This document shows positions 1-64,000 of a stretch of 64,000 nt of DNA, one piece after another (position 1 is the stretch's first letter; every line of letters begins with the position of its first letter). The notes below the pieces were generated by a model. It was not told the origin of the DNA. It saw only the letters and a program-made list of their open reading frames with translations, and did no database searches. The DNA is from Actinoalloteichus fjordicus (GTDB taxonomy: Bacteria > Actinomycetota > Actinomycetes > Mycobacteriales > Pseudonocardiaceae), in contig NZ_CP016076.1 of assembly GCF_001941625.1 (NCBI RefSeq), positions 5,502,001 through 5,566,000 on the forward strand, written 5' to 3'. The position numbers were made by a program, and so were the translations under genes.

Positions 1-1
1 C

Positions 2-850
2 TATTGGATCCTGGTCTCCAACGGTTTCCTGCAGAACCCGGTCGGCTATCGCGTCGAGGGCGACAGCCTGGTCCTGACCGATCTCGGGGCGCTGCTGACC
101 AACCACAGCACGATCCTGCCCTTCTGGCACATCCTCGGCGGCGCGCTGGTGACCGCGGCCTTCTTCATGGCCGGGATCAGCGCGTTCCACCTGTTCCGCC
201 GCACCCCCGAGCAGGAGTTCTTCCGTCGGTCGCTGCGAATCGGAGTGGCCGTCGGTCTGCCTGCGCTGATGTTCACGGCGACGATCGGCGGCATCCAGTT
301 CGCCCCCACCGGCGAGTCGCAGCCGATGAAGATGGCCGCCTACGCCGGGGATCAGGCCGAACTGGACCGCTTGCAGGCCGAGATGGTCGCGCAGTACGGC
401 CCCGGCGATTATCTGCCGCCCGTGGGATGGGTGCAGGCGGGTGCCACCACGATGCTCGCGATGTTCGGACTCATGCTGATGCTGTCGGCGGCGAGCTTCC
501 TGCTCATGTGGTTCCGCCCCGTCGTGCTGCGCTTCCGGCTGTGGCATCTGCTGCTGATCGCGGCGATCCCGATGCCCTTCATCGCGATGATCGCGGGCTG
601 GGTGTTCCGGGAGATGGGCAGGCAGCCCTGGGTGGTCAACGGTCTGCTGCGCGTCGAGGACGCCGTCTCCCCGGTGTCCTCTGGGGCGATGCTCGGGTCG
701 CTGATCACCTTCTCGGTGCTGTTCGGCGTGCTGATCCTCGTCAACTACTGGCTGTTGGCGCGGCAGGCGGCCCGAGGACCGGACGAGGTCGCACTCGGCA
801 GGCCCGAGGCCGAGCACCGTCCAGAGCCCGCCCCGACGGCGACCTTCTAG
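2..850 (+). CDS. cydA: cytochrome bd ubiquinol oxidase subunit I (3' part)
   Basis: The gene enters from the left edge, so only about 282 C-terminal residues are visible. Subunit I of the bd-type terminal oxidase carries the haems and oxidises quinol while reducing oxygen in the cytoplasmic membrane. The visible part opens with the family's conserved stretch YWILVSNGFLQNPVGY and continues through several hydrophobic helices (FWHILGGALVTAAFFMAGIS, GLMLMLSAASFLLMWF, LITFSVLFGVLILVNYWLL) separated by short charged loops, as in CydA. It ends with a short acidic and proline-rich tail and TAG at 848-850. The next gene, cydB, starts 14 bases on, so they are one transcript. Identity is firm; the start and the quinol loop lie outside the window. 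Confidence 0.95.
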   Translation, partial: YWILVSNGFLQNPVGYRVEGDSLVLTDLGALLTNHSTILPFWHILGGALVTAAFFMAGISAFHLFRRTPEQEFFRRSLRIGVAVGLPALMFTATIGGIQFAPTGESQPMKMAAYAGDQAELDRLQAEMVAQYGPGDYLPPVGWVQAGATTMLAMFGLMLMLSAASFLLMWFRPVVLRFRLWHLLLIAAIPMPFIAMIAGWVFREMGRQPWVVNGLLRVEDAVSPVSSGAMLGSLITFSVLFGVLILVNYWLLARQAARGPDEVALGRPEAEHRPEPAPTATF

Positions 851-864
851 AAGCGGAGCTGACC

Positions 865-1641
865 ATGGAGATCATCGCCATCGCGGCCCTCGGCTTCTTC
901 GCCGTCGGCTACTTCATCCTCGGCGGCGCCGACATCGGCGTGGGCATGCTGCTGCCCTTCCTGGGGCGCGACGCCGCCGAACGCCGGGTGGGGATCGCCG
1001 CCATCGCACCGTTCTTCCTCGGCAACGAGGTCTGGCTGGTGGCCACGGCGGGCATCCTGATCGGCGGCTTCCCCGTGTTGGAAGGCGCCCTGCTGAGCAG
1101 TCTCTTCCCCGTCGTGATCATGCTGCTCGCGGGCTGGGTGATCCGCGACATGGGCCTGTGGCTGCGGGGCAGGGAGACCGGGCGCATCTGGTGGGGGCTG
1201 TGTGACGGGGCGATCGTCCTCGGCAGCTGGGCGGTCGCACTGAGCTGGGGCTGGATGTTCGCGGGCCTGTTGGCCGGGATCATCGACCGGCCCGTGACCG
1301 GCCCCGGCGCGGGGCTGGCCGCCGTCGGCATCGCCGCGTTGTTCGCCGTACACGGACTCGCCTTCGCCGCCCTCCGGCTGGCGGGCACTCAGCGGGAACG
1401 AGCCCGCAGACTGTCCGGCGAGTCCGGCGAGGTGCGAACCTTCATCCTGACCTCGGCGGCGATGGCGGTGCCGGTGCTGGCCGTCGGAGCGCGGCTTCCG
1501 CTGGCGGAGTCCGCCGCCGACGCGGCCACCCTCGCGTTTCTGGTGCCGGTGCTGGTGGTGCTGACTCCGCTGCTGGTCGCCGCGCAGGGCTGGGTGTGGT
1601 GGTTGTTCCGTCACCGGGTGGACAGGCCGTCCTACCTGTGA
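865..1641 (+). CDS. cydB: cytochrome bd oxidase subunit II (short form)
   Basis: Second membrane subunit of the bd oxidase, 258 residues. The N-terminus has the CydB signature: a first helix ending in GGADIGVGMLLPFLGRD, then RR and the GNEVWLV segment. About seven hydrophobic helices follow. CydB proteins are usually about 340-380 residues, so this is a shortened form: after the tryptophan-rich WSWGWMF-like stretch, only two or three helices remain before the stop. No frameshift is obvious. ATG at 865 follows AAGCGGAG. The TGA stop overlaps the proposed GTG start of cydD (GTGA). Function as the CydA partner is well supported by context; the shortness is unusual. Confidence 0.9.
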   Translation: MEIIAIAALGFFAVGYFILGGADIGVGMLLPFLGRDAAERRVGIAAIAPFFLGNEVWLVATAGILIGGFPVLEGALLSSLFPVVIMLLAGWVIRDMGLWLRGRETGRIWWGLCDGAIVLGSWAVALSWGWMFAGLLAGIIDRPVTGPGAGLAAVGIAALFAVHGLAFAALRLAGTQRERARRLSGESGEVRTFILTSAAMAVPVLAVGARLPLAESAADAATLAFLVPVLVVLTPLLVAAQGWVWWLFRHRVDRPSYL

Positions 1642-3629
1642 GGACACGACAGGACGACCTGATGCCGCGTCGCGAGCGCGGCAGGTGGGCGCTGTACGCC
1701 CTCGCCCAGGCCCTGCTGATCATCGCGCAGGCCGAACTGCTGGCCAGGACGATCGCCGGGCTGGACTCGGGAATGCTGCCCTGGCTGGCCGGGGTCGTCG
1801 CGCTGCGAGCGGTGGTGACGCGCGCCTTCGGCGCGGCCGCCCGACGGGCGAGCATCGCGGTCCGCCAGGATCTGGGCGGCAGGCTGGTACGCCGCGCGGA
1901 CTCCCGGCGTCGAGGCGGCGAGTTCAGCACCCTGCTCACTCAGGGCCTCGCCGCCCTGGACCCGTATCTGAGCGGCTATCTCCCGCAGGTCGTGACGGCG
2001 GTCGTCGTGCCGCCGCTGGTGCTGATCCGGATCGGCATGGCCGACTGGATCTCGGCGGTGATCGTGGTGGCGGCACTGCCGTTGATCCCGGTGTTCGGCG
2101 CGTTGATCGGTCTGCGCACCCGTGAGCTGACCGACCATCGCTGGCAGGAGCTTCAGCGGCTCGGCGGCCACTTCCGCGACGTCCTCGTCGGACTGTCCAC
2201 CCTGCGGGTCTTCGGACGCACCGACCACCAGGCGCTGGTGATCCGCGACATCGCCGAGGGACATCGCCGCGCGACGATGGGCGCGCTGCGGGTGGCGTTC
2301 CTGTCCTCCCTGGTCCTGGAGCTGGTCTGTTCGATCACGGTGGCGCTGGTGGCCGTGCCGATCGGGCTGCGCCTCATCGCGGGCGACGTCGATCTGGCTC
2401 CTGCGCTGGTGGTCCTGCTGCTCACCCCGGAGGCCCTGCTGCCGGTGCGGGCGCTCGGCACCCGGTTCCACGCGGCGGCGGAGGGGATGACGGTGGCCGA
2501 TGAGGTGCGGGCCGTCCTCGCGGACCAGTCTGCCGGGGCGGACGAGCCTGCCACGGCGGTCTCGGTCTCGGCAGGCTCGGCAGGCAGTGGGCGGCTCTCA
2601 CCGCGCGAGGACGGCGCGGCGGCCGGTGCCGCCGGTCGGGTCGGCGTCGGCGACCCGGTCCGCTTCGACGACATCGATCCGCCGCCTGCCGACCCGCCGC
2701 AACCGGCCGATCGCCTGCGGATCACCGCGTCGGATCGCCGCCGCCCCGACGAGCGCCGGGAGTCGGACCGCGACGATCCGCCGGAGATCCGGTTGGAGGA
2801 GGTCACCGTCCGGTTTCCCGGCCGGGATCGGCCCGCCCTGGACCGGGTGTCGCTGACGATCGCGCCGGGCGAACGGCTGGCGGTGGTCGGGCCCAGCGGC
2901 GCGGGCAAGTCCACGCTGCTCCACCTACTGCTCGGCTTCGTGACCCCGGACGAAGGGCGGGTCCTGATCGACGGGGTCGACCTCGCCGACCAGGACATCG
3001 CCCGGTGGCGCGGTCGGATCGCCTGGACGCCGCAGCAGCCGCATCTGTTCGCCACCTCCGTCGCCGACAACATCCGACTCGGCAGCCCCGAGGCCGGTGC
3101 TGACCAGGTCCGGGCGGCCGCCGCCACCGCGGAGGCCGCAGGCTTCATCGAGGCCCTGCCCGACGGATACGACACTGTGCTCGGCGAGCGGGGTGCGGGC
3201 GTCTCGGCGGGTCAACGTCAGCGGATCGCCCTGGCACGGGCGTTCCTGCGTGCCGCGCCGGTCGTGCTGCTCGACGAGCCGACGGCCCGACTCGACCTGC
3301 GCAGCGAGGCGGCGGTGGTCACGGCGGCGGCCCGGCTGCTCGCCGACCGCACGGCACTGCTCGTCGCGCATCGACCGGCCCTGGCGGGCATCGCCGACCG
3401 GGTCGTCACCCTGACGAACGGCCGGGCGGCCGACGGAGCGGCAACTCCCCGCGCGGAGGCCGCCACGCCACGACCAGGCGAGACGGCGCAGGCCGCCGGA
3501 GCAGGCGCCGAGACCAGGCGAGTCGAGACGACCGGCCGAGAACCCGCCCCAGACAGCTCTGATCCGGATGCGACCGGCCGGGACGATCGTTCACCTGCAC
3601 GAATCGGCGGAGCGGAGGCGGGCCCGTGA
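1638..3629 (+). CDS. cydD: thiol reductant ABC exporter subunit CydD
   Basis: Half of the heterodimeric CydDC ABC exporter, which exports cysteine/glutathione-type thiols (presumably other low-molecular-weight thiols in actinobacteria) and is needed to assemble bd oxidase. An N-terminal membrane domain spans roughly residues 1-300. The ATPase domain has Walker A GPSGAGKST near residue 417, a weakened signature VSAGQRQR near 524 and Walker B VVLLDEPTARLD near 542. Between the two lies an unusual linker of about 80 residues rich in Ala, Asp, Pro and Arg, and a disordered tail of about 65 residues follows the ATPase. GTG at 1638 overlaps the cydB stop and mirrors the GTGA junction with cydC; ATG at 1662 is the alternative. 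Confidence 0.9.
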   Translation: MRTRQDDLMPRRERGRWALYALAQALLIIAQAELLARTIAGLDSGMLPWLAGVVALRAVVTRAFGAAARRASIAVRQDLGGRLVRRADSRRRGGEFSTLLTQGLAALDPYLSGYLPQVVTAVVVPPLVLIRIGMADWISAVIVVAALPLIPVFGALIGLRTRELTDHRWQELQRLGGHFRDVLVGLSTLRVFGRTDHQALVIRDIAEGHRRATMGALRVAFLSSLVLELVCSITVALVAVPIGLRLIAGDVDLAPALVVLLLTPEALLPVRALGTRFHAAAEGMTVADEVRAVLADQSAGADEPATAVSVSAGSAGSGRLSPREDGAAAGAAGRVGVGDPVRFDDIDPPPADPPQPADRLRITASDRRRPDERRESDRDDPPEIRLEEVTVRFPGRDRPALDRVSLTIAPGERLAVVGPSGAGKSTLLHLLLGFVTPDEGRVLIDGVDLADQDIARWRGRIAWTPQQPHLFATSVADNIRLGSPEAGADQVRAAAATAEAAGFIEALPDGYDTVLGERGAGVSAGQRQRIALARAFLRAAPVVLLDEPTARLDLRSEAAVVTAAARLLADRTALLVAHRPALAGIADRVVTLTNGRAADGAATPRAEAATPRPGETAQAAGAGAETRRVETTGREPAPDSSDPDATGRDDRSPARIGGAEAGP

Positions 3630-5269
3630 TCGAGATCCTGCGCACCGCGCGCACCTGGCGGCTGCTGTTCGCCGCCCTCGCCGGAATCGCCGCCGAGGTC
3701 TGCGCGGTGGCCCTGACCGCGACGGCGGCCTGGCTCATCACCAGAGCCGCCGAGCAGCCGCCGCTCGCCGCACTGGGCTCGGCCGTCGTGGCGGTCCGCG
3801 CGTTCGCGATCTTCCGGGGCGGGTTCCGTTATGTGGAGCGGCTCGCCGGTCACGACGTGGCGCTGCGGGCCGTGGCCCGCCTGCGCTCGCGCGTCTACCA
3901 GGCGGTGGTGCGCGGCGCCGTTCGCCGGGACGGCGACGCGCTGACCAGCATGGTCGCCGATGTGGACGGCGTGCAAGACCTGCTCCTGCGGGTGCTGCTC
4001 CCGGCGGTCTCCGCGGCGGCGGTCGGCGGCGGCTCGGTCGTGGTGTTCCTCGTCTTGCTGCCCGAGGCCGCGGTTCCGCTGGTGGCGGGGCTGCTGCTGG
4101 CAGGCATGGTGATCCCGGTCTGCGCCGCGCTGGCCCTGCGCCGGGCCGGTGCCAAAGTGGCGAGGGCCCGCGCGGCGCTGGCCGAACATGCCCTGGACCT
4201 CGTCGACGGCGCGCGGGAGCTCGCGGCCTTCGGCGCAACCGCCAGGGCGGGTGCCGAGGCCGACCGGCGGCTGGCCCGGGTGTCCGCCCTGGAGCGGCGG
4301 GCCGCAGCGGTGACGACGACGGCCACCGCCGCCTGCCTGATCGTCCAGGGCGGCTCGGCGGTGCTGGTGGCGTTGGCGGCACTGCGATCGGGGGCCGACG
4401 AGGTGCTGGTGGCGGTGCTCGCCCTCACCGCACTGGCCGCCTTCGAGACGGTCGGGCCGCTGGTCGAGGCGGCACATCGGTTCGTGGAGCTGCTGCCGTC
4501 GACACGGCGGGTCGCCGCGTTGTTGCGGACCCCCGCCGCGTCGCCGCCGCGCGGCGCCGCGCCGCCCACGGCGGGCGTCACGGTCACCGATCTATGGGCG
4601 AGGTACCCCGACGCCGCGCGGCCCGCGCTGGCCGGGGTGAGTCTGCACGTCGAGCCGGGCCGTTCCACGGCCGTGGTCGGGGCCAGCGGCGCGGGCAAGA
4701 GCACCCTGCTCGACGTCCTCGCGGGCCAGGTCGAACCGGCCGCTGGCGTCGTCACTACCCCGGAGTCGCGTTCGATGACCCAGGACGCACATGTCTTCCA
4801 CACGACGGTGCGAGCGAACCTGCTGCTCGCGCGCCCCGACGCCGACGAAGAGGCGTTGCGGACGGCCGCGGCGCGGACCGGGCTGCTTCCGGTGATCGAG
4901 GCACTGCCGCAGGGCTGGGACACCGTGGTGGGCGAGGGCGGCCACGGGCTGTCCGGCGGACAACGGCAGCGGCTGCTGCTGGCGCGCGCGCTCCTGGCGG
5001 ACCCGCCGCTGCTGCTGCTCGACGAGCCGACGGAGGGACTCGACGGTGCGGCGGCCGACACCGTGCTGGCGGCCGTCCTCGCGGCCAGAACAGGCCGGCT
5101 GACGATCGTGGTGACCCATCGCGCCGAGTGTCTCGACATGTTCGACGCCGTGGCGGTCCTCGACGAGGGCCTGCTCGTCGCGCACGGCCCGCATGAGGAG
5201 TTGGTCGGACGGGATGCGGCCTACCGCGAGGTGTTCGCCGCGTTCGGGCCGGCGGTCGCCACCGGCTGA
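3626..5269 (+). CDS. cydC: thiol reductant ABC exporter subunit CydC
   Basis: Partner of CydD, 547 residues. The N-terminal half has membrane helices (residues about 15-280) with the early motif TAAWLITRAAEQPP typical of CydC. The ATPase half has Walker A GASGAGKST near residue 351, signature LSGGQRQR near 441 and Walker B LLLLDEPTEGLD near 463, followed by the switch histidine in VVTHR. Here the canonical LSGGQ is intact, whereas CydD carries VSAGQ, so the two sites are probably asymmetric. GTG at 3626 overlaps the cydD stop by four bases, giving a continuous cydA-B-D-C operon. Confidence 0.93.
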   Translation: MIEILRTARTWRLLFAALAGIAAEVCAVALTATAAWLITRAAEQPPLAALGSAVVAVRAFAIFRGGFRYVERLAGHDVALRAVARLRSRVYQAVVRGAVRRDGDALTSMVADVDGVQDLLLRVLLPAVSAAAVGGGSVVVFLVLLPEAAVPLVAGLLLAGMVIPVCAALALRRAGAKVARARAALAEHALDLVDGARELAAFGATARAGAEADRRLARVSALERRAAAVTTTATAACLIVQGGSAVLVALAALRSGADEVLVAVLALTALAAFETVGPLVEAAHRFVELLPSTRRVAALLRTPAASPPRGAAPPTAGVTVTDLWARYPDAARPALAGVSLHVEPGRSTAVVGASGAGKSTLLDVLAGQVEPAAGVVTTPESRSMTQDAHVFHTTVRANLLLARPDADEEALRTAAARTGLLPVIEALPQGWDTVVGEGGHGLSGGQRQRLLLARALLADPPLLLLDEPTEGLDGAAADTVLAAVLAARTGRLTIVVTHRAECLDMFDAVAVLDEGLLVAHGPHEELVGRDAAYREVFAAFGPAVATG

Positions 5270-5339
5270 CTGAGGTCCGTCGCCATTCGGCACACGACGA
5301 CGCGGCGCCGTGGTCGTCGTCAGAAGGGGAGGCACGCTC

Positions 5340-5915
5340 GTGAGAACGGCCCTGACCGTCCTGATCGGTCTGTTTCTCGGCTTCCTCGTCGGCCTGCTGC
5401 TGGCCGAGGTCGTCGACCTCGCGGTGCGCTCGGCCACCGGCGCGGCGATCGATCCGTACGTCCTTCGATTCCTGCCGCTGACCCTGGCCCCGGTGGGGGC
5501 GGCGACCGGCACGGCCGTCCTGTACCTGCGCACGCGCGCCGAACTCGACCGGGCACCGGAGGTCCGGGTCCGCGAGTCGACGCCAAGCGGCTACGCGACC
5601 GAGCCCCGGTCCGACACAGGCGTCCCGCACGAGGGCCTCGGCGGCGGCCCCGTTCTCGGCCCCGTCGGCGGCCCCGCCGACCGCGACGGCTTCCTCCTGC
5701 CGAGCACGAACGCCGGTCGCGCCCGCCAGGCCGTGCCCGCACCTCGACCGGCGGAGTCGACGACGACGCAGCTGATCCCGGCGTGCGATCTTCCGAGCTG
5801 CCTGCTGCCCGGCTGTCCCCAGGCGGCGGGCCCGCCGCCTGGGGAGACTCAGACGAGGTCGCGAGGCACCACGTGCTGCCAGTTCCGCGAGAAGACCCGC
5901 TCGTCGCCCTCATAG
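5340..5915 (+). CDS. small membrane protein with disordered tail, function unknown
   Basis: I do not recognise a family. GTG at 5340 lies 7 bases after AGGGGAGG (5325-5332), a strong ribosome site, giving 191 residues. Two hydrophobic segments (residues about 4-28 and 42-62) bracket a short loop, and the remainder is Pro/Gly/Arg-rich and looks unstructured. It follows cydC by 70 bases on the same strand and may be cotranscribed. The frame runs through the 28 bp palindrome at 5817-5844 and overlaps the end of the convergent hydrolase gene by 67 bases, which is unusual, so the C-terminal 30 residues or so are doubtful. The N-terminal part is reasonably supported. Confidence 0.5.
   Translation: MRTALTVLIGLFLGFLVGLLLAEVVDLAVRSATGAAIDPYVLRFLPLTLAPVGAATGTAVLYLRTRAELDRAPEVRVRESTPSGYATEPRSDTGVPHEGLGGGPVLGPVGGPADRDGFLLPSTNAGRARQAVPAPRPAESTTTQLIPACDLPSCLLPGCPQAAGPPPGETQTRSRGTTCCQFREKTRSSPS
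5817..5844. terminator. perfect 14+14 bp palindrome, probable bidirectional terminator
   Basis: CCCCAGGCGGCGGG is followed directly by its exact reverse complement. It sits 4 bases beyond the stop of the reverse-strand hydrolase gene and near the end of the forward cyd transcript, which suits a terminator between convergent genes. There is no U-run on either side, as is common for actinobacterial terminators. A dimeric protein-binding site is the alternative. Confidence 0.6.
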
Positions 5916-7897
5916 CCGTCGAGCCTGGCGTGCAGCAGGAAGTCGTCCGGCGTGCAGGTGAGGATCGTGCGCGTGACGATCTTCACCCGCCAGTCGCCCC
6001 GACTGAACTCCATGACCCATTCCGTCTCGCCGCGCACCGAGGAGAAGTCGTCGGCGATCCAGCCGTAGCGCTCGAAGGCACGACGGCCCACGTCGAGATC
6101 GACTCCCTCGAAATGAACCAGCCCGATGTCCTTCAGCACCTCCAGCGCGGAGCGATAGGTGACGAGGTCTCGCGAGACGGTCCATCGCTGATCCGGCGGT
6201 CGCAGACTCGTGGTGGCGATCGGCGGGGCGCCCTCCGGCGGGTCGAAGGGCCGCAGCGAGACGCCGTCCGGCTCGGTGATCGGCCGCACCGGCAGCAGCA
6301 GCCCGCTTGACCCGGTGTGCAGGCGAAGCAGCGCGGGCCGAGGCGGCGGCCAGGCCAGCGGCCAGTACGAGGTGGACAGCGAGAGGCGGATGCGGTGTCC
6401 CGGCGGGAACGACTGCGCGACACCGTTGAGCGACACGGACACCCGGTAGCGTCTGCCCGGCTCCATCGGCGTCGGCTCGTCGTGGCCGTCGCGGTGCGTC
6501 AGGTTGAGCAGCCCGTAGGTGACGCGCGTGGCGCTGCCGTCCGGAGCCACGTCCGAGAGTCGGGCCGCGATCATGGCCACCGGCTGCGTCGCCGTGACGT
6601 CCAGCTCCGCGACCGGGGCGCCGAGTATCTCGCACGACTCCTCGAGGATCTCGCTGTCGAACACCAGCGAACCGCCGTCCTCCTCCCGCTGGTCGTAGGG
6701 CAGGTCGGGCGGCGCGTTGTAGGAGCACCACTTGCCTGCGAACTGGCCGACCGACAACGGTGACTGCACCGTCAGCTCGTGCTCCTCGGCCTCCTCGTCC
6801 ACCGGGAGGATGCGATGGGGCGCCAGCAGGTACCGCTCCTGCCGGATGTGCGGCGAGGGCCACGACGGTTCGCCGACCCACCGGCCGGGGCGCTCCTCAT
6901 AGGACGTCGACGGCGGCACGCTGTCCTGCATCCAGGTCCGCAGCATCGGCTCGCCGGGCATGGAGACGCAGTCGAGTTCGTCATCCCGCGAGGCGTCGGT
7001 CTTCATCCAGTGGTCCCACCAGCACACCACCTCCTGAAGAAATCCGATGGCCGGTCCCGGCTCGCCCAGGTGCGGATACTTGTGCGACCAGGGACCGATG
7101 AGCCCCTTGCGTGGCACGTCGAGGTTCTCCAGCAGCCGGAACACCGCATCGGAGTAGCCGTCCGCCCAGCCGCACACCGCGAACACCGGACATTCCACGG
7201 CCTGATAGTCGCCACAGATCGACGCATGCCGCCAGTAGTCGTCCCGGCGTTGGTGCTCCAACCACTGCGCGACCCACGGGCCGCTGCTGTCCATGCGTTC
7301 GTGCCACATGTCCCGCCAGCGGTCGCCCACCACGGCCGGGTCGGGTGGACAGGTGGCGTAGGCGAACATCGTCGAGGACTCGGCGAGGTTGTCCGAGAGC
7401 ATGCATCCGCCCATGTAGTGCATGTCGTCGCCGTAGCGGTCGTCGGTGAAGCTGGCGATGACCACCGCGCGGAGGCTGGGCGGCCGCCTCGCGGCGACCT
7501 GGAGGGCCGCGAACCCGCCCCAGGAGATGCCCATCATCCCGGTCTGTCCGTCGCACCACGGCTGTGCTGCCAGCCAGGCGAGCACGTCCTCGGCGTCGAT
7601 CTGCTCCTGTTCCAGGTACTCGTCCACGAGCACGCCGTCGGAGTCGCCGGTGCCTCGGATGTCGACCCGGACGCAGGCGTAGCCGTGGCCTGCGATGTAG
7701 GGATGGTTGATCGAGTCGCGCAACGCCGTCAGGTCGCGATGGCGATACGGGATATATTCCAGGATCGCGGGGACCGGCCTGCCGTCCGAGGACGTCGGCC
7801 GCCAGACTCGGCCCGAGAGCCGCGTCCCGTCGGACATTGGAATCCAGACGTGGTCATCGGTCATGACCGTGGCCGGTAGTGAGGTCACCGTCCGCAT
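5849..7897 (-). CDS. CocE/NonD family (S15-like) hydrolase
   Basis: Alpha/beta-hydrolase of the X-Pro dipeptidyl-peptidase/cocaine esterase type, 682 residues, no signal peptide. The N-terminal half has MSDGTRLSGRVWRP and VRVDIRGTGDSDG, then the nucleophile elbow GISWGG with Ser125. The probable acid lies in CGWADGYSD and the histidine in GPWSHKYPH. The C-terminal half is the beta-rich domain of this family (the QSPLSVGQFAGKW and FPPGHRIRLSLSTSYWPLAWP regions). The substrate (ester, amide or proline peptide) cannot be told. The ATG at 7897 shares one base with the stop of the upstream ATP-grasp gene (TGATG), so the pair is translationally coupled. Confidence 0.9.
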   Translation of the reverse strand: MRTVTSLPATVMTDDHVWIPMSDGTRLSGRVWRPTSSDGRPVPAILEYIPYRHRDLTALRDSINHPYIAGHGYACVRVDIRGTGDSDGVLVDEYLEQEQIDAEDVLAWLAAQPWCDGQTGMMGISWGGFAALQVAARRPPSLRAVVIASFTDDRYGDDMHYMGGCMLSDNLAESSTMFAYATCPPDPAVVGDRWRDMWHERMDSSGPWVAQWLEHQRRDDYWRHASICGDYQAVECPVFAVCGWADGYSDAVFRLLENLDVPRKGLIGPWSHKYPHLGEPGPAIGFLQEVVCWWDHWMKTDASRDDELDCVSMPGEPMLRTWMQDSVPPSTSYEERPGRWVGEPSWPSPHIRQERYLLAPHRILPVDEEAEEHELTVQSPLSVGQFAGKWCSYNAPPDLPYDQREEDGGSLVFDSEILEESCEILGAPVAELDVTATQPVAMIAARLSDVAPDGSATRVTYGLLNLTHRDGHDEPTPMEPGRRYRVSVSLNGVAQSFPPGHRIRLSLSTSYWPLAWPPPRPALLRLHTGSSGLLLPVRPITEPDGVSLRPFDPPEGAPPIATTSLRPPDQRWTVSRDLVTYRSALEVLKDIGLVHFEGVDLDVGRRAFERYGWIADDFSSVRGETEWVMEFSRGDWRVKIVTRTILTCTPDDFLLHARLDGYEGDERVFSRNWQHVVPRDLV

Positions 7898-9273
7898 CAG
7901 CGTTCATCCTTCTCTTCGGCCCGGCCTGCCGCTCGGACCTGCTCCGTCACGTGGACCACGTCGGTCGTGCAGACCCCGTCGGTCCCCTGAATCCGGGCCG
8001 TCTCAACGGCCTCGTCCTCGAACTCGAAGGTCAGCGCCGCGACACAGCGCTCGTACTTGTCGATCAGCTCCGCCTCGTCCCGGGCGCCGACGAAGACCTC
8101 GGCCAGCGTGAAGCTGTAGCTGTCCTGCCCGATCTGTTCGGAGAGGCGACCGCCCTCCATGGCCGTCGGATACACCACGACGCCGGGGATCTCGCGTTCG
8201 ATGCGGTCCAGTTCGTCCCGGGTGGGGCATCGGCGAAGCACCCCGTCCGCGAATCTGCGGTGGTACCACCTCGCGGCGATGCCGTGTTCGCCGAGTCGAT
8301 GCGGCAGGGCCGGGTCCTCACCGAGGGCCAGCGCCAGCATGCAGTGATGGTTGGGCACCCCGTCCACGTGGGCGAACAGCTCGGCGTGCGACTGCGAATG
8401 TCGACTGTTGATCTCCAGAAGCCCGATCTCGTCGGTCTCGGGGTCGTAGAAGTACTCGATGCTGAAGGTGGCGCCGGTCAGGCCGATGTGCTCGATCACC
8501 CGCGTGGAGACGTCCGCCAGCCGTCGCTGCACCGAGTCCGGCAGCTGCGACGGGTACTGGTGCCGCAGGAAGCACGAGCTGTCGGGATAGTCGACGGAGT
8601 CCAGCGTCCCGTAGACCTCGACCTTCCCGTCCCACCCGTAGCCCTCCACCGCCACCTGCACCCCGCGCAGCGCCTCCTCGGCCAGGATCGCCTGGCCGCC
8701 CACCGCCGCGATCTCCGGCGGCAGCGTCACCTGCGCGAGGACGTGCTCGAAAGGCCCGCCCACTCGCCCGATGCCCTTGGCGATCTGGTCGACGGCCGTC
8801 CGGAACTCCGCGTCGTCCTCGACCTTGAACGCGAGCTCGGAGGAGAAGGACTTCACCGGCTTCAACCACATCGGGTACCGCAGTTCGGCGGGCGGACGAT
8901 CGTCCGCAGGAGAGACGAGGGCGAAGCGAGGATGCTCGTCGATGACCTTCTGCTGCTCGAGCCTGCTCCAGTACTTGTGCTCACACTTGAGTACGGAGGT
9001 GAGGTCGGCACCCCTGGTGCCGAAACGCCTGGCCAGGATGGGGACCATGGTGCTGACGGGAAAGTCCCAGAATCCGACGATCGCGTCGATCGAGCCGTCG
9101 AAGTCGGTGAGCCTGCGCTCGGCCTCCGCGAGCAGGTCGGCGATGGGAATCTCGCCGTGTTGCAGCTCCGCGATGCTCAGCAACGGGTGAAACCGGTATC
9201 GCTCGGCGGACGGGACGCAGCGAAGTACGTCGTGGTTGGGCTCGTCGAGTCCGATGACGAAGATGTTCAACAT
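7897..9273 (-). CDS. ATP-grasp domain enzyme
   Basis: About 458 residues. The middle of the protein looks like an ATP-grasp fold: a lysine-containing strand (YPMWLKPVKSFSSELAFKV), a stretch resembling the ATP-binding loop (GGQAILAEEALRG), and near residue 310 the metal-binding pattern FSIEYFYDPETDEIGLLEINSR, with Glu and Asn as in carboxylate-amine ligases. The N-terminus (MLNIFVIGLDEPNHDVL) looks like a Rossmann-like preATP-grasp domain. ATP-grasp enzymes join a carboxylate to an amine or thiol through an acyl phosphate; the substrates are unknown. ATG at 9273 is chosen because the recognisable domain begins there; GTG at 9285 or 9321 would add residues. It is coupled to the CocE-type hydrolase downstream, suggesting a make-and-cleave pair for an amide or ester. 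Confidence 0.82.
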   Translation of the reverse strand: MLNIFVIGLDEPNHDVLRCVPSAERYRFHPLLSIAELQHGEIPIADLLAEAERRLTDFDGSIDAIVGFWDFPVSTMVPILARRFGTRGADLTSVLKCEHKYWSRLEQQKVIDEHPRFALVSPADDRPPAELRYPMWLKPVKSFSSELAFKVEDDAEFRTAVDQIAKGIGRVGGPFEHVLAQVTLPPEIAAVGGQAILAEEALRGVQVAVEGYGWDGKVEVYGTLDSVDYPDSSCFLRHQYPSQLPDSVQRRLADVSTRVIEHIGLTGATFSIEYFYDPETDEIGLLEINSRHSQSHAELFAHVDGVPNHHCMLALALGEDPALPHRLGEHGIAARWYHRRFADGVLRRCPTRDELDRIEREIPGVVVYPTAMEGGRLSEQIGQDSYSFTLAEVFVGARDEAELIDKYERCVAALTFEFEDEAVETARIQGTDGVCTTDVVHVTEQVRAAGRAEEKDER

Positions 9274-9560
9274 GTCCGCAGGCACCTGCCTCTCAGGGTT
9301 CGCTCCCTGGAGAGTCCTCACCCGATGCGGTGGCTAAACCTGCCGGCCGTGTTCCGCCGCGAGTTTCCTCCTCGGCGCCGATCAGGGCGCAGGCGTGCGG
9401 GCCGTCGTCACCCGACCGGGAGGACGGCCTCGACCGGCCACCAGGTCCACCGCGCTGGCCCGCGACCGACTCACCTGCCGAACAGCGACGTGACCAGGTC
9501 GAACGCAGCGCAATACCCCTGCCGGGCGTGGAGCGGGCCTAAGCAGGGAATCCCGCCGCC

Positions 9561-10853
9561 GTGCAGACCTTCCTGCCGTGCGTGGACTTCGACGACTGCG
9601 CCGCCGTGCTGGACACGCGACGGCTCGGCAGGCAACGGGTCGAGGTGCTACAGATCCTGCGTGCCCTGACCTGGCCGGACTACGGCTGGAAGAACCATCC
9701 GGCGGTCGGGATGTGGCGTGGTTTCACCAGGGCGCTGGTCTGCTATGGCGTCACGATCTGTGAGCACTGGCGGTCTCTCGGCGGTCAGGACACCGTCCTT
9801 CCTCAGCTGTTGAAGTTCACCGGCGGCGTTCGCGACGAGCAGTGGGCGCTGGCCGAGTTCGGGATGCTGCCGCCCTGGCTCGGCATGCCCGCGCTGCACG
9901 TCTCCCATCGCTCCGCGCTGGTCGGCAAGGACCCGGAGCACTACCGCCCGGTGTTCCCGGACGCGCAGACCGGACTGCCCTATGTGTGGCCGCGCCCGCT
10001 GTTCCCGCACTGGCCGCTGCGGCGGCGCCACGCCGACGGAGCGACCCGCCGTGAGGCCGCGGTCCTGCTCGACGAGCCCGTGCTGCCGTTGGAGACGGAC
10101 TGGATCGTCGCCCGGCTCGGCGCGGGTCGGGATGCGGAGTTCGTCGGTTCTCCCGAGGCCTGCGACCTGCTCGCGCTGTACGCCGGACTGCGCACGGCGG
10201 GCCGGACGCTGTGGCTGGCCAGGCAGACCGGCGAGCCGGACTCGGTGGTGCCCGCGATCCGACCGCGCCGCACGCTGGCAGGCGGCTCCACCACACCCTC
10301 CCCCGCCCGGATCGGACGGCAGCCCGGCGCGGTCGAGCAGGCCGCCGAGGCCGCCGAGTGGCGGGAACAGGTCGAGTTCCTCTTCCACTCCCTGCCCTCG
10401 TGGCATCCGCAGGCCGAGCCGGCGCCCGGCGAGCTGACCCCCGTCGAGACGACCGCCTCGCTGATCGGCCCGGTGCCGCCGGACGTCGGACTCATCGTGC
10501 TGGCCGATCCGCCGCATCCGGCCACGGGCGGCCTGCCACCGGCGGCCGAGCAGCATCGGGGGCCGCGCCGCACCGCCGACACGCGACCTCGGGTTCACCG
10601 ACGGACCGAGCACGGCGGCGCGGCCAGTCCCCTCGGCCCCGTCCACGACACCAGCGGCCCCGGCCCTCTCCGCCTCCTCACCTCGGTCGATGATCATCGG
10701 CCGCTCGGCACCCGCGAACCCGGCCACCGAGGCCCGGCACCCTCCCCCGCCCAGCGGACCACAGCCCACCGCGACGACGCGAGACCGTCGACGGCGGGCC
10801 GTCTGCCCGTCGACCTCCCGGTGCTCCGACTCCGTCCCGCGCCCACCGACTGA
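9561..10853 (+). CDS. MSMEG_6728-type protein with pyrimidine dimer DNA glycosylase-like domain
   Basis: The first 170 residues or so (MQTFLPCVDFDDCAAVLDTRRLGRQRVE onwards, with WKNHPAVGMWRGF and ALHVSHRSALVGKDPEHYRP) match the actinobacterial family related to T4-type pyrimidine dimer glycosylase/AP lyase, which excises UV lesions. The remainder (residues about 170-430) is a Pro/Arg/Gly-rich extension, probably disordered, and much longer than I expect in this family. GTG at 9561 places the conserved MQTF at the N-terminus. Repair function is inferred from the family; family members are mostly uncharacterised. Confidence 0.75.
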   Translation: MQTFLPCVDFDDCAAVLDTRRLGRQRVEVLQILRALTWPDYGWKNHPAVGMWRGFTRALVCYGVTICEHWRSLGGQDTVLPQLLKFTGGVRDEQWALAEFGMLPPWLGMPALHVSHRSALVGKDPEHYRPVFPDAQTGLPYVWPRPLFPHWPLRRRHADGATRREAAVLLDEPVLPLETDWIVARLGAGRDAEFVGSPEACDLLALYAGLRTAGRTLWLARQTGEPDSVVPAIRPRRTLAGGSTTPSPARIGRQPGAVEQAAEAAEWREQVEFLFHSLPSWHPQAEPAPGELTPVETTASLIGPVPPDVGLIVLADPPHPATGGLPPAAEQHRGPRRTADTRPRVHRRTEHGGAASPLGPVHDTSGPGPLRLLTSVDDHRPLGTREPGHRGPAPSPAQRTTAHRDDARPSTAGRLPVDLPVLRLRPAPTD

Positions 10854-11467
10854 CGCGACGGCGGGCGGACACGACGGCCGGCGGACACGGATGGCTGGGC
10901 CGACGCGACGGCGGGCGGACGTCCCGGAGCTGCCCGCTCACCGATGCCGTAACCGGCCCGACGGCAGAAGCGACGCGGCGGGCGGCATAAACATCTGTGG
11001 CGGAGACGACGGCGGTGAAGGCGACTGCGACGGGACAGGATGCGAGGTCATGCCGCAGATCATTTCGGACGACCAACGCCGCAGGTAGTGCCAACTGTCA
11101 CGAGTTCGCCATGACAGTTGTCACCAATCCCTATGACAACTGTCATGAACCCTGCGCGTCGAGCCGCATCGCCGTCGATGCGCGGCTGTCGTGCGCGCCG
11201 GGATCGCCGAGAGTCCGGTAAGGACGGACGCCGAGTGACGAGCCGGGGCGGCGAGCGCTGCGTCTCGGCGTCGGTCTCCCCCGCAGCCGGTTCCCCGCGC
11301 ACCCGCTCGCTGCCCGACCGGCGCAGGCCCGACCGGTGCCGGCCGGAAGCGGCCGCCGACGGTGACACGTCCTGTGCGGCCCTGCCAGGGTTGCAGACGC
11401 CTCACCGCGCGTCGCAGCGTCGGACGGCCGACGCCGGACGTGCCTTCTCCGGACAAAGGAGCCCTTC
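10854..11467. other. 614 bp non-coding region upstream of the rhamnogalacturonan lyase gene
   Basis: No convincing gene. The useful content is the cluster of TGACA/TGTCA sites at 11092-11146, listed separately, and a good ribosome site (AAAGGAG, 11456-11462) for the next gene. The long distance suggests an extended 5' untranslated region or regulatory region. Confidence 0.6.
11092..11146. promoter_or_regulatory. three related TGACA/TGTCA sites, probable operator
   Basis: ATGACAGTTGTCA (11111-11123) and TGACAACTGTCAT (11134-11146) are exact 13-base inverted copies separated by 10 bases. A third partial copy, CAACTGTCA, lies at 11092-11100, 45 bases from the identical stretch in the second arm. 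Each full site is itself a TGACA-N2-TGTCA dyad. The spacing and symmetry suit cooperative binding of a dimeric regulator. The only forward gene downstream is the PL11 lyase at 11468, so control of that gene is the simplest reading. Confidence 0.6.
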
Positions 11468-13423
11468 ATGCGGCGCGCACGAAGAACCGCCCTGACGCTC
11501 GGTCTCGGCATCGCCCTCGTCGTGCCGATCGGCGGGCTCGGCGTCGCCTCGGCGGAGCCGACGGTCACTGCGGAGCCGACGGTCACTGCGGAATCCGCAC
11601 CATCGACGACGGCGAAGCACCGCAGGCAGGCGGAACGACTGGATCGAGGCCTCCTCGCCGTGCCGACCGACGACGGCGTGCTGGTGAGCTGGCGGCTGCT
11701 GGGCACCGATCGTGCCGACCTCGGCTTCGACGTCTACCGCGACGGCCGCAAGCTCAACCGCGGTCCGATCCGTGATCGCACGAACCTGCTGGACGCCGAG
11801 GGCACCACCACCTCGGAGTACCGCCTCGTGCCGAGAGGGGCGCACGGCGGCCCCCGGCACGCCGAGACGACGACGCCGTGGGAGCAGGCACACCTGGACG
11901 TGCCGCTGAACCGCCCCGAGGGCGGGACCACCCCCGACGGGGTGGCCTACGAGTACCGGGCCAACGACGCGAGCATCGGCGACCTCGACGGCGACGGCAG
12001 CTACGAGATCGTCCTGAAGTGGGACCCCACGAACTCCAAGGACAACTCCCAGGCCGGTCACACCGGCGAGGTGTTCCTCGACGCCTACACCCTGACCGGC
12101 GAGAACCTGTGGCGGATCGGGCTGGGTCCGAACATCCGCGCGGGCGCCCACTACACCCAGCTCATGGTGTATGACCTGGACGGCGACGGCAGGTCCGAAG
12201 TCGTGGTGAAGACCGGTGACGGTTCGGTCGACGCGGCGGGGACGGTCGTCGGCGACGCCGAGGCCGACCACCGCACCGAGAACGGCTATGTGCTGACCGG
12301 GCCGGAGTACCTGACCGTGTTCGACGGGTCCACCGGGACCGAACTGGCCACCACCGACTTCTCGCCTGCTCGCGGCGACATCTGCCAGTGGGGCGACTGC
12401 TACGGCAATCGCGGTGACCGCTTTCTCGCGGCGGTGGCCTATCTGGACGGGGTGCGCCCCAGCGTGATCTTCTCGCGCGGCTACTACGAGAAGACCATGC
12501 TCGTCGCCTACGACTGGCGGGACGGCGAGCTGACCGAGCGCTGGACCTTCGACAGCGACACACCGGGCAATGAGGGCTACGCCCAGCAGGGCAATCACAA
12601 TCTCTCGGTCGGCGACGTCGACGGCGACGGCCGCGACGAGATCGTCTTCGGCGCGATGGCCGTCGACGACGACGGCACGGGGCTCTACACGACCCGCCTC
12701 GGCCACGGGGACGCGATGCACCTCGGCGACCTCGATCCGCACCGTCCGGGCCTCGAGGTGTTCTCCGTGCACGAGAGCGCCAGTTCCCCGCTCGGCGTCG
12801 AGTTCCGCGACGCGGGCTCCGGCGAGGCGATCTGGGGCGTCCACACCGGTCGGGACACCGGCCGGGGGCTCGCCGCCGACATCGATCCTCGGCATCCCGG
12901 CGCGGAGAGCTGGGCGATCGACGGCGAGTGGAACAGCACCACCGGCTGGCTGCACAGCTCAGCCGGCGAGCTGATCTCCCAAACCATCCCGGCGGCCAAC
13001 GCGGCGGTGTGGTGGGACGGCGACCTCGGCCGGGAAATCCTCGACCACGACTTCACCGAGGAAGGCCGCACGGGAGTCGGCCGGATCGACAAGTGGGACC
13101 CGGCGACGGAGACGACGACGAACCTGCTGATGCCGACGGGCACGCGGTCGAACAACGACACCAAGGGCAATCCGACGCTCCAGGCCGACATCCTCGGCGA
13201 CTGGCGGGAAGAGGTGATCTGGCCGACCACCGACAGCACGGCGCTGCGGATCTTCGCGACCCCGTATCCGACCGAGCACCGGTTGACCACGCTGATGCAC
13301 GACCCGGTCTACCGCCTCGGCATCGCATGGCAGAACGTCGCCTACAACCAGCCGCCGCACACGAGCTACTTCCTGGGCTACGGCATGGAGCGCCCGAAGC
13401 AGCCGAAGATCTACTACCCCTGA
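11468..13423 (+). CDS. secreted rhamnogalacturonan lyase, polysaccharide lyase family 11
   Basis: 651 residues. It cleaves the rhamnose-galacturonate backbone of pectin rhamnogalacturonan I by beta-elimination outside the cell. The first 30 residues are a signal peptide (RRARR, hydrophobic core, ASA). A tandem EPTVTA EPTVTA repeat, made by an 18 bp duplication at 11555-11590, follows it. The mature part is a beta-propeller of the YesW/YesX type with repeated calcium-binding DxDxDG motifs (DLDGDGSYE, DLDGDGRSE, DVDGDGRDE) and family stretches such as KWDPTNSKDNSQ, FSRGYYEKTML and NHNLSVGDVDGDG. It ends NVAYNQPPHTSYFLGYGM, typical for PL11. ATG at 11468 is preceded by AAAGGAG. No carbohydrate-binding module is visible. 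Confidence 0.95.
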   Translation: MRRARRTALTLGLGIALVVPIGGLGVASAEPTVTAEPTVTAESAPSTTAKHRRQAERLDRGLLAVPTDDGVLVSWRLLGTDRADLGFDVYRDGRKLNRGPIRDRTNLLDAEGTTTSEYRLVPRGAHGGPRHAETTTPWEQAHLDVPLNRPEGGTTPDGVAYEYRANDASIGDLDGDGSYEIVLKWDPTNSKDNSQAGHTGEVFLDAYTLTGENLWRIGLGPNIRAGAHYTQLMVYDLDGDGRSEVVVKTGDGSVDAAGTVVGDAEADHRTENGYVLTGPEYLTVFDGSTGTELATTDFSPARGDICQWGDCYGNRGDRFLAAVAYLDGVRPSVIFSRGYYEKTMLVAYDWRDGELTERWTFDSDTPGNEGYAQQGNHNLSVGDVDGDGRDEIVFGAMAVDDDGTGLYTTRLGHGDAMHLGDLDPHRPGLEVFSVHESASSPLGVEFRDAGSGEAIWGVHTGRDTGRGLAADIDPRHPGAESWAIDGEWNSTTGWLHSSAGELISQTIPAANAAVWWDGDLGREILDHDFTEEGRTGVGRIDKWDPATETTTNLLMPTGTRSNNDTKGNPTLQADILGDWREEVIWPTTDSTALRIFATPYPTEHRLTTLMHDPVYRLGIAWQNVAYNQPPHTSYFLGYGMERPKQPKIYYP

Positions 13424-13434
13424 GCTGCGGAGCC

Positions 13435-13467
13435 GGGGCGGAGCGGTCGCACGGACTGCTCCGCCCC
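13435..13467 (+). terminator. stem-loop terminator after the PL11 lyase gene
   Basis: GGGGCGGAGC (13435-13444) pairs exactly with GCTCCGCCCC (13458-13467) across a 13-base loop, 11 bases past the stop codon. A very stable GC hairpin without a U-tract, as is usual in actinomycetes. Confidence 0.75.
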
Positions 13468-13589
13468 GTTCGGGCTCGCTTGATCGATACCCGGATGGTC
13501 GCCGTCCGTCTCCACGGCAGGCAGGCGGGAATGACGGGGCGGCCCGGCTCCGTGATCGTCGGTCTCCGGGAGTACGGCAGGCGTCCCCC

Positions 13590-13770
13590 GGAGCGTGGCC
13601 TGCCTTGATCTCGGTCAGTCGCCGGTTGTCCTGCTGGGCGTACGCCGAGTGCACCTCGGCGCCGCGTCCTCGCCGGTCGCGAAGCTTCAGCGGCATGCGG
13701 CCGGTGCACCACGGCGTGACCGCGTCGAGGATGCAGGTGCGAGGGGCGGATCTGCCGAGATATCGGCGTG
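13590..13770 (-). pseudogene. decayed C-terminal fragment of a berberine-bridge-type FAD oxidoreductase
   Basis: This strip resembles the 3' end of the intact oxidoreductase gene 3.5 kb away. Bases 13602-13626 are identical to 17164-17188 (25 of 25), and similarity continues to about 13755 with substitutions and small indels. Reading the reverse strand gives EVHSAYAQQDNRRLTEIKAG against QVRSAYDPADYRRLTEIKAV in the intact protein, but the frame breaks on both sides. There is no start, no FAD domain and no full frame, so it is a remnant, either of an old duplication or of a second oxidoreductase. It lies within the 525 bp gap 13424-13948, which otherwise holds only the terminator. Confidence 0.75.
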
Positions 13771-13948
13771 GTCCGCCGGGAGATCAAGCCGAGAATTGCA
13801 ACGGTGTCGAACCGATCCCCAAAGAATGCGAAATTTCACCTATTTCTCGGCATCGCCGGTGCGATCGACCGCTTTTTCCCGGCGACCCGCCAGTCTGTAT
13901 GCTGCCGAATCTGTTCTTCTGCTGCTGCCGGGCCGAGAGGGCGCTCGA

Positions 13949-15085
13949 ATGAATCGGATCGACACACTGCTCGATGCCGCCGAGACCCGCTCGGCCGATA
14001 TCGTGGCGGCGACGATTTCCGCCATCGGGTTCGAATCCGTCGCGGATCTGCTGTTCCAGGAGATCCTGTTCCGGGCGCGCATCGACGAGGTCGCCGGTCA
14101 TGGTCACGCGGCCACCACGCTGATCCTCGTCCACGCGGGCCACAAGGCGGAGTTCACCGTGCAGGCGGAGCCCAGAGGTGGCGACCTGCCCGCCGTGGTC
14201 ATCACCCAGGACGCGGCCGAGACGATCCTCGCTCTCTACGGCCCGCGTGAATCGGTCTCGGCCGACACCCGCACCGTGTGCTGGCCAGGCACCGAGCTGG
14301 CGCAGCGAGCGTGGGCGAAGAAGCCGCTGCCGGGCCGGTGGGCGGGGTCACCCCAGCGAATCCTCGACGTGCTCGACCGCCGCGACCAGGAGAATCTCGG
14401 CAGGCTCGCGGTCTATTACGGCACCGACAAGTGGGGGGCTGCGCATCGGTACACGCCTCGCTACGAGCAGCACCTCGGACCGTTGCGGGACCGGCGACTC
14501 ACGATCCTGGAGATCGGCGTCGGCGGCTATGACGACCCTCAGAGCGGCGGCGAGTCGCTGCGGATGTGGAAGCACTACTTCCCCAGGGCCGTCGTGTGCG
14601 GCCTGGACATCGTGGACAAGCGCGCGCTGGCCGAGCCTCGGATCTCGATCTTCCAGGCGGACCAGTCCGATCGGGACTCGCTGCTGGCCGTCATCGACGA
14701 GATCGGACGGCCGGACGTCATCATCGATGACGGCAGCCACGTGAGTGCACACATCATCGCGTCGTTCCAGGCGCTGTTCCCCTCGCTGCGGCAGGACGGC
14801 CTGTACTTCATCGAGGATCTGCAGGCCGCGTTGTGGGCCCCCGTGTTCGGCGGCAGCGAGGACGATCTCACCCGGCCCGATCACGCATTCGGCTTTCTCA
14901 AGCAGTTCATCGACGGGCTGCATCACGAGGAGTTTCTCGGGGACTCCCGCACCGCCGTGCCGACCGATCAAGAAGTGACGGCACTGCACGTCTACCACAA
15001 CCTGGCGGTGATCGAGAAGGGCCGGAATGCCGACGGCAGTCCGAGTGCGGATCTGATGCGCGCATTCATGCCGCGAAACGGGTAG
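13949..15085 (+). CDS. MycE-like sugar O-methyltransferase
   Basis: 378 residues. The C-terminal half matches the metal- and SAM-dependent sugar O-methyltransferases typified by MycE of mycinamicin biosynthesis: YYGTDKWGAAHRYTPRYEQHL (157-177, shown in part), SAM loop LEIGVGGYDDP with Glu188, GLDIVDK with Asp220, and the metal site IIDDGSH (Asp260, Asp261) plus FIEDL (Glu289, Asp290); His264 is placed like the catalytic histidine. The N-terminal 130 residues correspond to the auxiliary domain of MycE. In macrolide clusters such enzymes methylate a deoxyhexose; no glycosyltransferase or polyketide gene is nearby, so the substrate is unknown. ATG at 13949 follows GAGAGGG. Confidence 0.85.
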   Translation: MNRIDTLLDAAETRSADIVAATISAIGFESVADLLFQEILFRARIDEVAGHGHAATTLILVHAGHKAEFTVQAEPRGGDLPAVVITQDAAETILALYGPRESVSADTRTVCWPGTELAQRAWAKKPLPGRWAGSPQRILDVLDRRDQENLGRLAVYYGTDKWGAAHRYTPRYEQHLGPLRDRRLTILEIGVGGYDDPQSGGESLRMWKHYFPRAVVCGLDIVDKRALAEPRISIFQADQSDRDSLLAVIDEIGRPDVIIDDGSHVSAHIIASFQALFPSLRQDGLYFIEDLQAALWAPVFGGSEDDLTRPDHAFGFLKQFIDGLHHEEFLGDSRTAVPTDQEVTALHVYHNLAVIEKGRNADGSPSADLMRAFMPRNG

Positions 15086-15277
15086 GAGACGCCGCAGCAT
15101 TCAGGAGCCGAGTGACGAAGACCGGTTCCTTGGTCCTCGCCCATGCGCCTGCCGTCCTCCCGCCTCGCCCCGCAACGGCCACGCCTTCCTTTCGCCCGCC
15201 CCGCCTAGGACGCCGGACACCTGGTTCACCGGGGCCGGGCCTGAGGGTCACCGAGGCGGGCGACGGCGGAGCGTTCG

Positions 15278-15664
15278 TCAGCGTGACGGGCGCGGGCCGT
15301 AGCCCAGGGCGCGGTCGGCACCGACGTGGAAGAACCAGCATCCTGCGATGAAGATCAGCGGCGCCGCCGGGATGCCGTTGACGATCAGGATTCCGTAGAC
15401 CGAGACCAGCATCGCGGGTGCGGCGAAATTGTGGACGAGGTTGTAGGAGAACGCTCCTACCCGATTACTGACGGCGTACCCGAGGAACGACAGGTCGAAG
15501 ACCAGGAACAACGCAGGCAGCCACCACCAGTCGAACCCGGCAAGGACGAAGAACACGGCCGCCGTCGCCGCGATCAGCCCGCCTTCGACCCGGTGAACGA
15601 GGCCCAGCGGCGCGAAGGGGACCGGCGGCTGCCGGGTCGGGGTCGCGGTCACCGCACGGGTCAT
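15278..15664 (-). CDS. DUF4260 family membrane protein
   Basis: 128 residues with four hydrophobic segments (about 32-47, 48-62, 80-95, 96-112). The pattern LVFDLSFLGYAVSNRVGAFSYNLVHN and the ending FHVGADRALGYG are typical of DUF4260, a small integral membrane family of unknown function. Its ATG overlaps the stop of the upstream TetR gene by four bases, so it is the last gene of a coupled reverse-strand run: hydrolase, TetR, DUF4260. Confidence 0.85.
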   Translation of the reverse strand: MTRAVTATPTRQPPVPFAPLGLVHRVEGGLIAATAAVFFVLAGFDWWWLPALFLVFDLSFLGYAVSNRVGAFSYNLVHNFAAPAMLVSVYGILIVNGIPAAPLIFIAGCWFFHVGADRALGYGPRPSR

Positions 15665-16230
15665 GACCTGCTCCAGCCGGACAGCGAGGTCGCGACGTGT
15701 TCGACGAGCCGTTGGTAGCTGTGCTCGAGGTCGACCGGCAGCGCGAACGCGCCACGGGTCTCGAGGTCGACGAACCCGTGCAGGGACGAGCGGAGGAAAC
15801 GTGTCGCGTCGACGGCCTCGGCGTCCCGGATGCCGAAGCCGTCCAGGACGGTGAAGATCACGACTGCGATCGAGGAGGACGCCTGCTGATCGGCCTCGTC
15901 GCCGGGGGCGGGGGGACGCACCGTGAGCGGGTACTGCCCCGGATGCGCCAGCGCCCAGCGTCGGTAGGCGTGCGCAATCCGCTTGATCGCCTCCGTCCCG
16001 GACCGTCCGATCGCAGCCTGGCCGATCGCCTGAGCCAGGCCCGACTTGGCGCGGATCATGATGCCGCGTTCGAGTCCCGCCATGCCGTCGACGTGCTTGT
16101 ACAACGACGGCGGCTTGACGCCGAGACGCTCCGCAAGGGCAGCGAGGCTGAGCCCTTCCGGTGCGCGGTCATCGAGCATCCGCGCCGCCGCCTCGATGAC
16201 CGCAGCGGCGTCCAGCCCGGCCCTAGGCAC
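15661..16230 (-). CDS. TetR/AcrR family regulator with WHG-type C-terminal domain
   Basis: About 189 residues from GTG at 16230 (TTG at 16248 would add six). The N-terminal helix-turn-helix is clear: AAVIEAAARMLDDRAPEGLSLAALAERLGVKPPSLYKHVDG, residues about 8-48. The C-terminal part contains GIRDAEAVDATRFLRSSLHGFVDLE, resembling the WHG ligand domain. The start overlaps the end of the hydrolase gene by 8 bases. As part of the operon with the oxidoreductase and hydrolase it probably acts as a local repressor; a candidate site is the TAGTAA/TTACTA dyad at 18541-18559. Confidence 0.85.
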   Translation of the reverse strand: MPRAGLDAAAVIEAAARMLDDRAPEGLSLAALAERLGVKPPSLYKHVDGMAGLERGIMIRAKSGLAQAIGQAAIGRSGTEAIKRIAHAYRRWALAHPGQYPLTVRPPAPGDEADQQASSSIAVVIFTVLDGFGIRDAEAVDATRFLRSSLHGFVDLETRGAFALPVDLEHSYQRLVEHVATSLSGWSRS

Positions 16231-17044
16231 GACTGTCCAAGCCGGCAAGGAAGGGGATGACGACGTCTGCGGTGTGTGCAGGCTGTTGTGCGTGCGGGTA
16301 GTGCCCGGCGTCCGGGATCACGGCGGCCGTCCCGCGCAGCTCTCGAGCAATCCAGTCGGCTTCGGCCTCGGGGCTCGGGAAGTCCGGGTCCCGCTCGCCC
16401 ATCACCACGAGGGACGGCGCGGTCACCCGAGCGAGACTCGACGCCGCCGCTGCGTGGTCGGTGCGCGTGGTGATGCTGAACGCACGCCGATGAGCAGGCC
16501 GCTTCATACTCGCGATCACCTGCGCCCGGTAGTCGGCGAAGTCGGCGGGCTTGGCTCCGGTGTAGAGCGTGGGCAGAAAGGCCTTCCACGCGGCCACGGC
16601 CCACGGGCGTGCCATCAGCACTCGGAACAGCAGCTTCTTGACGAAGCCTGCGGCAGGGTCACGCACGAACGGACCGACCAGTACCAGCCCCCTGACGAGT
16701 TCCGGATGCTCAGCGGCGACGATCACCGCAGCGCCTGCGGCCATCGAGTTCCCCACGATCACCGCAGGAGACCCGAGTTCACGCAGCAGCGCTTCGACAT
16801 CTCCCGCCGTGTCGACGTCGCCGTAGCCTGCGAACGAGGCGTCGCTCTCGCCGTGGCCGCGCAGATCGCAGGTCGCCACGGTGTACCCGGCGTCCACCAG
16901 GACCGGGACGAGGAAGCGATAGGTCGATCGGAGCTCCCCCATTCCGGGAACGAGGAGGACCAGCGGCCCCGACCCATGGACATCGAAAGCCAACCGCCCC
17001 TGACCGGGGCGCTCCAGGTACTGCACGTCTGACGAACTGACCAT
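16223..17044 (-). CDS. alpha/beta hydrolase
   Basis: 273 residues. Canonical fold markers: oxyanion strand LVLLVPGMGELRSTYR, CDLRGHGESD, nucleophile elbow GNSMAAG (Ser near 99), acid in VMGERDPDF and histidine in DAGHYPHAQ. Soluble, no signal peptide. It could be an esterase, haloperoxidase-like or C-C bond hydrolase. It begins 25 bases after the oxidoreductase gene ends and overlaps the TetR gene, so the genes are almost certainly cotranscribed; a short oxidation-then-hydrolysis route is a reasonable inference. Confidence 0.88.
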   Translation of the reverse strand: MVSSSDVQYLERPGQGRLAFDVHGSGPLVLLVPGMGELRSTYRFLVPVLVDAGYTVATCDLRGHGESDASFAGYGDVDTAGDVEALLRELGSPAVIVGNSMAAGAAVIVAAEHPELVRGLVLVGPFVRDPAAGFVKKLLFRVLMARPWAVAAWKAFLPTLYTGAKPADFADYRAQVIASMKRPAHRRAFSITTRTDHAAAASSLARVTAPSLVVMGERDPDFPSPEAEADWIARELRGTAAVIPDAGHYPHAQQPAHTADVVIPFLAGLDSRA

Positions 17045-17069
17045 GCGGCTACTCTACATAGCTTAAAAA

Positions 17070-18515
17070 CTAATCGCAATAGCCAGACGATGCCTCTGGG
17101 TCGAGCGGGCCTGCGGGCGGGATGTTGTGATTGAGCCGGAACGTGTTCCCCGGGTCGTAGACCGCCTTGATCTCGGTCAGTCGCCGGTAGTCCGCCGGGT
17201 CGTACGCCGAGCGCACCTGGGCGCCTGCGTCCTCGCCGTTCATGAAGTTCAGCAGCCGGCCGCCGGTGCGCCACGGCGCGACCGCGTCGAGGATGCGTCG
17301 GTGCGCGGGGCGGATCTCCGCGATGTCAGCGCGTTCCCGCCGGGAGACGACGTTGAACAGGAACCGTGCGTCGCGGTGGCCGACCGCGTTTGCCACCGCA
17401 GGCGGGTGCGCGAGCCGCCCGCCGAGGTGGCGTAGCTCGAAGAGGTGCGGCAGCACCGTCTGTGGCGGTACCTCAGCGCAGATCACCCGCACGGCGTCGG
17501 CGTCGAGTTCGCCGAGCAGGGCGGTCCCCGCCTCGATGGAGCCGGGGAAGGGCGGGTCGTTGTAGATGGACCCGGCCTCGGTGTAGGGCAGTTCGCGGAG
17601 GGTGTCGTCCGTCGGGCCGAGCGCCCGCAGCGGCGCCACCAGCCGATCGGCGTCGGCCAGGACGTCTGCCGAGTAGGCGATGCGGATGTGGAGGGCCTCG
17701 CGGCCACGCAGCTCCGGCGGGAACACCGGGGCGTCCGGGTAGGACATCTGCGCGATCGACGAGCTCAGTCCGTCCGGCACGGTGGCGGTCCAGTCCAGGT
17801 AGGCCGCCAGGACCTCGGCGGCCCGTTCTCCCGGGAATTGCAGGCCTCCGCAGTAGAGCGTGCCGACCGGCATGAGGTCGATCTCGATCCCGATCACGAC
17901 GCCGAAGTTGTCCCGGCCGCCACGCAGAGCCCAGAACAGGTCCGGGTCGGAGTCCACCGTGACGTGTCGAAGCCTGCCGTCCGAGGTGACGACGTCGAGG
18001 CTGCGCACATGGTCGGCGGCGTAGCCGTAACGCCGAGACAGCAGGCTGAGCCCGCCCGCGAGCGTGTAGCCGACCACACCGAGGCCGGGATAGGAGCCAG
18101 AAAGCGGCGCGAGCCCCGCGGGCGCCGCCTCGTGGATCACCTGGTCCCAGCGCGTCCCCGCTGCCACCCAGGCGGTGCCCGCCTCGGCGTTCACCCGGAC
18201 GCCTGCGATCCGGGAGGTGTTGATCAGCACGCCGCCCGAGCCCGCGATGCCTGCCGATGCGTGCCCGGTGCCCTGCACCGCCATCGGAAGCCCGTGGCCG
18301 GTCGCGAACGCCACCGCCGCCTGCACGTCGGCGGCTCCGGTCGCGCCCACCACCAGGTCGGGCCGATGTCGGCGGGCCAGCTGGTACCCGGTGCGTTCCG
18401 CGTCGTAGTCCTCATCCGCCGAGGTGAGCACGGGGCCCTTCACCCGCGCGGCGAGGGCGGCGATCTCGGCGGCGTCGATGTCTGCGACCTCGACGGGTGG
18501 TTTGACACTGCTCAT
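17070..18515 (-). CDS. FAD-binding oxidoreductase, berberine bridge enzyme type
   Basis: 481 residues from ATG 18515, preceded by GGGGAGAG. FAD-binding PCMH domain at about 50-225: the VQGTGHASAGI stretch carries His85, the usual site of covalent 8-alpha-histidyl FAD attachment, and YPGLGVVGYTLAGG the second FAD loop. The cysteine used for a second flavin bond in bicovalent members is absent, so single attachment is likely. The C-terminal BBE motif is YRRLTEIKAVYDPGNTFRLNHNI, followed by a short extra tail. Such enzymes oxidise alcohols, sugars or alkaloid-like substrates. It heads a reverse-strand run with hydrolase, TetR and DUF4260, and its promoter region carries MarR-type and other dyads. 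Confidence 0.9.
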   Translation of the reverse strand: MSSVKPPVEVADIDAAEIAALAARVKGPVLTSADEDYDAERTGYQLARRHRPDLVVGATGAADVQAAVAFATGHGLPMAVQGTGHASAGIAGSGGVLINTSRIAGVRVNAEAGTAWVAAGTRWDQVIHEAAPAGLAPLSGSYPGLGVVGYTLAGGLSLLSRRYGYAADHVRSLDVVTSDGRLRHVTVDSDPDLFWALRGGRDNFGVVIGIEIDLMPVGTLYCGGLQFPGERAAEVLAAYLDWTATVPDGLSSSIAQMSYPDAPVFPPELRGREALHIRIAYSADVLADADRLVAPLRALGPTDDTLRELPYTEAGSIYNDPPFPGSIEAGTALLGELDADAVRVICAEVPPQTVLPHLFELRHLGGRLAHPPAVANAVGHRDARFLFNVVSRRERADIAEIRPAHRRILDAVAPWRTGGRLLNFMNGEDAGAQVRSAYDPADYRRLTEIKAVYDPGNTFRLNHNIPPAGPLDPEASSGYCD

Positions 18516-18540
18516 GATCTCTCCCCTACCGAGCACTTAT

Positions 18541-18591
18541 TAGTAAGGTCACTTTACTAGCAAATGGCTACTTTCATCAAGCCACCTGACT
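18541..18591. promoter_or_regulatory. operators upstream of the FAD oxidoreductase gene
   Basis: Two dyads lie side by side: TAGTAA-N7-TTACTA (18541-18559) and ATCAAG-CCA-CCTGAC (18576-18590). The second, read on the other strand, matches ATCAGG-CGA-CTTGAT at 19359-19373 in front of the nearby MarR gene in 11 of 12 arm bases. The region is AT-rich relative to its surroundings, as expected for a promoter. The rest of the gap, 18592-18866, holds no convincing gene. Confidence 0.6.
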
Positions 18592-18866
18592 AAAATGAGA
18601 GAGTGTCCAGGGATGACGCGAGTCGGAGCAGGGAGGGCGTCGGCGGCGGTGTGCCGACGCCCTCCCCCGCCGACGACGCGGGCACACCACGATCACGCAG
18701 CTCCACAGACACCCACGCGAGCGGGCCGCGACCGATCTTCGGGCCCGAACACTCCTGCTGAGCGCGGGGAGCGACCGATTACCTGATGCGATCAGCGGGC
18801 CTTCACCACAGCCACGACCGCCACCCAGTCGCGACACCGCGCGCCCGCGATCTCGCCGGGCACGCC

Positions 18867-19307
18867 TTACTCGCCGACGATCTCCTGTAGGACGTGCCTC
18901 AGCGCGATGACCCGATCCTCGCCGAAGCGGGCCGCCCAGTCCCGCTCGATCTCACCGAGGATGCGGGCGGCGGCGAGCTGAGCCCGCCTTCCCCGGGCGG
19001 TGAGTCGGATGATCTTCGCGCGCCGGTCGTCCGGGGCGGGCACGCGCTCGACGTAACCGAACTGCTCGAGCTCGCCGATCGTCTCGCCGATGCCCTGCTT
19101 GGTGACTCCGGATCGATCGGCGAGATCGGTCAGCCTGGAGCCCTCCTCGTCGATGAGCCGGAAGACCTCGCCGTGCTTGTACCGCAGTTCGCCGAAGCCC
19201 TCTTCGGCCAGCCGCTCATGCAGGAGTCGAAGTGTCCGATCCTTCGCGCCGGCGAGCAGCAACGGCATCGGCGGTCGCCGCGCCGCGCTCGCCTCCGGTG
19301 CGCTCAT
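18867..19307 (-). CDS. MarR family transcriptional regulator
   Basis: 146 residues from ATG 19307, chosen over GTG 19328 because GAGGAAGG lies 8 bases upstream of the ATG. Winged-helix region: RYKHGEVFRLIDEEGSRLTDLADRSGVTKQGIGETIGELEQFGYVERVPAPDDRRAKIIRLTARGR, including the wing DDRRAK. It points towards the oxidoreductase operon and has related operator-like dyads both before itself and before that operon, so it probably represses both and is relieved by a small phenolic or similar ligand. The ligand is not predictable. Confidence 0.9.
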   Translation of the reverse strand: MSAPEASAARRPPMPLLLAGAKDRTLRLLHERLAEEGFGELRYKHGEVFRLIDEEGSRLTDLADRSGVTKQGIGETIGELEQFGYVERVPAPDDRRAKIIRLTARGRRAQLAAARILGEIERDWAARFGEDRVIALRHVLQEIVGE

Positions 19308-19344
19308 ATCGTCGACCTTCCTCGCCACCGATTTCTCGGAACAT

Positions 19345-19409
19345 CATATCAGGAAATAATCAGGCGACTTGATAAAAAGATTAATGTTATTTTAGTAAAC
19401 CGCCTTGAT
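19345..19409. promoter_or_regulatory. MarR operator cluster in the marR/arsR intergenic region
   Basis: A full dyad ATCAGG-CGA-CTTGAT sits at 19359-19373. A half-site ATCAGG lies just before it (19348-19353) and CTTGAT recurs at 19404-19409. The same dyad occurs before the oxidoreductase operon. The 362 bp gap 19308-19669 has no gene; it contains this AT-rich block and the ArsR promoter. Confidence 0.6.
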
Positions 19410-19648
19410 AATGTTGCTCTCTTCGGCGCCGACTCGGGGGCTGCCGAATCGAGCCTGACCGGAGCCCCGTCTCGATCGCCGTCGAGCAGGACGACGAGAC
19501 CGACTTGACGCCTGCACGCGGATCGGACGCGCCCGGACAGCCGAACCACGCGCCTCGGGCAGCCCTCGGCGACACGGGCAGAGGCCGTGGCCATGCCCGC
19601 GACCTGGTCCTTGACAGCCCGGCATCGCAGGCTACGATTAAACAGATA

Positions 19649-19658
19649 CTTAATTAAG
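19649..19658. promoter_or_regulatory. palindrome overlapping the ArsR ribosome site
   Basis: CTTAATTAAG is a perfect 10-base palindrome running into the AAGGAG ribosome site (19656-19661) of the ArsR gene. A bound dimer here would block expression of the operon, as in autorepressed ArsR-AHSA1 operons. Confidence 0.45.
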
Positions 19659-19669
19659 GAGTGGGTTCA

Positions 19670-20011
19670 TTGACTGCGAAGGATGCACTGAGCCTGATCT
19701 TCGCCGCGCTCGCCGACCCGACGCGTCGGGAGATACTGACGCGCCTGTCCCGCGGGCCTGCGACCGTCGGCGAGGTCGCCGAACCCTTTGCGATGAGCGC
19801 ACCGGCGATCTCTCAGCACTTGAAAGTGCTCGAGGGTGCCGGGCTCGTCGAACGGACTACGAGTGCTCAGTGGCGCACACTGACGTTTCGCCGCCAACAG
19901 CTCGACACGGCGTCGGAATGGGTGGAGCGGCATCGACGCGAATGGGGCGAGCGGTTCACCCTGCTCGATGAGCACCTGGCCGTCATGAAAGAGGAGAAGA
20001 ACAATGGATAG
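19670..20011 (+). CDS. ArsR family transcriptional regulator
   Basis: 113 residues. TTG at 19670 is preferred because AAGGAG ends 8 bases before it; GTG at 19661 overlaps that site. Winged helix: IFAALADPTRREILTRLSRGPATVGEVAEPFAMSAPAISQHLKVLEGAGLVERTTSAQWRTLTF, the 'SdpR-like' ArsR type without metal-binding cysteines. The final eight bases overlap the AHSA1 gene. ArsR-AHSA1 pairs are common in actinobacteria and usually autoregulated. Confidence 0.92.
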   Translation: MTAKDALSLIFAALADPTRREILTRLSRGPATVGEVAEPFAMSAPAISQHLKVLEGAGLVERTTSAQWRTLTFRRQQLDTASEWVERHRREWGERFTLLDEHLAVMKEEKNNG

Positions 20012-20483
20012 CACCGGGACCGTTCCCGAGTTCACCATCGTCCGCACCCTGGACGCACCGCGAGAACTGGTATGGCAGGCCTGGGTGGATCCAGCGCACC
20101 TCACACACTGGTTCCATCCGAACGGCTTGCACACGCCGCAGGAGTCGATCTCTTTCGACGCGCGCGAGGGCGAGCGTTATCGATACACGATGGTCGATTC
20201 CGACAGTGGCGAGGCGCATACCGTCGGCGGTGTGTTCCTCGAAGTCGTGCCTTTCGAACGACTCGTGTTCACGTGGGCACAGCCGGATGACCTCCCCGAG
20301 GCGTCGCCGGTGGCGACGGTGACTTTCGCTGCCCAGGATCAGCGCACCGAGATGACCTTTCACCTGCGAGGCATCGCCGGGCACCGAGGCGACGGCGACG
20401 TCCACGACGGCTGGGACGAAGCGCTCACCAACCTTGCGGAACACGTGACCGCCCAGCAGGCCGACGCGACGGACGACAGCTGA
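20004..20483 (+). CDS. SRPBCC/AHSA1 domain protein
   Basis: 159 residues with the START-like AHSA1 pattern: FTIVRTLDAPRELVWQAWVDPAHLTHWFHPNG at the N-terminus, GGVFLEVVPFERLVFTW in the middle and a C-terminal helix HDGWDEALTNLAEHV. The fold binds hydrophobic ligands. Overlaps the ArsR gene by eight bases and is followed 13 bases later by the DHFR-like gene, so the three form one operon. Ligand unknown. Confidence 0.9.
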   Translation: MDSTGTVPEFTIVRTLDAPRELVWQAWVDPAHLTHWFHPNGLHTPQESISFDAREGERYRYTMVDSDSGEAHTVGGVFLEVVPFERLVFTWAQPDDLPEASPVATVTFAAQDQRTEMTFHLRGIAGHRGDGDVHDGWDEALTNLAEHVTAQQADATDDS

Positions 20484-20496
20484 AACGGAGGACGTC

Positions 20497-21066
20497 ATGG
20501 GACGTCTGATCATCGAGCAGATCGTGTCGGCCGACGGTTCCGCGCAGGACGCCGACGGCGGCATGAATCATGTCCCTTCGACCGTGGACGACGGCGGCTG
20601 CGACGTCGACCAGCGCGCACGACTGGCCGATGTCGAGGCAGTCGTCCTCGGTGCGAATACCTATCGTCTCTTCTCCGGTCATTGGCCGCAGGTCACCGAA
20701 GACCAGGATCTCCTCGCCTCGATTCTCAACACGCGACCGAAACACGTCGTGTCGAACAGTCTCACCGAGGCGCCCTGGGGTGCTTTCGCACCTGCGACGG
20801 TGGAAAGAGGCGATGGTGTCGCCACGATCCGAAGGCTGAAGGCCCACTATTCGGGCGAGATCGTGCTGTGGGGCAGTCTCACCCTGGCGGCAGGCCTCTT
20901 CGACGCCGGAGAAGTCGACGTCCTCCGCCTGCGAATCGTGCCGACCCTGGCAGGCGGGCGCCGTACCTTCACCACACCCGACCTGGGTGTGCGGCGTCTT
21001 GAGCTCGTCGAGTCCCGCGCCTACAGCGGCGGACAGATCGTGGTCAAGTACGCACTACCGCAGTGA
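20497..21066 (+). CDS. dihydrofolate reductase family protein (RibD C-terminal-like)
   Basis: 189 residues. N-terminal strand MGRLIIEQIVSADGSAQDADGGMN, the VVLGANTYRLFSGHWP motif, NADPH-binding stretch GEIVLWGSLTLAAGLFDAGEVDVLRLRIVPTLAGGRRTF. It belongs to the RibD-C/YyaP group, mostly uncharacterised pyridine-nucleotide reductases rather than the true folate enzyme. ATG at 20497 follows ACGGAGG. Third gene of the ArsR/AHSA1 operon. Confidence 0.88.
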   Translation: MGRLIIEQIVSADGSAQDADGGMNHVPSTVDDGGCDVDQRARLADVEAVVLGANTYRLFSGHWPQVTEDQDLLASILNTRPKHVVSNSLTEAPWGAFAPATVERGDGVATIRRLKAHYSGEIVLWGSLTLAAGLFDAGEVDVLRLRIVPTLAGGRRTFTTPDLGVRRLELVESRAYSGGQIVVKYALPQ

Positions 21067-21192
21067 CCGTCCGGCCCAGTCGGCTCCGCCGGGAGCAGGC
21101 TGGGCCGTCACAGCAGGCCGCCGCCGTGTGCGGTCATGGTTCGCCTCCACCGCTCGCGCGTCCGGCCGAGTGGCATGACGCGCTTTCGCTCC

Positions 21193-22041
21193 TCAACCCT
21201 CGCCGGTTCGCGCCCGCCGCATCGTCGCCTCGATTCCGTCGAGCAGGACGGCGAGGCCGACCGCGACACTCGTGCGCGCCTCGCCCTCCAGGTAGGGCTC
21301 GTCCCCCGCCTGGGGGCGGGCTGCCGATCCGGACTGCTGCGCCACACGCGCACTCGCGGCCTGGAACCGGGCGACGAAGGGGAAGCGCTCCGCGAAGTCG
21401 GGGGCGAACTCGGGCAGCAGCGTCGATCGAGCCTGCCACCACTCCTCGTCGGTCACCCCGGTCGCTGTCGGTGCCTGCCGGGCCTCCGCGATCGTCTTCG
21501 CCGCGCCCCGGACGAAGTGGAACAGCGTCGCCACGATGGCCTGCACCTCGCGGGCGCCCAGGCCGGTCGTGGCGAGGATGCGCAGCAGCGTCTCCAGGAC
21601 GAGGTACTCGTTCGGCCCGAGCACCGGCCGCGCCTGCGACACCTGCAACACCCAGGGATGGCGGACGAAGCACGTGAGGACGTCGTCGACCCACCCGGTG
21701 ACCGCCGATCGCCAGCCGACCTCCGACGCAGCCGGGCTCGGCCCGACGAACAACCCGGCCAGCACCCGGTCGTACATGAGGTCGATCAGCTCGCTCTTGC
21801 TGGGCACGTAGGTGTAGAGCGCCATGGCCGTCCGACCCAGCCGGTTCCCGACCGCGCGCATCGACAGCGCCGTCATCCCCTCCGCGTCGGCGACGACGAT
21901 CGCCGCGTCCACGATGGCGTCGACACTCAGCGCCGGTCTCGGCCCCGGACCGGTACGCGGCGGCGGCTCGTCGTCGGTCCGCCACAGCAGGGCCATCGAG
22001 CGTCGCGCGTCGCCCTGCCCGGCAAAGACCACCACTTGCAT
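21193..22041 (-). CDS. TetR family regulator with TetR-like C-terminal domain
   Basis: Helix-turn-helix: LSVDAIVDAAIVVADAEGMTALSMRAVGNRLGRTAMALYTYVPSKSELIDLMYDRVL, followed by a C-terminal domain of the tetracycline-repressor type (GWRSAVTGWVDDVLTCFVRHPWVLQVSQARPVLGPNEYLVLETLL). The start is uncertain: ATG 22041 directly abuts AAGGAG, GTG 22035 or 22032 has better spacing, and ATG 21996 begins the conserved part (MALLWRTDDEPPPR). Two direct repeats overlap this start region (22039-22091) and are probably its own operator. It is divergent from the siderophore-interacting protein gene, which it may control. Confidence 0.85.
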   Translation of the reverse strand: MQVVVFAGQGDARRSMALLWRTDDEPPPRTGPGPRPALSVDAIVDAAIVVADAEGMTALSMRAVGNRLGRTAMALYTYVPSKSELIDLMYDRVLAGLFVGPSPAASEVGWRSAVTGWVDDVLTCFVRHPWVLQVSQARPVLGPNEYLVLETLLRILATTGLGAREVQAIVATLFHFVRGAAKTIAEARQAPTATGVTDEEWWQARSTLLPEFAPDFAERFPFVARFQAASARVAQQSGSAARPQAGDEPYLEGEARTSVAVGLAVLLDGIEATMRRARTGEG

Positions 22042-22091
22042 CTCCTTACGGCATAAAGTAATCTCGCCCGACATCTCCTTACAGCCTAAAG
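22039..22091 (-). promoter_or_regulatory. two 20 bp direct repeats, probable TetR operator
   Basis: CATCTCCTTACGGCATAAAG (22039-22058) and CATCTCCTTACAGCCTAAAG (22072-22091) match in 18 of 20 bases with a 33 bp period, close to three helical turns. Each contains an imperfect dyad CCTTA-N5-TAAAG. On the reverse strand each copy places AAGGAG directly before an ATG, so a bound repressor would cover both the promoter and the ribosome site. Confidence 0.6.
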
Positions 22092-22261
22092 CTATCAGCC
22101 GGGCCCGTGTGAATTCGCTGCGACCAGCAGCGTCAGGCACCCGTTCATCGGGTGGAGCAGCCGAGGCGTCCTCGCCACGACCCACGCCCGGCGGGCCCTG
22201 CGGCGCCCGCAGGCTTCCTGCACTGTTTCGCCCTCTCCCGAACCCTCGCTGGAGGCACCAC

Positions 22262-23149
22262 GTGGCAGCACTGCCGATCCGATTCATCCACGTCACCGAC
22301 GTGCAGCAGATCACCCCGAGGACGGCCCGTGTCACCTTCGGCGGCGACGACCTCGCCGACCTCGCTTATGACGAGCCCGATCAACAGGTGAAGCTCTACT
22401 TCCCGAAGCCGGGCCAGACCGTGCCACGACTGCCCGACTCGAGCGCCGAGGGCGACTTCTACCGCTGGTATCAGGAGTTCACCGCGATCCCCGAGGACGA
22501 ACAGCCCTGGCAGCGCAGCTACACGCTCCGCGCGCACCACCCCGATCGACGGCTCGTCGACGTCGACTTCGTCCTGCACGAGCACGCGGGCCCCGCCACC
22601 CGGTGGGCGCAGGCCGCCCGGCCGGGAGACGCCCTGGCCATGTTCGGTCCCTCGGCCGACTTCGCCCGGCCGATCCCGCTGCGCACGGCCGTCGCCGAGG
22701 CCGACTTCGTACTGCTGGCGGGCGACGAGACGGCGCTGCCCGCGATCGGATCGCTGCTCGAATCACTCCCCGGCGGCAGCCGCGCCGTCGCGTATCTCGA
22801 AGTCGCCGACGCGGCCGAGGAACAGCGGTTCGACACCCTCGGCGAGGTGGCCGTGCACTGGCTGCACCGGGGCGAGGCCCCACCGGGACGCAGCGGGCTG
22901 CTGCTCGACGCCGTCCGAGGCGCCGAGCTGCCCAGCGGTCGACTGCTCGCCTGGCTCGCCTGCGAGGCGAGCGAGGTGCGCGCACTACGCAGGCACCTCA
23001 TCGGTGAGCGCGGGCTGCCGAGGCACTCCGTCGAGTTCACCGGGCACTGGCGGCTCGCCCGCACCCAGGACGACGCCCCGACCGAGGACGACCTCGCCGA
23101 GGCACGGGAGCGCCTGGCCGACGCGCAGGCCACGCCGAAGCCCGAATAG
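22262..23149 (+). CDS. siderophore-interacting protein (ferric-siderophore reductase)
   Basis: 295 residues. It reduces ferric siderophores in the cytoplasm to release iron, using FAD and a nicotinamide cofactor. FAD-binding domain with RSYTLRAHHPDRRLVDVDFVLHEH (RxYTxR motif, residues about 83-106) and GPATRWAQAARPGDALAMFGP; the C-terminal SIP domain has LLAGDETALPAIGSLLESLP and WLACEASEVRALRRHL. GTG at 22262 follows GGAGG (22251-22256). No siderophore uptake genes adjoin it; the divergent TetR is its only regulatory neighbour. Confidence 0.93.
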   Translation: MAALPIRFIHVTDVQQITPRTARVTFGGDDLADLAYDEPDQQVKLYFPKPGQTVPRLPDSSAEGDFYRWYQEFTAIPEDEQPWQRSYTLRAHHPDRRLVDVDFVLHEHAGPATRWAQAARPGDALAMFGPSADFARPIPLRTAVAEADFVLLAGDETALPAIGSLLESLPGGSRAVAYLEVADAAEEQRFDTLGEVAVHWLHRGEAPPGRSGLLLDAVRGAELPSGRLLAWLACEASEVRALRRHLIGERGLPRHSVEFTGHWRLARTQDDAPTEDDLAEARERLADAQATPKPE

Positions 23150-23309
23150 CCGACCGCCAAATCTTCGGTGTCGCCGCCGCCGACGATGCGGGCCACGGGA
23201 CGGCGGAGCCCGTGGCCGAGCGGACTGGAGGGCGAGACCGGGCGGCACGGCGGTCGGCCGCGCCTGCGGTCGGCCGCAGGCCCCCGGCGCGATCGACAAG
23301 ACCAGGGCC

Positions 23310-23325
23310 GTCAAAATATATTGAC
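23310..23325. promoter_or_regulatory. AT-rich dyad at the start of the small HTH gene
   Basis: GTCAA-AATATA-TTGAC lies 3 bases before the ATG at 23329. It is an AT island in very GC-rich DNA. Being so close to the start, it could be both a -10-like element for a leaderless or short-leader transcript and an autoregulatory site. Confidence 0.45.
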
Positions 23326-23328
23326 CGT

Positions 23329-23550
23329 ATGGACCTCGACCGGATCACGTCGCTGTTGCGCCAGGCAGGTGAGGACGATCCCATCGAGGCGCTGGCCGCG
23401 ACGTCGAAGGCCAGGCAGGAGCTGGAACGGCTGGAGGCCGTCGAGGTACGGCGGGCCAGGGTCGCCGGGCGGACGTGGGCGGAGATCGCGGCCGCGCTCG
23501 GCGTCAGCAAGCAGGCAGTGCACAAGAAGTATCGGGGCGGGCTCTTCTGA
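23329..23550 (+). CDS. small helix-turn-helix protein
   Basis: 73 residues. The N-terminal two thirds are helical (MDLDRITSLLRQAGEDDPIEALAATSKARQELERLEAVEVRRARVAG) and the C-terminus is a helix-turn-helix, RTWAEIAAALGVSKQAVHKKYRGGLF, of the AsnC/sigma-70 region 4-like kind seen in small actinobacterial proteins. No ribosome site is evident; the ATG lies just downstream of an AT-rich dyad. It stands alone between the siderophore-interacting protein and HelD genes. DNA binding is likely; targets are unknown. Confidence 0.75.
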   Translation: MDLDRITSLLRQAGEDDPIEALAATSKARQELERLEAVEVRRARVAGRTWAEIAAALGVSKQAVHKKYRGGLF

Positions 23551-23785
23551 GCTGAGGGAATGAACGTCGCCCGCCGGTCGTCATGACGAGGCGATGGCGA
23601 CGACTACGACCCGACCCACACCCGACTCCTCCTCGGCTGCGCAGCGTGCGACGAGGACCGAGGGTATGCCGAGAGCCCGCTGCCGGTACACGCACGGAAT
23701 CAGCGAGGAGTGCTGCTAAAATCTCTTCCCGGCCGCACACAGAGGCGTAACGAGAGCCAAAGAGTAATTTCGATCGTAGTAAGGG

Positions 23786-26134
23786 ATGGACCCGTTGTCA
23801 AATTCTTCGCATGGTCCGAACGATGGCTCGCAGTGCGAAGACATCCGTCGCGAACAGGACTACGTGTCGATGCTCTACGGCCGCGTCGACGAACTGCGCA
23901 AGGAGACGACCGCCCGTCATGCCGCCGTGCTCGGCCAGGAACACGCGGGGACGCCGCAGGCCTGGCTGGAACGCGACATAGCCGCCGCCATGTACGCCGA
24001 GGAGCTGACCCGGCTGCGCGACGTCGAAGAGGGCCTCTACTTCGGCAGGCTGGACCTGGCGAGCGGCGGACGGCGGCACATCGGGAGGCTGGGGCTCTCG
24101 GACGACAGCGAGGACCCCTCCGACGGCAACGACTACGAGCCGCTGCTGATGGACTGGCGTGCCCCGGCGGCACGCCCCTTCTACACGGCCACCGCCGCGT
24201 CACCGGAGGACGTGCGGATGCGGCGCCACGTCCGGACTCGGGCTCGCAAGGTCCTCACGATCGACGACGAGGTGCTCGATCTCGCCGCCGCGGAGAGCGC
24301 CGGGTCGGGCTCCCTCACCGGGGAGGCGGCCCTGCTCGCGGCGATGAGCCGCAGCCGGACCGGCCGGATGACCGACATCGTCGCGACCATCCAGCAGGAG
24401 CAGGACCGGATCATCCGCTCGCCCCGCAGCGGCGTCCTGGTCGTCCAGGGCGGGCCGGGCACCGGAAAGACGGCCGTCGCACTGCACCGCACCGCCTATC
24501 TGCTTTACACCCACCGTGATCAGCTCGCCAAGCGCGGCACCCTGGTGATCGGGCCGAACCCGACGTTCCTGCGCTACATCAGTCAGGTCCTGCCCTCGCT
24601 CGGCGAGACGGGCGTGGTGTTGTCGACCGTCGCAGAGCTGTATCCCGGCATCACCGCGACCCGGCAGGAGTCGGCCGCCGTCGCCGCGCTCAAGGGCGAC
24701 GCGGCGATGATCAAACTCATGGCCGCCGCCGTGAAGGACCGCCAGACCGTGCCGAGGAAGCCGATCGAGATTCAGGTCGATCGGGAGGCGGTCGTCATCG
24801 ATCGCGCGATGGTCACTCAGGCCCGAGGCCGGGCCAGACGCTCCCGACGCCCGCACAACGACGCCAAGGAGATCTTCCTCCGCGAGATGTTCTCCGCGAT
24901 GACGTTGCAGATCGCGGACCGGCTCGGCAGGCACCTGTTGGACCGTGCCGACCTCGACGACATCAAGGAGGAGCTGTCCTCGGACGACGGGGTGCGCGCC
25001 ACCCTCGACGAGCTGTGGCCCACGCTCACGCCGCAGCGACTACTGCGTGAACTGTTCGGCTCGCCCAAGCGGCTGGCCACGGCGGCCCGACGGCTGTACA
25101 CCGAGGAGCAGTGCGCGGCGATGCTGCGTGCGGACGGCGACGGCTGGACCGCCGCCGACATCCCGCTGCTCGACGAGGCCGACGAACTGCTCGGCGAGGA
25201 CTCCAGGACGGCCCGCAAGCAGGAGGAGCAGGCCCGTCGCGCCGAGATCGCCTACGCGCAGGGCGTGCTGGACATCCTCGACATGGAGGAAGACCTCGAC
25301 CCCGAGCTGCTGCGCGCGGTGGACATCGTCGACGCCGCCCAGCTGGCCTCCCGCCAAGAGGAACGGCGATACGAGACCACGGCCGCGCGGGCCGCCGCCG
25401 ACCGGACCTGGACCTACGGTCACGTCGTCGTCGACGAGGCGCAGGAGCTGTCGGCGATGGCGTGGCGGGTGCTGATGCGCCGCTGTCCCAGCAAGTCGAT
25501 GACGCTGGTCGGCGACGTCGCCCAGACCGGCGCCGAGGGCGGTGCCGACTCCTGGTCGCAGGTCCTTGGCCCCTATGTCGCCGAGCGTTGGCGACTGGAG
25601 GAGCTGACGGTGAACTACCGGACGCCCACCGAGATCATGGCCGTCGCCGCCGACGTCGCCGCCGCGATCGACCCCGACCTCCGCGCACCGCAGTCGGTCC
25701 GGGACACCGGAGTCCCGCCGTGGTCGCTCCGAGTACCGCCGGGCACGGCGCCCCAGGCACTCACCAGGCTGGTGGCCGACGAGGTCGACGAGGTCGACGA
25801 CGGGCGGATCGCCGTGCTCGTCCCGGCGGCACACCTTAACGAGCTCACGGCCGCACTCGCGGACGAGCCGTCGGCGGTGTCGACTCCGGGAGCGTCCGGC
25901 GATCTGACGGCGCAGACCACGGTGCTCACGGTCGAACAGGCCAAGGGCCTCGAGTTCGACTCGGTCCTGGTCGTCGAACCGCAGGCGATCCTCGACGAGT
26001 CGCCGCGCGGCCTCAACGACCTCTATGTCGCCATCACCAGGACGACCCGACGGCTCGGCGTCCTGCACACCGGCGACCTGCCCGCCGTGCTGTCCGGCCT
26101 GCACACCCGGGTCGACTCGGACAGTGCCGTGTGA
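23786..26134 (+). CDS. helD: HelD-type UvrD/Rep-like ATPase acting on RNA polymerase
   Basis: 782 residues. HelD proteins use ATP to remove stalled RNA polymerase from DNA; some actinobacterial forms (HelR) give rifampicin tolerance. The N-terminus (about 15-110) is helical and charged, fitting the coiled-coil arm that enters the secondary channel. Motifs: Walker A GGPGTGKTAVALHRTAYLL near 222, Walker B/motif II VVVDEAQELSAMAW near 548, LVGDVAQTG, motif NYRTPTEI, and the C-terminal VEQAKGLEFDSVLVVEP and LYVAITRTTRRL. A basic segment RGRARRSRRPHND near 350 lies in the HelD-specific insertion. ATG at 23786 follows AAGGG. No rifampicin-associated inverted repeat was recognised upstream. Confidence 0.9.
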   Translation: MDPLSNSSHGPNDGSQCEDIRREQDYVSMLYGRVDELRKETTARHAAVLGQEHAGTPQAWLERDIAAAMYAEELTRLRDVEEGLYFGRLDLASGGRRHIGRLGLSDDSEDPSDGNDYEPLLMDWRAPAARPFYTATAASPEDVRMRRHVRTRARKVLTIDDEVLDLAAAESAGSGSLTGEAALLAAMSRSRTGRMTDIVATIQQEQDRIIRSPRSGVLVVQGGPGTGKTAVALHRTAYLLYTHRDQLAKRGTLVIGPNPTFLRYISQVLPSLGETGVVLSTVAELYPGITATRQESAAVAALKGDAAMIKLMAAAVKDRQTVPRKPIEIQVDREAVVIDRAMVTQARGRARRSRRPHNDAKEIFLREMFSAMTLQIADRLGRHLLDRADLDDIKEELSSDDGVRATLDELWPTLTPQRLLRELFGSPKRLATAARRLYTEEQCAAMLRADGDGWTAADIPLLDEADELLGEDSRTARKQEEQARRAEIAYAQGVLDILDMEEDLDPELLRAVDIVDAAQLASRQEERRYETTAARAAADRTWTYGHVVVDEAQELSAMAWRVLMRRCPSKSMTLVGDVAQTGAEGGADSWSQVLGPYVAERWRLEELTVNYRTPTEIMAVAADVAAAIDPDLRAPQSVRDTGVPPWSLRVPPGTAPQALTRLVADEVDEVDDGRIAVLVPAAHLNELTAALADEPSAVSTPGASGDLTAQTTVLTVEQAKGLEFDSVLVVEPQAILDESPRGLNDLYVAITRTTRRLGVLHTGDLPAVLSGLHTRVDSDSAV

Positions 26135-26288
26135 GGGAGGACCGTGGTGCGGCGGCGCTCGTCTGAGGCGGAGCGGCACCACGTCGGCTCGGCCGCAGGA
26201 CGGTGTCGCGGCGAACGGATCCCGCTCGCGGTCCGCCCGGGCCGACACGATCAACGGCGATGGGCGACCAGGTCTCCCTCCGCTGCGC

Positions 26289-28256
26289 TTAGAGGCCGAG
26301 ACGGCGCCTGATCCAGTCGATGACTCCCCGTTTCGCCGCCGCGGGCGGCGGCTCGATCGAGCCGCCAGGCTGAGGTTGCGACGCATGCCAAGGAGGGCTC
26401 GTGTCGGCTGACGCGGACGACACCGGTCGGCCCGGTACCTCGAGGGACAGCTCACCCGCGCGTCGTCGGTAGACACCGCTCTGCGCGGCGGGCGGCGCAG
26501 GCGAGGCGGCGGTCGACGGCACGTCTGCGGCGGCGCCGCTGCTCTGCGGAGCGACCGTCTCCGACGACACTGGATTGGAGCGGGCCGGTCGAGGCGAGGT
26601 CCTGGCGCCCGGGGCGGCCTCGGACCGCCGGGAGCCCGGCGACGCGGATGCCGCCGGGGTCGGCGACGCGGCGACCCTCGGTGCGTTCTTCGCGACGCCA
26701 CTCGACCCGTAGAGCCTGCTCAGCCGCTCGTCGCTGTCGTCGCCGGGCCTCCTGCTGGGTGCACTGCTCGACGAGGTGCCCGGCGCCGAGGCAGCGGACG
26801 TGGGAACAGCGGGGGCGGGTGGTCTCGCAGCAGCCGACGGTGCACGAACCGCCTGCCCTTCGGCCGCGACCGCCGGGGCGGTCCGGTCGGGAACCTCGGC
26901 GGGAGGTGCCGCGGTGATGGACGGCCCTGCCGCCGGCGGCAGGCGGCCGGGAGCCGCGGAACCGGTATCTCCTGCCGCCCTCAACTCGGCGAGCCGTGCA
27001 TCGGTCAGGACGTGCAGCGTTTTGGCCGTCGGCAACTGGATCTGTGGCGTCATGGCCGGACGCCCCTTCCCCCGGTAAAGCTGGATCACTCCGGTGATCG
27101 AGACCCAGCTCCCCACGAGTCCGGCCAGGTCCTCGCCGTACATCCGACGCAGTCCGTCGCCGGTCGGACCAAAGCAGATGATCGCGAAGCCAGCATGCTG
27201 CCATCGCCCAAGATTGACGATGGTGAAGGTCGGGGACATCCACTTGAAGTCCTTGACGCGCCCGAAGACGGTGATCTCCTCGCCCTGGCGACGACGAAGT
27301 TCCGCAGCGTTCGCAGCAGGCAGGACATGTGGCCCGCTGCGGGGCTCGTACCGAACGGGGACTGCAGATCGATGCACGACATCGACGCTGTGCAGCACGG
27401 CAGGGGCGTCGGCGAAGGCTGTCTCACAGGCCGTCATCAGACGGCGGGTGTCGGCGGCAGTCTCCCGGATGTCGAGCAGCCTCGCGAACAGCGACGACTG
27501 TCTGGGGCTGGTGAAGTCCACAGCGGAGAAGATCAGATTCTCACCGGTGTTGAACTCGTCCCACAGTTCCGGATGCCACCGCAACGCCAGCAGTGAGAGA
27601 TCCACGACGGCGGCGGCGAAGACGTCGAGGGACTCGTCGAAATGCTCGGCTCGCCCAGGGTGCTGGTAATTGCGGTGACCTAGTTCAGGCGAGCCGAACG
27701 TCCGCAGCGAAGGCAGATACATCCCGTCGTAATCAACCAGCCGCACCTCACCTCGATCGCCGACCAGGATGTTGCCGTGTTGCAGGTCGCCGTGCGCAAC
27801 CCCGCGTCGCCGCAGCGCCCGCACCACCTCCGCCAATCGCTGCCGAACCGCCTCGATCGCAGTGGGATCACGGAGGTTGTCCTCAAGCCAGAAGTGCAGT
27901 GGACTGCCGGTAACCCAGGGCATCCGCACGATCGGGAAGGTCTCTCCGCCGATCCGCATGCCCCGAGCCAGGTACTCCACACTGACCAGGAAGTCCGCCT
28001 CGCTCGCCCCGGCGACGAATCCCGCGATCTGTTCATAGCGTTCTCGCAGGTGCTGCTTATGCTTGTGGAAGCAGCGGACCGCGTAGCGCTGCGCCCCCGA
28101 GGTGATGTCGAAGGTGACGGCGAAGCCGCCCGTGGCCGCAGTCGGGCCCTGCTGCGGATTCAACCTCGCGCGCCCCCGCCTCAGCGTTGGATCGAGGAAG
28201 GAGGTCGCGGGATTCTGGACGGCCTCGGAGTAGTCGAGCAAACTGGGCAGGTTCAT
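26289..28256 (-). CDS. protein kinase-like protein fused to an OB-like domain (TerY-P triad kinase)
   Basis: 655 residues. Residues about 40-300 form a divergent kinase domain: RYAVRCFHKHKQHL with a candidate ATP lysine, catalytic loop HGDLQHGN (155-162) and metal motif DYDG (175-178) in place of DFG; no glycine-rich loop is obvious. Residues about 325-425 (EEITVFGRVKDFKWMSPTFT to GSWVSITGVIQLYRGKGRP) look like an OB-fold nucleic-acid or oligomer-binding domain. About 190 Pro/Ala/Ser-rich residues follow and a basic amphipathic end, KRGVIDWIRRRLGL. ATG 28256 overlaps the PP2C stop by four bases. Kinase, phosphatase and vWA genes together define the TerY-phosphorylation triad. Substrates are unknown. 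Confidence 0.85.
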   Translation of the reverse strand: MNLPSLLDYSEAVQNPATSFLDPTLRRGRARLNPQQGPTAATGGFAVTFDITSGAQRYAVRCFHKHKQHLRERYEQIAGFVAGASEADFLVSVEYLARGMRIGGETFPIVRMPWVTGSPLHFWLEDNLRDPTAIEAVRQRLAEVVRALRRRGVAHGDLQHGNILVGDRGEVRLVDYDGMYLPSLRTFGSPELGHRNYQHPGRAEHFDESLDVFAAAVVDLSLLALRWHPELWDEFNTGENLIFSAVDFTSPRQSSLFARLLDIRETAADTRRLMTACETAFADAPAVLHSVDVVHRSAVPVRYEPRSGPHVLPAANAAELRRRQGEEITVFGRVKDFKWMSPTFTIVNLGRWQHAGFAIICFGPTGDGLRRMYGEDLAGLVGSWVSITGVIQLYRGKGRPAMTPQIQLPTAKTLHVLTDARLAELRAAGDTGSAAPGRLPPAAGPSITAAPPAEVPDRTAPAVAAEGQAVRAPSAAARPPAPAVPTSAASAPGTSSSSAPSRRPGDDSDERLSRLYGSSGVAKNAPRVAASPTPAASASPGSRRSEAAPGARTSPRPARSNPVSSETVAPQSSGAAADVPSTAASPAPPAAQSGVYRRRAGELSLEVPGRPVSSASADTSPPWHASQPQPGGSIEPPPAAAKRGVIDWIRRRLGL

Positions 28257-28957
28257 GTCCTGATCACGCACGCGGTAGTGTCGTCGTTGGCGAGACCCTC
28301 GTCTCGATAACCCGCGATGATCGCAGCAAAGGCCTGTTGATCTCCCGTCCAGTCGGCCTTGGCGAAGCGGGGCAGTCTGATCTTCGGACCGCTCCGTTCC
28401 AGCCGCCGCATCAGGAATGCCGCCAACGCATCGGTCACCAGCAAAAACCGGTCGCCCGTGCGGTACTCACCGCGCTGGTCGATTGATCGGGGCCCGCCGT
28501 CGGTGCGCACCAGGCTCGGGAACCGGGTGAACTCCGCCGCCGAGGCAACGGGCCCGAACCTGACGACTCGGTTATTCCGCAGATGGAGGTAGCAGGCATC
28601 GCCGACGGCAATCACCTGGTAGCCACCGTCGCGGAGGCTCAGGCCGACGAACGCCGCTGCACTGCCCTGCCGGAGCTTCTCCTGCGCGACCCAGGACGTG
28701 GCTTGCGCAGCGGTCTCCGTTTCCCACCTCTTCCGAAGCAGCGGCAGCACGTTCGTCGCAGACGGGTCCGTCCCATCCGAGAGAAACGACTCGACGAGGA
28801 TGCGCGCCCAGACCTCGGATCGGGCGGCCGTGGATGCCCCGTCCGCGACGGCAAAGCGGCCCGCTGCCTCGTCGTAGCCCACCTGATCCTCGTTCTCCGA
28901 CTCCTCCCTGCCGTTCTTGGGCACAGAGTAGGAGAACGCTCGATGCACCGACTTCAT
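28253..28957 (-). CDS. PP2C-type protein phosphatase (TerY-P triad)
   Basis: 234 residues, soluble. Metal-dependent Ser/Thr phosphatase motifs are visible: NEDQVGYDEAAGRFAVADGAS (N-terminal aspartates), VIAVGDACYLHLRNN, FLLVTDALAAFL and the C-terminal NDDTTACVIR. It starts 5 bases after the vWA gene and overlaps the kinase gene by four, so all three are coupled. Expected role: reverse the phosphorylation placed by the neighbouring kinase, probably on the vWA protein or a partner. Confidence 0.88.
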   Translation of the reverse strand: MKSVHRAFSYSVPKNGREESENEDQVGYDEAAGRFAVADGASTAARSEVWARILVESFLSDGTDPSATNVLPLLRKRWETETAAQATSWVAQEKLRQGSAAAFVGLSLRDGGYQVIAVGDACYLHLRNNRVVRFGPVASAAEFTRFPSLVRTDGGPRSIDQRGEYRTGDRFLLVTDALAAFLMRRLERSGPKIRLPRFAKADWTGDQQAFAAIIAGYRDEGLANDDTTACVIRT

Positions 28958-28962
28958 CGAGA

Positions 28963-29835
28963 TCAGCCCGCTGCCGACGTGCCGTCGGTGAGTTCCCGCA
29001 GTCCGGTCGGCGTCGCCGCCCGCGTGCCGATGTCCAAGAACTCCGTGACGACGGCCGCTTGCGCGTTGTATAGAAATCCTCGTGACTCTGGAGCGATCGA
29101 GTATCCGAAGCTTGCAGCAGCGTCCTTCATGCCTGCGGGCAGGACGCTGGACATGTCGAAGAGCTTCACGGCGTACCGATCAGGCAGCCCGGCAGCAGAG
29201 TCAGGAAACAGAACCTGGTGGTTCGACAGAGCAGAGATGTGCACGTTGAACAGCAGCACGGGGCCGTCATCCGTCATCACCGTCCGCAACCGTGCTGCGG
29301 CCTCAGCGGGGTCGCCGTCTGTGCTCACCCCATCGGTGAGATTAATGACGATCGGCGGAAGGCTCGCCGGATGGGCAGCACACCACTGAGTCACGACGGA
29401 TTCCGCAGCTGCCAGTGCCGCGACCATGGGAGTGGCGCCGTTGGTCTCCGGATCGATCCAGACAGGACTCGAGATCGTCTGCTCGACAACACCGCCAGCC
29501 CCGTCTGGAATCTTCTTCAGGATCTGGTCAATGCGCCGTGGGTTGTTCGCCACCTCGCTGATCGGCAGCAGTGGACGATCGAAGTCCGCACCGTGCAACA
29601 GGGAGTCGACGGTTCCGCCATATCCGATGACGCCGACGTCGAAGTAGTCGTGGAACCTGTCGTCCCCCTTGCTGCACAACAGCGAGGCGGAGCCGAGAAC
29701 CCGGTTGACGATCAGCGCCAGGTATTCGGCCTTCGACCCCCCGACGTCCGGCCAGGTCTCACCCATTGAGTACGACTGGTCGATGAGCAGCAGAAGGCAG
29801 GCCGGATGCTTCCGGCTGATCTCGGCGGTGTACAT
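28963..29835 (-). CDS. TerY-like von Willebrand factor A protein
   Basis: 290 residues, cytoplasmic. Metal-ion-dependent adhesion site: LLLIDQSYSMG gives the DxSxS motif (Asp19, Ser21, Ser23), the threonine lies in NGATPMVAAL and the final aspartate in NLTDGVSTDGD. The TerY group of vWA proteins works with the tellurite-resistance/stress network and, in this triad arrangement, with a kinase and PP2C phosphatase; the vWA protein is presumed to be a scaffold whose binding is switched by phosphorylation. ATG at 29835 begins MYTAEISRKHP. The 292 bp to the divergent GNAT gene hold its promoter; no classic ter genes (terD, terC, terB) are in the window. Confidence 0.88.
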   Translation of the reverse strand: MYTAEISRKHPACLLLLIDQSYSMGETWPDVGGSKAEYLALIVNRVLGSASLLCSKGDDRFHDYFDVGVIGYGGTVDSLLHGADFDRPLLPISEVANNPRRIDQILKKIPDGAGGVVEQTISSPVWIDPETNGATPMVAALAAAESVVTQWCAAHPASLPPIVINLTDGVSTDGDPAEAAARLRTVMTDDGPVLLFNVHISALSNHQVLFPDSAAGLPDRYAVKLFDMSSVLPAGMKDAAASFGYSIAPESRGFLYNAQAAVVTEFLDIGTRAATPTGLRELTDGTSAAG

Positions 29836-30127
29836 CAACGTCCCCTGTCTCCTGGGCCCCGCACCAGTAGGCGCGGGTAGCGAACTCGCACCGCGAACGC
29901 ACTCCCCCGAACGCGAACACGATTTCCGATGTGACGGACGTCTCGACGCTATCAAGTCGATGCTCCTCGACCTTCCAGAGGGCGCAGTTGAAACCCGAGA
30001 AGGCGCGAGATCGTCGAAGACAAGCTGCAACCCAGCCGTCCTCCCGCATCTCCCTGGTTCCGAACAAACGAATCGCACTCCGCAGGTAACATCTGGCCTC
30101 CGCAGATCGTCACCTCGGAGGAAGTGC

Positions 30128-30727
30128 ATGACCAGGCCGCCCGACGTCCGCCCGATCACCGAGGCGGATCTGCCTCGTGCGGTGGAGACCCTCGGCGCCG
30201 CCTTCCGCGACTACCCGTACCTGCGACATGTCGTCGACGCCAGGGACCACCTGCGCCGGGTGACACGCTTTCAGGAGCTGTTCCTGGTCGAGCTCGGAAT
30301 GCCGCACGGCCGGGTGTGGGTGGCCGATGGCGGGGATGCGGTGGCGGCATGGACCGTCCCGGACGCACCCGATGCAGGCGAGGTCCTCGCCGGGCTCGGC
30401 CCGGAGCTCGCCGAGCTGGCAGGCGAGCGCGCGACTGCCGCGTCGTCGGCCGAGGCCGCCCTGGCCCCGCATCGGCCGACGGAGCCGGTGTGGTTCCTCG
30501 GCACCGTGGGGGTTCATCCCGACCGGCAGGGCCGAGGACTGGGGAGGGCGGTGCTCCGGCCGGGGATCGACGCTGCCGAGGCCGCAGGCGTCACCGCCTT
30601 CCTGGAGACCTCCACGGAGCGCAACGTGGCCTTCTACCAACAACTCGGCTTCGTCGTCACGGCCGACGTCGAGCTGCCCGACGGCGGCCCCCGCACCTGG
30701 TGCATGACACGCAGGCCGACCGGCTGA
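30128..30727 (+). CDS. GNAT family N-acetyltransferase
   Basis: 199 residues. N-terminal VRPITEADLPRAVETLGAAFRDYPYLRHV, then the acetyl-CoA loop VHPDRQGRGLGRAVLRPGI (motif A, Q-x-x-G-x-G) and the C-terminal motif TSTERNVAFYQQLGFVVTADVELPDGGPRTWCMTR. The overall shape (W-rich, F.DYP.L at the N-terminus) resembles the GNAT group often annotated as puromycin- or aminoglycoside-type acetyltransferases, but the substrate is unknown. GGAGG precedes the ATG. It is divergent from the TerY-P operon. Confidence 0.9.
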   Translation: MTRPPDVRPITEADLPRAVETLGAAFRDYPYLRHVVDARDHLRRVTRFQELFLVELGMPHGRVWVADGGDAVAAWTVPDAPDAGEVLAGLGPELAELAGERATAASSAEAALAPHRPTEPVWFLGTVGVHPDRQGRGLGRAVLRPGIDAAEAAGVTAFLETSTERNVAFYQQLGFVVTADVELPDGGPRTWCMTRRPTG

Positions 30728-31559
30728 CTCGACAGCTCTGCTCTCTCCGGGCCCGTCGACGACGCAGCGTGAGCCGGCGGCCCGCGCGGCAGCCCGATCT
30801 CGGCGTCCGACGCGACTCGGTCGCGCCTACGGCAGCAGGCCGGTCGCCGGGGCCCGGCCGAACCGGGCGTCGTCCTACCGGTGTCGCAGCCCAGGCCTGC
30901 GGCGTCGAGGCGATTTCTCGGGCCTTCGATCGCCGCCCGGCCACGACTGTGGACCGATCTTTTCGGCGGCTGCCTCGGATCATGCCGAACCGGCGGTTCG
31001 GCTGCGCAGGCAATGGGCACCCTGCCATCGGCGAGAACGATCACAGGCGAATCTCGGTAGTTCGATGGAACGTCGAGCAGTTTCCCGGCAGACGTCTCGT
31101 CGGACACCGCCGCACCATCGGGAACGACGACCGCCGTTCCTGCTGCGCCGAATGGCCGATCGCATTGCGCCGTCGGCAGCATCGACGTCCGGACGCCTGC
31201 CGATCCCGCTCATCAGCCGCGCCGCCGATCGACCGACGTGACCCAGGCCATCGACCACGATGTCACCGGCAATCTCTGCTGCGCAGATCACGGCCTGATC
31301 AGGAACACCCGAGGACCGATTCCGGGATCGAGGGCTGTTCGACGCCGGAATCCTCGGCCGCGCGCATTGCCGAACGAAGATCGGGTGCTTTAGGGTCGGC
31401 GCGAAGTCGCCATTCTCGGCCTCCTCGGAAATACCGAAACCCGGCGACGGCTGGCGCAGGAATTCCGTGCAGCGCGGACCAGGGGCGTCGGGCAGGCTCG
31501 TCGCCCGGCCGCGACATCACCGACGCGGTGTCGCCGACGGGCCGCAGGAGAGGACGATC
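30728..31559. other. 832 bp without a recognisable gene
   Basis: Frames on both strands translate to Arg/Pro/Ala-rich protein without motifs, and no good ribosome sites precede them. The final part holds the leader of the GH16-like gene with AGGAGAGG at 31547-31554. Confidence 0.5.
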
Positions 31560-32513
31560 ATGATCAAATCCGTGAGCCTGCGACGTGGAGCGCTGCGCTC
31601 CCTGCTCGCCGTCGCCGTCGTCGGACTCGTCCCGTTGGGCACCGCACAGGCGGGCACCGCCACGACGCCCGGCGCCGCGCTCCCCGCAGGACACGAGAAC
31701 GGCACGGCCCAGACTCCCGTGTTGTTCGACGACTTCGACTACACCTCCCACACCGACTCGCGGCTGGGCCAACGCGGCTGGACGGTCCGCTCCTACGGCG
31801 GCGGGCCCGGCATGGGCGGCGACACCTGGGCGCCGGAGAACGTCGGCTTCACCGACGGCGAGGGCGGCCGCGTCCTGCGGCTGTCGGCCACCACCGACGG
31901 CACCCAGGCGGGCACCGCACAGGCGGAGATCCTGCACCAGCGCAAGTTCCACCACGGCACCTACGCGGCCAGGGTGCGGTTCTCCGACACGCCGGTGGCC
32001 GGTCCGGACGGTGACGAGCTGGTCCAGGCCTTCTTCACGATCACACCGCTGCGCTTTCCGTACGACCCCGAATACGGGGAACTCGACTTCGAGTACCTGC
32101 CCAACGGCGGCTGGGGGCAGTCCGGCTCGGCACTGTTCCTCACCAGCTGGGAGACCTACGACCCGGCGGGTGGTTCGCTCAACGAGTCGACCGCGGTCCC
32201 CGGCAGCGAGGCGGGCTGGCACGACCTCGTCGTACAGGCCGACGGGACGAGCCTGCGGTACTACCTCGACGGTCGACTGGTGGCCGAGCACAACGGTGCC
32301 GTGTATCCGGACACTCCGATGGCGATCCACTTCAACCAGTGGTTCATCGAGACCGGTCTCCTCGACAGCTCCGAGTCCCGTACCTGGGAGCAGCAGGTCG
32401 ACTGGGTGTATCACGCGAAGGACGAGATCGTGAGCCCCGACCAGGTCCTCGCCGAGGTCGCTGGCTACCGGAGTTCCGGTGTCGACCACGTGGACACCGT
32501 CCCCGCAGGCTGA
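31560..32513 (+). CDS. secreted glycoside hydrolase, GH16-like
   Basis: 317 residues with a Sec signal peptide (basic RR, hydrophobic core, cleavage near AQA, residue 31). A jelly-roll beta-glucanase-like domain follows, with catalytic strand GELDFEYLP: Glu174, Asp176 and Glu178 form the ExDxE triad of GH16. Other fold markers are FDDFDY near 56, HHGTYAARVRF and DGTSLRYYLDGRLVAEH. The likely substrate is a beta-1,3/1,4-glucan or galactan, which fits the nearby pectin lyase as plant-polymer use, but this protein is divergent and specificity is open. ATG 31560 follows AGGAGAGG. Confidence 0.8.
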   Translation: MIKSVSLRRGALRSLLAVAVVGLVPLGTAQAGTATTPGAALPAGHENGTAQTPVLFDDFDYTSHTDSRLGQRGWTVRSYGGGPGMGGDTWAPENVGFTDGEGGRVLRLSATTDGTQAGTAQAEILHQRKFHHGTYAARVRFSDTPVAGPDGDELVQAFFTITPLRFPYDPEYGELDFEYLPNGGWGQSGSALFLTSWETYDPAGGSLNESTAVPGSEAGWHDLVVQADGTSLRYYLDGRLVAEHNGAVYPDTPMAIHFNQWFIETGLLDSSESRTWEQQVDWVYHAKDEIVSPDQVLAEVAGYRSSGVDHVDTVPAG

Positions 32514-32805
32514 TCGACACCGCGTCACCGGGACCCGATCAGCGGAGCAGGCACGCGCTCTCATCCACTGGACGACACGACGACTGTCGGACTCGCCACA
32601 GGAGTGATTCGCAGTCAACCGACTACTGTCAGTGGGGATATCTCGATCTGGCCAGGCGAGGAGGCACGAGTGTGCGTTCCCCGAACAGGGGGGCCGTGGC
32701 GTCGTCCGCGCAGTCGAGTCCTGGACCCCGGTCTGGACAGATCTGGAGGACCCACTCGGAGCTGACGACGGCGATCGATCCGCTGGGGCGAGCAAAGGAG
32801 AGGTC

Positions 32806-34164
32806 ATGAGCGTGTCGACATCCGAGCCGCTGACCGAGACAGACCTGCGGTCGCTGTTCTGCAGGCCTCCCGATGCGGCCGAGCTGATCGGCGTCGAGAT
32901 CGAGACCGCCGTCGTCGACCCGGCCACGGGCCGGGCGGTCCCCTATCTCGGCGAGTACGGCATGGAACGTCTCCTGGAGGTCCTGCTCGCCGAGATCGGC
33001 GGCGAGCCGATTCGCGATCGAGGCCACCTCACCGGATTCACCCAGCCCTCGGGCCTCTCGATCACCCTGGAGCACGGCGGAGCGCTGGAGTACTCCTCGG
33101 CTCCTGGCAGTGATCTGGCAGCCGTGGTCGGGCGGATGCGCGAGTCGCTGACCTGGGTCTCCGAGGTCGCCGCACAGCTCGGCATGGCGGTCATGCCGGG
33201 CGGCAATCTGCCGTTCGACCTCGTCCACCAGATCAGGAGAGTGCCCAAGACCAGGGGCGATCGGATGGCCGAGTACTTCGACTCGCTCGGCGAGGTCGGC
33301 AGGTGGGGCCCGACGGTGATGACCATGACGCTGTCCACCCAGGTGACGCTGGACTATCTCGACGAGGACGACCTGCGGGAGAAGATCCGGATGCAGGTGG
33401 CGGCGTCCCCGGTCGTCGCGGCGATGTTCGTGAACTCGCCGATCGAGGGCGGGGCGCCCACCGGCGTGCTGTCGCGTCGGGGGCAGTGCTGGCAGAAGAC
33501 CGATCCGACCCGCTGCGGCGTGCTGACGCCCGCCCTCCGGGACGACATGCGGGTTCAGGACTTCGTCGACTGGGCGGCGGCCCTGCCGATGATGTACCAC
33601 CGGGTCACCGACGACGACTACCAGCGGGGCTCCGACCGGCCGTTCCGGGAGCTGCTCGTGGCCGGGTTCGCCGATGGAACGCTGCCCGACCTCGCGGACT
33701 GGCAGGCCCACCTGTCACAGATCTGGACCGACGTGCGCCTGCGCGAGACCCTGGAGATGCGCGCGGCCGACGGCCCTGCCTGGCCGAACTCCCCGGCGAT
33801 CCCCGCGCTGTGGACCGGACTGAGCTACCACCGTCCCTCCAGAGACGCCGCCTGGAGCCTGTTGAAGGCCTATCGGCCCGCCGATCTGCGCGCAGCGTCC
33901 GAAGACCTGATCAAGCACGGCCTGTCGGCGCGCATCGCGGGCGACTCGGTCCGCGAACTCGGCGCGGAGCTGCTCCGGCTGGCCTCGGACGGTCTGGCGG
34001 CGCGGGTGCGCGCCGGGCTGGAACGCCCCGAGGTGGTGGCCTATCTCGATCCGCTCGTCGAGGTGATCGAGAGCGGCCGGACCTTCGCGGAGGAGACCTT
34101 GGCCCGCTGGGAGGGCGATCTCGCGGGCGACCCGGCCCGCTATGTCGCCGCCCATCGAATCTGA
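32806..34164 (+). CDS. glutamate-cysteine ligase family 2 (GCS2/EgtA-like)
   Basis: 452 residues. Family features: LIGVEIETAVVDPATGRAVPYLGE near the N-terminus (acidic metal/substrate residues), ITLEHGGALEYSSAPGSDL, MPGGNLPFDLVHQIRRVPKTRG, and TLSTQVTLDYLDEDDL. This class makes gamma-glutamylcysteine, which EgtA supplies for ergothioneine. The other egt genes are not present, so an ergothioneine role is not shown. It sits upstream of the stress sigma operon, where a thiol-making enzyme would fit redox stress. ATG 32806 follows AAAGGAGAGG. Confidence 0.85.
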   Translation: MSVSTSEPLTETDLRSLFCRPPDAAELIGVEIETAVVDPATGRAVPYLGEYGMERLLEVLLAEIGGEPIRDRGHLTGFTQPSGLSITLEHGGALEYSSAPGSDLAAVVGRMRESLTWVSEVAAQLGMAVMPGGNLPFDLVHQIRRVPKTRGDRMAEYFDSLGEVGRWGPTVMTMTLSTQVTLDYLDEDDLREKIRMQVAASPVVAAMFVNSPIEGGAPTGVLSRRGQCWQKTDPTRCGVLTPALRDDMRVQDFVDWAAALPMMYHRVTDDDYQRGSDRPFRELLVAGFADGTLPDLADWQAHLSQIWTDVRLRETLEMRAADGPAWPNSPAIPALWTGLSYHRPSRDAAWSLLKAYRPADLRAASEDLIKHGLSARIAGDSVRELGAELLRLASDGLAARVRAGLERPEVVAYLDPLVEVIESGRTFAEETLARWEGDLAGDPARYVAAHRI

Positions 34165-34394
34165 GCACTCGTCTCGCCTACTGTGGCGCAGGGCAGGCCC
34201 GACTGAGGTGGGCCTGCACTGCCCCCGGACACCGGCGTCCCCGGTCTCCGGCGAACCCGTCGGCGTCGTAGGCGGATGGGAACCGACGGGCATCGCCGTT
34301 CCCACCGGAGTCCCGCGTGCCACTAGGTTCCAGGAGCGAGATGCCTCGACATGGGTGCGGCGGCGATGTCGCCAGGTTACTGAGGAGATGAACC

Positions 34395-34820
34395 GTGACA
34401 GAGCCAGAGACCGTCGCAAGAACGGCGTCCGCAGGCCTGGTCGAGGTGCAGGTGGGCGCCGTGGCCGCCCAGGTGCCGATCCTGCGGACCGTGGCGGCGG
34501 ACATCGCGATGCGCGAAGACCTGGAGCTCGACGCGATCGACGACCTGCGGATGGCGGTTGACGAGGCCTGCTCGCTGCTCGTCTCGATCGCCACACCCGA
34601 GGCTCGGCTGACCTGCGTCTTCCTGCCGAGTGAGCAGGAGATCACCATCACCGCGGAGGTTCGGTCCCGCCGGGACCGGGCCGACTTCAAGGAGGCGATG
34701 GGTTGGCAGGTGCTGTCGGCGCTGACGGACGAGGTGACCGATCACGTCGAGGAGGCGGGCGAGGATGATCTCGTTCGGATCGAGCTGGTCCGCCGTAGAG
34801 GCGAGCAGGCGAACCGATGA
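34395..34820 (+). CDS. anti-sigma factor kinase, UsfX/RsbW type
   Basis: 141 residues. GHKL ATPase fold of the RsbW group; the N-box appears as DDLRMAVDEACSLLV, the degenerate form typical of mycobacterial UsfX/RsbW rather than the NAIxHG form of Bacillus. Binds and silences its sigma factor until an antagonist releases it. GTG at 34395 lies 8 bases after GAGGAG. The stop overlaps the sigma gene (ATGA), so sigma and anti-sigma are made in balance. Confidence 0.9.
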   Translation: MTEPETVARTASAGLVEVQVGAVAAQVPILRTVAADIAMREDLELDAIDDLRMAVDEACSLLVSIATPEARLTCVFLPSEQEITITAEVRSRRDRADFKEAMGWQVLSALTDEVTDHVEEAGEDDLVRIELVRRRGEQANR

Positions 34821-35602
34821 CGACGCAGCAGACCGAACCGACCGCAGGCACGGACGAGCCGGCCAACGAGGAGCTGTTCGCCAGGCTGGCCGCGCTCGAC
34901 CAAGACGACGACCGACGCAAGGCGGTCCGGGACGAACTCGTCAGCAGGCACCTTCGGCTCGCCACGAACCTCGCACGCAAGTTCGATCGTCGCGGCGAAC
35001 CGCTGGACGACCTCGTGCAGGTCGCGACGGTGGGCCTCATCAACGCCGTCGACCGTTTCGACGCGGATCGGGGTGCCGCCTTCCTGCCCTTCGCGGTGCC
35101 CACGATCATGGGCGAGCTGCGCCGTCACTTCCGTGATTCGAGCTGGTCGGTCCGGGTGCCCCGCAGGCTCAAGGAGTTGAGCGCCTCCGTGATCGGGGCC
35201 CGCAACGAGCTGACCCAGTCGCTCGGCCGCACGCCGAAGCCGAGCGAGCTCGCCGAACACCTCGGCATTTCCCGCGAGGAGGTCTTCGAGGCACTCGTCG
35301 CCAGTGGCGGACGGCAGGGCTCCTCGCTGGACCGACTCTTGGAGGACTCGCCGAATGCGCCGTTAGGCTCGGCCGACCCGGAGATGGACGAGGTGGACAA
35401 CCGCAGGCTGCTGCATCCGCTGCTGGCCAAGCTCCCCGAACGTGACCGCAAGATCGTCGTGCTGCGCTTCTTCGGCGGCATGAGTCAGGCCGACATCGCC
35501 CGGCGCGTCGGCGTCTCACAGATGCAGGTCTCGCGACTGCTGGCGAGCATCCTCAGCAGGCTGCGCGCGGGCATCGGCGACGTCGAGGGCGGCGGCGAAT
35601 GA
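34817..35602 (+). CDS. sigF: SigF/SigB-family RNA polymerase sigma factor
   Basis: 261 residues. Regions are clear: 2 (RHLRLATNLARKFDRRGEPLDDLVQVATVGLINAVDRFDADRGAAFLPFAVPTIMGELRRHFRD), 3 (RVPRRLKELSASVIGARNELTQSLGRTPKPSELAEHLGIS) and 4 (LPERDRKIVVLRFFGGMSQADIARRVGVSQMQVSRLLASILSRLR). The RVPRRLKE motif is typical of the SigB/SigF/SigG stress and sporulation group. Coupled to its anti-sigma gene upstream. The STAS antagonist, second ATPase and SpoIIE phosphatase within 4 kb suggest partner-switching control. Symbol by group; exact orthology is uncertain. Confidence 0.92.
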   Translation: MTTQQTEPTAGTDEPANEELFARLAALDQDDDRRKAVRDELVSRHLRLATNLARKFDRRGEPLDDLVQVATVGLINAVDRFDADRGAAFLPFAVPTIMGELRRHFRDSSWSVRVPRRLKELSASVIGARNELTQSLGRTPKPSELAEHLGISREEVFEALVASGGRQGSSLDRLLEDSPNAPLGSADPEMDEVDNRRLLHPLLAKLPERDRKIVVLRFFGGMSQADIARRVGVSQMQVSRLLASILSRLRAGIGDVEGGGE

Positions 35603-35608
35603 CTTACC

Positions 35609-35662
35609 GCCGATCGTCCTCGTCCCCCACCAAGTGCCGATCGTCCTCGTCCCCCACCAAGT
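35609..35662. repeat. two exact 27 bp tandem repeats
   Basis: The unit begins GCCGATCGTCCTCGTCCCCC and ends ACCAAGT; copies occupy 35609-35635 and 35636-35662 without mismatch. They fill the gap between the convergent sigma and WhiB genes, ending at the WhiB stop codon. A recent duplication; no hairpin is obvious. Confidence 0.85.
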
Positions 35663-35962
35663 TCAGAGCGCCATCCGCAGTTCTCGGCGACGGCTCTTAA
35701 GGAGTTCCCGACGTTCGCCCTCTCCCATCGCTCCCCAGACCCCATAGGCCTCCTGGCTGGTCAGGGCGTACTCGCGGCACTGGGTGAGCACCGGGCAGGA
35801 CCGGCAGATCGCCTTCGCCCGGCTCTCCCGCTTCTCCCTGGCATGGCCGCGTTCGGACTCGGGATGGAAGAACAGCCTGCTGTTGGCACCTCTGCAGGCG
35901 CCGTCGAGCTGCCAGTCCCAGTGCTCCGTCACCGGCGTGGGCAGACGTCCGGTCTCAGCCAT
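35663..35962 (-). CDS. WhiB family iron-sulfur transcription factor (WhiB3-like)
   Basis: 99 residues. Four cysteines hold a [4Fe-4S] cluster: Cys23, Cys53, Cys56 and Cys62 (DGACRG, AICRSC, TQC). The turn GVWGAMGEGERRE (74-86) and basic tail KSRRRELR follow. The N-terminal EHWDWQLDGACRG and FFHPESERGHAREKRE resemble WhiB3, which senses redox state and controls stress and lipid genes with the principal sigma factor. ATG 35962 is preceded by GGGAG; longer upstream frame has no family support. It is convergent with sigF; the 333 bp to the STAS gene hold its promoter. Confidence 0.93.
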   Translation of the reverse strand: MAETGRLPTPVTEHWDWQLDGACRGANSRLFFHPESERGHAREKRESRAKAICRSCPVLTQCREYALTSQEAYGVWGAMGEGERRELLKSRRRELRMAL

Positions 35963-36295
35963 GATGACTCCCGAGGTAGTTACAGCAGGACGCGCCGACG
36001 GGTCCGTGCGCAGGGCAGGACGTGATCTCGTCGTTCGCCGCCCTGGGCGACACGCCGTCGGCAGCGGTGAGGTACCCGACCCGCCGGGGGTGAAACGGCG
36101 GCCTGAGAGTGATCTACTCCACGTCGTCCGGGGCACATGCATCGTGATATGCAGGCTGCGTGGTAGGCGAGATGGCGGATGGTAGTTCTTTGTCGCAGGA
36201 CAACTATCATGCGTGCACGACCGTTCTCCGCGGGCTCACCGTGACATGCCAGGCTCGCCACCAGGCATGACGATCCAGGCAAGGAAGGGATTGTG

Positions 36296-36649
36296 ATGTT
36301 GCGCATCACCGCCGAAGGACACCCCTCGACACGACTCAGCGTCGCGGGCGAGGTGGACCTGAGCACCGCGCCGGAGTTGGAGCAGGAACTCGGCACGGCG
36401 ATCACCGCCACGGACGCCGAGGAGGTGACCGTCGACGTCGCCGAGGTCTCGTTCATGGACTCGGCAGGCCTGCGAGTCCTGGTGGGAGGCCTCCGACAGG
36501 CCGAGGAGCACGGCGTTCGCCTGACCGTGGTGAACCCGCAGTCTCAGCTGCGCAAGATCATCGAGATCACCGGACTGGCCGAGGTCCTGGGTCTCGGTGC
36601 GTCGTCGTCAGGAGGGCGGGCAGCCGGAACGACCGGCACCCAGTCCTGA
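36296..36649 (+). CDS. STAS-domain anti-sigma factor antagonist
   Basis: 117 residues. STAS fold: VAGEVDLSTAPELEQELGTAI and the phosphorylation site FMDSAGLRVLV with Ser56. Unphosphorylated, such proteins bind the RsbW-type kinase and free the sigma factor. ATG 36296 follows AAGGAAGGGA; GTG 36293 is possible. Divergent from WhiB, 0.7 kb from the sigma operon; a short Gly/Ser/Thr tail follows the domain. Confidence 0.92.
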   Translation: MLRITAEGHPSTRLSVAGEVDLSTAPELEQELGTAITATDAEEVTVDVAEVSFMDSAGLRVLVGGLRQAEEHGVRLTVVNPQSQLRKIIEITGLAEVLGLGASSSGGRAAGTTGTQS

Positions 36650-36961
36650 TCGTCTCCTGATTGATTCGCGAAACGGCTGGGTAAACCAACCGGCGTGAGC
36701 CACCATGACGAGGCGGAGTGGAGACCAGCGAGCGCGATGCGCGGCTGGTCTCCCGCAATGCCGACGGTCGGCCGGCTCGGATGCGTCGATGAGGCAGCCG
36801 AAGGACGGATGATCCTCGACGGCGCAACGACCGGAGGCGGACACGGTTTCAGCGGTGGCGAGGCCGACGCACACGGCGCACGAGTGCTCCTGATCGAGCA
36901 CTCGTCGTCGCGGCAGAGCGGCACCGGCCGCACGACGGCGAGGGTGGGCAGGCATCGGACG

Positions 36962-37372
36962 ATGGAGACGCGTGCACTGATCAGAATGGAGACGCCGGGC
37001 GGGGTCGCCGCCGCAGGCGAGGCACGCCACACCGTGGGCACGGCGCTGGGCCGATGGGGGCTGGAGGGGGAACTGGTGGACGACGTCCTGCTGGCCACCT
37101 CGGAACTCGTCACCAACGCCGTGGAGCACGGTGCGGCACCGATCCGCCTGGAGGTCGAGCGCAGTACGACGCGGATAACGCTCCGCGTCCATGACCGAAG
37201 TCTCGATTCACCGCAGATCTCCTGGTCGGACCCGCTGGGCGAGCGCAGTCGAGGTCTGCTCATCGTCGCCGCCATCAGCTCCGACTGGGGTTTCCAGACC
37301 GACGGCGCAGGCAAGTGCGTCTGGGCCGAGTTCCAGATACCAGCACAGGCACGCCGCACGCCCGACGCCTAG
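36962..37372 (+). CDS. RsbW-like GHKL ATPase (anti-sigma regulator)
   Basis: 136 residues from ATG 36962; a GTG about 270 bases upstream would add a region with no family features. HATPase_c_2 motifs: N-box LLATSELVTNAVEHG, G1 region RITLRVHDRSLDSP, and GERSRGLLIVAAISSDWGF with the second glycine motif. Unlike the UsfX-type protein upstream this one has the canonical NAxEHG box, so it is probably an active kinase for the STAS protein. The two genes lie in tandem. Confidence 0.85.
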   Translation: METRALIRMETPGGVAAAGEARHTVGTALGRWGLEGELVDDVLLATSELVTNAVEHGAAPIRLEVERSTTRITLRVHDRSLDSPQISWSDPLGERSRGLLIVAAISSDWGFQTDGAGKCVWAEFQIPAQARRTPDA

Positions 37373-37811
<439 letters not shown>

Positions 37812-39005
37812 TCAGCCTCCGTCCGGCGCCGTCCGACCGCCCGCCGACGTCGACGTCGGCCCGTGCCAGTCCAGGCACACCACCACCGCGTCGTCGTCGA
37901 GATCGGTGTGCTCGCGGAAGACGGCGAGGTCGGACAGGACCGCTCGGACCGACTCGCCCGCAGGCAGGCCGCGCGAGGATCGGACGATGCGGGACAACGA
38001 CGTCTCCCCGTACGTGCGGGTGCCGTTGGACGAGTCGTAGACGCCGTCGCTGACCACGAACAGTCGGTCGCCCGGCAGCAGCAGCTCCTCCTGGGTCTCG
38101 TAGGAGGTCCCGTCGAACATGCCGAGCGGAAGCTGCTCCTCCAACTCGACACGCCGCACGTGATCACCCCGGATGATCCACAGCCGAGGCGATCCCGCGT
38201 CGACGATGGTCATCCGCCCGGTGGCCAGCTCGACCTGGATCAGCAGGGCCGCCAGGTGTCGATCGCCGCCGTGCTGGCCCCAGACCGCCTGATCGGCGAG
38301 GGCGGCCTGCTCGGTCAGGGGCAGGCCCGACCTCCTGCTGTTCCGCAGCGCGCTGATGCCGACGTTGGTCAGCAGCGCGGCGTCGAGTCCCTCGCCGAGG
38401 CCGTTGGTGACGGCGATGCTCAGCAGCCCCGGATCGGCGCTCCAGTCGAAATTGTCGCCGCGCACCGCGTAGGCCGGTTCGAGCTGACCCGCGATGGTGA
38501 ACTCCGGGCACTCCAGGCCCCAGGAGCGCACCAGCTCCCACTGCATCTCGGCGGCCAGGGTCAGGCGCCGGTCCCGGCGAGCCCGCGCAGGCTGATCAGT
38601 GGAGGTCTCGACGATGGCGACGGCGTGCGCCACGGCGTCGGCCACCTCCGCCAGCCTGTCCAGCACCGTGGGAGTGATCTCCTCCTCGACGCGTCCCGAG
38701 AGCACCCCGAGCCGATTCCCGCGCGTGGACAACGGAACGTGCACCAGGCCTGCCGCCGCGTCGGCGATCACCGGCCGCTGATCGCGGAAGGCGGCACCGT
38801 CGAGTGAGCCGGTGACGGGGACGGCGACGGCGTCGTGGCCGCCGAGCGGCAGCAGCTGTTCGACGCGGTAATCGGCAAGGCGCACGGTGGCGTCGAGGAA
38901 TCCCGCGTGCAGCGCCAGCAGTCCGGGCAGCGCTCGAAAGAGATCATGCACCGGATGTCTGCGGAGCGCCTGCTCCAGCAGGGCGATAGCAGGCCATGCC
39001 GTCAT
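37812..39005 (-). CDS. SpoIIE/RsbU-type PP2C serine phosphatase
   Basis: 397 residues. A GAF-like N-terminal sensory part (about 1-130, FRALPGLLALHAGFLDATVRLADYRVEQLLPLGG) leads to the SpoIIE phosphatase domain: EMQWELVRSWGLECPEFTIAGQLEPAYAVRGDNFDW (GDNFDW is the usual GDW/Y metal region), GLGEGLDAALLTN, IVDAGSPRLWIIRG, LLLPGDRLFVVSDGVYDSS and DDDAVVVCLDW. Such enzymes dephosphorylate STAS antagonists and so switch the sigma factor on. It lies beside the STAS/RsbW genes and 76 bases from a divergent MarR gene. Its C-terminus is Gly/Ser/Thr-rich. Confidence 0.9.
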   Translation of the reverse strand: MTAWPAIALLEQALRRHPVHDLFRALPGLLALHAGFLDATVRLADYRVEQLLPLGGHDAVAVPVTGSLDGAAFRDQRPVIADAAAGLVHVPLSTRGNRLGVLSGRVEEEITPTVLDRLAEVADAVAHAVAIVETSTDQPARARRDRRLTLAAEMQWELVRSWGLECPEFTIAGQLEPAYAVRGDNFDWSADPGLLSIAVTNGLGEGLDAALLTNVGISALRNSRRSGLPLTEQAALADQAVWGQHGGDRHLAALLIQVELATGRMTIVDAGSPRLWIIRGDHVRRVELEEQLPLGMFDGTSYETQEELLLPGDRLFVVSDGVYDSSNGTRTYGETSLSRIVRSSRGLPAGESVRAVLSDLAVFREHTDLDDDAVVVCLDWHGPTSTSAGGRTAPDGG

Positions 39006-39081
39006 CGTTCCTCCTCAGGCGGGGGAGGACCGCCGACTCGACGGTACCCATGGCGAGGCTTTCGGTACCGAATCACCGGCT

Positions 39082-39927
39082 ATGTCACAGTGGGGTATGG
39101 CAGCCGAGCGACAGCCTCCCGGCTCGCCCTCCGAGGGGGCGTACCCGGTGGAGACCCGCGCGACGGATGTCGCGGCCGAGTCGCTCACCCTGTTGTTGGG
39201 CAGGGCGGGCGACACGGTCCGCCCGAAGGTGTCCCCCGCTCAGCTCCGCGCCCTCCAGGTCGTGGAGTGGCACCACTCGATCAACCTGACCGGCCTTGCC
39301 GAGGTCCTCGGCGCGATGCCCTCCTCCGCAAGCAGACTCTGTGATCGACTGGAGGCGGCCGGACTGCTGGAACGACGCTCCGGAGCCCTCGATCGACGCG
39401 AGATCGAACTGGTGCTGAGCCCGGACGGCGTCCGGCTGCTGTCCCGACTGCGCGAGACCCGCCGGGCCGATCTCGGTGCGGTGCTGTCGACGATGAGCCG
39501 TCAGGGCCGGACCGCCCTGCTGCGCGGACTGCACGAGTTCGCCGCCGCGTTCGACCGCCGGGAGTCGGCAGAGGGTCGGCGAGACGGATCGATCGAGCCG
39601 CCGCCCGACGGTGGGGGTCGGTACCCGGAGCACACCCGGAACTCGGAGACCACCCAGGACTCGGGGACCACCCAGGACTCGGAGACCGCCCGGCCGTCGA
39701 GGCGCCCGGACGGCGGGTCGGAAGCCTCCGACCCGCAGGCTCCGAAGGCGGGGGCGGCCGATCGGCGGGAGCGCCTCGACCGTGATCGCGGGCTGGTCGA
39801 GCAGTGGGATCGGGGATCGAGCGGTCCGCGAGGCCGTCGCCGCCAGGACGGGCCCGGTCCGCCTCGGGACGGGTCGATCGGGGCGCGCCCCGACGCCGCG
39901 CGGCCGGACACCGAGCAGTCGGCGTGA
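39082..39927 (+). CDS. MarR family regulator with long disordered tail
   Basis: About 281 residues from ATG 39082 (ATG 39097 is equally possible). Winged helix at about 45-120: LRALQVVEWHHSINLTGLAEVLGAMPSSASRLCDRLEAAGLLERRSGALDRREIELVLSPDG. The last 115 residues are charged and repetitive, including tandem TTQDSG/TTQDSE units from a DNA duplication near 39650-39690. It is divergent from the SpoIIE phosphatase gene with a 76 bp shared promoter region, an arrangement common beside actinobacterial partner-switching genes; it probably regulates that phosphatase. Confidence 0.82.
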   Translation: MSQWGMAAERQPPGSPSEGAYPVETRATDVAAESLTLLLGRAGDTVRPKVSPAQLRALQVVEWHHSINLTGLAEVLGAMPSSASRLCDRLEAAGLLERRSGALDRREIELVLSPDGVRLLSRLRETRRADLGAVLSTMSRQGRTALLRGLHEFAAAFDRRESAEGRRDGSIEPPPDGGGRYPEHTRNSETTQDSGTTQDSETARPSRRPDGGSEASDPQAPKAGAADRRERLDRDRGLVEQWDRGSSGPRGRRRQDGPGPPRDGSIGARPDAARPDTEQSA

Positions 39928-40074
39928 GACGTCATCGCGCAGCAGGCCCGGCCGATCGACCGCACGGTGGCCACGGCTGATCGTCGAGGCGTCCGGACCG
40001 GTAGGCGTGGTGTGGACAGGCGCGCGACCGACCGCGCGGTCCCCAGAACCGTCGCGATGGGCAGTCGGGCCGCA

Positions 40075-40830
40075 TCACCCAGGGTCGGCGTCGTAGACCA
40101 GCAGTCCGTCGGACTGGACGCGGGCCCCCGGTGTCGGCGGGTGTTCGACGAGCCTGCCGTCGTGCATCAGATGCCAGGCGGGAATGCCCGCGACGAGCCA
40201 GGCGTAGTCGGCGATGATGCGGCGGTGGCAGCGCCACCAGACCGTCTCGCCGCAGAGCACGCTCACCCGCCCGTCCGTGCGCTGCCGGACCTCCTCGAGC
40301 AGCTCGGCCATCGCCGTGAGGAACTCCGGGGTGCGGGTGTGTCCCGCGTAGGCCCGGAAGCTCGTGTTACGCCAGAACGTGTCCGGCGAGTGGTCGGCCA
40401 GTCGCCGGAAGCCGCCGAGCCGCTGGTCCCAGCGATAGGAGATGCCCTCGGCAGACAGCCATTCGCCCATGACGTCGCGGGCGGTGTCCGGGTTGCGGCG
40501 GCTGCCGGGGACCGTGCGCACGTCGACCAGCGCCCGTACCGCCGCTCCGTGGAGTAGACCTGCCAGCTCGGTGCGATCGAGGGTGCCGTGTCCGACGGTG
40601 ACCAGGCCGGGGCGTCCGTCCGGCGGCGGGACGGCGGGATGGTCGGCGGCCGTGGCGGCGTCGGGCCGTCCCCGGTGCGCGGGCGTCGGCTGCGGTTCGG
40701 CCGAGCGGGCCGGGCCGGAACTGCCGACCGCCTCGGCCGAGGCGGTCGGCTTTGGGCCGGGTCGGACCCGGACTCCGGATCGCCACCCGACCATGCCGGT
40801 CCTGTCGGCCTGCTCGCCTGCCCGCATCAT
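40075..40830 (-). CDS. DUF488 family protein
   Basis: 251 residues from ATG 40830 (ATG 40794 possible). The conserved domain occupies about residues 75-240: LVTVGHGTLDRTELAGLL, VDVRTVPGSRRNPD, YRWDQRLGGFRR, VLCGETVWWRCHRRIIADYA. The cysteine motif CGET...RCHR marks the family, whose function is unknown. The N-terminal 70 residues are Pro/Ala-rich and probably disordered. It follows the next gene by 11 bases, so it is likely the last gene of a reverse-strand operon with the aldehyde dehydrogenase homologue. Confidence 0.85.
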   Translation of the reverse strand: MMRAGEQADRTGMVGWRSGVRVRPGPKPTASAEAVGSSGPARSAEPQPTPAHRGRPDAATAADHPAVPPPDGRPGLVTVGHGTLDRTELAGLLHGAAVRALVDVRTVPGSRRNPDTARDVMGEWLSAEGISYRWDQRLGGFRRLADHSPDTFWRNTSFRAYAGHTRTPEFLTAMAELLEEVRQRTDGRVSVLCGETVWWRCHRRIIADYAWLVAGIPAWHLMHDGRLVEHPPTPGARVQSDGLLVYDADPG

Positions 40831-40841
40831 CGAGGGGGCCG

Positions 40842-41504
40842 CTAACGTCGCCGTCGGCGGACCCGGCGCAGCTCGTCGGCCAGGCCGCTCCGCATCCGAC
40901 TCCAGTCCTGCGGCGTCAGCGCCGGTCGTTCGCCCGGACCGCCCAGCTCACTCGCCGCCGACTCCAGTTCGGCCATCGTGGTGATGATCTGGTCGACCAC
41001 CTCGGGATGTCCCAGCGGCAGCGGCGCGCCCACCGCGTCTCCGGAGTGGGCCGGATCCCGTCGGATGATCCGGGTGGGGACGCCTCGCGCGGCGAGTTCC
41101 CGCACGAGCCGGTCGACGGCGCCCTCCGGGACCGGCGAGTCGAGGTCCGCCGCCTCCTGGTCGGGCTCGATCAGGAGCACGGCTCGGACCAGTCGCCACT
41201 TCACGGCACCGAGGAGCAGGGCGTCCTGCGTCGCGGTGCCGCTCGCGACCAGGTAGGCGGGCATGCCGTACTCGGCGAGCTCGTCCAGCAGCTCCGCGTT
41301 GGACTCCACGCCCGCCTCGGTGGCGGGAAGCCTGCACCACATCACGCGCACCCGTTCGGCCAGCGAGCGCCAGGTGCCCGGCAGGCCGCCATGGTTGGCC
41401 TCCCCTGCGGGGTCCAGGACCAGCACGGCGGGACCACCCGGCGGGCCGTGCTCGACGACGAGCGGGCCACCGGATCGAACGGTCTCGCTCCCAAAGTCAC
41501 GCAT
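40842..41504 (-). CDS. hypothetical protein, possible degenerate alpha/beta-hydrolase fold
   Basis: 220 residues from ATG 41504, preceded by GAGGAGGAAG. The order of strands (GPLVVEHGPPGGPAVLVLDP, VRVMWCRLPA, GMPAYLVASGTATQDALLLGAV, VRAVLLIEPDQE) resembles an alpha/beta hydrolase, with a serine-less elbow-like ASGTATQ, so it would be inactive if related. The tail is basic (RRVRRRRR). Overlaps the end of the dehydrogenase-like gene by 8 bases. I cannot assign a function. Confidence 0.6.
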   Translation of the reverse strand: MRDFGSETVRSGGPLVVEHGPPGGPAVLVLDPAGEANHGGLPGTWRSLAERVRVMWCRLPATEAGVESNAELLDELAEYGMPAYLVASGTATQDALLLGAVKWRLVRAVLLIEPDQEAADLDSPVPEGAVDRLVRELAARGVPTRIIRRDPAHSGDAVGAPLPLGHPEVVDQIITTMAELESAASELGGPGERPALTPQDWSRMRSGLADELRRVRRRRR

Positions 41505-42999
41505 CGACTTCCTCCTCGCCGCCGTACACCTGGTCAGGACCTCTGTTCCGACGGCCACCTGGAACCGCGAGGCCCAGATGCACCACCTTCACCACAGTCA
41601 TCTCGTCCAACAGCTCGGGGCCGAAGTGGAATCCGGTGTCGCAGCCTCCTCGATGTCGCACCGCACCGCGCCCGACCTCGCCCGCCAACGAGTTCACCCG
41701 CACGGTGCCGACCGGCAGTTCCTGCCAGGCACGCTGCGCGCGACGCATCGACGCGGTGAGCACGGTGGCGGCCCGGCCGTAGCGATCCTCGGCCGCCTCG
41801 GCGAGCGCCTGGTCGAAGTCCTCGACGATCCGGATCGCCGCGACCGGACCGAACGTCTCCTCCCGCATCACCCGCATGTCGGGAACGCAGCCGGTGAGGA
41901 CCGTCGCCGGGTAGAAGGCCCCCGGCCCGCGCGGCACCCGGCCGCCCGCCAGCGCCCAGGCTCCCCGGCCGATCGCCTCGCTGACCTGTGCGTGCACCTG
42001 GTCGCGCCGTCGCCGGTCCACCAGCGGACCCAGTTCGACGTCGCCAGGCAGAGCGGGCCGTGCGACCCGCCGGGCAGCCTGCGCGGCCAGGCGATGCTGG
42101 AACTGATCCGCCAGTGCCCGGTGCACGTAGATCCGCTCGATGGAGCCACGCCGCTGGCCGGTCTCGCTGAACGCGCCCACCGCCGCCTGTTCCGCAGCCC
42201 AGGCCACGTCGACGCCCGCATCGACGATCAACGCGTCGTTGCCGCCGTTCTCCAGCAGCACCGCGGCGCCCGTCCGCGCCGCCGACCGGGCGATGCTGCG
42301 GCCCGCCTCGGAACAGCCCAGGTGGGCGATCAGGTCGACGCCCGGGTCGGCCGCGAGTCGGGCACCGGTGCGATCGTCGCCGGAGATCATCATGAGCACG
42401 CCCGCAGGCAGCACCGAGGACAGCGTCTCGGTCAGGAACCGACCGACGTGCGGCGCCCGCTCGCTTGGTTTGAACACCACGGTGTTGCCGGTGACCAGCG
42501 CGGCGCCGAGCAGCCCGCAGGACACGCCGACCGGGTCGTGCCACGAGGTCAGCACGACCACGACGCCACGGGGCTGCGGCACCGTCAGGTCGACGGCGGC
42601 ATCCCTGCCGAGGAGACTTCGGCCCCGATGGACCGGGCCGAGTTCCGCGTACTGTTCCAGGACGTCGGCGCCCGCAAGCGCTCCCGCTCTGGCCTCGGAC
42701 ACCGGACGGCCGGTCTCGGCGTTGTGCAGCGCGGCGAGTTCGTCCACCGAGGCACGCACCGCCGCCGCCGCGGTGCGGAGTCGGCGCCCCCGATCGGCGG
42801 CCGAGGTTCGGGACCAGGCGGCGAGGGCCGACCTGGCGGTGCGCACGGCATGCGTGATCTCAGGTTCGTCGGCGACGGGGAGCAGACCGACCAGCGCTCC
42901 GTCGACCGGGCTGTGGACTCGCAGATGTTCCCGCGCCGCCTGTTCGAGCAGCACCGGTCTTGTCGTCGTGATCAATGAGCCGGACAACCCGTCGAGCAT
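41497..42999 (-). CDS. aldehyde dehydrogenase homologue lacking catalytic residues
   Basis: 500 residues, full family length. NAD-binding and fold motifs persist: VHSPVDGALVGLLPVADE, VTGNTVVFKPSERAP (Lys177), LLENGGNDALIV with Glu250, EETFGPVAAIRIV. The catalytic cysteine of the GQxC motif is replaced: the protein reads GQRRGSIERI, with Arg284 where Cys belongs. The asparagine of the PWNxP motif is also lost (SWHDP, His154). The codons read cleanly with no frameshift. It is therefore probably not a dehydrogenase; a structural, cofactor-binding or altered-chemistry role is inferred. First gene of a run with the two genes that follow. Confidence 0.88.
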   Translation of the reverse strand: MLDGLSGSLITTTRPVLLEQAAREHLRVHSPVDGALVGLLPVADEPEITHAVRTARSALAAWSRTSAADRGRRLRTAAAAVRASVDELAALHNAETGRPVSEARAGALAGADVLEQYAELGPVHRGRSLLGRDAAVDLTVPQPRGVVVVLTSWHDPVGVSCGLLGAALVTGNTVVFKPSERAPHVGRFLTETLSSVLPAGVLMMISGDDRTGARLAADPGVDLIAHLGCSEAGRSIARSAARTGAAVLLENGGNDALIVDAGVDVAWAAEQAAVGAFSETGQRRGSIERIYVHRALADQFQHRLAAQAARRVARPALPGDVELGPLVDRRRRDQVHAQVSEAIGRGAWALAGGRVPRGPGAFYPATVLTGCVPDMRVMREETFGPVAAIRIVEDFDQALAEAAEDRYGRAATVLTASMRRAQRAWQELPVGTVRVNSLAGEVGRGAVRHRGGCDTGFHFGPELLDEMTVVKVVHLGLAVPGGRRNRGPDQVYGGEEEVDA

Positions 43000-43447
43000 C
43001 GCGCCTCCTGCTGTCGAGGTCCCCGAATACCCGCAGGCGAGCGCGGTACACCTCGACGAGAGCGCGGCACGCCGGGCGTGGCCGCGCCGGCCGACGACGC
43101 GGAGACCGCCCCCGCGACGTGCGAGGGGCGCCGGAGTCGTCTTGACGCGGCGACCTGCGGCGGACGGCGACCTGGCCCGCGACCGGCGGTGCGTGATCAG
43201 TAGGGCGGAAACCCCCCGGCAGAGTGGCCATGCCCCGGTCGCCCGAGCGCGAGGCGGCGTGCGTGCGTCGTCGACCGGGCCGGGCAGGCCACGCCGTCGG
43301 ACGACTCCTGCCGTTCGTCGGAGAGCGAGCGAAGGCGATCCGACCCGAGGAACTCTCGGCCCGACAGCCGCCCCGGACGACCACAGGTGCAGTGTGAGGA
43401 GATCTCGGGTATCACCACCGGAGGGAAGCGTCGCCAGGCACTGCTCA

Positions 43448-43608
43448 GAGTCTGTCTTCGGTCCCGCCCCGTCGTGAGCGGGGATCAGCGTGGATGAGCT
43501 GCACGGCGACAGGAGGAAGCCATGACGGAGTTATGGTGACCGACGACAACGCCGCTGGTGGCCACGCAGGCCCCGCGCAACAGGAGAGCAGGGATCAAGG
43601 ACAGGCTC
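43448..43608. mobile_element. MITE-like element, copy 1
   Basis: 161 bp bounded by inverted ends GAGTCTGTC... and ...GACAGGCTC. The interior matches copy 2 at 52395-52554 over its whole length at roughly 80 per cent by eye, with shared blocks such as GTGAGCGGGGATCAGCGTGG and ACGGAGTTATG. Flanks are TCA and ACA, so the target duplication, if any, is imperfect. No transposase is encoded. It lies in the 701 bp between the dehydrogenase-like and SRPBCC genes; the rest of that gap shows no gene. Confidence 0.75.
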
Positions 43609-43700
43609 ACAGACCGGACACCATCACGCCGAGGCATGGCGCGCGTGCCAGGAGACAGGACCGCACTCCATGCCGGGCCCCGCCGACAGAGGAGCAGCAG

Positions 43701-44330
43701 GTGGCCGTCATCGACAGGTCGACGGACGTTCCCGTGTCCGCAGCAACCGCCTACCGCTGGTGGGCCAGGCCGCAACGGCTGGCCGAACTGCTTCCCGACG
43801 TCACGGAGGTCGTCTCCGACGGCGGGAGCCGAAGCACGTGGCGGCTCGCGATCGGCAGTGGAGAGCACACCGAGTGGGAGATCGAGAAGCTCGGCGGCAG
43901 GCCCGCCCGCGAACTGCGGTGGCGGTCCGGCGACGACACGCCGGAGCACGCAGGCATCGTGACCTTCGAGCCGATCGACGAGGAGAACTGCCAGGTACGG
44001 GTGCGCGTGGCCTGGCGTCCCCGCTCCGTCGGCCAGCAGGTCACGCACTATCTCGGCGTGGTCGACAACTGGGTGGCTGCCGCCCTCGCCGAGTCCGCCC
44101 ACCGGCTCGCCGAACGGGCCGAGCGGGGACCGGTGAACCGCAGCGCTAGGTTCGACGAGACCGAACCGGAACCCGTCTGGCCCACCGAGGCAGACGTGCC
44201 CGCCGCCCGGCCTGCGCAGGCGGAGACCTCCTTGTACGACAACCCGGCCGATGCGGCACCGGGCACCCCCGGCACGCCGATGGGCCCGACGCCGCCTTAC
44301 ACCGATCCCAGGAACCGTCCGCGCTTCTAA
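43701..44330 (+). CDS. SRPBCC family protein (polyketide cyclase/dehydrase-like)
   Basis: 209 residues from GTG 43701, preceded by AGAGGAG. The first 145 residues form a START-like domain: VAVIDRSTDVPVSAATAYRWWARPQRLAELLPDVTEVVSDGG, WEIEKLGGRPARELRW, GIVTFEPIDEENCQVRVRVAW and a C-terminal helix. The last 60 residues are Pro/Asp/Glu-rich. Similar proteins in actinobacteria are standalone lipid or hydrophobic ligand binders. The MITE copy lies just upstream and may influence its leader. Confidence 0.82.
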   Translation: MAVIDRSTDVPVSAATAYRWWARPQRLAELLPDVTEVVSDGGSRSTWRLAIGSGEHTEWEIEKLGGRPARELRWRSGDDTPEHAGIVTFEPIDEENCQVRVRVAWRPRSVGQQVTHYLGVVDNWVAAALAESAHRLAERAERGPVNRSARFDETEPEPVWPTEADVPAARPAQAETSLYDNPADAAPGTPGTPMGPTPPYTDPRNRPRF

Positions 44331-44540
44331 AGGCGGGCCCGGTGCTCCGGGAGGCGGGCGTCTGCCGCAGAAGCGAGCAGCCTGCCTGTCGACGACGGAG
44401 GGTCGGCGACCGGCGTGGCGGCCTGGCGCGGAGCCGAGCCGGGACGGCGGGCCGCGCAGGCCGAGCCCACGGTTTCGCTCCCGACGGCGTCGGGACCGGT
44501 GCACCGGCGACCGCAGACAGGCAGGAAGGCCCAGGCGGCC

Positions 44541-45368
44541 TCAGACCGGGCCCGTCTCGGACGACACGGCCGCCGTATCCGCCTCGGCAGCGGCCGGGCC
44601 GACGCGCTCGGGAAGCCGTGCGGTGTCGGCCTCCCTGATCCAGGTCACCTCGGTGATGGTCGCCAGGCCGTCGGCCAGCAGGCTCGCGTCCGAACCGTCG
44701 CCGCCCTCGGCCTCCATCCGGGTCGTGGTCACGCGCAGCCGTCCGTCGGTCAGTGCGTCGACGTGGCCCTGCACCGCACCGAACCGGGCCAGCGTGGCGC
44801 GGTGCAGCATGACGGCGGGCCGCTCCGTCGGAGGCAGGTTGACGTTGAACACCGTGCCGCGCGGCGCCGCCAGCAGGGGCGGCAGCGCGAGTCCGGCGCC
44901 GATCGCGGCGGCACGCCACATCTCGCCGGAGACCCGCGTCGTCGCAGCGTCGAGCGCGACCGCGTCCAAGGACACCGCGAGTGCCCGCGCGCCCTGCATC
45001 GCTCCGGTGATGGCGGCGCCCAAGGTGCCGGAGTGCAGCACCGACCGGCCGACGTTCGCGCCGAGGTTGATGCCGGAGAGGACGAGGTCGGGGGCCGCGC
45101 CGAACGCGCCGCGCGAGGCGGCGAAGGCGATGAAGGCGGGCGCGGCCTGCACGGCGTAGCACTGGGCGCCCGCGAGCCCCGGCAGCCGCCGCGGGTCCGC
45201 CACCACCCGGCCGTCGTGCTGGACCGAGGTGATCGCGGCGCTGCTGCCGCTGGACTCGTGCGCGGGCGCCGCCACCAGGACGTCCCAGCCCTGCTCCAAC
45301 GCCGCCGCCGCAAGGGCGTGCAGACCCGGTGACTCGACACCGTCGTCGTTCGTGATCAGCACGCGCAC
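44541..45368 (-). CDS. surE: 5'/3'-nucleotidase SurE
   Basis: 275 residues. Removes phosphate from 5' and 3' nucleoside monophosphates, metal-dependent and cytoplasmic. Signature MRVLITNDDGVESPGLHALAAA with metal ligands Asp8 and Asp9, the serine in ESSGSSAAIT, and asparagine in LVLSGINLGANVGRSVLHSGTLGAAITGAMQG. The C-terminal 50 residues are acidic and Ala-rich. GTG start at 45368. It lies 36 bases after the PfkB gene on the same strand. Confidence 0.95.
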   Translation of the reverse strand: MRVLITNDDGVESPGLHALAAAALEQGWDVLVAAPAHESSGSSAAITSVQHDGRVVADPRRLPGLAGAQCYAVQAAPAFIAFAASRGAFGAAPDLVLSGINLGANVGRSVLHSGTLGAAITGAMQGARALAVSLDAVALDAATTRVSGEMWRAAAIGAGLALPPLLAAPRGTVFNVNLPPTERPAVMLHRATLARFGAVQGHVDALTDGRLRVTTTRMEAEGGDGSDASLLADGLATITEVTWIREADTARLPERVGPAAAEADTAAVSSETGPV

Positions 45369-45404
45369 CTGTTCCGCTCCGTCCTGCGCCCGCAGTGGGC
45401 TGCC

Positions 45405-46322
45405 TCAGATCTCCCGCAGTTCCACCTTCGCCGCCAACACCTCGATGCTCTCGTCCCGGCCCGTGCCGAGCCCGCGCCGGACGACGTTCACCGCGCCTGC
45501 CGCCGCACCGAGCCGCACCGCCTCCATCAACGACTCGCCGCGCACCAGCGCCGCGGCGACTCCCGCCGCCATCGAGTCGCCGGTGCCCCGCGTCTCGGCA
45601 GCCTGCAGCACCGGAAGATGCACTTCGTAGACGACGTCGTCCAGGAGGGCCAACGCAGGCTCGGCGGCCCGCGAGACGAGCACGGCACCCGGTCCGGCCG
45701 CTCTCAGCTCCCTGGCGGCCTTGATCAGCGAGTCCCGGTCGTCGTCGCGGCTTCTGCCGTCCGCGATCAGCTCCTCGTGGCTGATCTTCACCACCGACAC
45801 GCCGCCCGCCAGGGCCGCGTCGAGCTGCTCCCCCGCCAGGTCGACGAGCACCAGCCCGCCGTTGCCGGTCACATCGGCGGCCAACCTGCGGTAGGTGTCC
45901 GCCGGAATGATGCCGAGTCGCGCCGGACCGCTCAACACCGACAGCCGAGCGTCCAGTCCGTGCACCAAGGCCAGCTCGTAGAGATCGTCCAGCTCATGCC
46001 GGGACAGGGGCTCACCGGGAGCGTCCACGATCTCGCTGCGCACGCCGCCCCGCCGATCATGCACATAGCCGCCGTTGCGGGTGCTGACATCGACCGGCTT
46101 CAACTCCAGACCGTCCTCGACGATCAGATGGCGCAGCACGGCGCCGGTCTCCCCACCGAGCGCCGCGCACAGCACGACCCGGACGCCGAGCGAGGCGATC
46201 ATCCTCGCCTGCCAGACGCCCTGGCCTCCCGCGTGCAGATGCAGATCCGGCTCGTCGCCTCGGTCCTCCACGGTCACCGTGAGCTGAGGCGAGGGGGCGA
46301 ACACCATCACGTGATCCGTCAC
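45405..46322 (-). CDS. PfkB family carbohydrate kinase (1-phosphofructokinase-like)
   Basis: 305 residues from GTG 46322. Family marks: HLHAGGQGVWQARMIASLGVRVVLCAALGGETG near the N-terminus (the GGxxxN-like substrate region here reads GGQGVWQA) and the active-site loop ETRGTGDSMAAGVAAAL with the catalytic aspartate in GTGD (usually GAGD). Phosphorylates a sugar or nucleoside; the order of motifs is closest to 1-phosphofructokinase/tagatose kinase. No sugar transporter or pathway gene adjoins it except SurE downstream, so the substrate is unknown. Confidence 0.87.
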   Translation of the reverse strand: MTDHVMVFAPSPQLTVTVEDRGDEPDLHLHAGGQGVWQARMIASLGVRVVLCAALGGETGAVLRHLIVEDGLELKPVDVSTRNGGYVHDRRGGVRSEIVDAPGEPLSRHELDDLYELALVHGLDARLSVLSGPARLGIIPADTYRRLAADVTGNGGLVLVDLAGEQLDAALAGGVSVVKISHEELIADGRSRDDDRDSLIKAARELRAAGPGAVLVSRAAEPALALLDDVVYEVHLPVLQAAETRGTGDSMAAGVAAALVRGESLMEAVRLGAAAGAVNVVRRGLGTGRDESIEVLAAKVELREI

Positions 46323-46664
46323 CGTCGGCCGCCCTCGTGGTCGCAGCGGCGCGCAGTCGAGGACGCTCGGCGGACCGCGCACCTGCCGGGTCGATGCACC
46401 GGAACGGAGTCGGGCCAGGAGACGTCGAGCGTGCGGGAGGTGCTCATCGCTGGGTTCCGCATGCGTCGCCTCCTCTCCCTGCCCTTGCGAAAGGTCGGAC
46501 CGCGACGAGGTACCCGTCGTGACGATCAGTCAAACAGCGGCAGGCCGAGGCTCAGCCGAGTGAGATGCCGTGCAGCCGGGTACGCCACCCCGTACGGCCC
46601 GGACCGACCGGGCCGGAGCAGAGCACGCGCCAGAACACGACACGAGTCGAACAGAGGAGAACCC

Positions 46665-47237
46665 GTGGCCGAGCGACTCACGAATCAGACCGTGGCATTC
46701 CTGGTCGCGCCGGAAGGCGTCGAACAGGTCGAGCTGACCAAGCCGTGGGAAGCGGTTCGTGCCGCAGGCGGCACGCCCGAGCTGGTGTCGACCGCGAAGG
46801 GCGAGATCCAGGGCTTCCACCATCTCGACAAGGCCGACCGCTTTCCGGTGGACCGCGTCGTGAGCGAGGTCGACGCGCACCGCTACGACGCCCTGGTGCT
46901 GCCCGGCGGCGTGGCCAATCCCGACTTCCTGCGCACCGACGTGCAGGCCGTGGCCTTCGTCCGTGCGTTCGTCGAGGAGGGCAGGCCGATCGCGGCGATC
47001 TGCCACGCGCCGTGGACTCTCATCGAGGCGGATGCCGTCCGGGGCCGCACCCTGACCTCGTGGCCGAGTCTGCAGACCGACCTGCGCAACGCGGGCGCGA
47101 CGTGGGTGGACGAGGAGGTCGTCGTCGATCAGCGGCTCATCACCAGCCGCAACCCCCACGATCTGCCCGTCTTCTGCTCGACGCTGGTGGCCGAGTTCGC
47201 CAAGGCAGCCGACTCCGCGCAGAACGTCGGCATCTGA
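46665..47237 (+). CDS. DJ-1/PfpI family protein
   Basis: 190 residues from GTG 46665 after AGAGGAGA. The glutamine amidotransferase-like fold is clear: VAFLVAPEGVEQVELTKPWEAVRAAGG, YDALVLPGGVANPDFLRTD and the nucleophile elbow AAICHAPWTLIEAD with the reactive Cys followed by His, typical of the PfpI/YhbO group. Members act as glyoxalase/deglycase-type stress enzymes or proteases; the exact activity is disputed. Stands alone. Confidence 0.92.
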   Translation: MAERLTNQTVAFLVAPEGVEQVELTKPWEAVRAAGGTPELVSTAKGEIQGFHHLDKADRFPVDRVVSEVDAHRYDALVLPGGVANPDFLRTDVQAVAFVRAFVEEGRPIAAICHAPWTLIEADAVRGRTLTSWPSLQTDLRNAGATWVDEEVVVDQRLITSRNPHDLPVFCSTLVAEFAKAADSAQNVGI

Positions 47238-47516
47238 CGCCGATCCGCCTCGCGGACGTCCGCTCGGCGGCTGGACCGCGTCGAGATCAGGACGTCCGGC
47301 CCGCCGGGTCGGGCCCGGATTCGGCAGACCGGGCCGCCTGGCGGGCCAGGGCCGGGTCGTCGGGACCGAGTCAATCGTCAAGCGGATCTCCGGTGATGCG
47401 GGCACGATGGAACAGGCGAGGGCATCGGTCTGCCGTCGGCGCAGGCAGGTCGGCTCGTAGTCCACTGTTCACACATGCCCGTTCCGCTCGGAAATCGGGT
47501 AGACCTTGACAGGGTG

Positions 47517-48734
47517 ATGACCATCGCCGATCGACGTACTGATCCCGACGCCGACGCGACGCGCTCCCTCCCCCGCTGGCTCCGTGTGAGCGCGGCAGGA
47601 GGCTGGCGACTCCTGGTCCTAGTGGCCGCCCTCTACGTGCTGGGCGTGGTGGTCACCCGGATCAGCATCGTGTTGATCCCACTGGCGATCGCGCTGCTGC
47701 TCGCGGCGCTGCTCGAACCCGCCATGGCAGTGCTGCACCGACGAGGAATGGCCAGAGGACCCGCCACCGCGATCGTCATGGTCAGCGGCGTGGCCGTCCT
47801 CGGCACGGCGTTGACGGTCATCGTCGCCACCTTCGTCGGCGGTCTGGCGGACCTCCAGTCCAGTCTGATCCAAGGCCTGGACTCGATCAGGGTTTGGCTC
47901 ACCGACGGACCGCTCGCTTTAGAGTCCGCTCAGATCGACAACGCGATCAGCGAACTCGGCACGGCACTGCAGAACAATCAGCAACGAGTCTTCTCCGGCG
48001 CCTTGACCACGGTCACCAGCGTCGGGGGATTCGTCACCGGCCTGGTGCTGGTGGTGTTCATCCTGGTCTTCTTGCTGCGCGACGGGCCGATCATCTGGCG
48101 CTTCATGCTGCGCGCCGTCCCGAGGCGTCGCCGCGCGCTGGCCGACCAGGCAGGCCAGAACGCCTTCCGGTCGTTGACCGACTACATCCGGGCGACCGCC
48201 ATCGTGGCCGTCATCGACGCGGTCGGCATCGGGCTCGGACTCCTCATCCTCGGAATCCCGCTGGCCCTGCCGTTGACCGCGCTGGTGTTCTTCGGGGCGT
48301 TCATCCCACTCATCGGCGCGCTGGCCTCCGGCGGCGCGGCGATCCTGGTCGCGCTGGCCTCCGAAGGGCTGGTGGCCGCGCTACTCGTGCTCGGCATCGT
48401 GCTGCTGGTCCAGCAGATCGAGGGCAACGTGCTGCATCCCTGGATCATGGGGCGGACGATGCGACTGCATCCGCTGGCCGTGGCACTGACGCTGACCATC
48501 GGTCTGTCGCAGGCGGGCATCATCGGCGGACTGCTCGCCGTTCCGCTGCTGACCTCGCTGCGGGCGATGGTCCGAACCTGGCAGCGACGCGGCAGACGCG
48601 ATGACGATCCCGCCGATCACGAGGGAGATCCGGACGGGGAGTCCTCGGCGCGCGACGCGAGGACCTCGGCGGGCAGGGCCGGGGATCGCGGCTCGACCGG
48701 CGGCGAGGACGAACCGGAGTCCTCACCCACCTGA
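47517..48734 (+). CDS. AI-2E family transporter
   Basis: 405 residues from ATG 47517; ATG 47475 would add 14. About eight membrane helices in the family pattern: two early helices (LLVLVAALYVLGVVVTRISIVLIPLAIALLLAALLEPAM), a long extramembrane region 110-190 (ISELGTALQNNQQRVFSG), then five or six helices ending IGLSQAGIIGGLLAVPLLTSL, with signature GNVLHPWIMGRTMRLHPL. The tail is charged. Family members export small molecules or act as Na+/H+ antiporters; naming after AI-2 is historical. Stands alone. Confidence 0.9.
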   Translation: MTIADRRTDPDADATRSLPRWLRVSAAGGWRLLVLVAALYVLGVVVTRISIVLIPLAIALLLAALLEPAMAVLHRRGMARGPATAIVMVSGVAVLGTALTVIVATFVGGLADLQSSLIQGLDSIRVWLTDGPLALESAQIDNAISELGTALQNNQQRVFSGALTTVTSVGGFVTGLVLVVFILVFLLRDGPIIWRFMLRAVPRRRRALADQAGQNAFRSLTDYIRATAIVAVIDAVGIGLGLLILGIPLALPLTALVFFGAFIPLIGALASGGAAILVALASEGLVAALLVLGIVLLVQQIEGNVLHPWIMGRTMRLHPLAVALTLTIGLSQAGIIGGLLAVPLLTSLRAMVRTWQRRGRRDDDPADHEGDPDGESSARDARTSAGRAGDRGSTGGEDEPESSPT

Positions 48735-49044
48735 GCGTGATCCGGGCGGCTTTCGCGCCCGGCCCCTGCCGTGCGCTTCCGCTGCTTCCGACCCCGTCGC
48801 CGCCGTCCGGTGCTCGACCCCAGCTGTTCGAAGGGAACGCGGCGCCGGACGACGTCAACGTGCCGAGGCTATGACGAGACGTCGAGGGCATGAGAAAGGG
48901 CGGGAGTACATCGCGCTCGACCGGTGTGGTCGTCGGACGCGACGCCCCCGCCCTGGGGGATCGGCCATGGTGTCGATGGAGCGGCTCAGCGCCTCAGCGG
49001 CCTGGGCGGCTCGGCGGCCTCGATGGTTCGGCGGCCTCGACGGC
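48735..49044. other. 310 bp gap with imperfect repeats
   Basis: Lies between convergent genes. Three imperfect CGGCGGCCT-type units, two of them followed by CGATGG or CGACGG, stand at about 48990-49043. No gene seen. Confidence 0.5.
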
Positions 49045-49332
49045 TCAACGCTGCGCCGTCCGGCGGGCCTTGCCAGGCCAGGTTCCGGTGACTCGGCGGT
49101 ATCCCGCCGCCCCACCACGATCCACCGCCGCCTTGACCACGCCGAACACCGCTCCGTGCAGTGCGGCGGCTGCCAGGACCTCCCGCCAGCCGTACTCCTC
49201 CATCGTCGCCTCGGGAGCGTCCTGGTGGCCGGTCGACCGTTGCCAGATCCGATGGAAGATCGTGCTCGCCGCCAATCCGCCGAGCATGCCGAGCAGCGTT
49301 CCCAGCGGCCGGTAGAGCAGTCGGCCGATCAT
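49045..49332 (-). CDS. DUF4235 family membrane protein
   Basis: 95 residues with two hydrophobic segments (RPLGTLLGMLGGLAASTIFHRIW and WREVLAAAALHGAVFGVVKAAVDRG), the DUF4235 layout. ATG 49332 overlaps the DUF3618 stop by four bases. Last gene of the holin, DUF3618, DUF4235 run, a conserved actinobacterial membrane triad of unknown purpose. Confidence 0.85.
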   Translation of the reverse strand: MIGRLLYRPLGTLLGMLGGLAASTIFHRIWQRSTGHQDAPEATMEEYGWREVLAAAALHGAVFGVVKAAVDRGGAAGYRRVTGTWPGKARRTAQR

Positions 49333-49763
49333 CGCTTCCGCCGCCTCGTCACCCGGCGCAGCATCAGCATCGCCACCAGCGTGGCCGCCGCTGCGGGCCC
49401 CGGATGCTCCCGCACCGAGCTCACCGCCTGGTCGAACCTGCGGGCCATCGAGGGCGGAAGCTTCTCGGACACTCGGCCTGCCCATTCGTCGGCCTGCTCC
49501 CCGAGATGCGTCGCGGAGGCACGCATCGCATCCGTGCGACCGTGGAACTCGCCCTTGAGCCGGTTGGACACGTCGAACTTCTGGGCCAGTGCCTCCACCG
49601 TGTCGCCCAGCTCCTCACGCGTCAGCTCGATGTCCAGCCGGAGATCTCCCGGTTCACTCGGGCCGTCCGGCCGGGCCTGTGTCGAGGGGACCTCCCCCGA
49701 CGCCGAATAGGTACGCTCGTCGAGCGGCCTGCCGTAGTCCGGCCGCCGTTGCTGACTGCTCAT
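49329..49763 (-). CDS. DUF3618 family protein
   Basis: 144 residues. The DUF3618 core LRLDIELTREELGDTVEALAQKFDVSNRLK (about 40-72) forms a helical region, and a single membrane helix (AAAATLVAMLMLRRV) ends the protein before RRRKR. ATG 49763 follows AAGGAAGGGA and overlaps the holin-like gene by four bases. Function unknown; coupled to both neighbours. Confidence 0.85.
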   Translation of the reverse strand: MSSQQRRPDYGRPLDERTYSASGEVPSTQARPDGPSEPGDLRLDIELTREELGDTVEALAQKFDVSNRLKGEFHGRTDAMRASATHLGEQADEWAGRVSEKLPPSMARRFDQAVSSVREHPGPAAAATLVAMLMLRRVTRRRKR

Positions 49764-50182
49764 CGGTGCGTCCCTTCCTTGATCGTCTGAAGGTCGTCGC
49801 GGACGCTCGCCATCGTCTGTTCCGGGACCGGCGGAGTCGCCCGACGGGTCTGGCCTCGCCCTATCGCCGCGCACATGCCTGCCGCCGCCAGCAGCACGAC
49901 GCCCACGACGAGCGCCGCGATCCAGGGCGTCAGGACCAGGGCGAGAAGCATGATCAGCGTGGCGATGAGCACGCCGCCGCCGTACAGGGCGAGCACGCCC
50001 GCCGCGCCGAAGAGCCCGGCGCCTGCACCCAGCCGCCTGCCCTTGCTCCGCAGCTCGGCCGTGGCGGACTGCATCTCCTCGCGGACGAGCCGGGAGAGCT
50101 GGGTCGAGAGATCCCCCATGAGCTCCGCCGTCGAACGATCGTCATGATGTCGTGCGTAGCCCTGCTTCGTATCAGGATTCAT
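49760..50182 (-). CDS. phage holin family/Holin-X-like membrane protein
   Basis: 140 residues. N-terminal amphipathic helix STAELMGDLSTQLSRLVREEMQSATAELRSKGRRLG, then two long membrane helices (AGAGLFGAAGVLALYGGGVLIATLIMLLALVL and WIAALVVGVVLLAAAGMCAAIG). This is the chromosomal actinobacterial group named after phage holins, not evidence of a prophage. ATG 50182. It heads the triad operon. Confidence 0.85.
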   Translation of the reverse strand: MNPDTKQGYARHHDDRSTAELMGDLSTQLSRLVREEMQSATAELRSKGRRLGAGAGLFGAAGVLALYGGGVLIATLIMLLALVLTPWIAALVVGVVLLAAAGMCAAIGRGQTRRATPPVPEQTMASVRDDLQTIKEGTHR

Positions 50183-50426
50183 GATCGCCGCCTTTCGTTG
50201 GCTCCCGACTCGGCTACCCCACTCGTGTGTCGAGCAACCCTCCGGGGAAACCGGGCGGGGCACGCCCGAAAGCGCGACGGTCGACCACCGCCGGTGACGG
50301 CAGGACAGGGTCTCGGGCCTGGGACGGGGTGCGAGGTCGAGCAGGCGCCGACGGCGCTTCGGGTGAGGCGGGTGCGGACGGCTCGGGTCGGCGGCAGGCG
50401 GCCCGCCCCGGGACGGCTCGACCGGC

Positions 50427-51260
50427 TCAGCAGGCGGGCAACGGCTCGGCGGTGCGATCGAGGAGAGCCTGCCCCCGGCCGCGCGCCGCGACGCCGATCG
50501 CGCGCAGGGTCGCCCACATCGTGACCTGATTGGCGGTGAGGACCGGCTTGCCGAGCGCGGCCTCCAGCGGGGCGATCAGCTCATAGGTCCGGACATTCGT
50601 GCAGCTCACGAAGACAGCCTCGGCATCGGGGGTGTCCACCGCCTGCACCGCTCGCACGACCTCGGAGAAGGAGACCTGCCAGATCCGATCGATGAGGCCG
50701 AGGCTCCGCTCGGCGACCACGTCGACGCGATGCTCGCCGAGGAACTCGCGCAGCCGGTCGGTGACGCCGCAGACGTAGGGCGTCGCCAACGCCACCCGTC
50801 GAATCCCGAGCAGGCCGAGTGCCTCGATCAGCGCGCCGGAGGAGGTGGTGGCGACGGGCGCCCCCGCTGCGACCATGGCCGCCCGCAGCCTGCGCTCGCC
50901 TGCCGAGCCCGCCACGAAACTGCCGGAGGTGCAGGCGTAGGTGACCGCCGACGGCTCGGGAACCAGCACATCGCGAGTCGCCCGGACCACCGCGTCGGGC
51001 TCGGCGAGGACCGAGGCCAGCTCGACGGTCATCGGCAGCGGCGTGAACGGCAGTCGAGTCAGATACAGCGAGATCTCGTCAGGCACCCACCGCCACAGCT
51101 CGCGGTCCAGGGCGAAGTCGAAGGGCGCCACCACGCCGACCCCGGGGCCGAGGGCGAGGTCGGTGGGGAACCCGGAGTGCGCAGGCGGCGCGTCGACCAG
51201 CGCGCCGGAGATCAGGAGTTCTGCCGGGTCAGGGACCGGTGTGATGAGGCTGCTCGTCAT
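50427..51260 (-). CDS. maleate cis-trans isomerase/Asp-Glu racemase family protein
   Basis: 277 residues. The two-cysteine pattern of this superfamily is present: YACTSGSFVAG (first Cys, near residue 109) and VFVSCTNVRTYELI (second, near 220). GVVAPFDFALDRELWRW near the N-terminus and LGIRRVALATPYVCGVTDRL in the middle fit maleate isomerase and arylmalonate decarboxylase. It probably isomerises or decarboxylates a dicarboxylate. ATG at 51260; the gene is isolated, with 285 bp free of genes upstream. Confidence 0.85.
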   Translation of the reverse strand: MTSSLITPVPDPAELLISGALVDAPPAHSGFPTDLALGPGVGVVAPFDFALDRELWRWVPDEISLYLTRLPFTPLPMTVELASVLAEPDAVVRATRDVLVPEPSAVTYACTSGSFVAGSAGERRLRAAMVAAGAPVATTSSGALIEALGLLGIRRVALATPYVCGVTDRLREFLGEHRVDVVAERSLGLIDRIWQVSFSEVVRAVQAVDTPDAEAVFVSCTNVRTYELIAPLEAALGKPVLTANQVTMWATLRAIGVAARGRGQALLDRTAEPLPAC

Positions 51261-51545
51261 GGGACTCCCCCTTCGGCCGTGCCGTCAGGGTGACCCGGTG
51301 CTGTTGCCCGGCGTTTGAGCCGATGTGACGGGCTGGTGACAAGAACGGCGGGCAGCGCACGTGGCTGCTCCGCGCATGCCTGGCGCCTCTCGTGGCCGGT
51401 CAGCCCGCCCACCGCGCCCAGGGGCTCGGAGCCCTGGCCCGGCCGGGCTTCGGCCAGGCCAGGGCGGCAGCCTCGGACCGGCTCGGCGCGGGTCCGGCGG
51501 CGAGAGGGCTTCGAGGCCGCCGGGGCGCCCGGCTCCGGCGACGAG

Positions 51546-52364
51546 TCAGTGTTGCAGGAGCTGATGAACGACCGAGCGATAACGCCGCAACGTCAGCCGG
51601 AGGTCCTCGGTGGGCACCTCGCCGTCATGCTGCCACCGGGACCGCAGCTCGCGACGCTGCTCGTCGACGGCGTTGCTCAGCGAGCGCTGCACCTCGGCCA
51701 GCAGGGCGTCGGCATCGCCGACGGCGCGCCGCGGATCGTCGACGAAGGAGACCTGGAGGTCCTGCCACTGGGCATGTCGACGTCGTTCCTCCTCGTGGTC
51801 GAACAGCGGCACCGCACCGTCCACGTCTGCCGTGTCGGCCGGTTCGTTCCCCCGCACCGACGAGTCGGCCACACCGCCGGGCCGCGCGGTGTCCGAGCCG
51901 GTTCCCCGCAGGCCTGCGGCCGCGTCCGGTTCGCCGGTCGGCCGGTGCGTCGGCACAGCCTGCGGTGCAGAGTGCGGCGAGTCCGCATCCCGGCCGGAAG
52001 CGTGCTGCGGCGGGCCGCCGGGCTGCCGGATCTCGGCCGCCACGTCGTCGAGCCGATCCGGCGGGCCTGCGTGGGCCGCCGGGCCGCCGACCGGGCCGCC
52101 GATCAGCGAGGTGGAGTCCACGACGGGCTTCCCGCCGCGTACGGGCCTGCGCCCCAGGCCAGGCGGCCTGGGCTCCTCGATCCACTTCTCCGTCGACGCC
52201 TCGGCCGCAGGCGTCCCGGTCGGATTCGCCGCGATGCGACTCTCGTCCGGAATCGGGGCGGCCGACGCGGAGCCGTCGGCGCCGTCCTGGCCGACCGGCG
52301 ACGAAGCTGTACTCCCGTTCGTCGACCCGGGCTGCGATTCCCTGTCATGGATTCGGCGCATCAT
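51546..52364 (-). CDS. hypothetical protein sharing a C-terminal domain with the neighbouring gene
   Basis: 272 residues from ATG 52364, preceded by GGAG; a longer frame would start inside the MITE and is rejected. Residues 1-185 are Pro/Gly/Ala-rich and probably unstructured. The C-terminal 85 residues (QWQDLQVSFVDDPRRAVGDADALLAEVQRSL to EVPTEDLRLTLRRYRSVVHQLL) align with the C-terminal part of the membrane protein at 52562-53242: both have W-x2-(L/V)Q-x2-FVD-P, AD-x-L, and an ending near TEDLRL-x2-R-x-YR. The domain name is unknown to me and the function is unknown. The MITE copy separates the two genes. Confidence 0.65.
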   Translation of the reverse strand: MMRRIHDRESQPGSTNGSTASSPVGQDGADGSASAAPIPDESRIAANPTGTPAAEASTEKWIEEPRPPGLGRRPVRGGKPVVDSTSLIGGPVGGPAAHAGPPDRLDDVAAEIRQPGGPPQHASGRDADSPHSAPQAVPTHRPTGEPDAAAGLRGTGSDTARPGGVADSSVRGNEPADTADVDGAVPLFDHEEERRRHAQWQDLQVSFVDDPRRAVGDADALLAEVQRSLSNAVDEQRRELRSRWQHDGEVPTEDLRLTLRRYRSVVHQLLQH

Positions 52365-52394
52365 GAGCTCCGTTCGATTCGGGTGGGGCCGTGA

Positions 52395-52554
52395 GAGCCT
52401 GTCTTTGATCCCCCTCAGTCGTGAGCGGGGATCAGCGTGGATGAGCTGCCAGGCGGAGGAAAGAGGCATAACGGAGTTATGTCGACTGACGACAACGCCG
52501 CAGATCGCCGCGCTGGCCCCGCGCAACAGGAAAGCGGGGATTAAAGACAGGCTC
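52395..52554. mobile_element. MITE-like element, copy 2, with 3 bp target duplication
   Basis: 160 bp. Ends are inverted repeats: GAGCCTGTCTTTGATCCCC at the left pairs with GGGGATTAAAGACAGGCTC at the right with few mismatches (18 of 19). It is flanked on both sides by TGA (52392-52394 and 52555-52557). A TNA-type 3 bp duplication with these ends suits an IS5-family group, so it is probably mobilised in trans. No transposase coding sequence. It sits between two related reverse-strand genes, right upstream of the first base of the hypothetical gene's leader. Confidence 0.82.
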
Positions 52555-52561
52555 TGAGAAC

Positions 52562-53242
52562 TCACGGCCTGGTCGCGGCGTTCGGCGTGCCATTCAGCCG
52601 AGGTGCCGCGCCCGCGCGAGCTGGACGTCCGCCGGACGCGGGCGATTCCGCTCCCGGCGACCGAGCCCCGGTCGCATCGCCGTCGACGGCACCGGCGGCC
52701 CGCTGGTCGGGCTCGGGGCCGAGGAGATCCTCGAAGAGCACGCGATAGTGCCGCATTGCGAGCCGTAGATCCTCGGTGGACGCCTCGCCCGCGACGCTGC
52801 GTTCCATCACGCGGTGCGCCTCGCGATAGTGATCAAGATTCTTGGCATGTTCGACGGAGAGGTCCGCCAACTGCTGCCGGTAGTCCTCCGTCGGATAACC
52901 CCGCTCGGCCATCAGGCTCGTGACCAATCGATCCGCATCCATGACGGTCGGTCCGGGAAAGTCGACGAAACGGCCCTGTACCTCGGTCCAGCGGGTCGCA
53001 TAGCGGTGTCGTACTTCGGCGGGCACCGGGTGGATTTCCAATCCGGCGTGTCGCCGTTCCCGATCGGTCAGCTCGCGCTCGACGGCACGATGATCATGGG
53101 ATTCCGACAGTTCCCGCTCGTATTCGGGGCCGAATCGGCGACGAAGTCGATCTCGCCGGAGCTTTTCGCGGATCACGAATCCCACCATGACGGCGACCAG
53201 GATCGCGATGACGACGGCGGCGACGGTCAGCACGGTTGTCAC
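52562..53242 (-). CDS. membrane-anchored protein with the shared C-terminal domain
   Basis: 226 residues. One N-terminal membrane helix (VLTVAAVVIAILVAVMVGFVI, residues 4-24) leads to a charged coiled-coil-like region and, at about 80-180, the domain shared with the neighbouring hypothetical protein (RWTEVQGRFVDFPGPTVMDADRLVTSLMAERG to EASTEDLRLAMRHYRVLFEDLL). The tail is Pro/Ala/Gly-rich. GTG 53242 follows AGGAGG. Reminiscent of actinobacterial stress-associated membrane proteins, but I cannot name a family. Confidence 0.7.
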   Translation of the reverse strand: MTTVLTVAAVVIAILVAVMVGFVIREKLRRDRLRRRFGPEYERELSESHDHRAVERELTDRERRHAGLEIHPVPAEVRHRYATRWTEVQGRFVDFPGPTVMDADRLVTSLMAERGYPTEDYRQQLADLSVEHAKNLDHYREAHRVMERSVAGEASTEDLRLAMRHYRVLFEDLLGPEPDQRAAGAVDGDATGARSPGAESPASGGRPARAGAAPRLNGTPNAATRP

Positions 53243-53376
53243 ACCGGCCTCCTAGGTATCGGGATGAAGGTCTCTCGACTCGCGGTCTGGTCCCCGAACC
53301 CGATCGCGCTGAAACGTCCTGCGAGATCGATTGGGCCGAACGGCGGGCCGGATGCCACCGATCGGCCCAGCCGGCG

Positions 53377-54201
53377 TCAGCTGCGCAGGCAGCGGGCCTG
53401 GACGACGGCGAAGACGCCGTAGGCGGCGAAGCCTGCGGCGACCGCGAGGAGCAGTGTCGCCCCGAACGGGCTGCTCGCCAGCGTGCGCAGGGCCGCATCC
53501 AGGCCGCCCGCCTGTTCCGGGTCACGAGTGAGTGCCGCGAGGCCGATGAGGAAGCCGACCACGCCTACCGCGACGCCCTTGGCGACGTGGCCGAGCGTTC
53601 CCACCCGTCGAACCCACCGGGCGCTGCCCTGAGGGAGTGGGCCGATGTCGAGTTCGGCAAGGAATCGGCGAGTGACGCCGTTGGCGACGGATGCCACGCC
53701 GACGGCCAGCACGATCGCCGCCAGCACGGCGACCAGGATCTGGCCGGCGGGCAGGGCGAGCAGTCCCTCGGTGAGTTCCTGCTGAGACTGGTCACCGGAC
53801 TGGCCGCTGCCGAGCAGTGCCCGGATCGCCACGCCCGCCAACGCCAGTCCCGCCACGCCGCGACCCGCCGCGGCGATCCGGCGCCTGGTGCGCTCTGTCG
53901 AACCGGCCGCCCAGCGAAAGCCCGTCGCCGAGGACGACAGCTGCCAGAGACCGAAGGCGATCAGCCCGACGGCCAGCGCCCCGACCAGCACCCGACCGAA
54001 GGGCCCGGCCACGATGACCTGGACGGCGCCGTCCTGATCCGCCTGATCGTCATTGCCGCCGACTGCCACCTGGACCGCCAGCCAGGCGATCACCAGGTGC
54101 ACGATCCCGTGACAGACCGAGCCGATCCGGCCGAAGAGCTGTAACGCCGTGTTGCGCCGAGCCCGATCCGCCGCCTTGGCAGGCGTGTTGGAGCCGATCA
54201 T
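53377..54201 (-). CDS. DUF1206 domain membrane protein
   Basis: 274 residues with six hydrophobic helices arranged as three repeated pairs, the DUF1206 layout. Each repeat begins with a glycine-rich amphipathic helix: FGRIGSVCHGIVHLVIAWLAV, GRGVAGLALAGVAIRALLG and VGTLGHVAKGVAVGVVGFLIG. ATG 54201 follows GGAGGAGGACC. Function unknown. Separated from the upstream genes by 135 bases. Confidence 0.88.
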   Translation of the reverse strand: MIGSNTPAKAADRARRNTALQLFGRIGSVCHGIVHLVIAWLAVQVAVGGNDDQADQDGAVQVIVAGPFGRVLVGALAVGLIAFGLWQLSSSATGFRWAAGSTERTRRRIAAAGRGVAGLALAGVAIRALLGSGQSGDQSQQELTEGLLALPAGQILVAVLAAIVLAVGVASVANGVTRRFLAELDIGPLPQGSARWVRRVGTLGHVAKGVAVGVVGFLIGLAALTRDPEQAGGLDAALRTLASSPFGATLLLAVAAGFAAYGVFAVVQARCLRS

Positions 54202-54512
54202 GGGTCCTCCTCCGTCAGCACGCTCTGTCGCGCCGTCACGGAGCGATTTACCCGAAAGAGTGCAAGATGACGCGCAGCGCGCCGCAGGCCCCGGCGGATT
54301 CGCCGCCAATTACCCCGTGTCTGGCCGGGGACCAGCCGCCCGCCAGGCACGAGCCCCCGTACGTGAACACGGTGCGTGACGCTCAGGGACGGGGGTCATC
54401 ACATCGGCGGAGAAGCCAGCTGGCGGTGGCGATTTCTCACTCGACCGATGCAGTCTGGAAAGAGCGACGATGCAGTCCTGGTATCCAGCCGCGATTCCGT
54501 CAGGAGGCAGCG

Positions 54513-54746
54513 ATGGCCGATCGCCACTCGCAGGCTCGATCCCGGTCCGCCGACGAACTCCGTCAAGACGCGGACCGGCTGAGCGGAGAGCGTGCCTACT
54601 GCGTCGCCGAGCGGCTCGGCCTGTGCCCTTCCCAGGTCCTCCAGGTGCTGCACGACCTGGGCTATCGCGGGTCTGCGGCGTCCACTGTCCTCGAGCCTCG
54701 AGTCGTCAACGAGGTCGAGAGCGTGCTCATCGCAACCCGAGATTGA
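54513..54746 (+). CDS. small protein resembling the IF2 N-terminal domain
   Basis: 77 residues from ATG 54513, preceded by AGGAGG. The segment RAYCVAERLGLCPSQVLQVLHDLGYRGSAASTVLEPRVVNEVESVL matches the pattern of the IF2_N domain of initiation factor 2 (VyeLAkeLgvsskevlakLkelG...aSStve.p.v.klr), which binds nucleic acid in IF2. Here it stands alone without the GTPase part. No homology to toxins is seen. Sits divergent from the DUF1206 gene. Role unknown; translation-related or DNA-binding are both open. Confidence 0.7.
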   Translation: MADRHSQARSRSADELRQDADRLSGERAYCVAERLGLCPSQVLQVLHDLGYRGSAASTVLEPRVVNEVESVLIATRD

Positions 54747-55693
54747 GCGGGCGATGACGGGGTAATCGGCGAAGAATCGCGACCAGGTGACCTTGGCGAC
54801 CGTGACAAGGCAGGTCGCGAGTGCCACCAGAAGGGGATCGCGATGTTCGGACATGCCTCGCAGGGAGTTCCGCAGCCTCGTCCCACCGCTGAAGGCGGCG
54901 GAGCAGGCCGAGGAGGTCGGTCCTCCCCGGATTCCGCCGAAGGCGGGGAGACGAGTTTTCCGACCGACGACGACGAGATTCAACGCGCCGACCTGCCCAC
55001 CGTGTACCGAGGCCTCGACTGAGGTCCGACCGCGCGCGGTCCACGCGGCGGCTGTTCTCGAGTGCCGACCCGTTCTGCGGGTACCGGACTCCGGAGCGAG
55101 GTCGTCCGCCGACCTTCTTGCATCGGCCGCGTGCGGCACTCCGGAATGGCCGGACGGACCACGCGAGGAGCCGGGTGGCTCGAGGCGCAGGCCTGCTGTG
55201 CGGGACGCCGCCACACCGCTCGCAAGCGAATTCGCCCTGGGCGGGCGGGAGGCTCGTGGCAGAGAGACGTGTCCGAAGGGCTGATCCGGTGTCCCGGATC
55301 GATCGTTGCGCCAGCTGAGCGTCCGGTGCGGCCAGGAATCCTCCCGGGCTCCGGCGGGACGGCGCTGCGCCTCGGTCACGACGCTGGGTCGATCGCCTGA
55401 CCGACGGCCGCGCAGGACGACCGAACCGCTCGCGTCGATCGTGGCCTCGCCCGCGCACGCGGCCTCGGCGACCGGCTGACCGGAACTCCCGGCCGCGCCC
55501 ACCCCGCCACGGCAATCCCGACACGGCATGCCCCGACGGGCCGCAGCCGTGGGATTCCCGCCGCCAGCCTGCCCGTCCAGCCGGGGATGCGGCAGTCGAC
55601 CAGCACCGACGCAGACCGAGCATGAGTGACGAGGCCGCGCGACCCACGGCGTTCGGCCGGTCGAACACCGCAGCCGGTGCCGCCGAGGCGAGG
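54747..55693. other. 947 bp without a recognisable gene
   Basis: Frames on both strands give Arg/Pro/Ala-rich protein lacking motifs or good ribosome sites. One forward frame (54787-55284) has a plausible ATG but its protein shows no domain and its codon use is poor. I see no tRNA or repeat. Confidence 0.5.
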
Positions 55694-56806
55694 TCAGTAC
55701 GAGCGTTTCTCGGTCACGCGACCCGCATGCTCCGACGCCTGCCGAACGGAGACCGTCGTCATCGAACCGGTGGCCTCCATCGACTCCCGAGGGCCGCCGA
55801 CGACGGTCGGCGAGACCACGGGAAGGCGGACCCCGAGCACCCTCGCGAGTTCGTCCTCCTTCGTCCACTGCTCCACCAGGTCGGGAACCAGGCGATGGGC
55901 GTCGGCGAGCCGCAGCAGGATGGCGTCCCGCAGACCCCAGGGGCAGATGTCGAGGCGGTCGCTGTCCAACAGCTCCATCGCCGTCTCGGCCACCACCGCT
56001 CCCGCCAGGATCTGCGCCGCACGTGACGACGAGACGCCGGGCAGGACGGCGCGATGCTTGGGGTCCAGCCGGGCGAGCGGCGGAATCCAGCGGCGCAGAT
56101 CGGCACGCAGCAGCGGTCGCGGCTCCCGGTCGTGTCCCGCTCCCGCGGCGAGCCGGTTGAGCTGAGTGAGGATCTTGGACGCTCCGACGAACCGGGTCTG
56201 TCCCGTCAGCCTGCGGCGCGGGCCCCGCAAGGCACGTTCGAGCACCTCGCGGACATGGGCCGTCAGCAGTTCCGTCTGCGGCGCCGACGGCGAGTCGGCA
56301 AGGAACTCCCTGGTGAGCCGCGCCGCGCCCAGCGGCAGCGAGGCGGCGAGGCTCGGCTCCTCGTTCTCGCCGAGCGCCAGCTCCATCGTGCCGCCGCCGA
56401 TGTCGATCAGCGTGAGCTGTTCGCAGGACCAGCCGAACCATCGATGGGCGGCGAAGTACGACAGCCGCGCCTCGTCCTCGGGACGCAGGAAGGCGAGTTC
56501 GACGCCGCTCAGTTCGCGGATCCGCCTGCTCGCCGCCTCCTGGTTCAGCGCGTCGCGCACGGCCGAGGTGGCATAGGCGAGCAGCGCGGTGACCCGGAGC
56601 TCGCGTGCCGCGAGCACACAGCGGCGCACCGCCTCGGCGACGCGATCCAGACCCGCGGGAAGGATCTCACCGTCCCGCGTGGTGGATTCGGCGAGGCGCG
56701 TGCTGACGCGGACGATCCTGGTCATCGCGGGCGGCACACCGGGGCTGCACTCGAGCATCTCCAACTTCGCCGCTACCGAGCCGACGTCGAGCACGGCGAT
56801 CTTCAT
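55694..56806 (-). CDS. Ppx/GppA family phosphatase (exopolyphosphatase-like)
   Basis: 370 residues. Actin-like ATPase fold, splitting polyphosphate or pppGpp. N-terminal MKIAVLDVGSVAAKLEMLE, LLAYATSAVRDALNQ, GVELAFLRPEDEARLSYFAAHRWFG, and the phosphate loop LIDIGGGTMELALGE, the family's key DIGGGS-type motif. C-terminal helices follow as in the family. The start ATG 56806 begins the fold. The gap upstream to the ATPase gene (56807-57176) holds the LacI operator and promoters. Confidence 0.93.
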   Translation of the reverse strand: MKIAVLDVGSVAAKLEMLECSPGVPPAMTRIVRVSTRLAESTTRDGEILPAGLDRVAEAVRRCVLAARELRVTALLAYATSAVRDALNQEAASRRIRELSGVELAFLRPEDEARLSYFAAHRWFGWSCEQLTLIDIGGGTMELALGENEEPSLAASLPLGAARLTREFLADSPSAPQTELLTAHVREVLERALRGPRRRLTGQTRFVGASKILTQLNRLAAGAGHDREPRPLLRADLRRWIPPLARLDPKHRAVLPGVSSSRAAQILAGAVVAETAMELLDSDRLDICPWGLRDAILLRLADAHRLVPDLVEQWTKEDELARVLGVRLPVVSPTVVGGPRESMEATGSMTTVSVRQASEHAGRVTEKRSY

Positions 56807-57068
56807 CGTGCCCCGGCAGCGGGGTCATAGGTCATCGTGGTCAACACACTCCTCCAGTTCGATTACCCAAGGTAGCCAATTATCGCCATATTCGCTACAG
56901 TGAGTAATTTTCACACGCGCGGCGTGCCGGTCCGGTGCAGTCGATCACCGTGAGTCTGCCCGGTCCGTCCGCACCCTGGACGGGCCTCCCATTCCGTTGA
57001 CCGCCGAACTAACGATGGCCTGGTGCGGCCATCCCTCATTGACAGTGACGGATCGCACTCCTACGGTC

Positions 57069-57082
57069 GTAAGCGCTTTCTA
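57069..57082. promoter_or_regulatory. LacI-type operator before the sugar ATPase gene
   Basis: GTAAGCGCTTTCTA contains the GNAAGCGCTTNC core of LacI/GalR-family and CcpA-type operators. The identical 14 bases recur at 63724-63737 before the DUF993 gene. It lies about 95 bases before the start of the ATPase gene, in a place suited to repression. Confidence 0.65.
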
Positions 57083-57176
57083 ACCCAAGGGCGGGTCTGC
57101 GCAGGAATCTCTCCGGCGTCGCCCGGCCTGCCAGCAGGGCCACGCGCGGGCGTGTGCCGACTAAGGGAGAATCGCG

Positions 57177-58265
57177 ATGGCCGATGTGGCTTACAGGGGT
57201 GCTTCTCGGGTGTTCGCGGGAACGCCCCCGGTCAAGGCCGTGGACCAGCTCGACCTCGAGGTCGCCGACGGCGAGTTCCTCGTCCTGGTCGGCCCCTCCG
57301 GCTCCGGCAAGTCCACCGCCCTGCGCATGCTCGCCGGCCTGGAGGACATCGACGAAGGCGCCATCCAGATCGGCGGCCGCGACGTCACCCACACCCCACC
57401 CAAAGGCCGCGACATCGCCATGGTCTTCCAGTCCTACGCCCTCTACCCCCACATGACCGTCGCCGAGAACATGGGCTTCGCCCTCAAACTCCGCCGCATC
57501 CCCAAAGACCAGATCAAAGCCAAGGTCGACGAAGCCGCCCGCATGCTCGACCTCACCCCCTACCTCGACCGCAAACCCAAAGCCCTCTCCGGCGGACAAC
57601 GCCAACGCGTCGCCATGGGACGCGCCATCGTCCGCGAACCCTCCGTCTTCCTCATGGACGAACCCCTCTCCAACCTCGACGCCAAACTCCGCGTCGAAAC
57701 CCGCGCCAACATCGCCGCCCTCCAACAACGCCTCGACACCACCACCATCTACGTCACCCACGACCAGGTCGAAGCCATGACCATGGGCCACCGCGTCGCC
57801 GTCCTCAAAGACGGCCTCCTCCAACAATGCGACACCCCCCGCACCCTCTACGACGCCCCCGCCAACGCCTTCGTCGCCGGCTTCATGGGCTCCCCCGCCA
57901 TGAACCTCAAAACCGCCACACTCCACCCCGACGGCGCCCACCTCGACGGCCTCACCATCCCCCTCACCACCACCACCCGCACCACCCTCGACACCGACAC
58001 CGTCACCATCGGCATCCGCCCCGAAAACCTCCACCTCACCACCACCGAACCCGGCATCACCCTCACCGTCGACCTCGTCGAAGAACTCGGCGCCGACGCC
58101 TACGTCTACGGCACCACCACCGCCGACACCCCCGAACGCTTCATCGTCCGCGTCGACTCCCGCACCCCACCCACCATCGGACAACAAGTCACCGCCACCC
58201 TCACCACCCCCGACCACACCCACCTCTTCCACCCCACCACCGGACACCGCATCACCACCAAGTAA
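57177..58265 (+). CDS. MsiK/UgpC-type ABC transporter ATPase
   Basis: 362 residues. Shared energising subunit of sugar ABC importers (MsiK-like). Walker A GPSGSGKST at 39-47, signature LSGGQRQRVAMGRAI near 137, Walker B VFLMDEPLSNLDA near 157, H-loop VTHDQVEAMTM near 199, then the MalK-type regulatory C-terminal domain (TIGIRPENLHL). No permease or binding-protein genes are nearby, in keeping with an orphan ATPase serving several importers. From about codon 58 (57350) onward codon use switches from the local G/C style to A- and C-ending codons (GAA, AAA, CTC, ACC), making the coding strand very poor in G. ATG 57177; LacI operator upstream. Confidence 0.92.
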   Translation: MADVAYRGASRVFAGTPPVKAVDQLDLEVADGEFLVLVGPSGSGKSTALRMLAGLEDIDEGAIQIGGRDVTHTPPKGRDIAMVFQSYALYPHMTVAENMGFALKLRRIPKDQIKAKVDEAARMLDLTPYLDRKPKALSGGQRQRVAMGRAIVREPSVFLMDEPLSNLDAKLRVETRANIAALQQRLDTTTIYVTHDQVEAMTMGHRVAVLKDGLLQQCDTPRTLYDAPANAFVAGFMGSPAMNLKTATLHPDGAHLDGLTIPLTTTTRTTLDTDTVTIGIRPENLHLTTTEPGITLTVDLVEELGADAYVYGTTTADTPERFIVRVDSRTPPTIGQQVTATLTTPDHTHLFHPTTGHRITTK

Positions 58266-58330
58266 CACCACACCGGCGACGACACGCGGGCACGACCAGG
58301 TCGTGGCTTGACCCATCCAGATGCGCCTGC

Positions 58331-58343
58331 TTACGCTTGCGAA
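58331..58343. promoter_or_regulatory. candidate operator before the LacI gene
   Basis: TTACGCTTGCGAA is a near-palindrome (TT-CGC-T-GCG-AA) in the 144 bp between the ATPase and LacI genes, about 67 bases before the start. It resembles the GCGCTT-type LacI core only loosely. A candidate for autoregulation. Confidence 0.4.
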
Positions 58344-58409
58344 TGAAAAGCGCACCCCTGCCTGTCTGGGCTGGTGATCGGCGCAGGGTCGGCCACGGCA
58401 GGAGTCTCG

Positions 58410-59468
58410 ATGTTCGATCAGCCATCGACCGGCATCGCAACTCTGGTCGATGTGGCGCGGGCGGCCGAGGTTTCCCTGGCCACCGCGTCGAGGGTGCTCA
58501 ACGGCAGCCCGCGCAAGGTCAGGGAGGACCTGCGGGCGCGGGTGATGAAGGCGGCGGCGGCGCTGAACTACGCGCCGAACGCGCAGGCCCAGGCGATGGC
58601 CCGCGGCCACACGAACGTGGTCGGACTCGTGGTCCACGACATCGCCGACCCGTACTTCTCGTCGATCTCGGCGGGCGTGATGCGGCATGCCGAGGACAAC
58701 GGCCTGATCGTCACGATGGCGAGCACGCTGCGCAGGCCGGAGCGCGAGGTGGAATACGTCGCCGCCCTGCGTGCCCAACGCGCGCAGGCTGTGGTGCTCG
58801 CGGGCAGCCGCGTGACCGATCAGGCGCTCCAGGATCGCCTCGGCGACGAGCTGGCACGCTTCCAGGCCGCAGGCGGTCGAGTCGCGATGATCAGCCAGCG
58901 ACGCATCGAGGTCGACACGATCACGCTGGAGAACCACGCCGGGGCACGTGCGCTGGCTCGGGCCCTCTACGCAGGCGGCTATCGCAGGTTCGGCGTGCTC
59001 GGCGGGCCGGAGGAACTCGTCACCGCTCGCGATCGCCTGGCGGGATTCCGGGAAGGACTAGCCGATCACGGCGCCGAACTGCCCGACGAACTCGTGGTAC
59101 ACGGCGGCTTCACCCGCGACGGCGGTTATCACGCCCTTCGTGAGCTGCTGAGCCGACGAGACGACGTGGACTGTCTCTTCGCCGTCAACGACGTGATGGC
59201 GGTCGGGGCGATGGCGGCGCTGCGCGACCTCGGCCGCAGGCTCCCCGAGGACATGGCCGTGGCGGGCTTCGACGATATCGCCACGCTGCGCGACGTCACG
59301 CCTGCGCTGACGACGGTGCGGGTTCCGCTGGAGGAGCTGGGCGCCATGGCGGTGAGCCTGGTGCTCGATCCGGAACCCGCCGAGCCTCGCACTCGACGAG
59401 TCCGAGGCGAGGTCGTGATCCGGGCCAGCACGCCGAAGGCCGGTCCGGGCACCGACATCGAGGCGTGA
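58410..59468 (+). CDS. LacI family transcriptional regulator
   Basis: 352 residues from ATG 58410 after AGGAG. HTH and hinge helix: TLVDVARAAEVSLATASRVLNGSPRKVREDLRARVMKAAAALNYAPNAQAQAMARG (11-65). Sugar-binding periplasmic-like domain follows: VVGLVVHDIADPYFSSISAGV, VNDVMAVGAMAALRDLGRRLPEDMAVAGFDDIATLRDVTPALTTVRVP. Sugar unknown. Follows the orphan ATPase gene and is the nearest candidate to bind the operator at 57069. Confidence 0.93.
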   Translation: MFDQPSTGIATLVDVARAAEVSLATASRVLNGSPRKVREDLRARVMKAAAALNYAPNAQAQAMARGHTNVVGLVVHDIADPYFSSISAGVMRHAEDNGLIVTMASTLRRPEREVEYVAALRAQRAQAVVLAGSRVTDQALQDRLGDELARFQAAGGRVAMISQRRIEVDTITLENHAGARALARALYAGGYRRFGVLGGPEELVTARDRLAGFREGLADHGAELPDELVVHGGFTRDGGYHALRELLSRRDDVDCLFAVNDVMAVGAMAALRDLGRRLPEDMAVAGFDDIATLRDVTPALTTVRVPLEELGAMAVSLVLDPEPAEPRTRRVRGEVVIRASTPKAGPGTDIEA

Positions 59469-60438
59469 GGCGCCTCGGCAGAGGACGACAGCCTGCTCAC
59501 GATGGAACTCCGGCCGCACGGGCCCGGACTGCGCCGTCCAGGTCGCCTGAGGCCTTCCTGGTCTCCTTACGGGCGGCGGGTGAGGCCGGGCAGCCGGGGT
59601 CTCATCGGTTCTCGACGGACGGCGGCTGTCGGTCCACTGGCCGCAGAGCCCCCGAGGCGGTGATCCACGGGCCGCCGCGGAGCGGTCCAGTCGGCGGGGC
59701 GGAGCTCGAATGCCGCGCGATTCAGACACCGACTTCCTTCGATCGACCGCATAGGTCCACCGTCATGCCGACGGCCGGTGAACCAGCACTCCGCAGGCAG
59801 CGACGGCCACAGACGACGAAGGACTCGGTCGGCGCCACAGTCGCACGGTCTGCCTCCTCAGACCCCGACTCGACGCACGACGTCCCACCCGGTGCGAGTG
59901 GCACTCGACAGGCCGGATCGGCCGGGGCCACACCGTTCAGAGGCCGTTCGGGTCATTGCCCGCGTCCGCCGGACCGGCGATGCCGTCCTGCCTCGAACCC
60001 GGCGCCGCCGTTCAGGAGAACCGGAGTAGACGGACCGGGACGGCTACCGCTTACCCAGGTGGCGGTCGATCTCGGCCCATCGTCCGGAATGGACGGCAGT
60101 AACCGACATTGGGGCGCTACGGGACACCCTGTCCACACAAGAGTGACAAGAAGCGCACGTATCGAGTGAGAGAGTGACGGAGCGGTCACCGAGGTCTTCT
60201 CCGTCCGGAGATCAGTCTGCCTCCGAAGATGTGCGCCGGGCGGCTTGCGCCGTTCGCCACGCGTCGGGCAATACCGCACGCACTCCACACGGTCGGCTCG
60301 AGAACCCGCCGAAGGCCGTCCGACCATCATTCACGGTGCCGGAGATCACCGAGTACAGCTCTCGCGAAGTGCCGCCGGGTCGACGCCGCCGCGCCGCCTC
60401 GTGCCGGGAGGTGCGGCCTCCCGGCACGGTTCCCCACG
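59469..60438. other. 970 bp without a recognisable gene
   Basis: Frames across it give Arg/Pro/Ser-rich translations without motifs. No tRNA, repeat or clear hairpin was recognised. It lies between the LacI gene and the end of the convergent Lsr2-like gene. Confidence 0.5.
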
Positions 60439-60915
60439 TCAGTTGTTCGCGGAGCTGAATCGCGGGAGGGACACCGCAGGCTTGGACTCCTCCACCTGTG
60501 CGGGCTCCTGCGCAGGCTTGGCGACCTCGAGGTTCAATGCGGACACGTCCAGCGGGATCTCGCCGCGTGCCGCCGCCCGTTCCTCGGCCACCCGCCTGAC
60601 CTCGGCCTCTCTGGCCGCCGCAGCCGCCTCCAGCCGAGCCCGGTGCTGCTCCTTGGAACGCTGGGCTACCGCGCGAATCTGGTCGGTGACCTTCTTGCGC
60701 TCGACTCGCTCCTGCACCGGGTCCTCTGTCTCGACGCGGTGTGAGACCGGACGACCGTGCGTGATATAGGGAGCCAACAGTTCGCGCAGCGAAGTAGCGT
60801 TGCGTTCGGAGAGGTCGATTTCGTAGTTAACCCCGTCCAAGGCGAACTGCACCGTGTGCTGGGCAGGCTCTCCGTCGAGGTCGTCAACCAGTTCGACGCA
60901 GACACGCTCGGCCAT
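60439..60915 (-). CDS. Lsr2-like protein without a DNA-binding domain
   Basis: 158 residues from ATG 60915. Residues 1-65 match the Lsr2 dimerisation domain: AERVCVELVDDLDGEPAQHTVQFALDGVNYEIDLSERNATSLRELLAPYITHGR, against [51 protein letters not shown] in the gene across the gap. The C-terminal region is instead a charged helix (KKVTDQIRAVAQRSKEQHRARLEAAAAAREAEVRRVAEERAAARGE) with a Pro-rich end and no RGR/AT-hook motif. It could oligomerise with true Lsr2 and alter it. Divergent from lsr2. Confidence 0.8.
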   Translation of the reverse strand: MAERVCVELVDDLDGEPAQHTVQFALDGVNYEIDLSERNATSLRELLAPYITHGRPVSHRVETEDPVQERVERKKVTDQIRAVAQRSKEQHRARLEAAAAAREAEVRRVAEERAAARGEIPLDVSALNLEVAKPAQEPAQVEESKPAVSLPRFSSANN

Positions 60916-61237
60916 GATCACCTAGTCTTTCCCGTGGTACCACGTAGCCGCCGCTTACGACCTGCGGCGACGTCCCTGATTCTAACCTAATCGACGGGGG
61001 CGACCGAAACCGCCGCCGCCACGCTGAGCAGGGTGGAAGTATGCCGCCTCGGCGACCTATAGGCACACCCGCCCGGCGAGCGTGCGACGACCCCGATAGC
61101 GGGCTTACACAAGCGGTGAAGCGACATCAGCACCCGACCATGTTTATGATTGTCGCCAGTGGGATACCTTGACGCGCGCGGACCTCACGGTCAACGCATA
61201 GGCATCCGAATGACAGACGAACATTTAAGGAGTCCCC
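60916..61237. promoter_or_regulatory. divergent promoter region of the two Lsr2 family genes
   Basis: 322 bp between the two starts. It is less GC-rich than the genes, with AT-rich runs near 61140-61220 and TTTAAGGAG before the forward gene. No defined operator was recognised; Lsr2 binding to the AT-rich part is a natural expectation. Confidence 0.45.
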
Positions 61238-61579
61238 GTGGCGCAGAAGGTCACCGTCCAACTACTCGACGACATCGACGGCACCGTCGCCGAGCAGACG
61301 GTTAAGTTCGGACTTGACGGCATGGAGTTCGAGATCGACCTCTCGACCACCAACGCCGACAAACTCCGCGAGACTTTGACCCCGTTCATGGACAACGCTC
61401 GTCGTACCGGCGGCCGTAAGCGGCCGGGTCGCGGCCGAGTCGCGGGCGCGCCGTCCGGGCAGGCCGACCGGGAGCGCAACCAGGCTATTCGGGAGTGGGC
61501 CCGGACCCAGGGTCTCAAGGTCTCCGATCGCGGTCGCATCCCGGCGGAGGTCATCGAGGCATACGACAAGCAGAGCTGA
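61238..61579 (+). CDS. lsr2: Lsr2 nucleoid-associated histone-like protein
   Basis: 113 residues, full length for the family. N-terminal dimerisation domain [37 protein letters not shown]-terminal DNA-binding domain with basic [10 protein letters not shown] linker, [27 protein letters not shown]. The RGR motif inserts into the minor groove of AT-rich DNA and silences xenogeneic genes. GTG 61238 follows TTTAAGGAG. Divergent from the truncated Lsr2-like gene. Confidence 0.93.
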
Positions 61580-62576
61580 ACCAGATTCCAGCAGCGCCCG
61601 TCCCGGCACCAGTAGGACATCGCTCGGCCAGCACCAGTGCCGGGACGCGGGCGAGTAACAGGCGTCGCGCGCATCGAGTGACGATCAAACGGCTCCGCCG
61701 CATCACGCTGATCCGCTCGCCTGCGGGCAATGATCCGGCGCGGGTAGAGCAGTCGAGCGTTACTCCAAGACGAGTAGCCAAATGAGCGACAGGTAGGCAC
61801 AGACAAAGCGGACGAGATAAGCCGATCTTCATTGCAGGCCGGTGTCCGCGAGTTCATAACCGGACTCGGTGACCGGTTCACCACCCCACGCGGACTTTGT
61901 GCTACATCACACAAGCCCGGTTTCGCGGCCCGCCCGATCGCTATCGGCTAGGCATTGCCTACCCACCGCGATCGGCGGCGGCGGGTGGTGATTGGGAAAA
62001 TCCCGAGCCCGCCCGAGTGATCTCGTCGCGGCCGGGACCACCGGCAATACCGGGTGCAGGCCGCCGATCGGCTCCGGTTCGACGACAGGCCGATCCGTAC
62101 CGGGTTCGCCGCCACGCCGGACATCTCTGGCGGCGTGCCGTCGCCGCGAGTGCCCGGCCGTTGGGTTCAGCCGCAGGAGACACGATCGCGGGCCCACGAC
62201 CCGACGTCGATCGCGATCCCGCCTCGGCCGAGCGCCGGGCGCGCGGCGAGCACTGCGCCTTCGCAGGCGGTGAACATCGTGCCTTCGCAGGCGGTGAGCA
62301 CTGCGCCTTGTACAGGGGTCGAGTCCCACAGGGACCTGCCGCCCGGCCGCGAAGCGCCTGCAAGACGCCTCGGGAGACACCGGGCCCGTCAGCGCGCGCA
62401 GGCTCGCGGAACCCGGCGCGGGCACCGGGTTCCGCCGCCAGGACACCGACCGACGCACGCCGTGCTCGCACCGGGACGAGACGTGTTCCCCGCCCGCACG
62501 CACCGGGACGGCCGGGGATCACCGCCACACCGCGCACGACAGTCCGCAGCCGGGCCGCGCCGTCGTGCCGCAGGGA
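61580..62576. other. 997 bp without a recognisable gene
   Basis: Lies between lsr2 and the end of the second LacI gene. Frames give no motif. It contains three 24 bp tandem units at 62248-62319, listed separately. No tRNA is visible, although 61740-61765 has a vague D-arm-like stretch. Confidence 0.5.
62248..62319. repeat. three 24 bp tandem repeats
   Basis: Units at 62248-62271, 62272-62295 and 62296-62319, each of the form GA(G/A)CA-C/T-...CGCCTTCGCAGGCGGT. The first two differ at four positions and the third diverges at its end (TTGTACAGGGGT). The units keep the frame, but no gene was called here. Confidence 0.75.
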
Positions 62577-63632
62577 TCACGGCCGCTGTGCCGAGGAGAG
62601 TCCTCGTCCCGGCGGGCCAACCGATTCGCGGACGATCAGTTCGGAAGACAGCCACACCAGCCCGTCCGGACCCGGCATGTCGTCCGCCCCGATGGCGAGC
62701 TTGCCCGCCCGCGCCGCCGCCTCGCGCAGCGGAAGCCGCACCGTGCTCAGCGCAGGCGCCGCGTCCAGCGCGACGGGCAGATCGTCGAAGCCCGCCACCG
62801 AGACGTCCTCCGGCACGCGCACGCCCTGCTCGCGCAACGCGGCCATCACGCCGAGGGCGGTGAGATCGTTGCCCGCCACCACCGCAGTGCAGTCCACGCC
62901 CCGCCGCACGAGTTCCATGCCTGCGGCGAAACCCGAGGCGCGCGAGAAGTCGCCGCGCAGAGCCGCCCCCGCCGCCGGGTCGAGCCCGGCGGCCAGCAGC
63001 GCATCGCGGTGCCCGGCCGCCCGCGCGCTGGTGGTGGTGTTGGCCTCCGGACCGGAGACGTAAGCGATCCTGCGGTGTCCCATCGCCAGCAGATGCCGGG
63101 TGAGTGTCCGCGCCCCTCCCCTGTTGTCGAACAGGATGCTGACCGCCTCGCTGTCCGGCGGGGCCTGCCGACCGCAGAAGACGACGCGGGCGCCGCGTTC
63201 GTGACACTGACGGATCAGCTGTGCGACGCGCTCGGCATGGTCGGGGTCCTCTCGGCCGCCGCCGGTGAGGACGATGGCCCTGGCCCGCTGTCGCAGCAGA
63301 AGCTGCATGTACTTCAGTTCGTCCTCCGGCGACCCTGCGGTGTTGCAGATCACCGCGAGCAGTTCGGCCCCGCCCGCCTCCCATTGGATCCCGCTGGAGA
63401 GGATTCCGAAGAAGGGGTCCGAGACGTCGTTGACGATCACGCCGAGCATGTCCGAACTGGCCGCGGCCAAGGCCCTGGCCGGACCGTTGACCACATAGTC
63501 GAGCTCGTGCAGTGCGGCGAGCACCCGAGCCTTCGTCCCCGGCGAGACCGGGTAGTTGCCGTTGAGCACACGAGAGACGGTGGCGGTGGAAACCCCGGCT
63601 CTCGCAGCGACATCGACCAACGTCGGCGCCAC
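62577..63632 (-). CDS. LacI family transcriptional regulator
   Basis: 351 residues from GTG 63632. HTH: TLVDVAARAGVSTATVSRVLNGNYPVSPGTKARVLAALHELDYVVNGPARALA (4-57). Ligand domain: GVIVNDVSDPFFGILSSGIQWEAGGAELLAVICNTAG, VAGNDLTALGVMAALREQGVRVPEDVSVAGFDDLPVALDAAPALSTVRLPLREAA. Divergent from the DUF993 gene; the operator at 63724-63737 lies 92 bases before this start and 74 before the other, so it probably controls that locus. Confidence 0.93.
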   Translation of the reverse strand: MAPTLVDVAARAGVSTATVSRVLNGNYPVSPGTKARVLAALHELDYVVNGPARALAAASSDMLGVIVNDVSDPFFGILSSGIQWEAGGAELLAVICNTAGSPEDELKYMQLLLRQRARAIVLTGGGREDPDHAERVAQLIRQCHERGARVVFCGRQAPPDSEAVSILFDNRGGARTLTRHLLAMGHRRIAYVSGPEANTTTSARAAGHRDALLAAGLDPAAGAALRGDFSRASGFAAGMELVRRGVDCTAVVAGNDLTALGVMAALREQGVRVPEDVSVAGFDDLPVALDAAPALSTVRLPLREAAARAGKLAIGADDMPGPDGLVWLSSELIVRESVGPPGRGLSSAQRP

Positions 63633-63723
63633 GCTCGACCTCCGATCACGAACAGTGCCCGCTCGTCCACGCGGTGCGCAGGCTATTGACAGCGCGTACT
63701 GGCGCGCTTAGTTTACGGTCACA

Positions 63724-63737
63724 GTAAGCGCTTTCTA
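63724..63737. promoter_or_regulatory. LacI-type operator before the DUF993 gene
   Basis: GTAAGCGCTTTCTA, identical to the site at 57069-57082. It sits in the divergent promoter region between a LacI gene and the DUF993 gene, among AT-rich bases (TTTACGG, TATAGCC), and overlaps the likely promoter. Confidence 0.7.
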
Positions 63738-63810
63738 TAGCCTTTGTCTCGGTCCTTTTCGCCAAGGAGGCCCCGGGGCGTGGTGACGACGTGGACATGG
63801 AGCGGACCCT

Positions 63811-64000
63811 GTGACTCTGAAGCTGCCCACCTCGACCGGCGAGTTCCTCGACTACGTCCCCAGATCGACGGGCGCCCTGGACGCCAGAGGCCCGAGTCCG
63901 ACGAGCCGGGTCCTCTACGCGGCCGCGCACGTCGTGGCCGACCCGCTCGCCGACAACACTCCCGGCAGGCCGGCTCGGCCCGACTGGGAGGCGACGATGG
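63811..64000 (+). CDS. DUF993/dihydrodipicolinate synthase-like protein (5' part)
   Basis: Only the first 63 residues are visible before the window ends. They begin MTLKLPTSTGEFLDYVPRST and contain VLYAAAHVVADPLADNTPGRP, characteristic of the DUF993 (dihydrodipicolinate-synthase-like aldolase) family found in sugar-catabolic loci next to LacI and Gfo/Idh genes. GTG 63811 follows GGAGCGG. Its LacI operator fits sugar-induced expression. Family assignment from the start alone, so moderate certainty. Confidence 0.75.
   Translation, partial: MTLKLPTSTGEFLDYVPRSTGALDARGPSPTSRVLYAAAHVVADPLADNTPGRPARPDWEATM

Follow-up and report, generated by a model that had tools for sequence, protein, structure and literature searches.

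Three adjoining open reading frames on the minus strand of the Actinoalloteichus fjordicus chromosome (Table 1) encode a vWA protein, a PP2C-type phosphatase and a divergent protein kinase, and raise the question of whether they form a new signalling system or belong to a known one, and of what such a system might do. A reading based on the letters of the DNA (the sequence-only reading) had recognised a TerY-P triad, had called the fusion of its kinase to an OB-like module unusual, and had ranked the set as the best candidate for an undescribed system in the window, i.e., the whole stretch of 64,000 nucleotides analysed here. The first of these claims is borne out, as the three proteins match the PADLOC models TerY, PP2C and STK_OB (E 6e-87, 7e-28 and 9e-87 in profile searches), and the same three models cover an E. 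coli trio named "TerY-P anti-phage system" by NCBI. Judged from these matches, the three-gene set is an actinobacterial member of the known TerY-P anti-phage system, STK-OB type. The other two claims fail. The kinase-OB fusion already possesses a dedicated PADLOC model and is the norm for this type, and an undescribed system was rejected in view of the PADLOC models, the NCBI naming of the E. coli trio and the account of the type in the passages on TerY-P of PMC11090510. According to those passages, Gao et al. 2020 showed that TerY-P-like modules whose zinc ribbon is replaced by an OB are stand-alone antiphage systems. New here is that the kinases seem, by their sequences, to be tied to the membrane via a long flexible tail, which often carries a doubled docking-like motif.

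Table 1. Features of the TerY-P locus; positions are those of the window, residues those of the GTG-started kinase frame.
Feature	Positions	Strand	Evidence
TerY-like vWA protein, 290 aa, intact MIDAS	28963..29835	-	PADLOC TerY PDLC02224 E 6.2e-87; Pfam VWA only
PP2C-type Ser/Thr phosphatase, 234 aa	28253..28957	-	PADLOC PP2C PDLC02222 E 7.4e-28; Pfam PP2C_2 2.7e-07
STK_OB kinase, 655 aa from ATG 28256 (660 aa from GTG 28271)	26289..28256	-	PADLOC STK_OB PDLC02223 E 8.7e-87, residues 6-423; AlphaFold model
Atypical protein-kinase domain, about residues 6-304 (end approximate)	27360..28256	-	HGDLQHGN catalytic loop, DYDG, Arg at VAIK lysine position; AlphaFold model
OB-fold domain (stretch folded: residues 309-432)	26976..27347	-	model pLDDT 93.7, pTM 0.86; Foldseek OB hits
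Disordered Pro/Ser/Ala-rich linker, residues 441-649	26325..26951	-	AlphaFold pLDDT mostly <50; composition
Linker motif in its L-x-x-L-Y form, DERLSRLYGSS (short linear motif, residues 514-524)	26700..26732	-	motif statistics; model
C-terminal amphipathic helix, basic, residues 647-660; putative membrane anchor	26292..26333	-	moment vs shuffles; model helix

The gene layout agrees with the coupled operon proposed earlier. TerY and PP2C are separated by 5 bases, and the 4-base overlap of PP2C and kinase holds for the kinase ATG start at 28256 (residue 6), where the STK_OB match likewise begins (profile position 1). The order TerY, PP2C, kinase is kept in 47 of the 50 evaluable OB-kinase loci, which confirms that the three genes are conserved together. 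A scan of positions 26100-30200 found no promoter, and one terminator-like site versus 1.6 expected. The MIDAS is intact as had been claimed, its residues D19, S21, S23, T135 and D168 being kept by 85% or more of 37 TerY proteins (window protein counted). The phosphatase assignment is confirmed by PADLOC, by Pfam and by the metal ligands D24, D39, D120, D176 and D225, which show the same degree of conservation (at least 85%) among 37 PP2C proteins, again with the window protein counted. Pfam reports no TerY-C domain in the window vWA protein.

The surroundings of the triad are sparse. The absence of ter genes, noted in the sequence-only reading, holds for the 19 ORFs of the window that were scanned with Pfam, and a search of the complete host genome returned no TerD; this absence fits the stand-alone STK-OB type. 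No defence island was seen, since none of the 10 other window ORFs tested matched PADLOC at 1e-5. A conserved fourth gene was likewise not seen, the most widespread neighbour cluster occurring at just 6 of 52 OB loci. In one genome of the same genus (G002) the site is empty, with 385 bp instead of 3,996, and two other genus members searched yielded no triad match at E<=0.001. The window protein matched two plasmid records and a proteobacterial query one; there was a single match among viral contigs and none among phage records. Neither the Rfam nor the tRNA scan of the window gave a hit.

The E. coli TerY-P of the STK-OB type shares with the window triad the three families, the gene order, the OB after the kinase and a kinase tail ending in an amphipathic-looking helix. 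However, the window proteins score far lower, the kinase with 290 bits against the STK_OB model, of which its match reaches position 436 of 562, versus 878 bits for the E. coli copy; the window kinase has a longer tail with one L..LY motif instead of two N..L motifs, and the window proteins fall into an actinobacterial clade of nine in a quick tree. The triads found in ter operons and in CoCoNuT type II/III-A systems, as treated in the TerY-P passages of PMC11090510, likewise combine vWA, PP2C and Ser/Thr kinase, but their kinase carries a zinc ribbon where the window kinase has its OB fold, and they accompany other defence genes or tellurite resistance, none of which were found around the window triad. 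Kinases L002-L005, which come from actinobacteria of the same family or order and lack the OB, still match STK_OB with their kinase domain (E 5e-63 to 3e-74), which is followed, as judged by eye, by hydrophobic segments, a coiled coil and a helix-hairpin-helix-like stretch. These kinases have Lys at the VAIK position, in contrast to the Arg of OB kinases.

Both motifs by which a divergent kinase had been recognised, HGDLQHGN and DYDG, are present, and D162, N167 and D180 are shared by at least 85% of 41 OB kinases. Arg replaces the VAIK lysine (R66) in all 41. This is not a search artefact, because the 16 OB kinases reached solely via the other search pattern all carry Arg. At the 85% level the OB kinases aligned share no alpha-C Glu, and together with the substituted lysine this makes kinase activity itself uncertain; the catalytic Asp and Asn are present, and phosphorylation of a target is a putative activity.

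The OB-like module of the earlier reading is a real OB fold according to structure model and fold search, despite the lack of a Pfam family match for this stretch. Foldseek returned OB folds (105 hits at E<=0.001), the nearest being tRNA-synthetase anticodon OBs, MCM10 and Stn1. A profile of 41 rows gave five hits (all E>=0.11), several of which are OB proteins. A PDB sequence search gave two chance hits (E>=0.08). OB folds bind proteins too, and nucleic-acid binding by the window OB is therefore a guess.

The part of the kinase beyond the OB agrees with the roughly 190 disordered residues and basic amphipathic end described before. Nearly all of residues 441-649 have pLDDT below 50, and P, S, T, A, G and Q make up 72% of residues 441-646 versus 38% of the core. 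The hydrophobic moment of the tail end was reached by none of 300 shuffles of the tail, the last 20 residues have a net charge of +4, and the model places its last helix at 650-657 (mean pLDDT 75 for 651-660). Sequence statistics point to membrane-seeking tails more widely. The tails of the 41 non-redundant OB kinases comprise 25 with a TM helix (of which 23 pass the threshold and two, L059 and L100, were assigned by eye), four with a CFI-box and 12 others, the window kinase included, which form the amphipathic class as what is left after the two other assignments. In 10 of these 12 the C-terminal hydrophobic moment exceeds 95% of shuffles, while L071 (p 0.127) and L075 (p 0.163, tail of only 21 residues) fail. 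A TM helix lies in the last 45 residues of 17/41 kinases versus 0/36 TerY and 0/36 PP2C proteins, by hydropathy, a crude predictor whose threshold is also exceeded somewhere in 4/41 kinase cores and 2/36 PP2C. The putative anchor switches form at least 11 times on a quick tree that carries long-branch warnings. From these patterns we infer that the C-terminal segment attaches the kinase to the membrane.

Within the linker, the motif NxxΦLxxΦ occurs in 24 of the 41 OB kinases, 22 of which have exactly two copies (shuffle mean 1.2 in total), as tested on the same 41 tails in which it had been spotted by eye, because the independent set, the order of a Pseudomonas genome (1/244 matched) and the family of a Nocardia genome (1/251), yielded only the centre genomes themselves. 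The reversed motif was seen 0 times and shifted versions 2 and 4 times; among 28 kinases that lack the OB, a set from which near-copies were not removed, it shows only a mild enrichment (17 vs 6.9 expected). The window linker lacks the doubled motif and has a single L-x-x-L-Y variant, in which the model assigns a helix at 516-519 with low pLDDT. Besides actinobacteria, one Chloroflexi member has this form; L..[LM]Y occurs eight times in 7/41 tails (shuffle mean 0.29, maximum 3). The L..LY of L079 sits past its TM helix and should not count.

We consider it probable that the locus is a stand-alone STK-OB TerY-P anti-phage system, at a chromosomal site empty in a same-genus genome, which works as a membrane-tethered phospho-switch. 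The C-terminal amphipathic helix would hold the kinase at the inner membrane face via the disordered linker of about 200 residues, and the OB domain would sense a ligand made during infection, most likely nucleic acid or an oligonucleotide. TerY, acting via its metal site, and PP2C would restrain the kinase, probably while docked on the linker motif, until infection tips the balance; the kinase would then modify targets of the host or of the phage, such that the phage fails and the cell survives. Relatives lend this outcome support by analogy: TerY-P is reported as active against T7-like phages (PMC7699616), and in a Pseudomonas TerY-P, whose OB type is not given in the part of the source concerned, most cells survive Autographiviridae (PMC10889362). 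No phage assay on an actinobacterial TerY-P turned up in our literature search. The phosphorylation-controlled defence switch of the sequence-only reading may be judged plausible.

Part of this scheme could be read differently. The OB kinase might be a pseudokinase that binds ATP without phosphate transfer and provides TerY and PP2C with a ligand-gated scaffold, with PP2C working on the phosphorylation by other kinases. The invariant R66, under either search pattern, and the lack of a conserved alpha-C Glu would be expected of such a protein, but the conserved D162, N167 and D180 would not, and the neighbouring phosphatase with its conserved ligands suggests a phosphorylated substrate. Departure from the VAIK motif is compatible with activity in some atypical kinases, and we regard this alternative as rather unlikely. 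The C-terminal helix and linker motif might, moreover, bind a partner, phage or host protein rather than the membrane, the TM helices of relatives serving otherwise. Amphipathic helices are ambiguous in this respect and the linker motif resembles a protein-docking element; this explanation is nevertheless unlikely considering that TM helices follow a similar linker in 25/41 OB kinases and interchange with amphipathic ends or CFI-boxes on the quick tree.

A general stress or metal-response phospho-switch, first suggested for ter-linked triads, in which the vWA site senses metal, would have a different purpose from phage defence altogether. The conserved vWA site is compatible with it, and the summary of Anantharaman et al. 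2012 in PMC11090510 places such triads in tellurite resistance as a proposed metal-sensing switch. We consider it improbable for the window triad, given a host genome without TerD, a vWA protein without reported TerY-C, a patchy presence with an empty site in the same genus, and the stand-alone antiphage role which the same source reports for the OB type.

The membrane-tethered phospho-switch might extend to the entire type, and we offer this tentatively, as something we rather doubt than believe. All STK-OB TerY-P systems would then be tail-anchored, OB-gated kinase sensors at the site of phage genome entry, with TerY and PP2C recruited to short helical docking motifs in the disordered linker (NxxΦLxxΦ, in duplicate in many members, or the L-x-x-L-Y of actinobacterial kinases and one from Chloroflexi) and with the Arg-for-Lys kinase site used for signalling; the form of the anchor, whether TM helix, amphipathic helix or CFI-box, would vary freely while contact with the membrane stays constant. 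The proposed membrane anchor, the doubled docking-like motif and the non-canonical ATP site make the mechanism specifically testable, and these features suggest that TerY-P keeps watch on the membrane, the place where phage DNA gets into the cell.

The window proteins match the PADLOC models TerY, PP2C and STK_OB with E-values of 6.2e-87, 7.4e-28 and 8.7e-87, respectively. The E. coli trio bearing the NCBI name TerY-P anti-phage proteins matches the same three models nearly end to end, and these models therefore represent the TerY-P system. A search of NCBIfam returned no model naming TerY-P, at E<=1 for the window proteins and at E<=0.001 for the E. coli trio. PMC11090510 credits Gao et al. 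2020 with the demonstration that TerY-P-like modules of the OB type work as stand-alone antiphage systems. T7-like phages are given as the target of TerY-P in the part of PMC7699616 consulted, and the corresponding part of PMC10889362 lists Autographiviridae and reports protection with survival of most cells, for a copy whose OB type is not stated; the portions seen of PMC4978471, PMC3710099 and PMC12458937 contained nothing further on OB-type TerY-P. Given the PADLOC identity and the published modules, the suggestion of the sequence-only reading that the triad is an undescribed system is therefore not supported.

Genes of the triad and its flanks in the window
Feature	Position	Strand
vWA (TerY) gene	29835-28963	minus
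PP2C gene	28957-28253	minus
Kinase gene	ATG 28256, end 26289	minus
HelR/HelD-like ATPase gene	23786-26134	plus
GNAT gene		plus

Five bases separate the TerY and PP2C genes, and the PP2C and kinase genes overlap by 4 bases if the kinase is counted from its ATG, the likely start given that the STK_OB match sets in there. The window spans 5502001-5566000 of the 7.12 Mb host genome, which holds no STK_OB match besides this kinase. The convergent HelR/HelD-like RNA polymerase recycling ATPase remains under the NCBIfam cut-offs (best 774 of 1100 bits). Elsewhere in the window, large ORFs at 41263-42978, 54399-56441 and 57023-59143 had no Pfam or PADLOC match at 1e-5 and may not be genes.

Including the host, STK_OB was matched in 7 of 60 related genomes at E<=1e-30, where only the window match reached the OB part of the profile, and in 4 of 396 genomes of a phylum sample at 1e-20; two other members of the genus gave no match at 0.001. 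In one of these two, G002, 385 bp lie between HelR and GNAT genes that are 89% and 84% identical to those of the host, where the distance is 3,996, a difference that marks a clean gain or a clean loss at the triad site. In the other, G001, the GNAT gene had no match, in addition to the missing STK_OB match. Among 5,426 complete genomes of E. coli, four contain a place that covers at least 80% of the Rahnella triad.

A scan of genome contigs yielded 90 relatives, of which 80 were kept and 52 possess the OB domain by iterated profile; their hosts are Actinomycetota, cyanobacteria, Paenibacillus, Proteobacteria, Planctomycetota, Chloroflexi and others. The order TerY, PP2C, kinase on one strand is present in 47 of the 50 OB loci with sufficient upstream sequence, a count that leaves out L075 and L105 at contig edges; no TerY or PP2C gene was found beside the OB kinases of L079, L088 and L098. 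The L079 kinase has a transmembrane (TM) segment followed by a large domain. Nocardia miyunensis (L045:6341-13971) carries tandem triads, the first kinase with and the second without a recognised OB, and Candidatus Gracilibacteria (L051:1523-7369) a single TerY and a single PP2C ahead of two consecutive OB kinases, with a TM helix at the end of one and a short, basic tail on its neighbour. At the Melainabacteria-type loci (L091-L096, L101) TerY is divergent from an OB-less kinase and no PP2C was found. In E. coli 2EC1 (L132:4824-6763) an IS3-family element adjoins what is left of a TerY-P kinase, its OB and tail end, with type I restriction genes alongside. A caspase (EACC1-type)-helicase fusion (L039:9093-12752) belongs to a blast cluster represented in four OB loci from Nocardia and in L058. 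A large ORF family (L084:9768-13910), whose L084 member lacks an NCBIfam match at 0.01, occurs in six OB loci; in four it lies downstream of the kinase at a distance of 65-248 bases.

Kinase residues 309-432 matched no Pfam family. Modelled with 41 input sequences (pLDDT 93.7, pTM 0.86), they retrieved 105 PDB chains by Foldseek at E<=0.001, the 50 listed being chains of AsnRS, AspRS and LysRS, MCM10, Stn1/CST, an RPA-polymerase complex and engineered OBodies. Query TM-scores were 0.41-0.60, and the stretch is therefore an OB fold without near kinship to any single family. In the kinase domain, conservation across the 41 OB kinases is 85% or more for D162, N167, D180 and the HGD loop. The VAIK lysine position is R66 in all 41, as in 16/16 loci found through the other search pattern only, and Lys or Arg in non-OB relatives; the alpha-C stretch 75-88 has no Glu conserved at 85% among OB kinases.

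The tails beyond the OB domain were compared in 41 non-redundant, untruncated OB kinases, the window included. A TM segment is found in 25 (23 by 19-residue hydropathy >=1.6; the Trp-rich L059 and L100 by eye), and a CFI-box in four, namely L046 and L058, the two tested with NF041770 (E 2.6e-22 and 1.2e-21), and L052 and L061 by pattern. The other 12, including the window, have a short helix-like segment at the C-terminus. The hydrophobic moment exceeds 95% of tail shuffles in 10/12 helix-like, 4/4 CFI and 1/25 TM tails. Within the last 45 residues TM segments occur in 17/41 kinases versus 0/36 TerY and 0/36 PP2C proteins; the threshold is also passed somewhere in 4/41 kinase cores and 2/36 PP2C. 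Of 28 OB-less kinases, near-copies kept, 17 show a TM-like segment past the kinase. A quick tree of the kinase domains, built with no mixture model and showing long-branch warnings and many weak forks, has at least 11 changes of anchor kind versus 12-16 among 10 listed of 50 label shuffles, and the kind is therefore clustered only slightly; OB gains or losses on this tree number at least 4-5. All eight other members of the window kinase's starred clade of nine actinobacterial kinases bear TM helices, so its amphipathic end occupies the place of its kin's TM. MinD and FtsA are anchored by such amphipathic helices.

The linkers display a motif, N..[IVLAT][LIVM]..[ILM], spotted by eye and evaluated on the same 41 kinases, with 46 occurrences in 24 linkers versus a mean of 1.21 and a maximum of 6 in shuffles; the reversed pattern occurred 0 times and the shifted patterns 2 and 4 times. 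Exactly two copies are present in 22 linkers, the first 15-26 residues past the OB match and the second 27-49 further; the E. coli TerY-P kinase likewise has two and an amphipathic-looking end. In the window, in some kinases of actinobacteria and in one from Chloroflexi its place is taken by L..[LM]Y (8 occurrences in 7/41, the L079 copy lying beyond the TM, outside the linker; shuffles: mean 0.29, max 3). The sole helix assigned in the window linker, 516-519 in the full-length model, falls on this motif at low pLDDT. Ten of the 41 have neither form. No mention of the tail anatomy was found in the literature searched, which did not reach Gao 2020 or Anantharaman 2012.

We take the TerY-P of the window as a putative membrane-tethered phospho-switch, in which the anchor would hold the kinase at the membrane, the OB domain may be the sensor, and TerY and PP2C would be docked regulators of the kinase. 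Direct observation of the triad is confined to its parts list, OB fold and sequence statistics; ligand, activity, membrane attachment and targets are inferred. The locus is of a known kind, and the shared tail anatomy puts the TerY-P mechanism within direct reach of tests.
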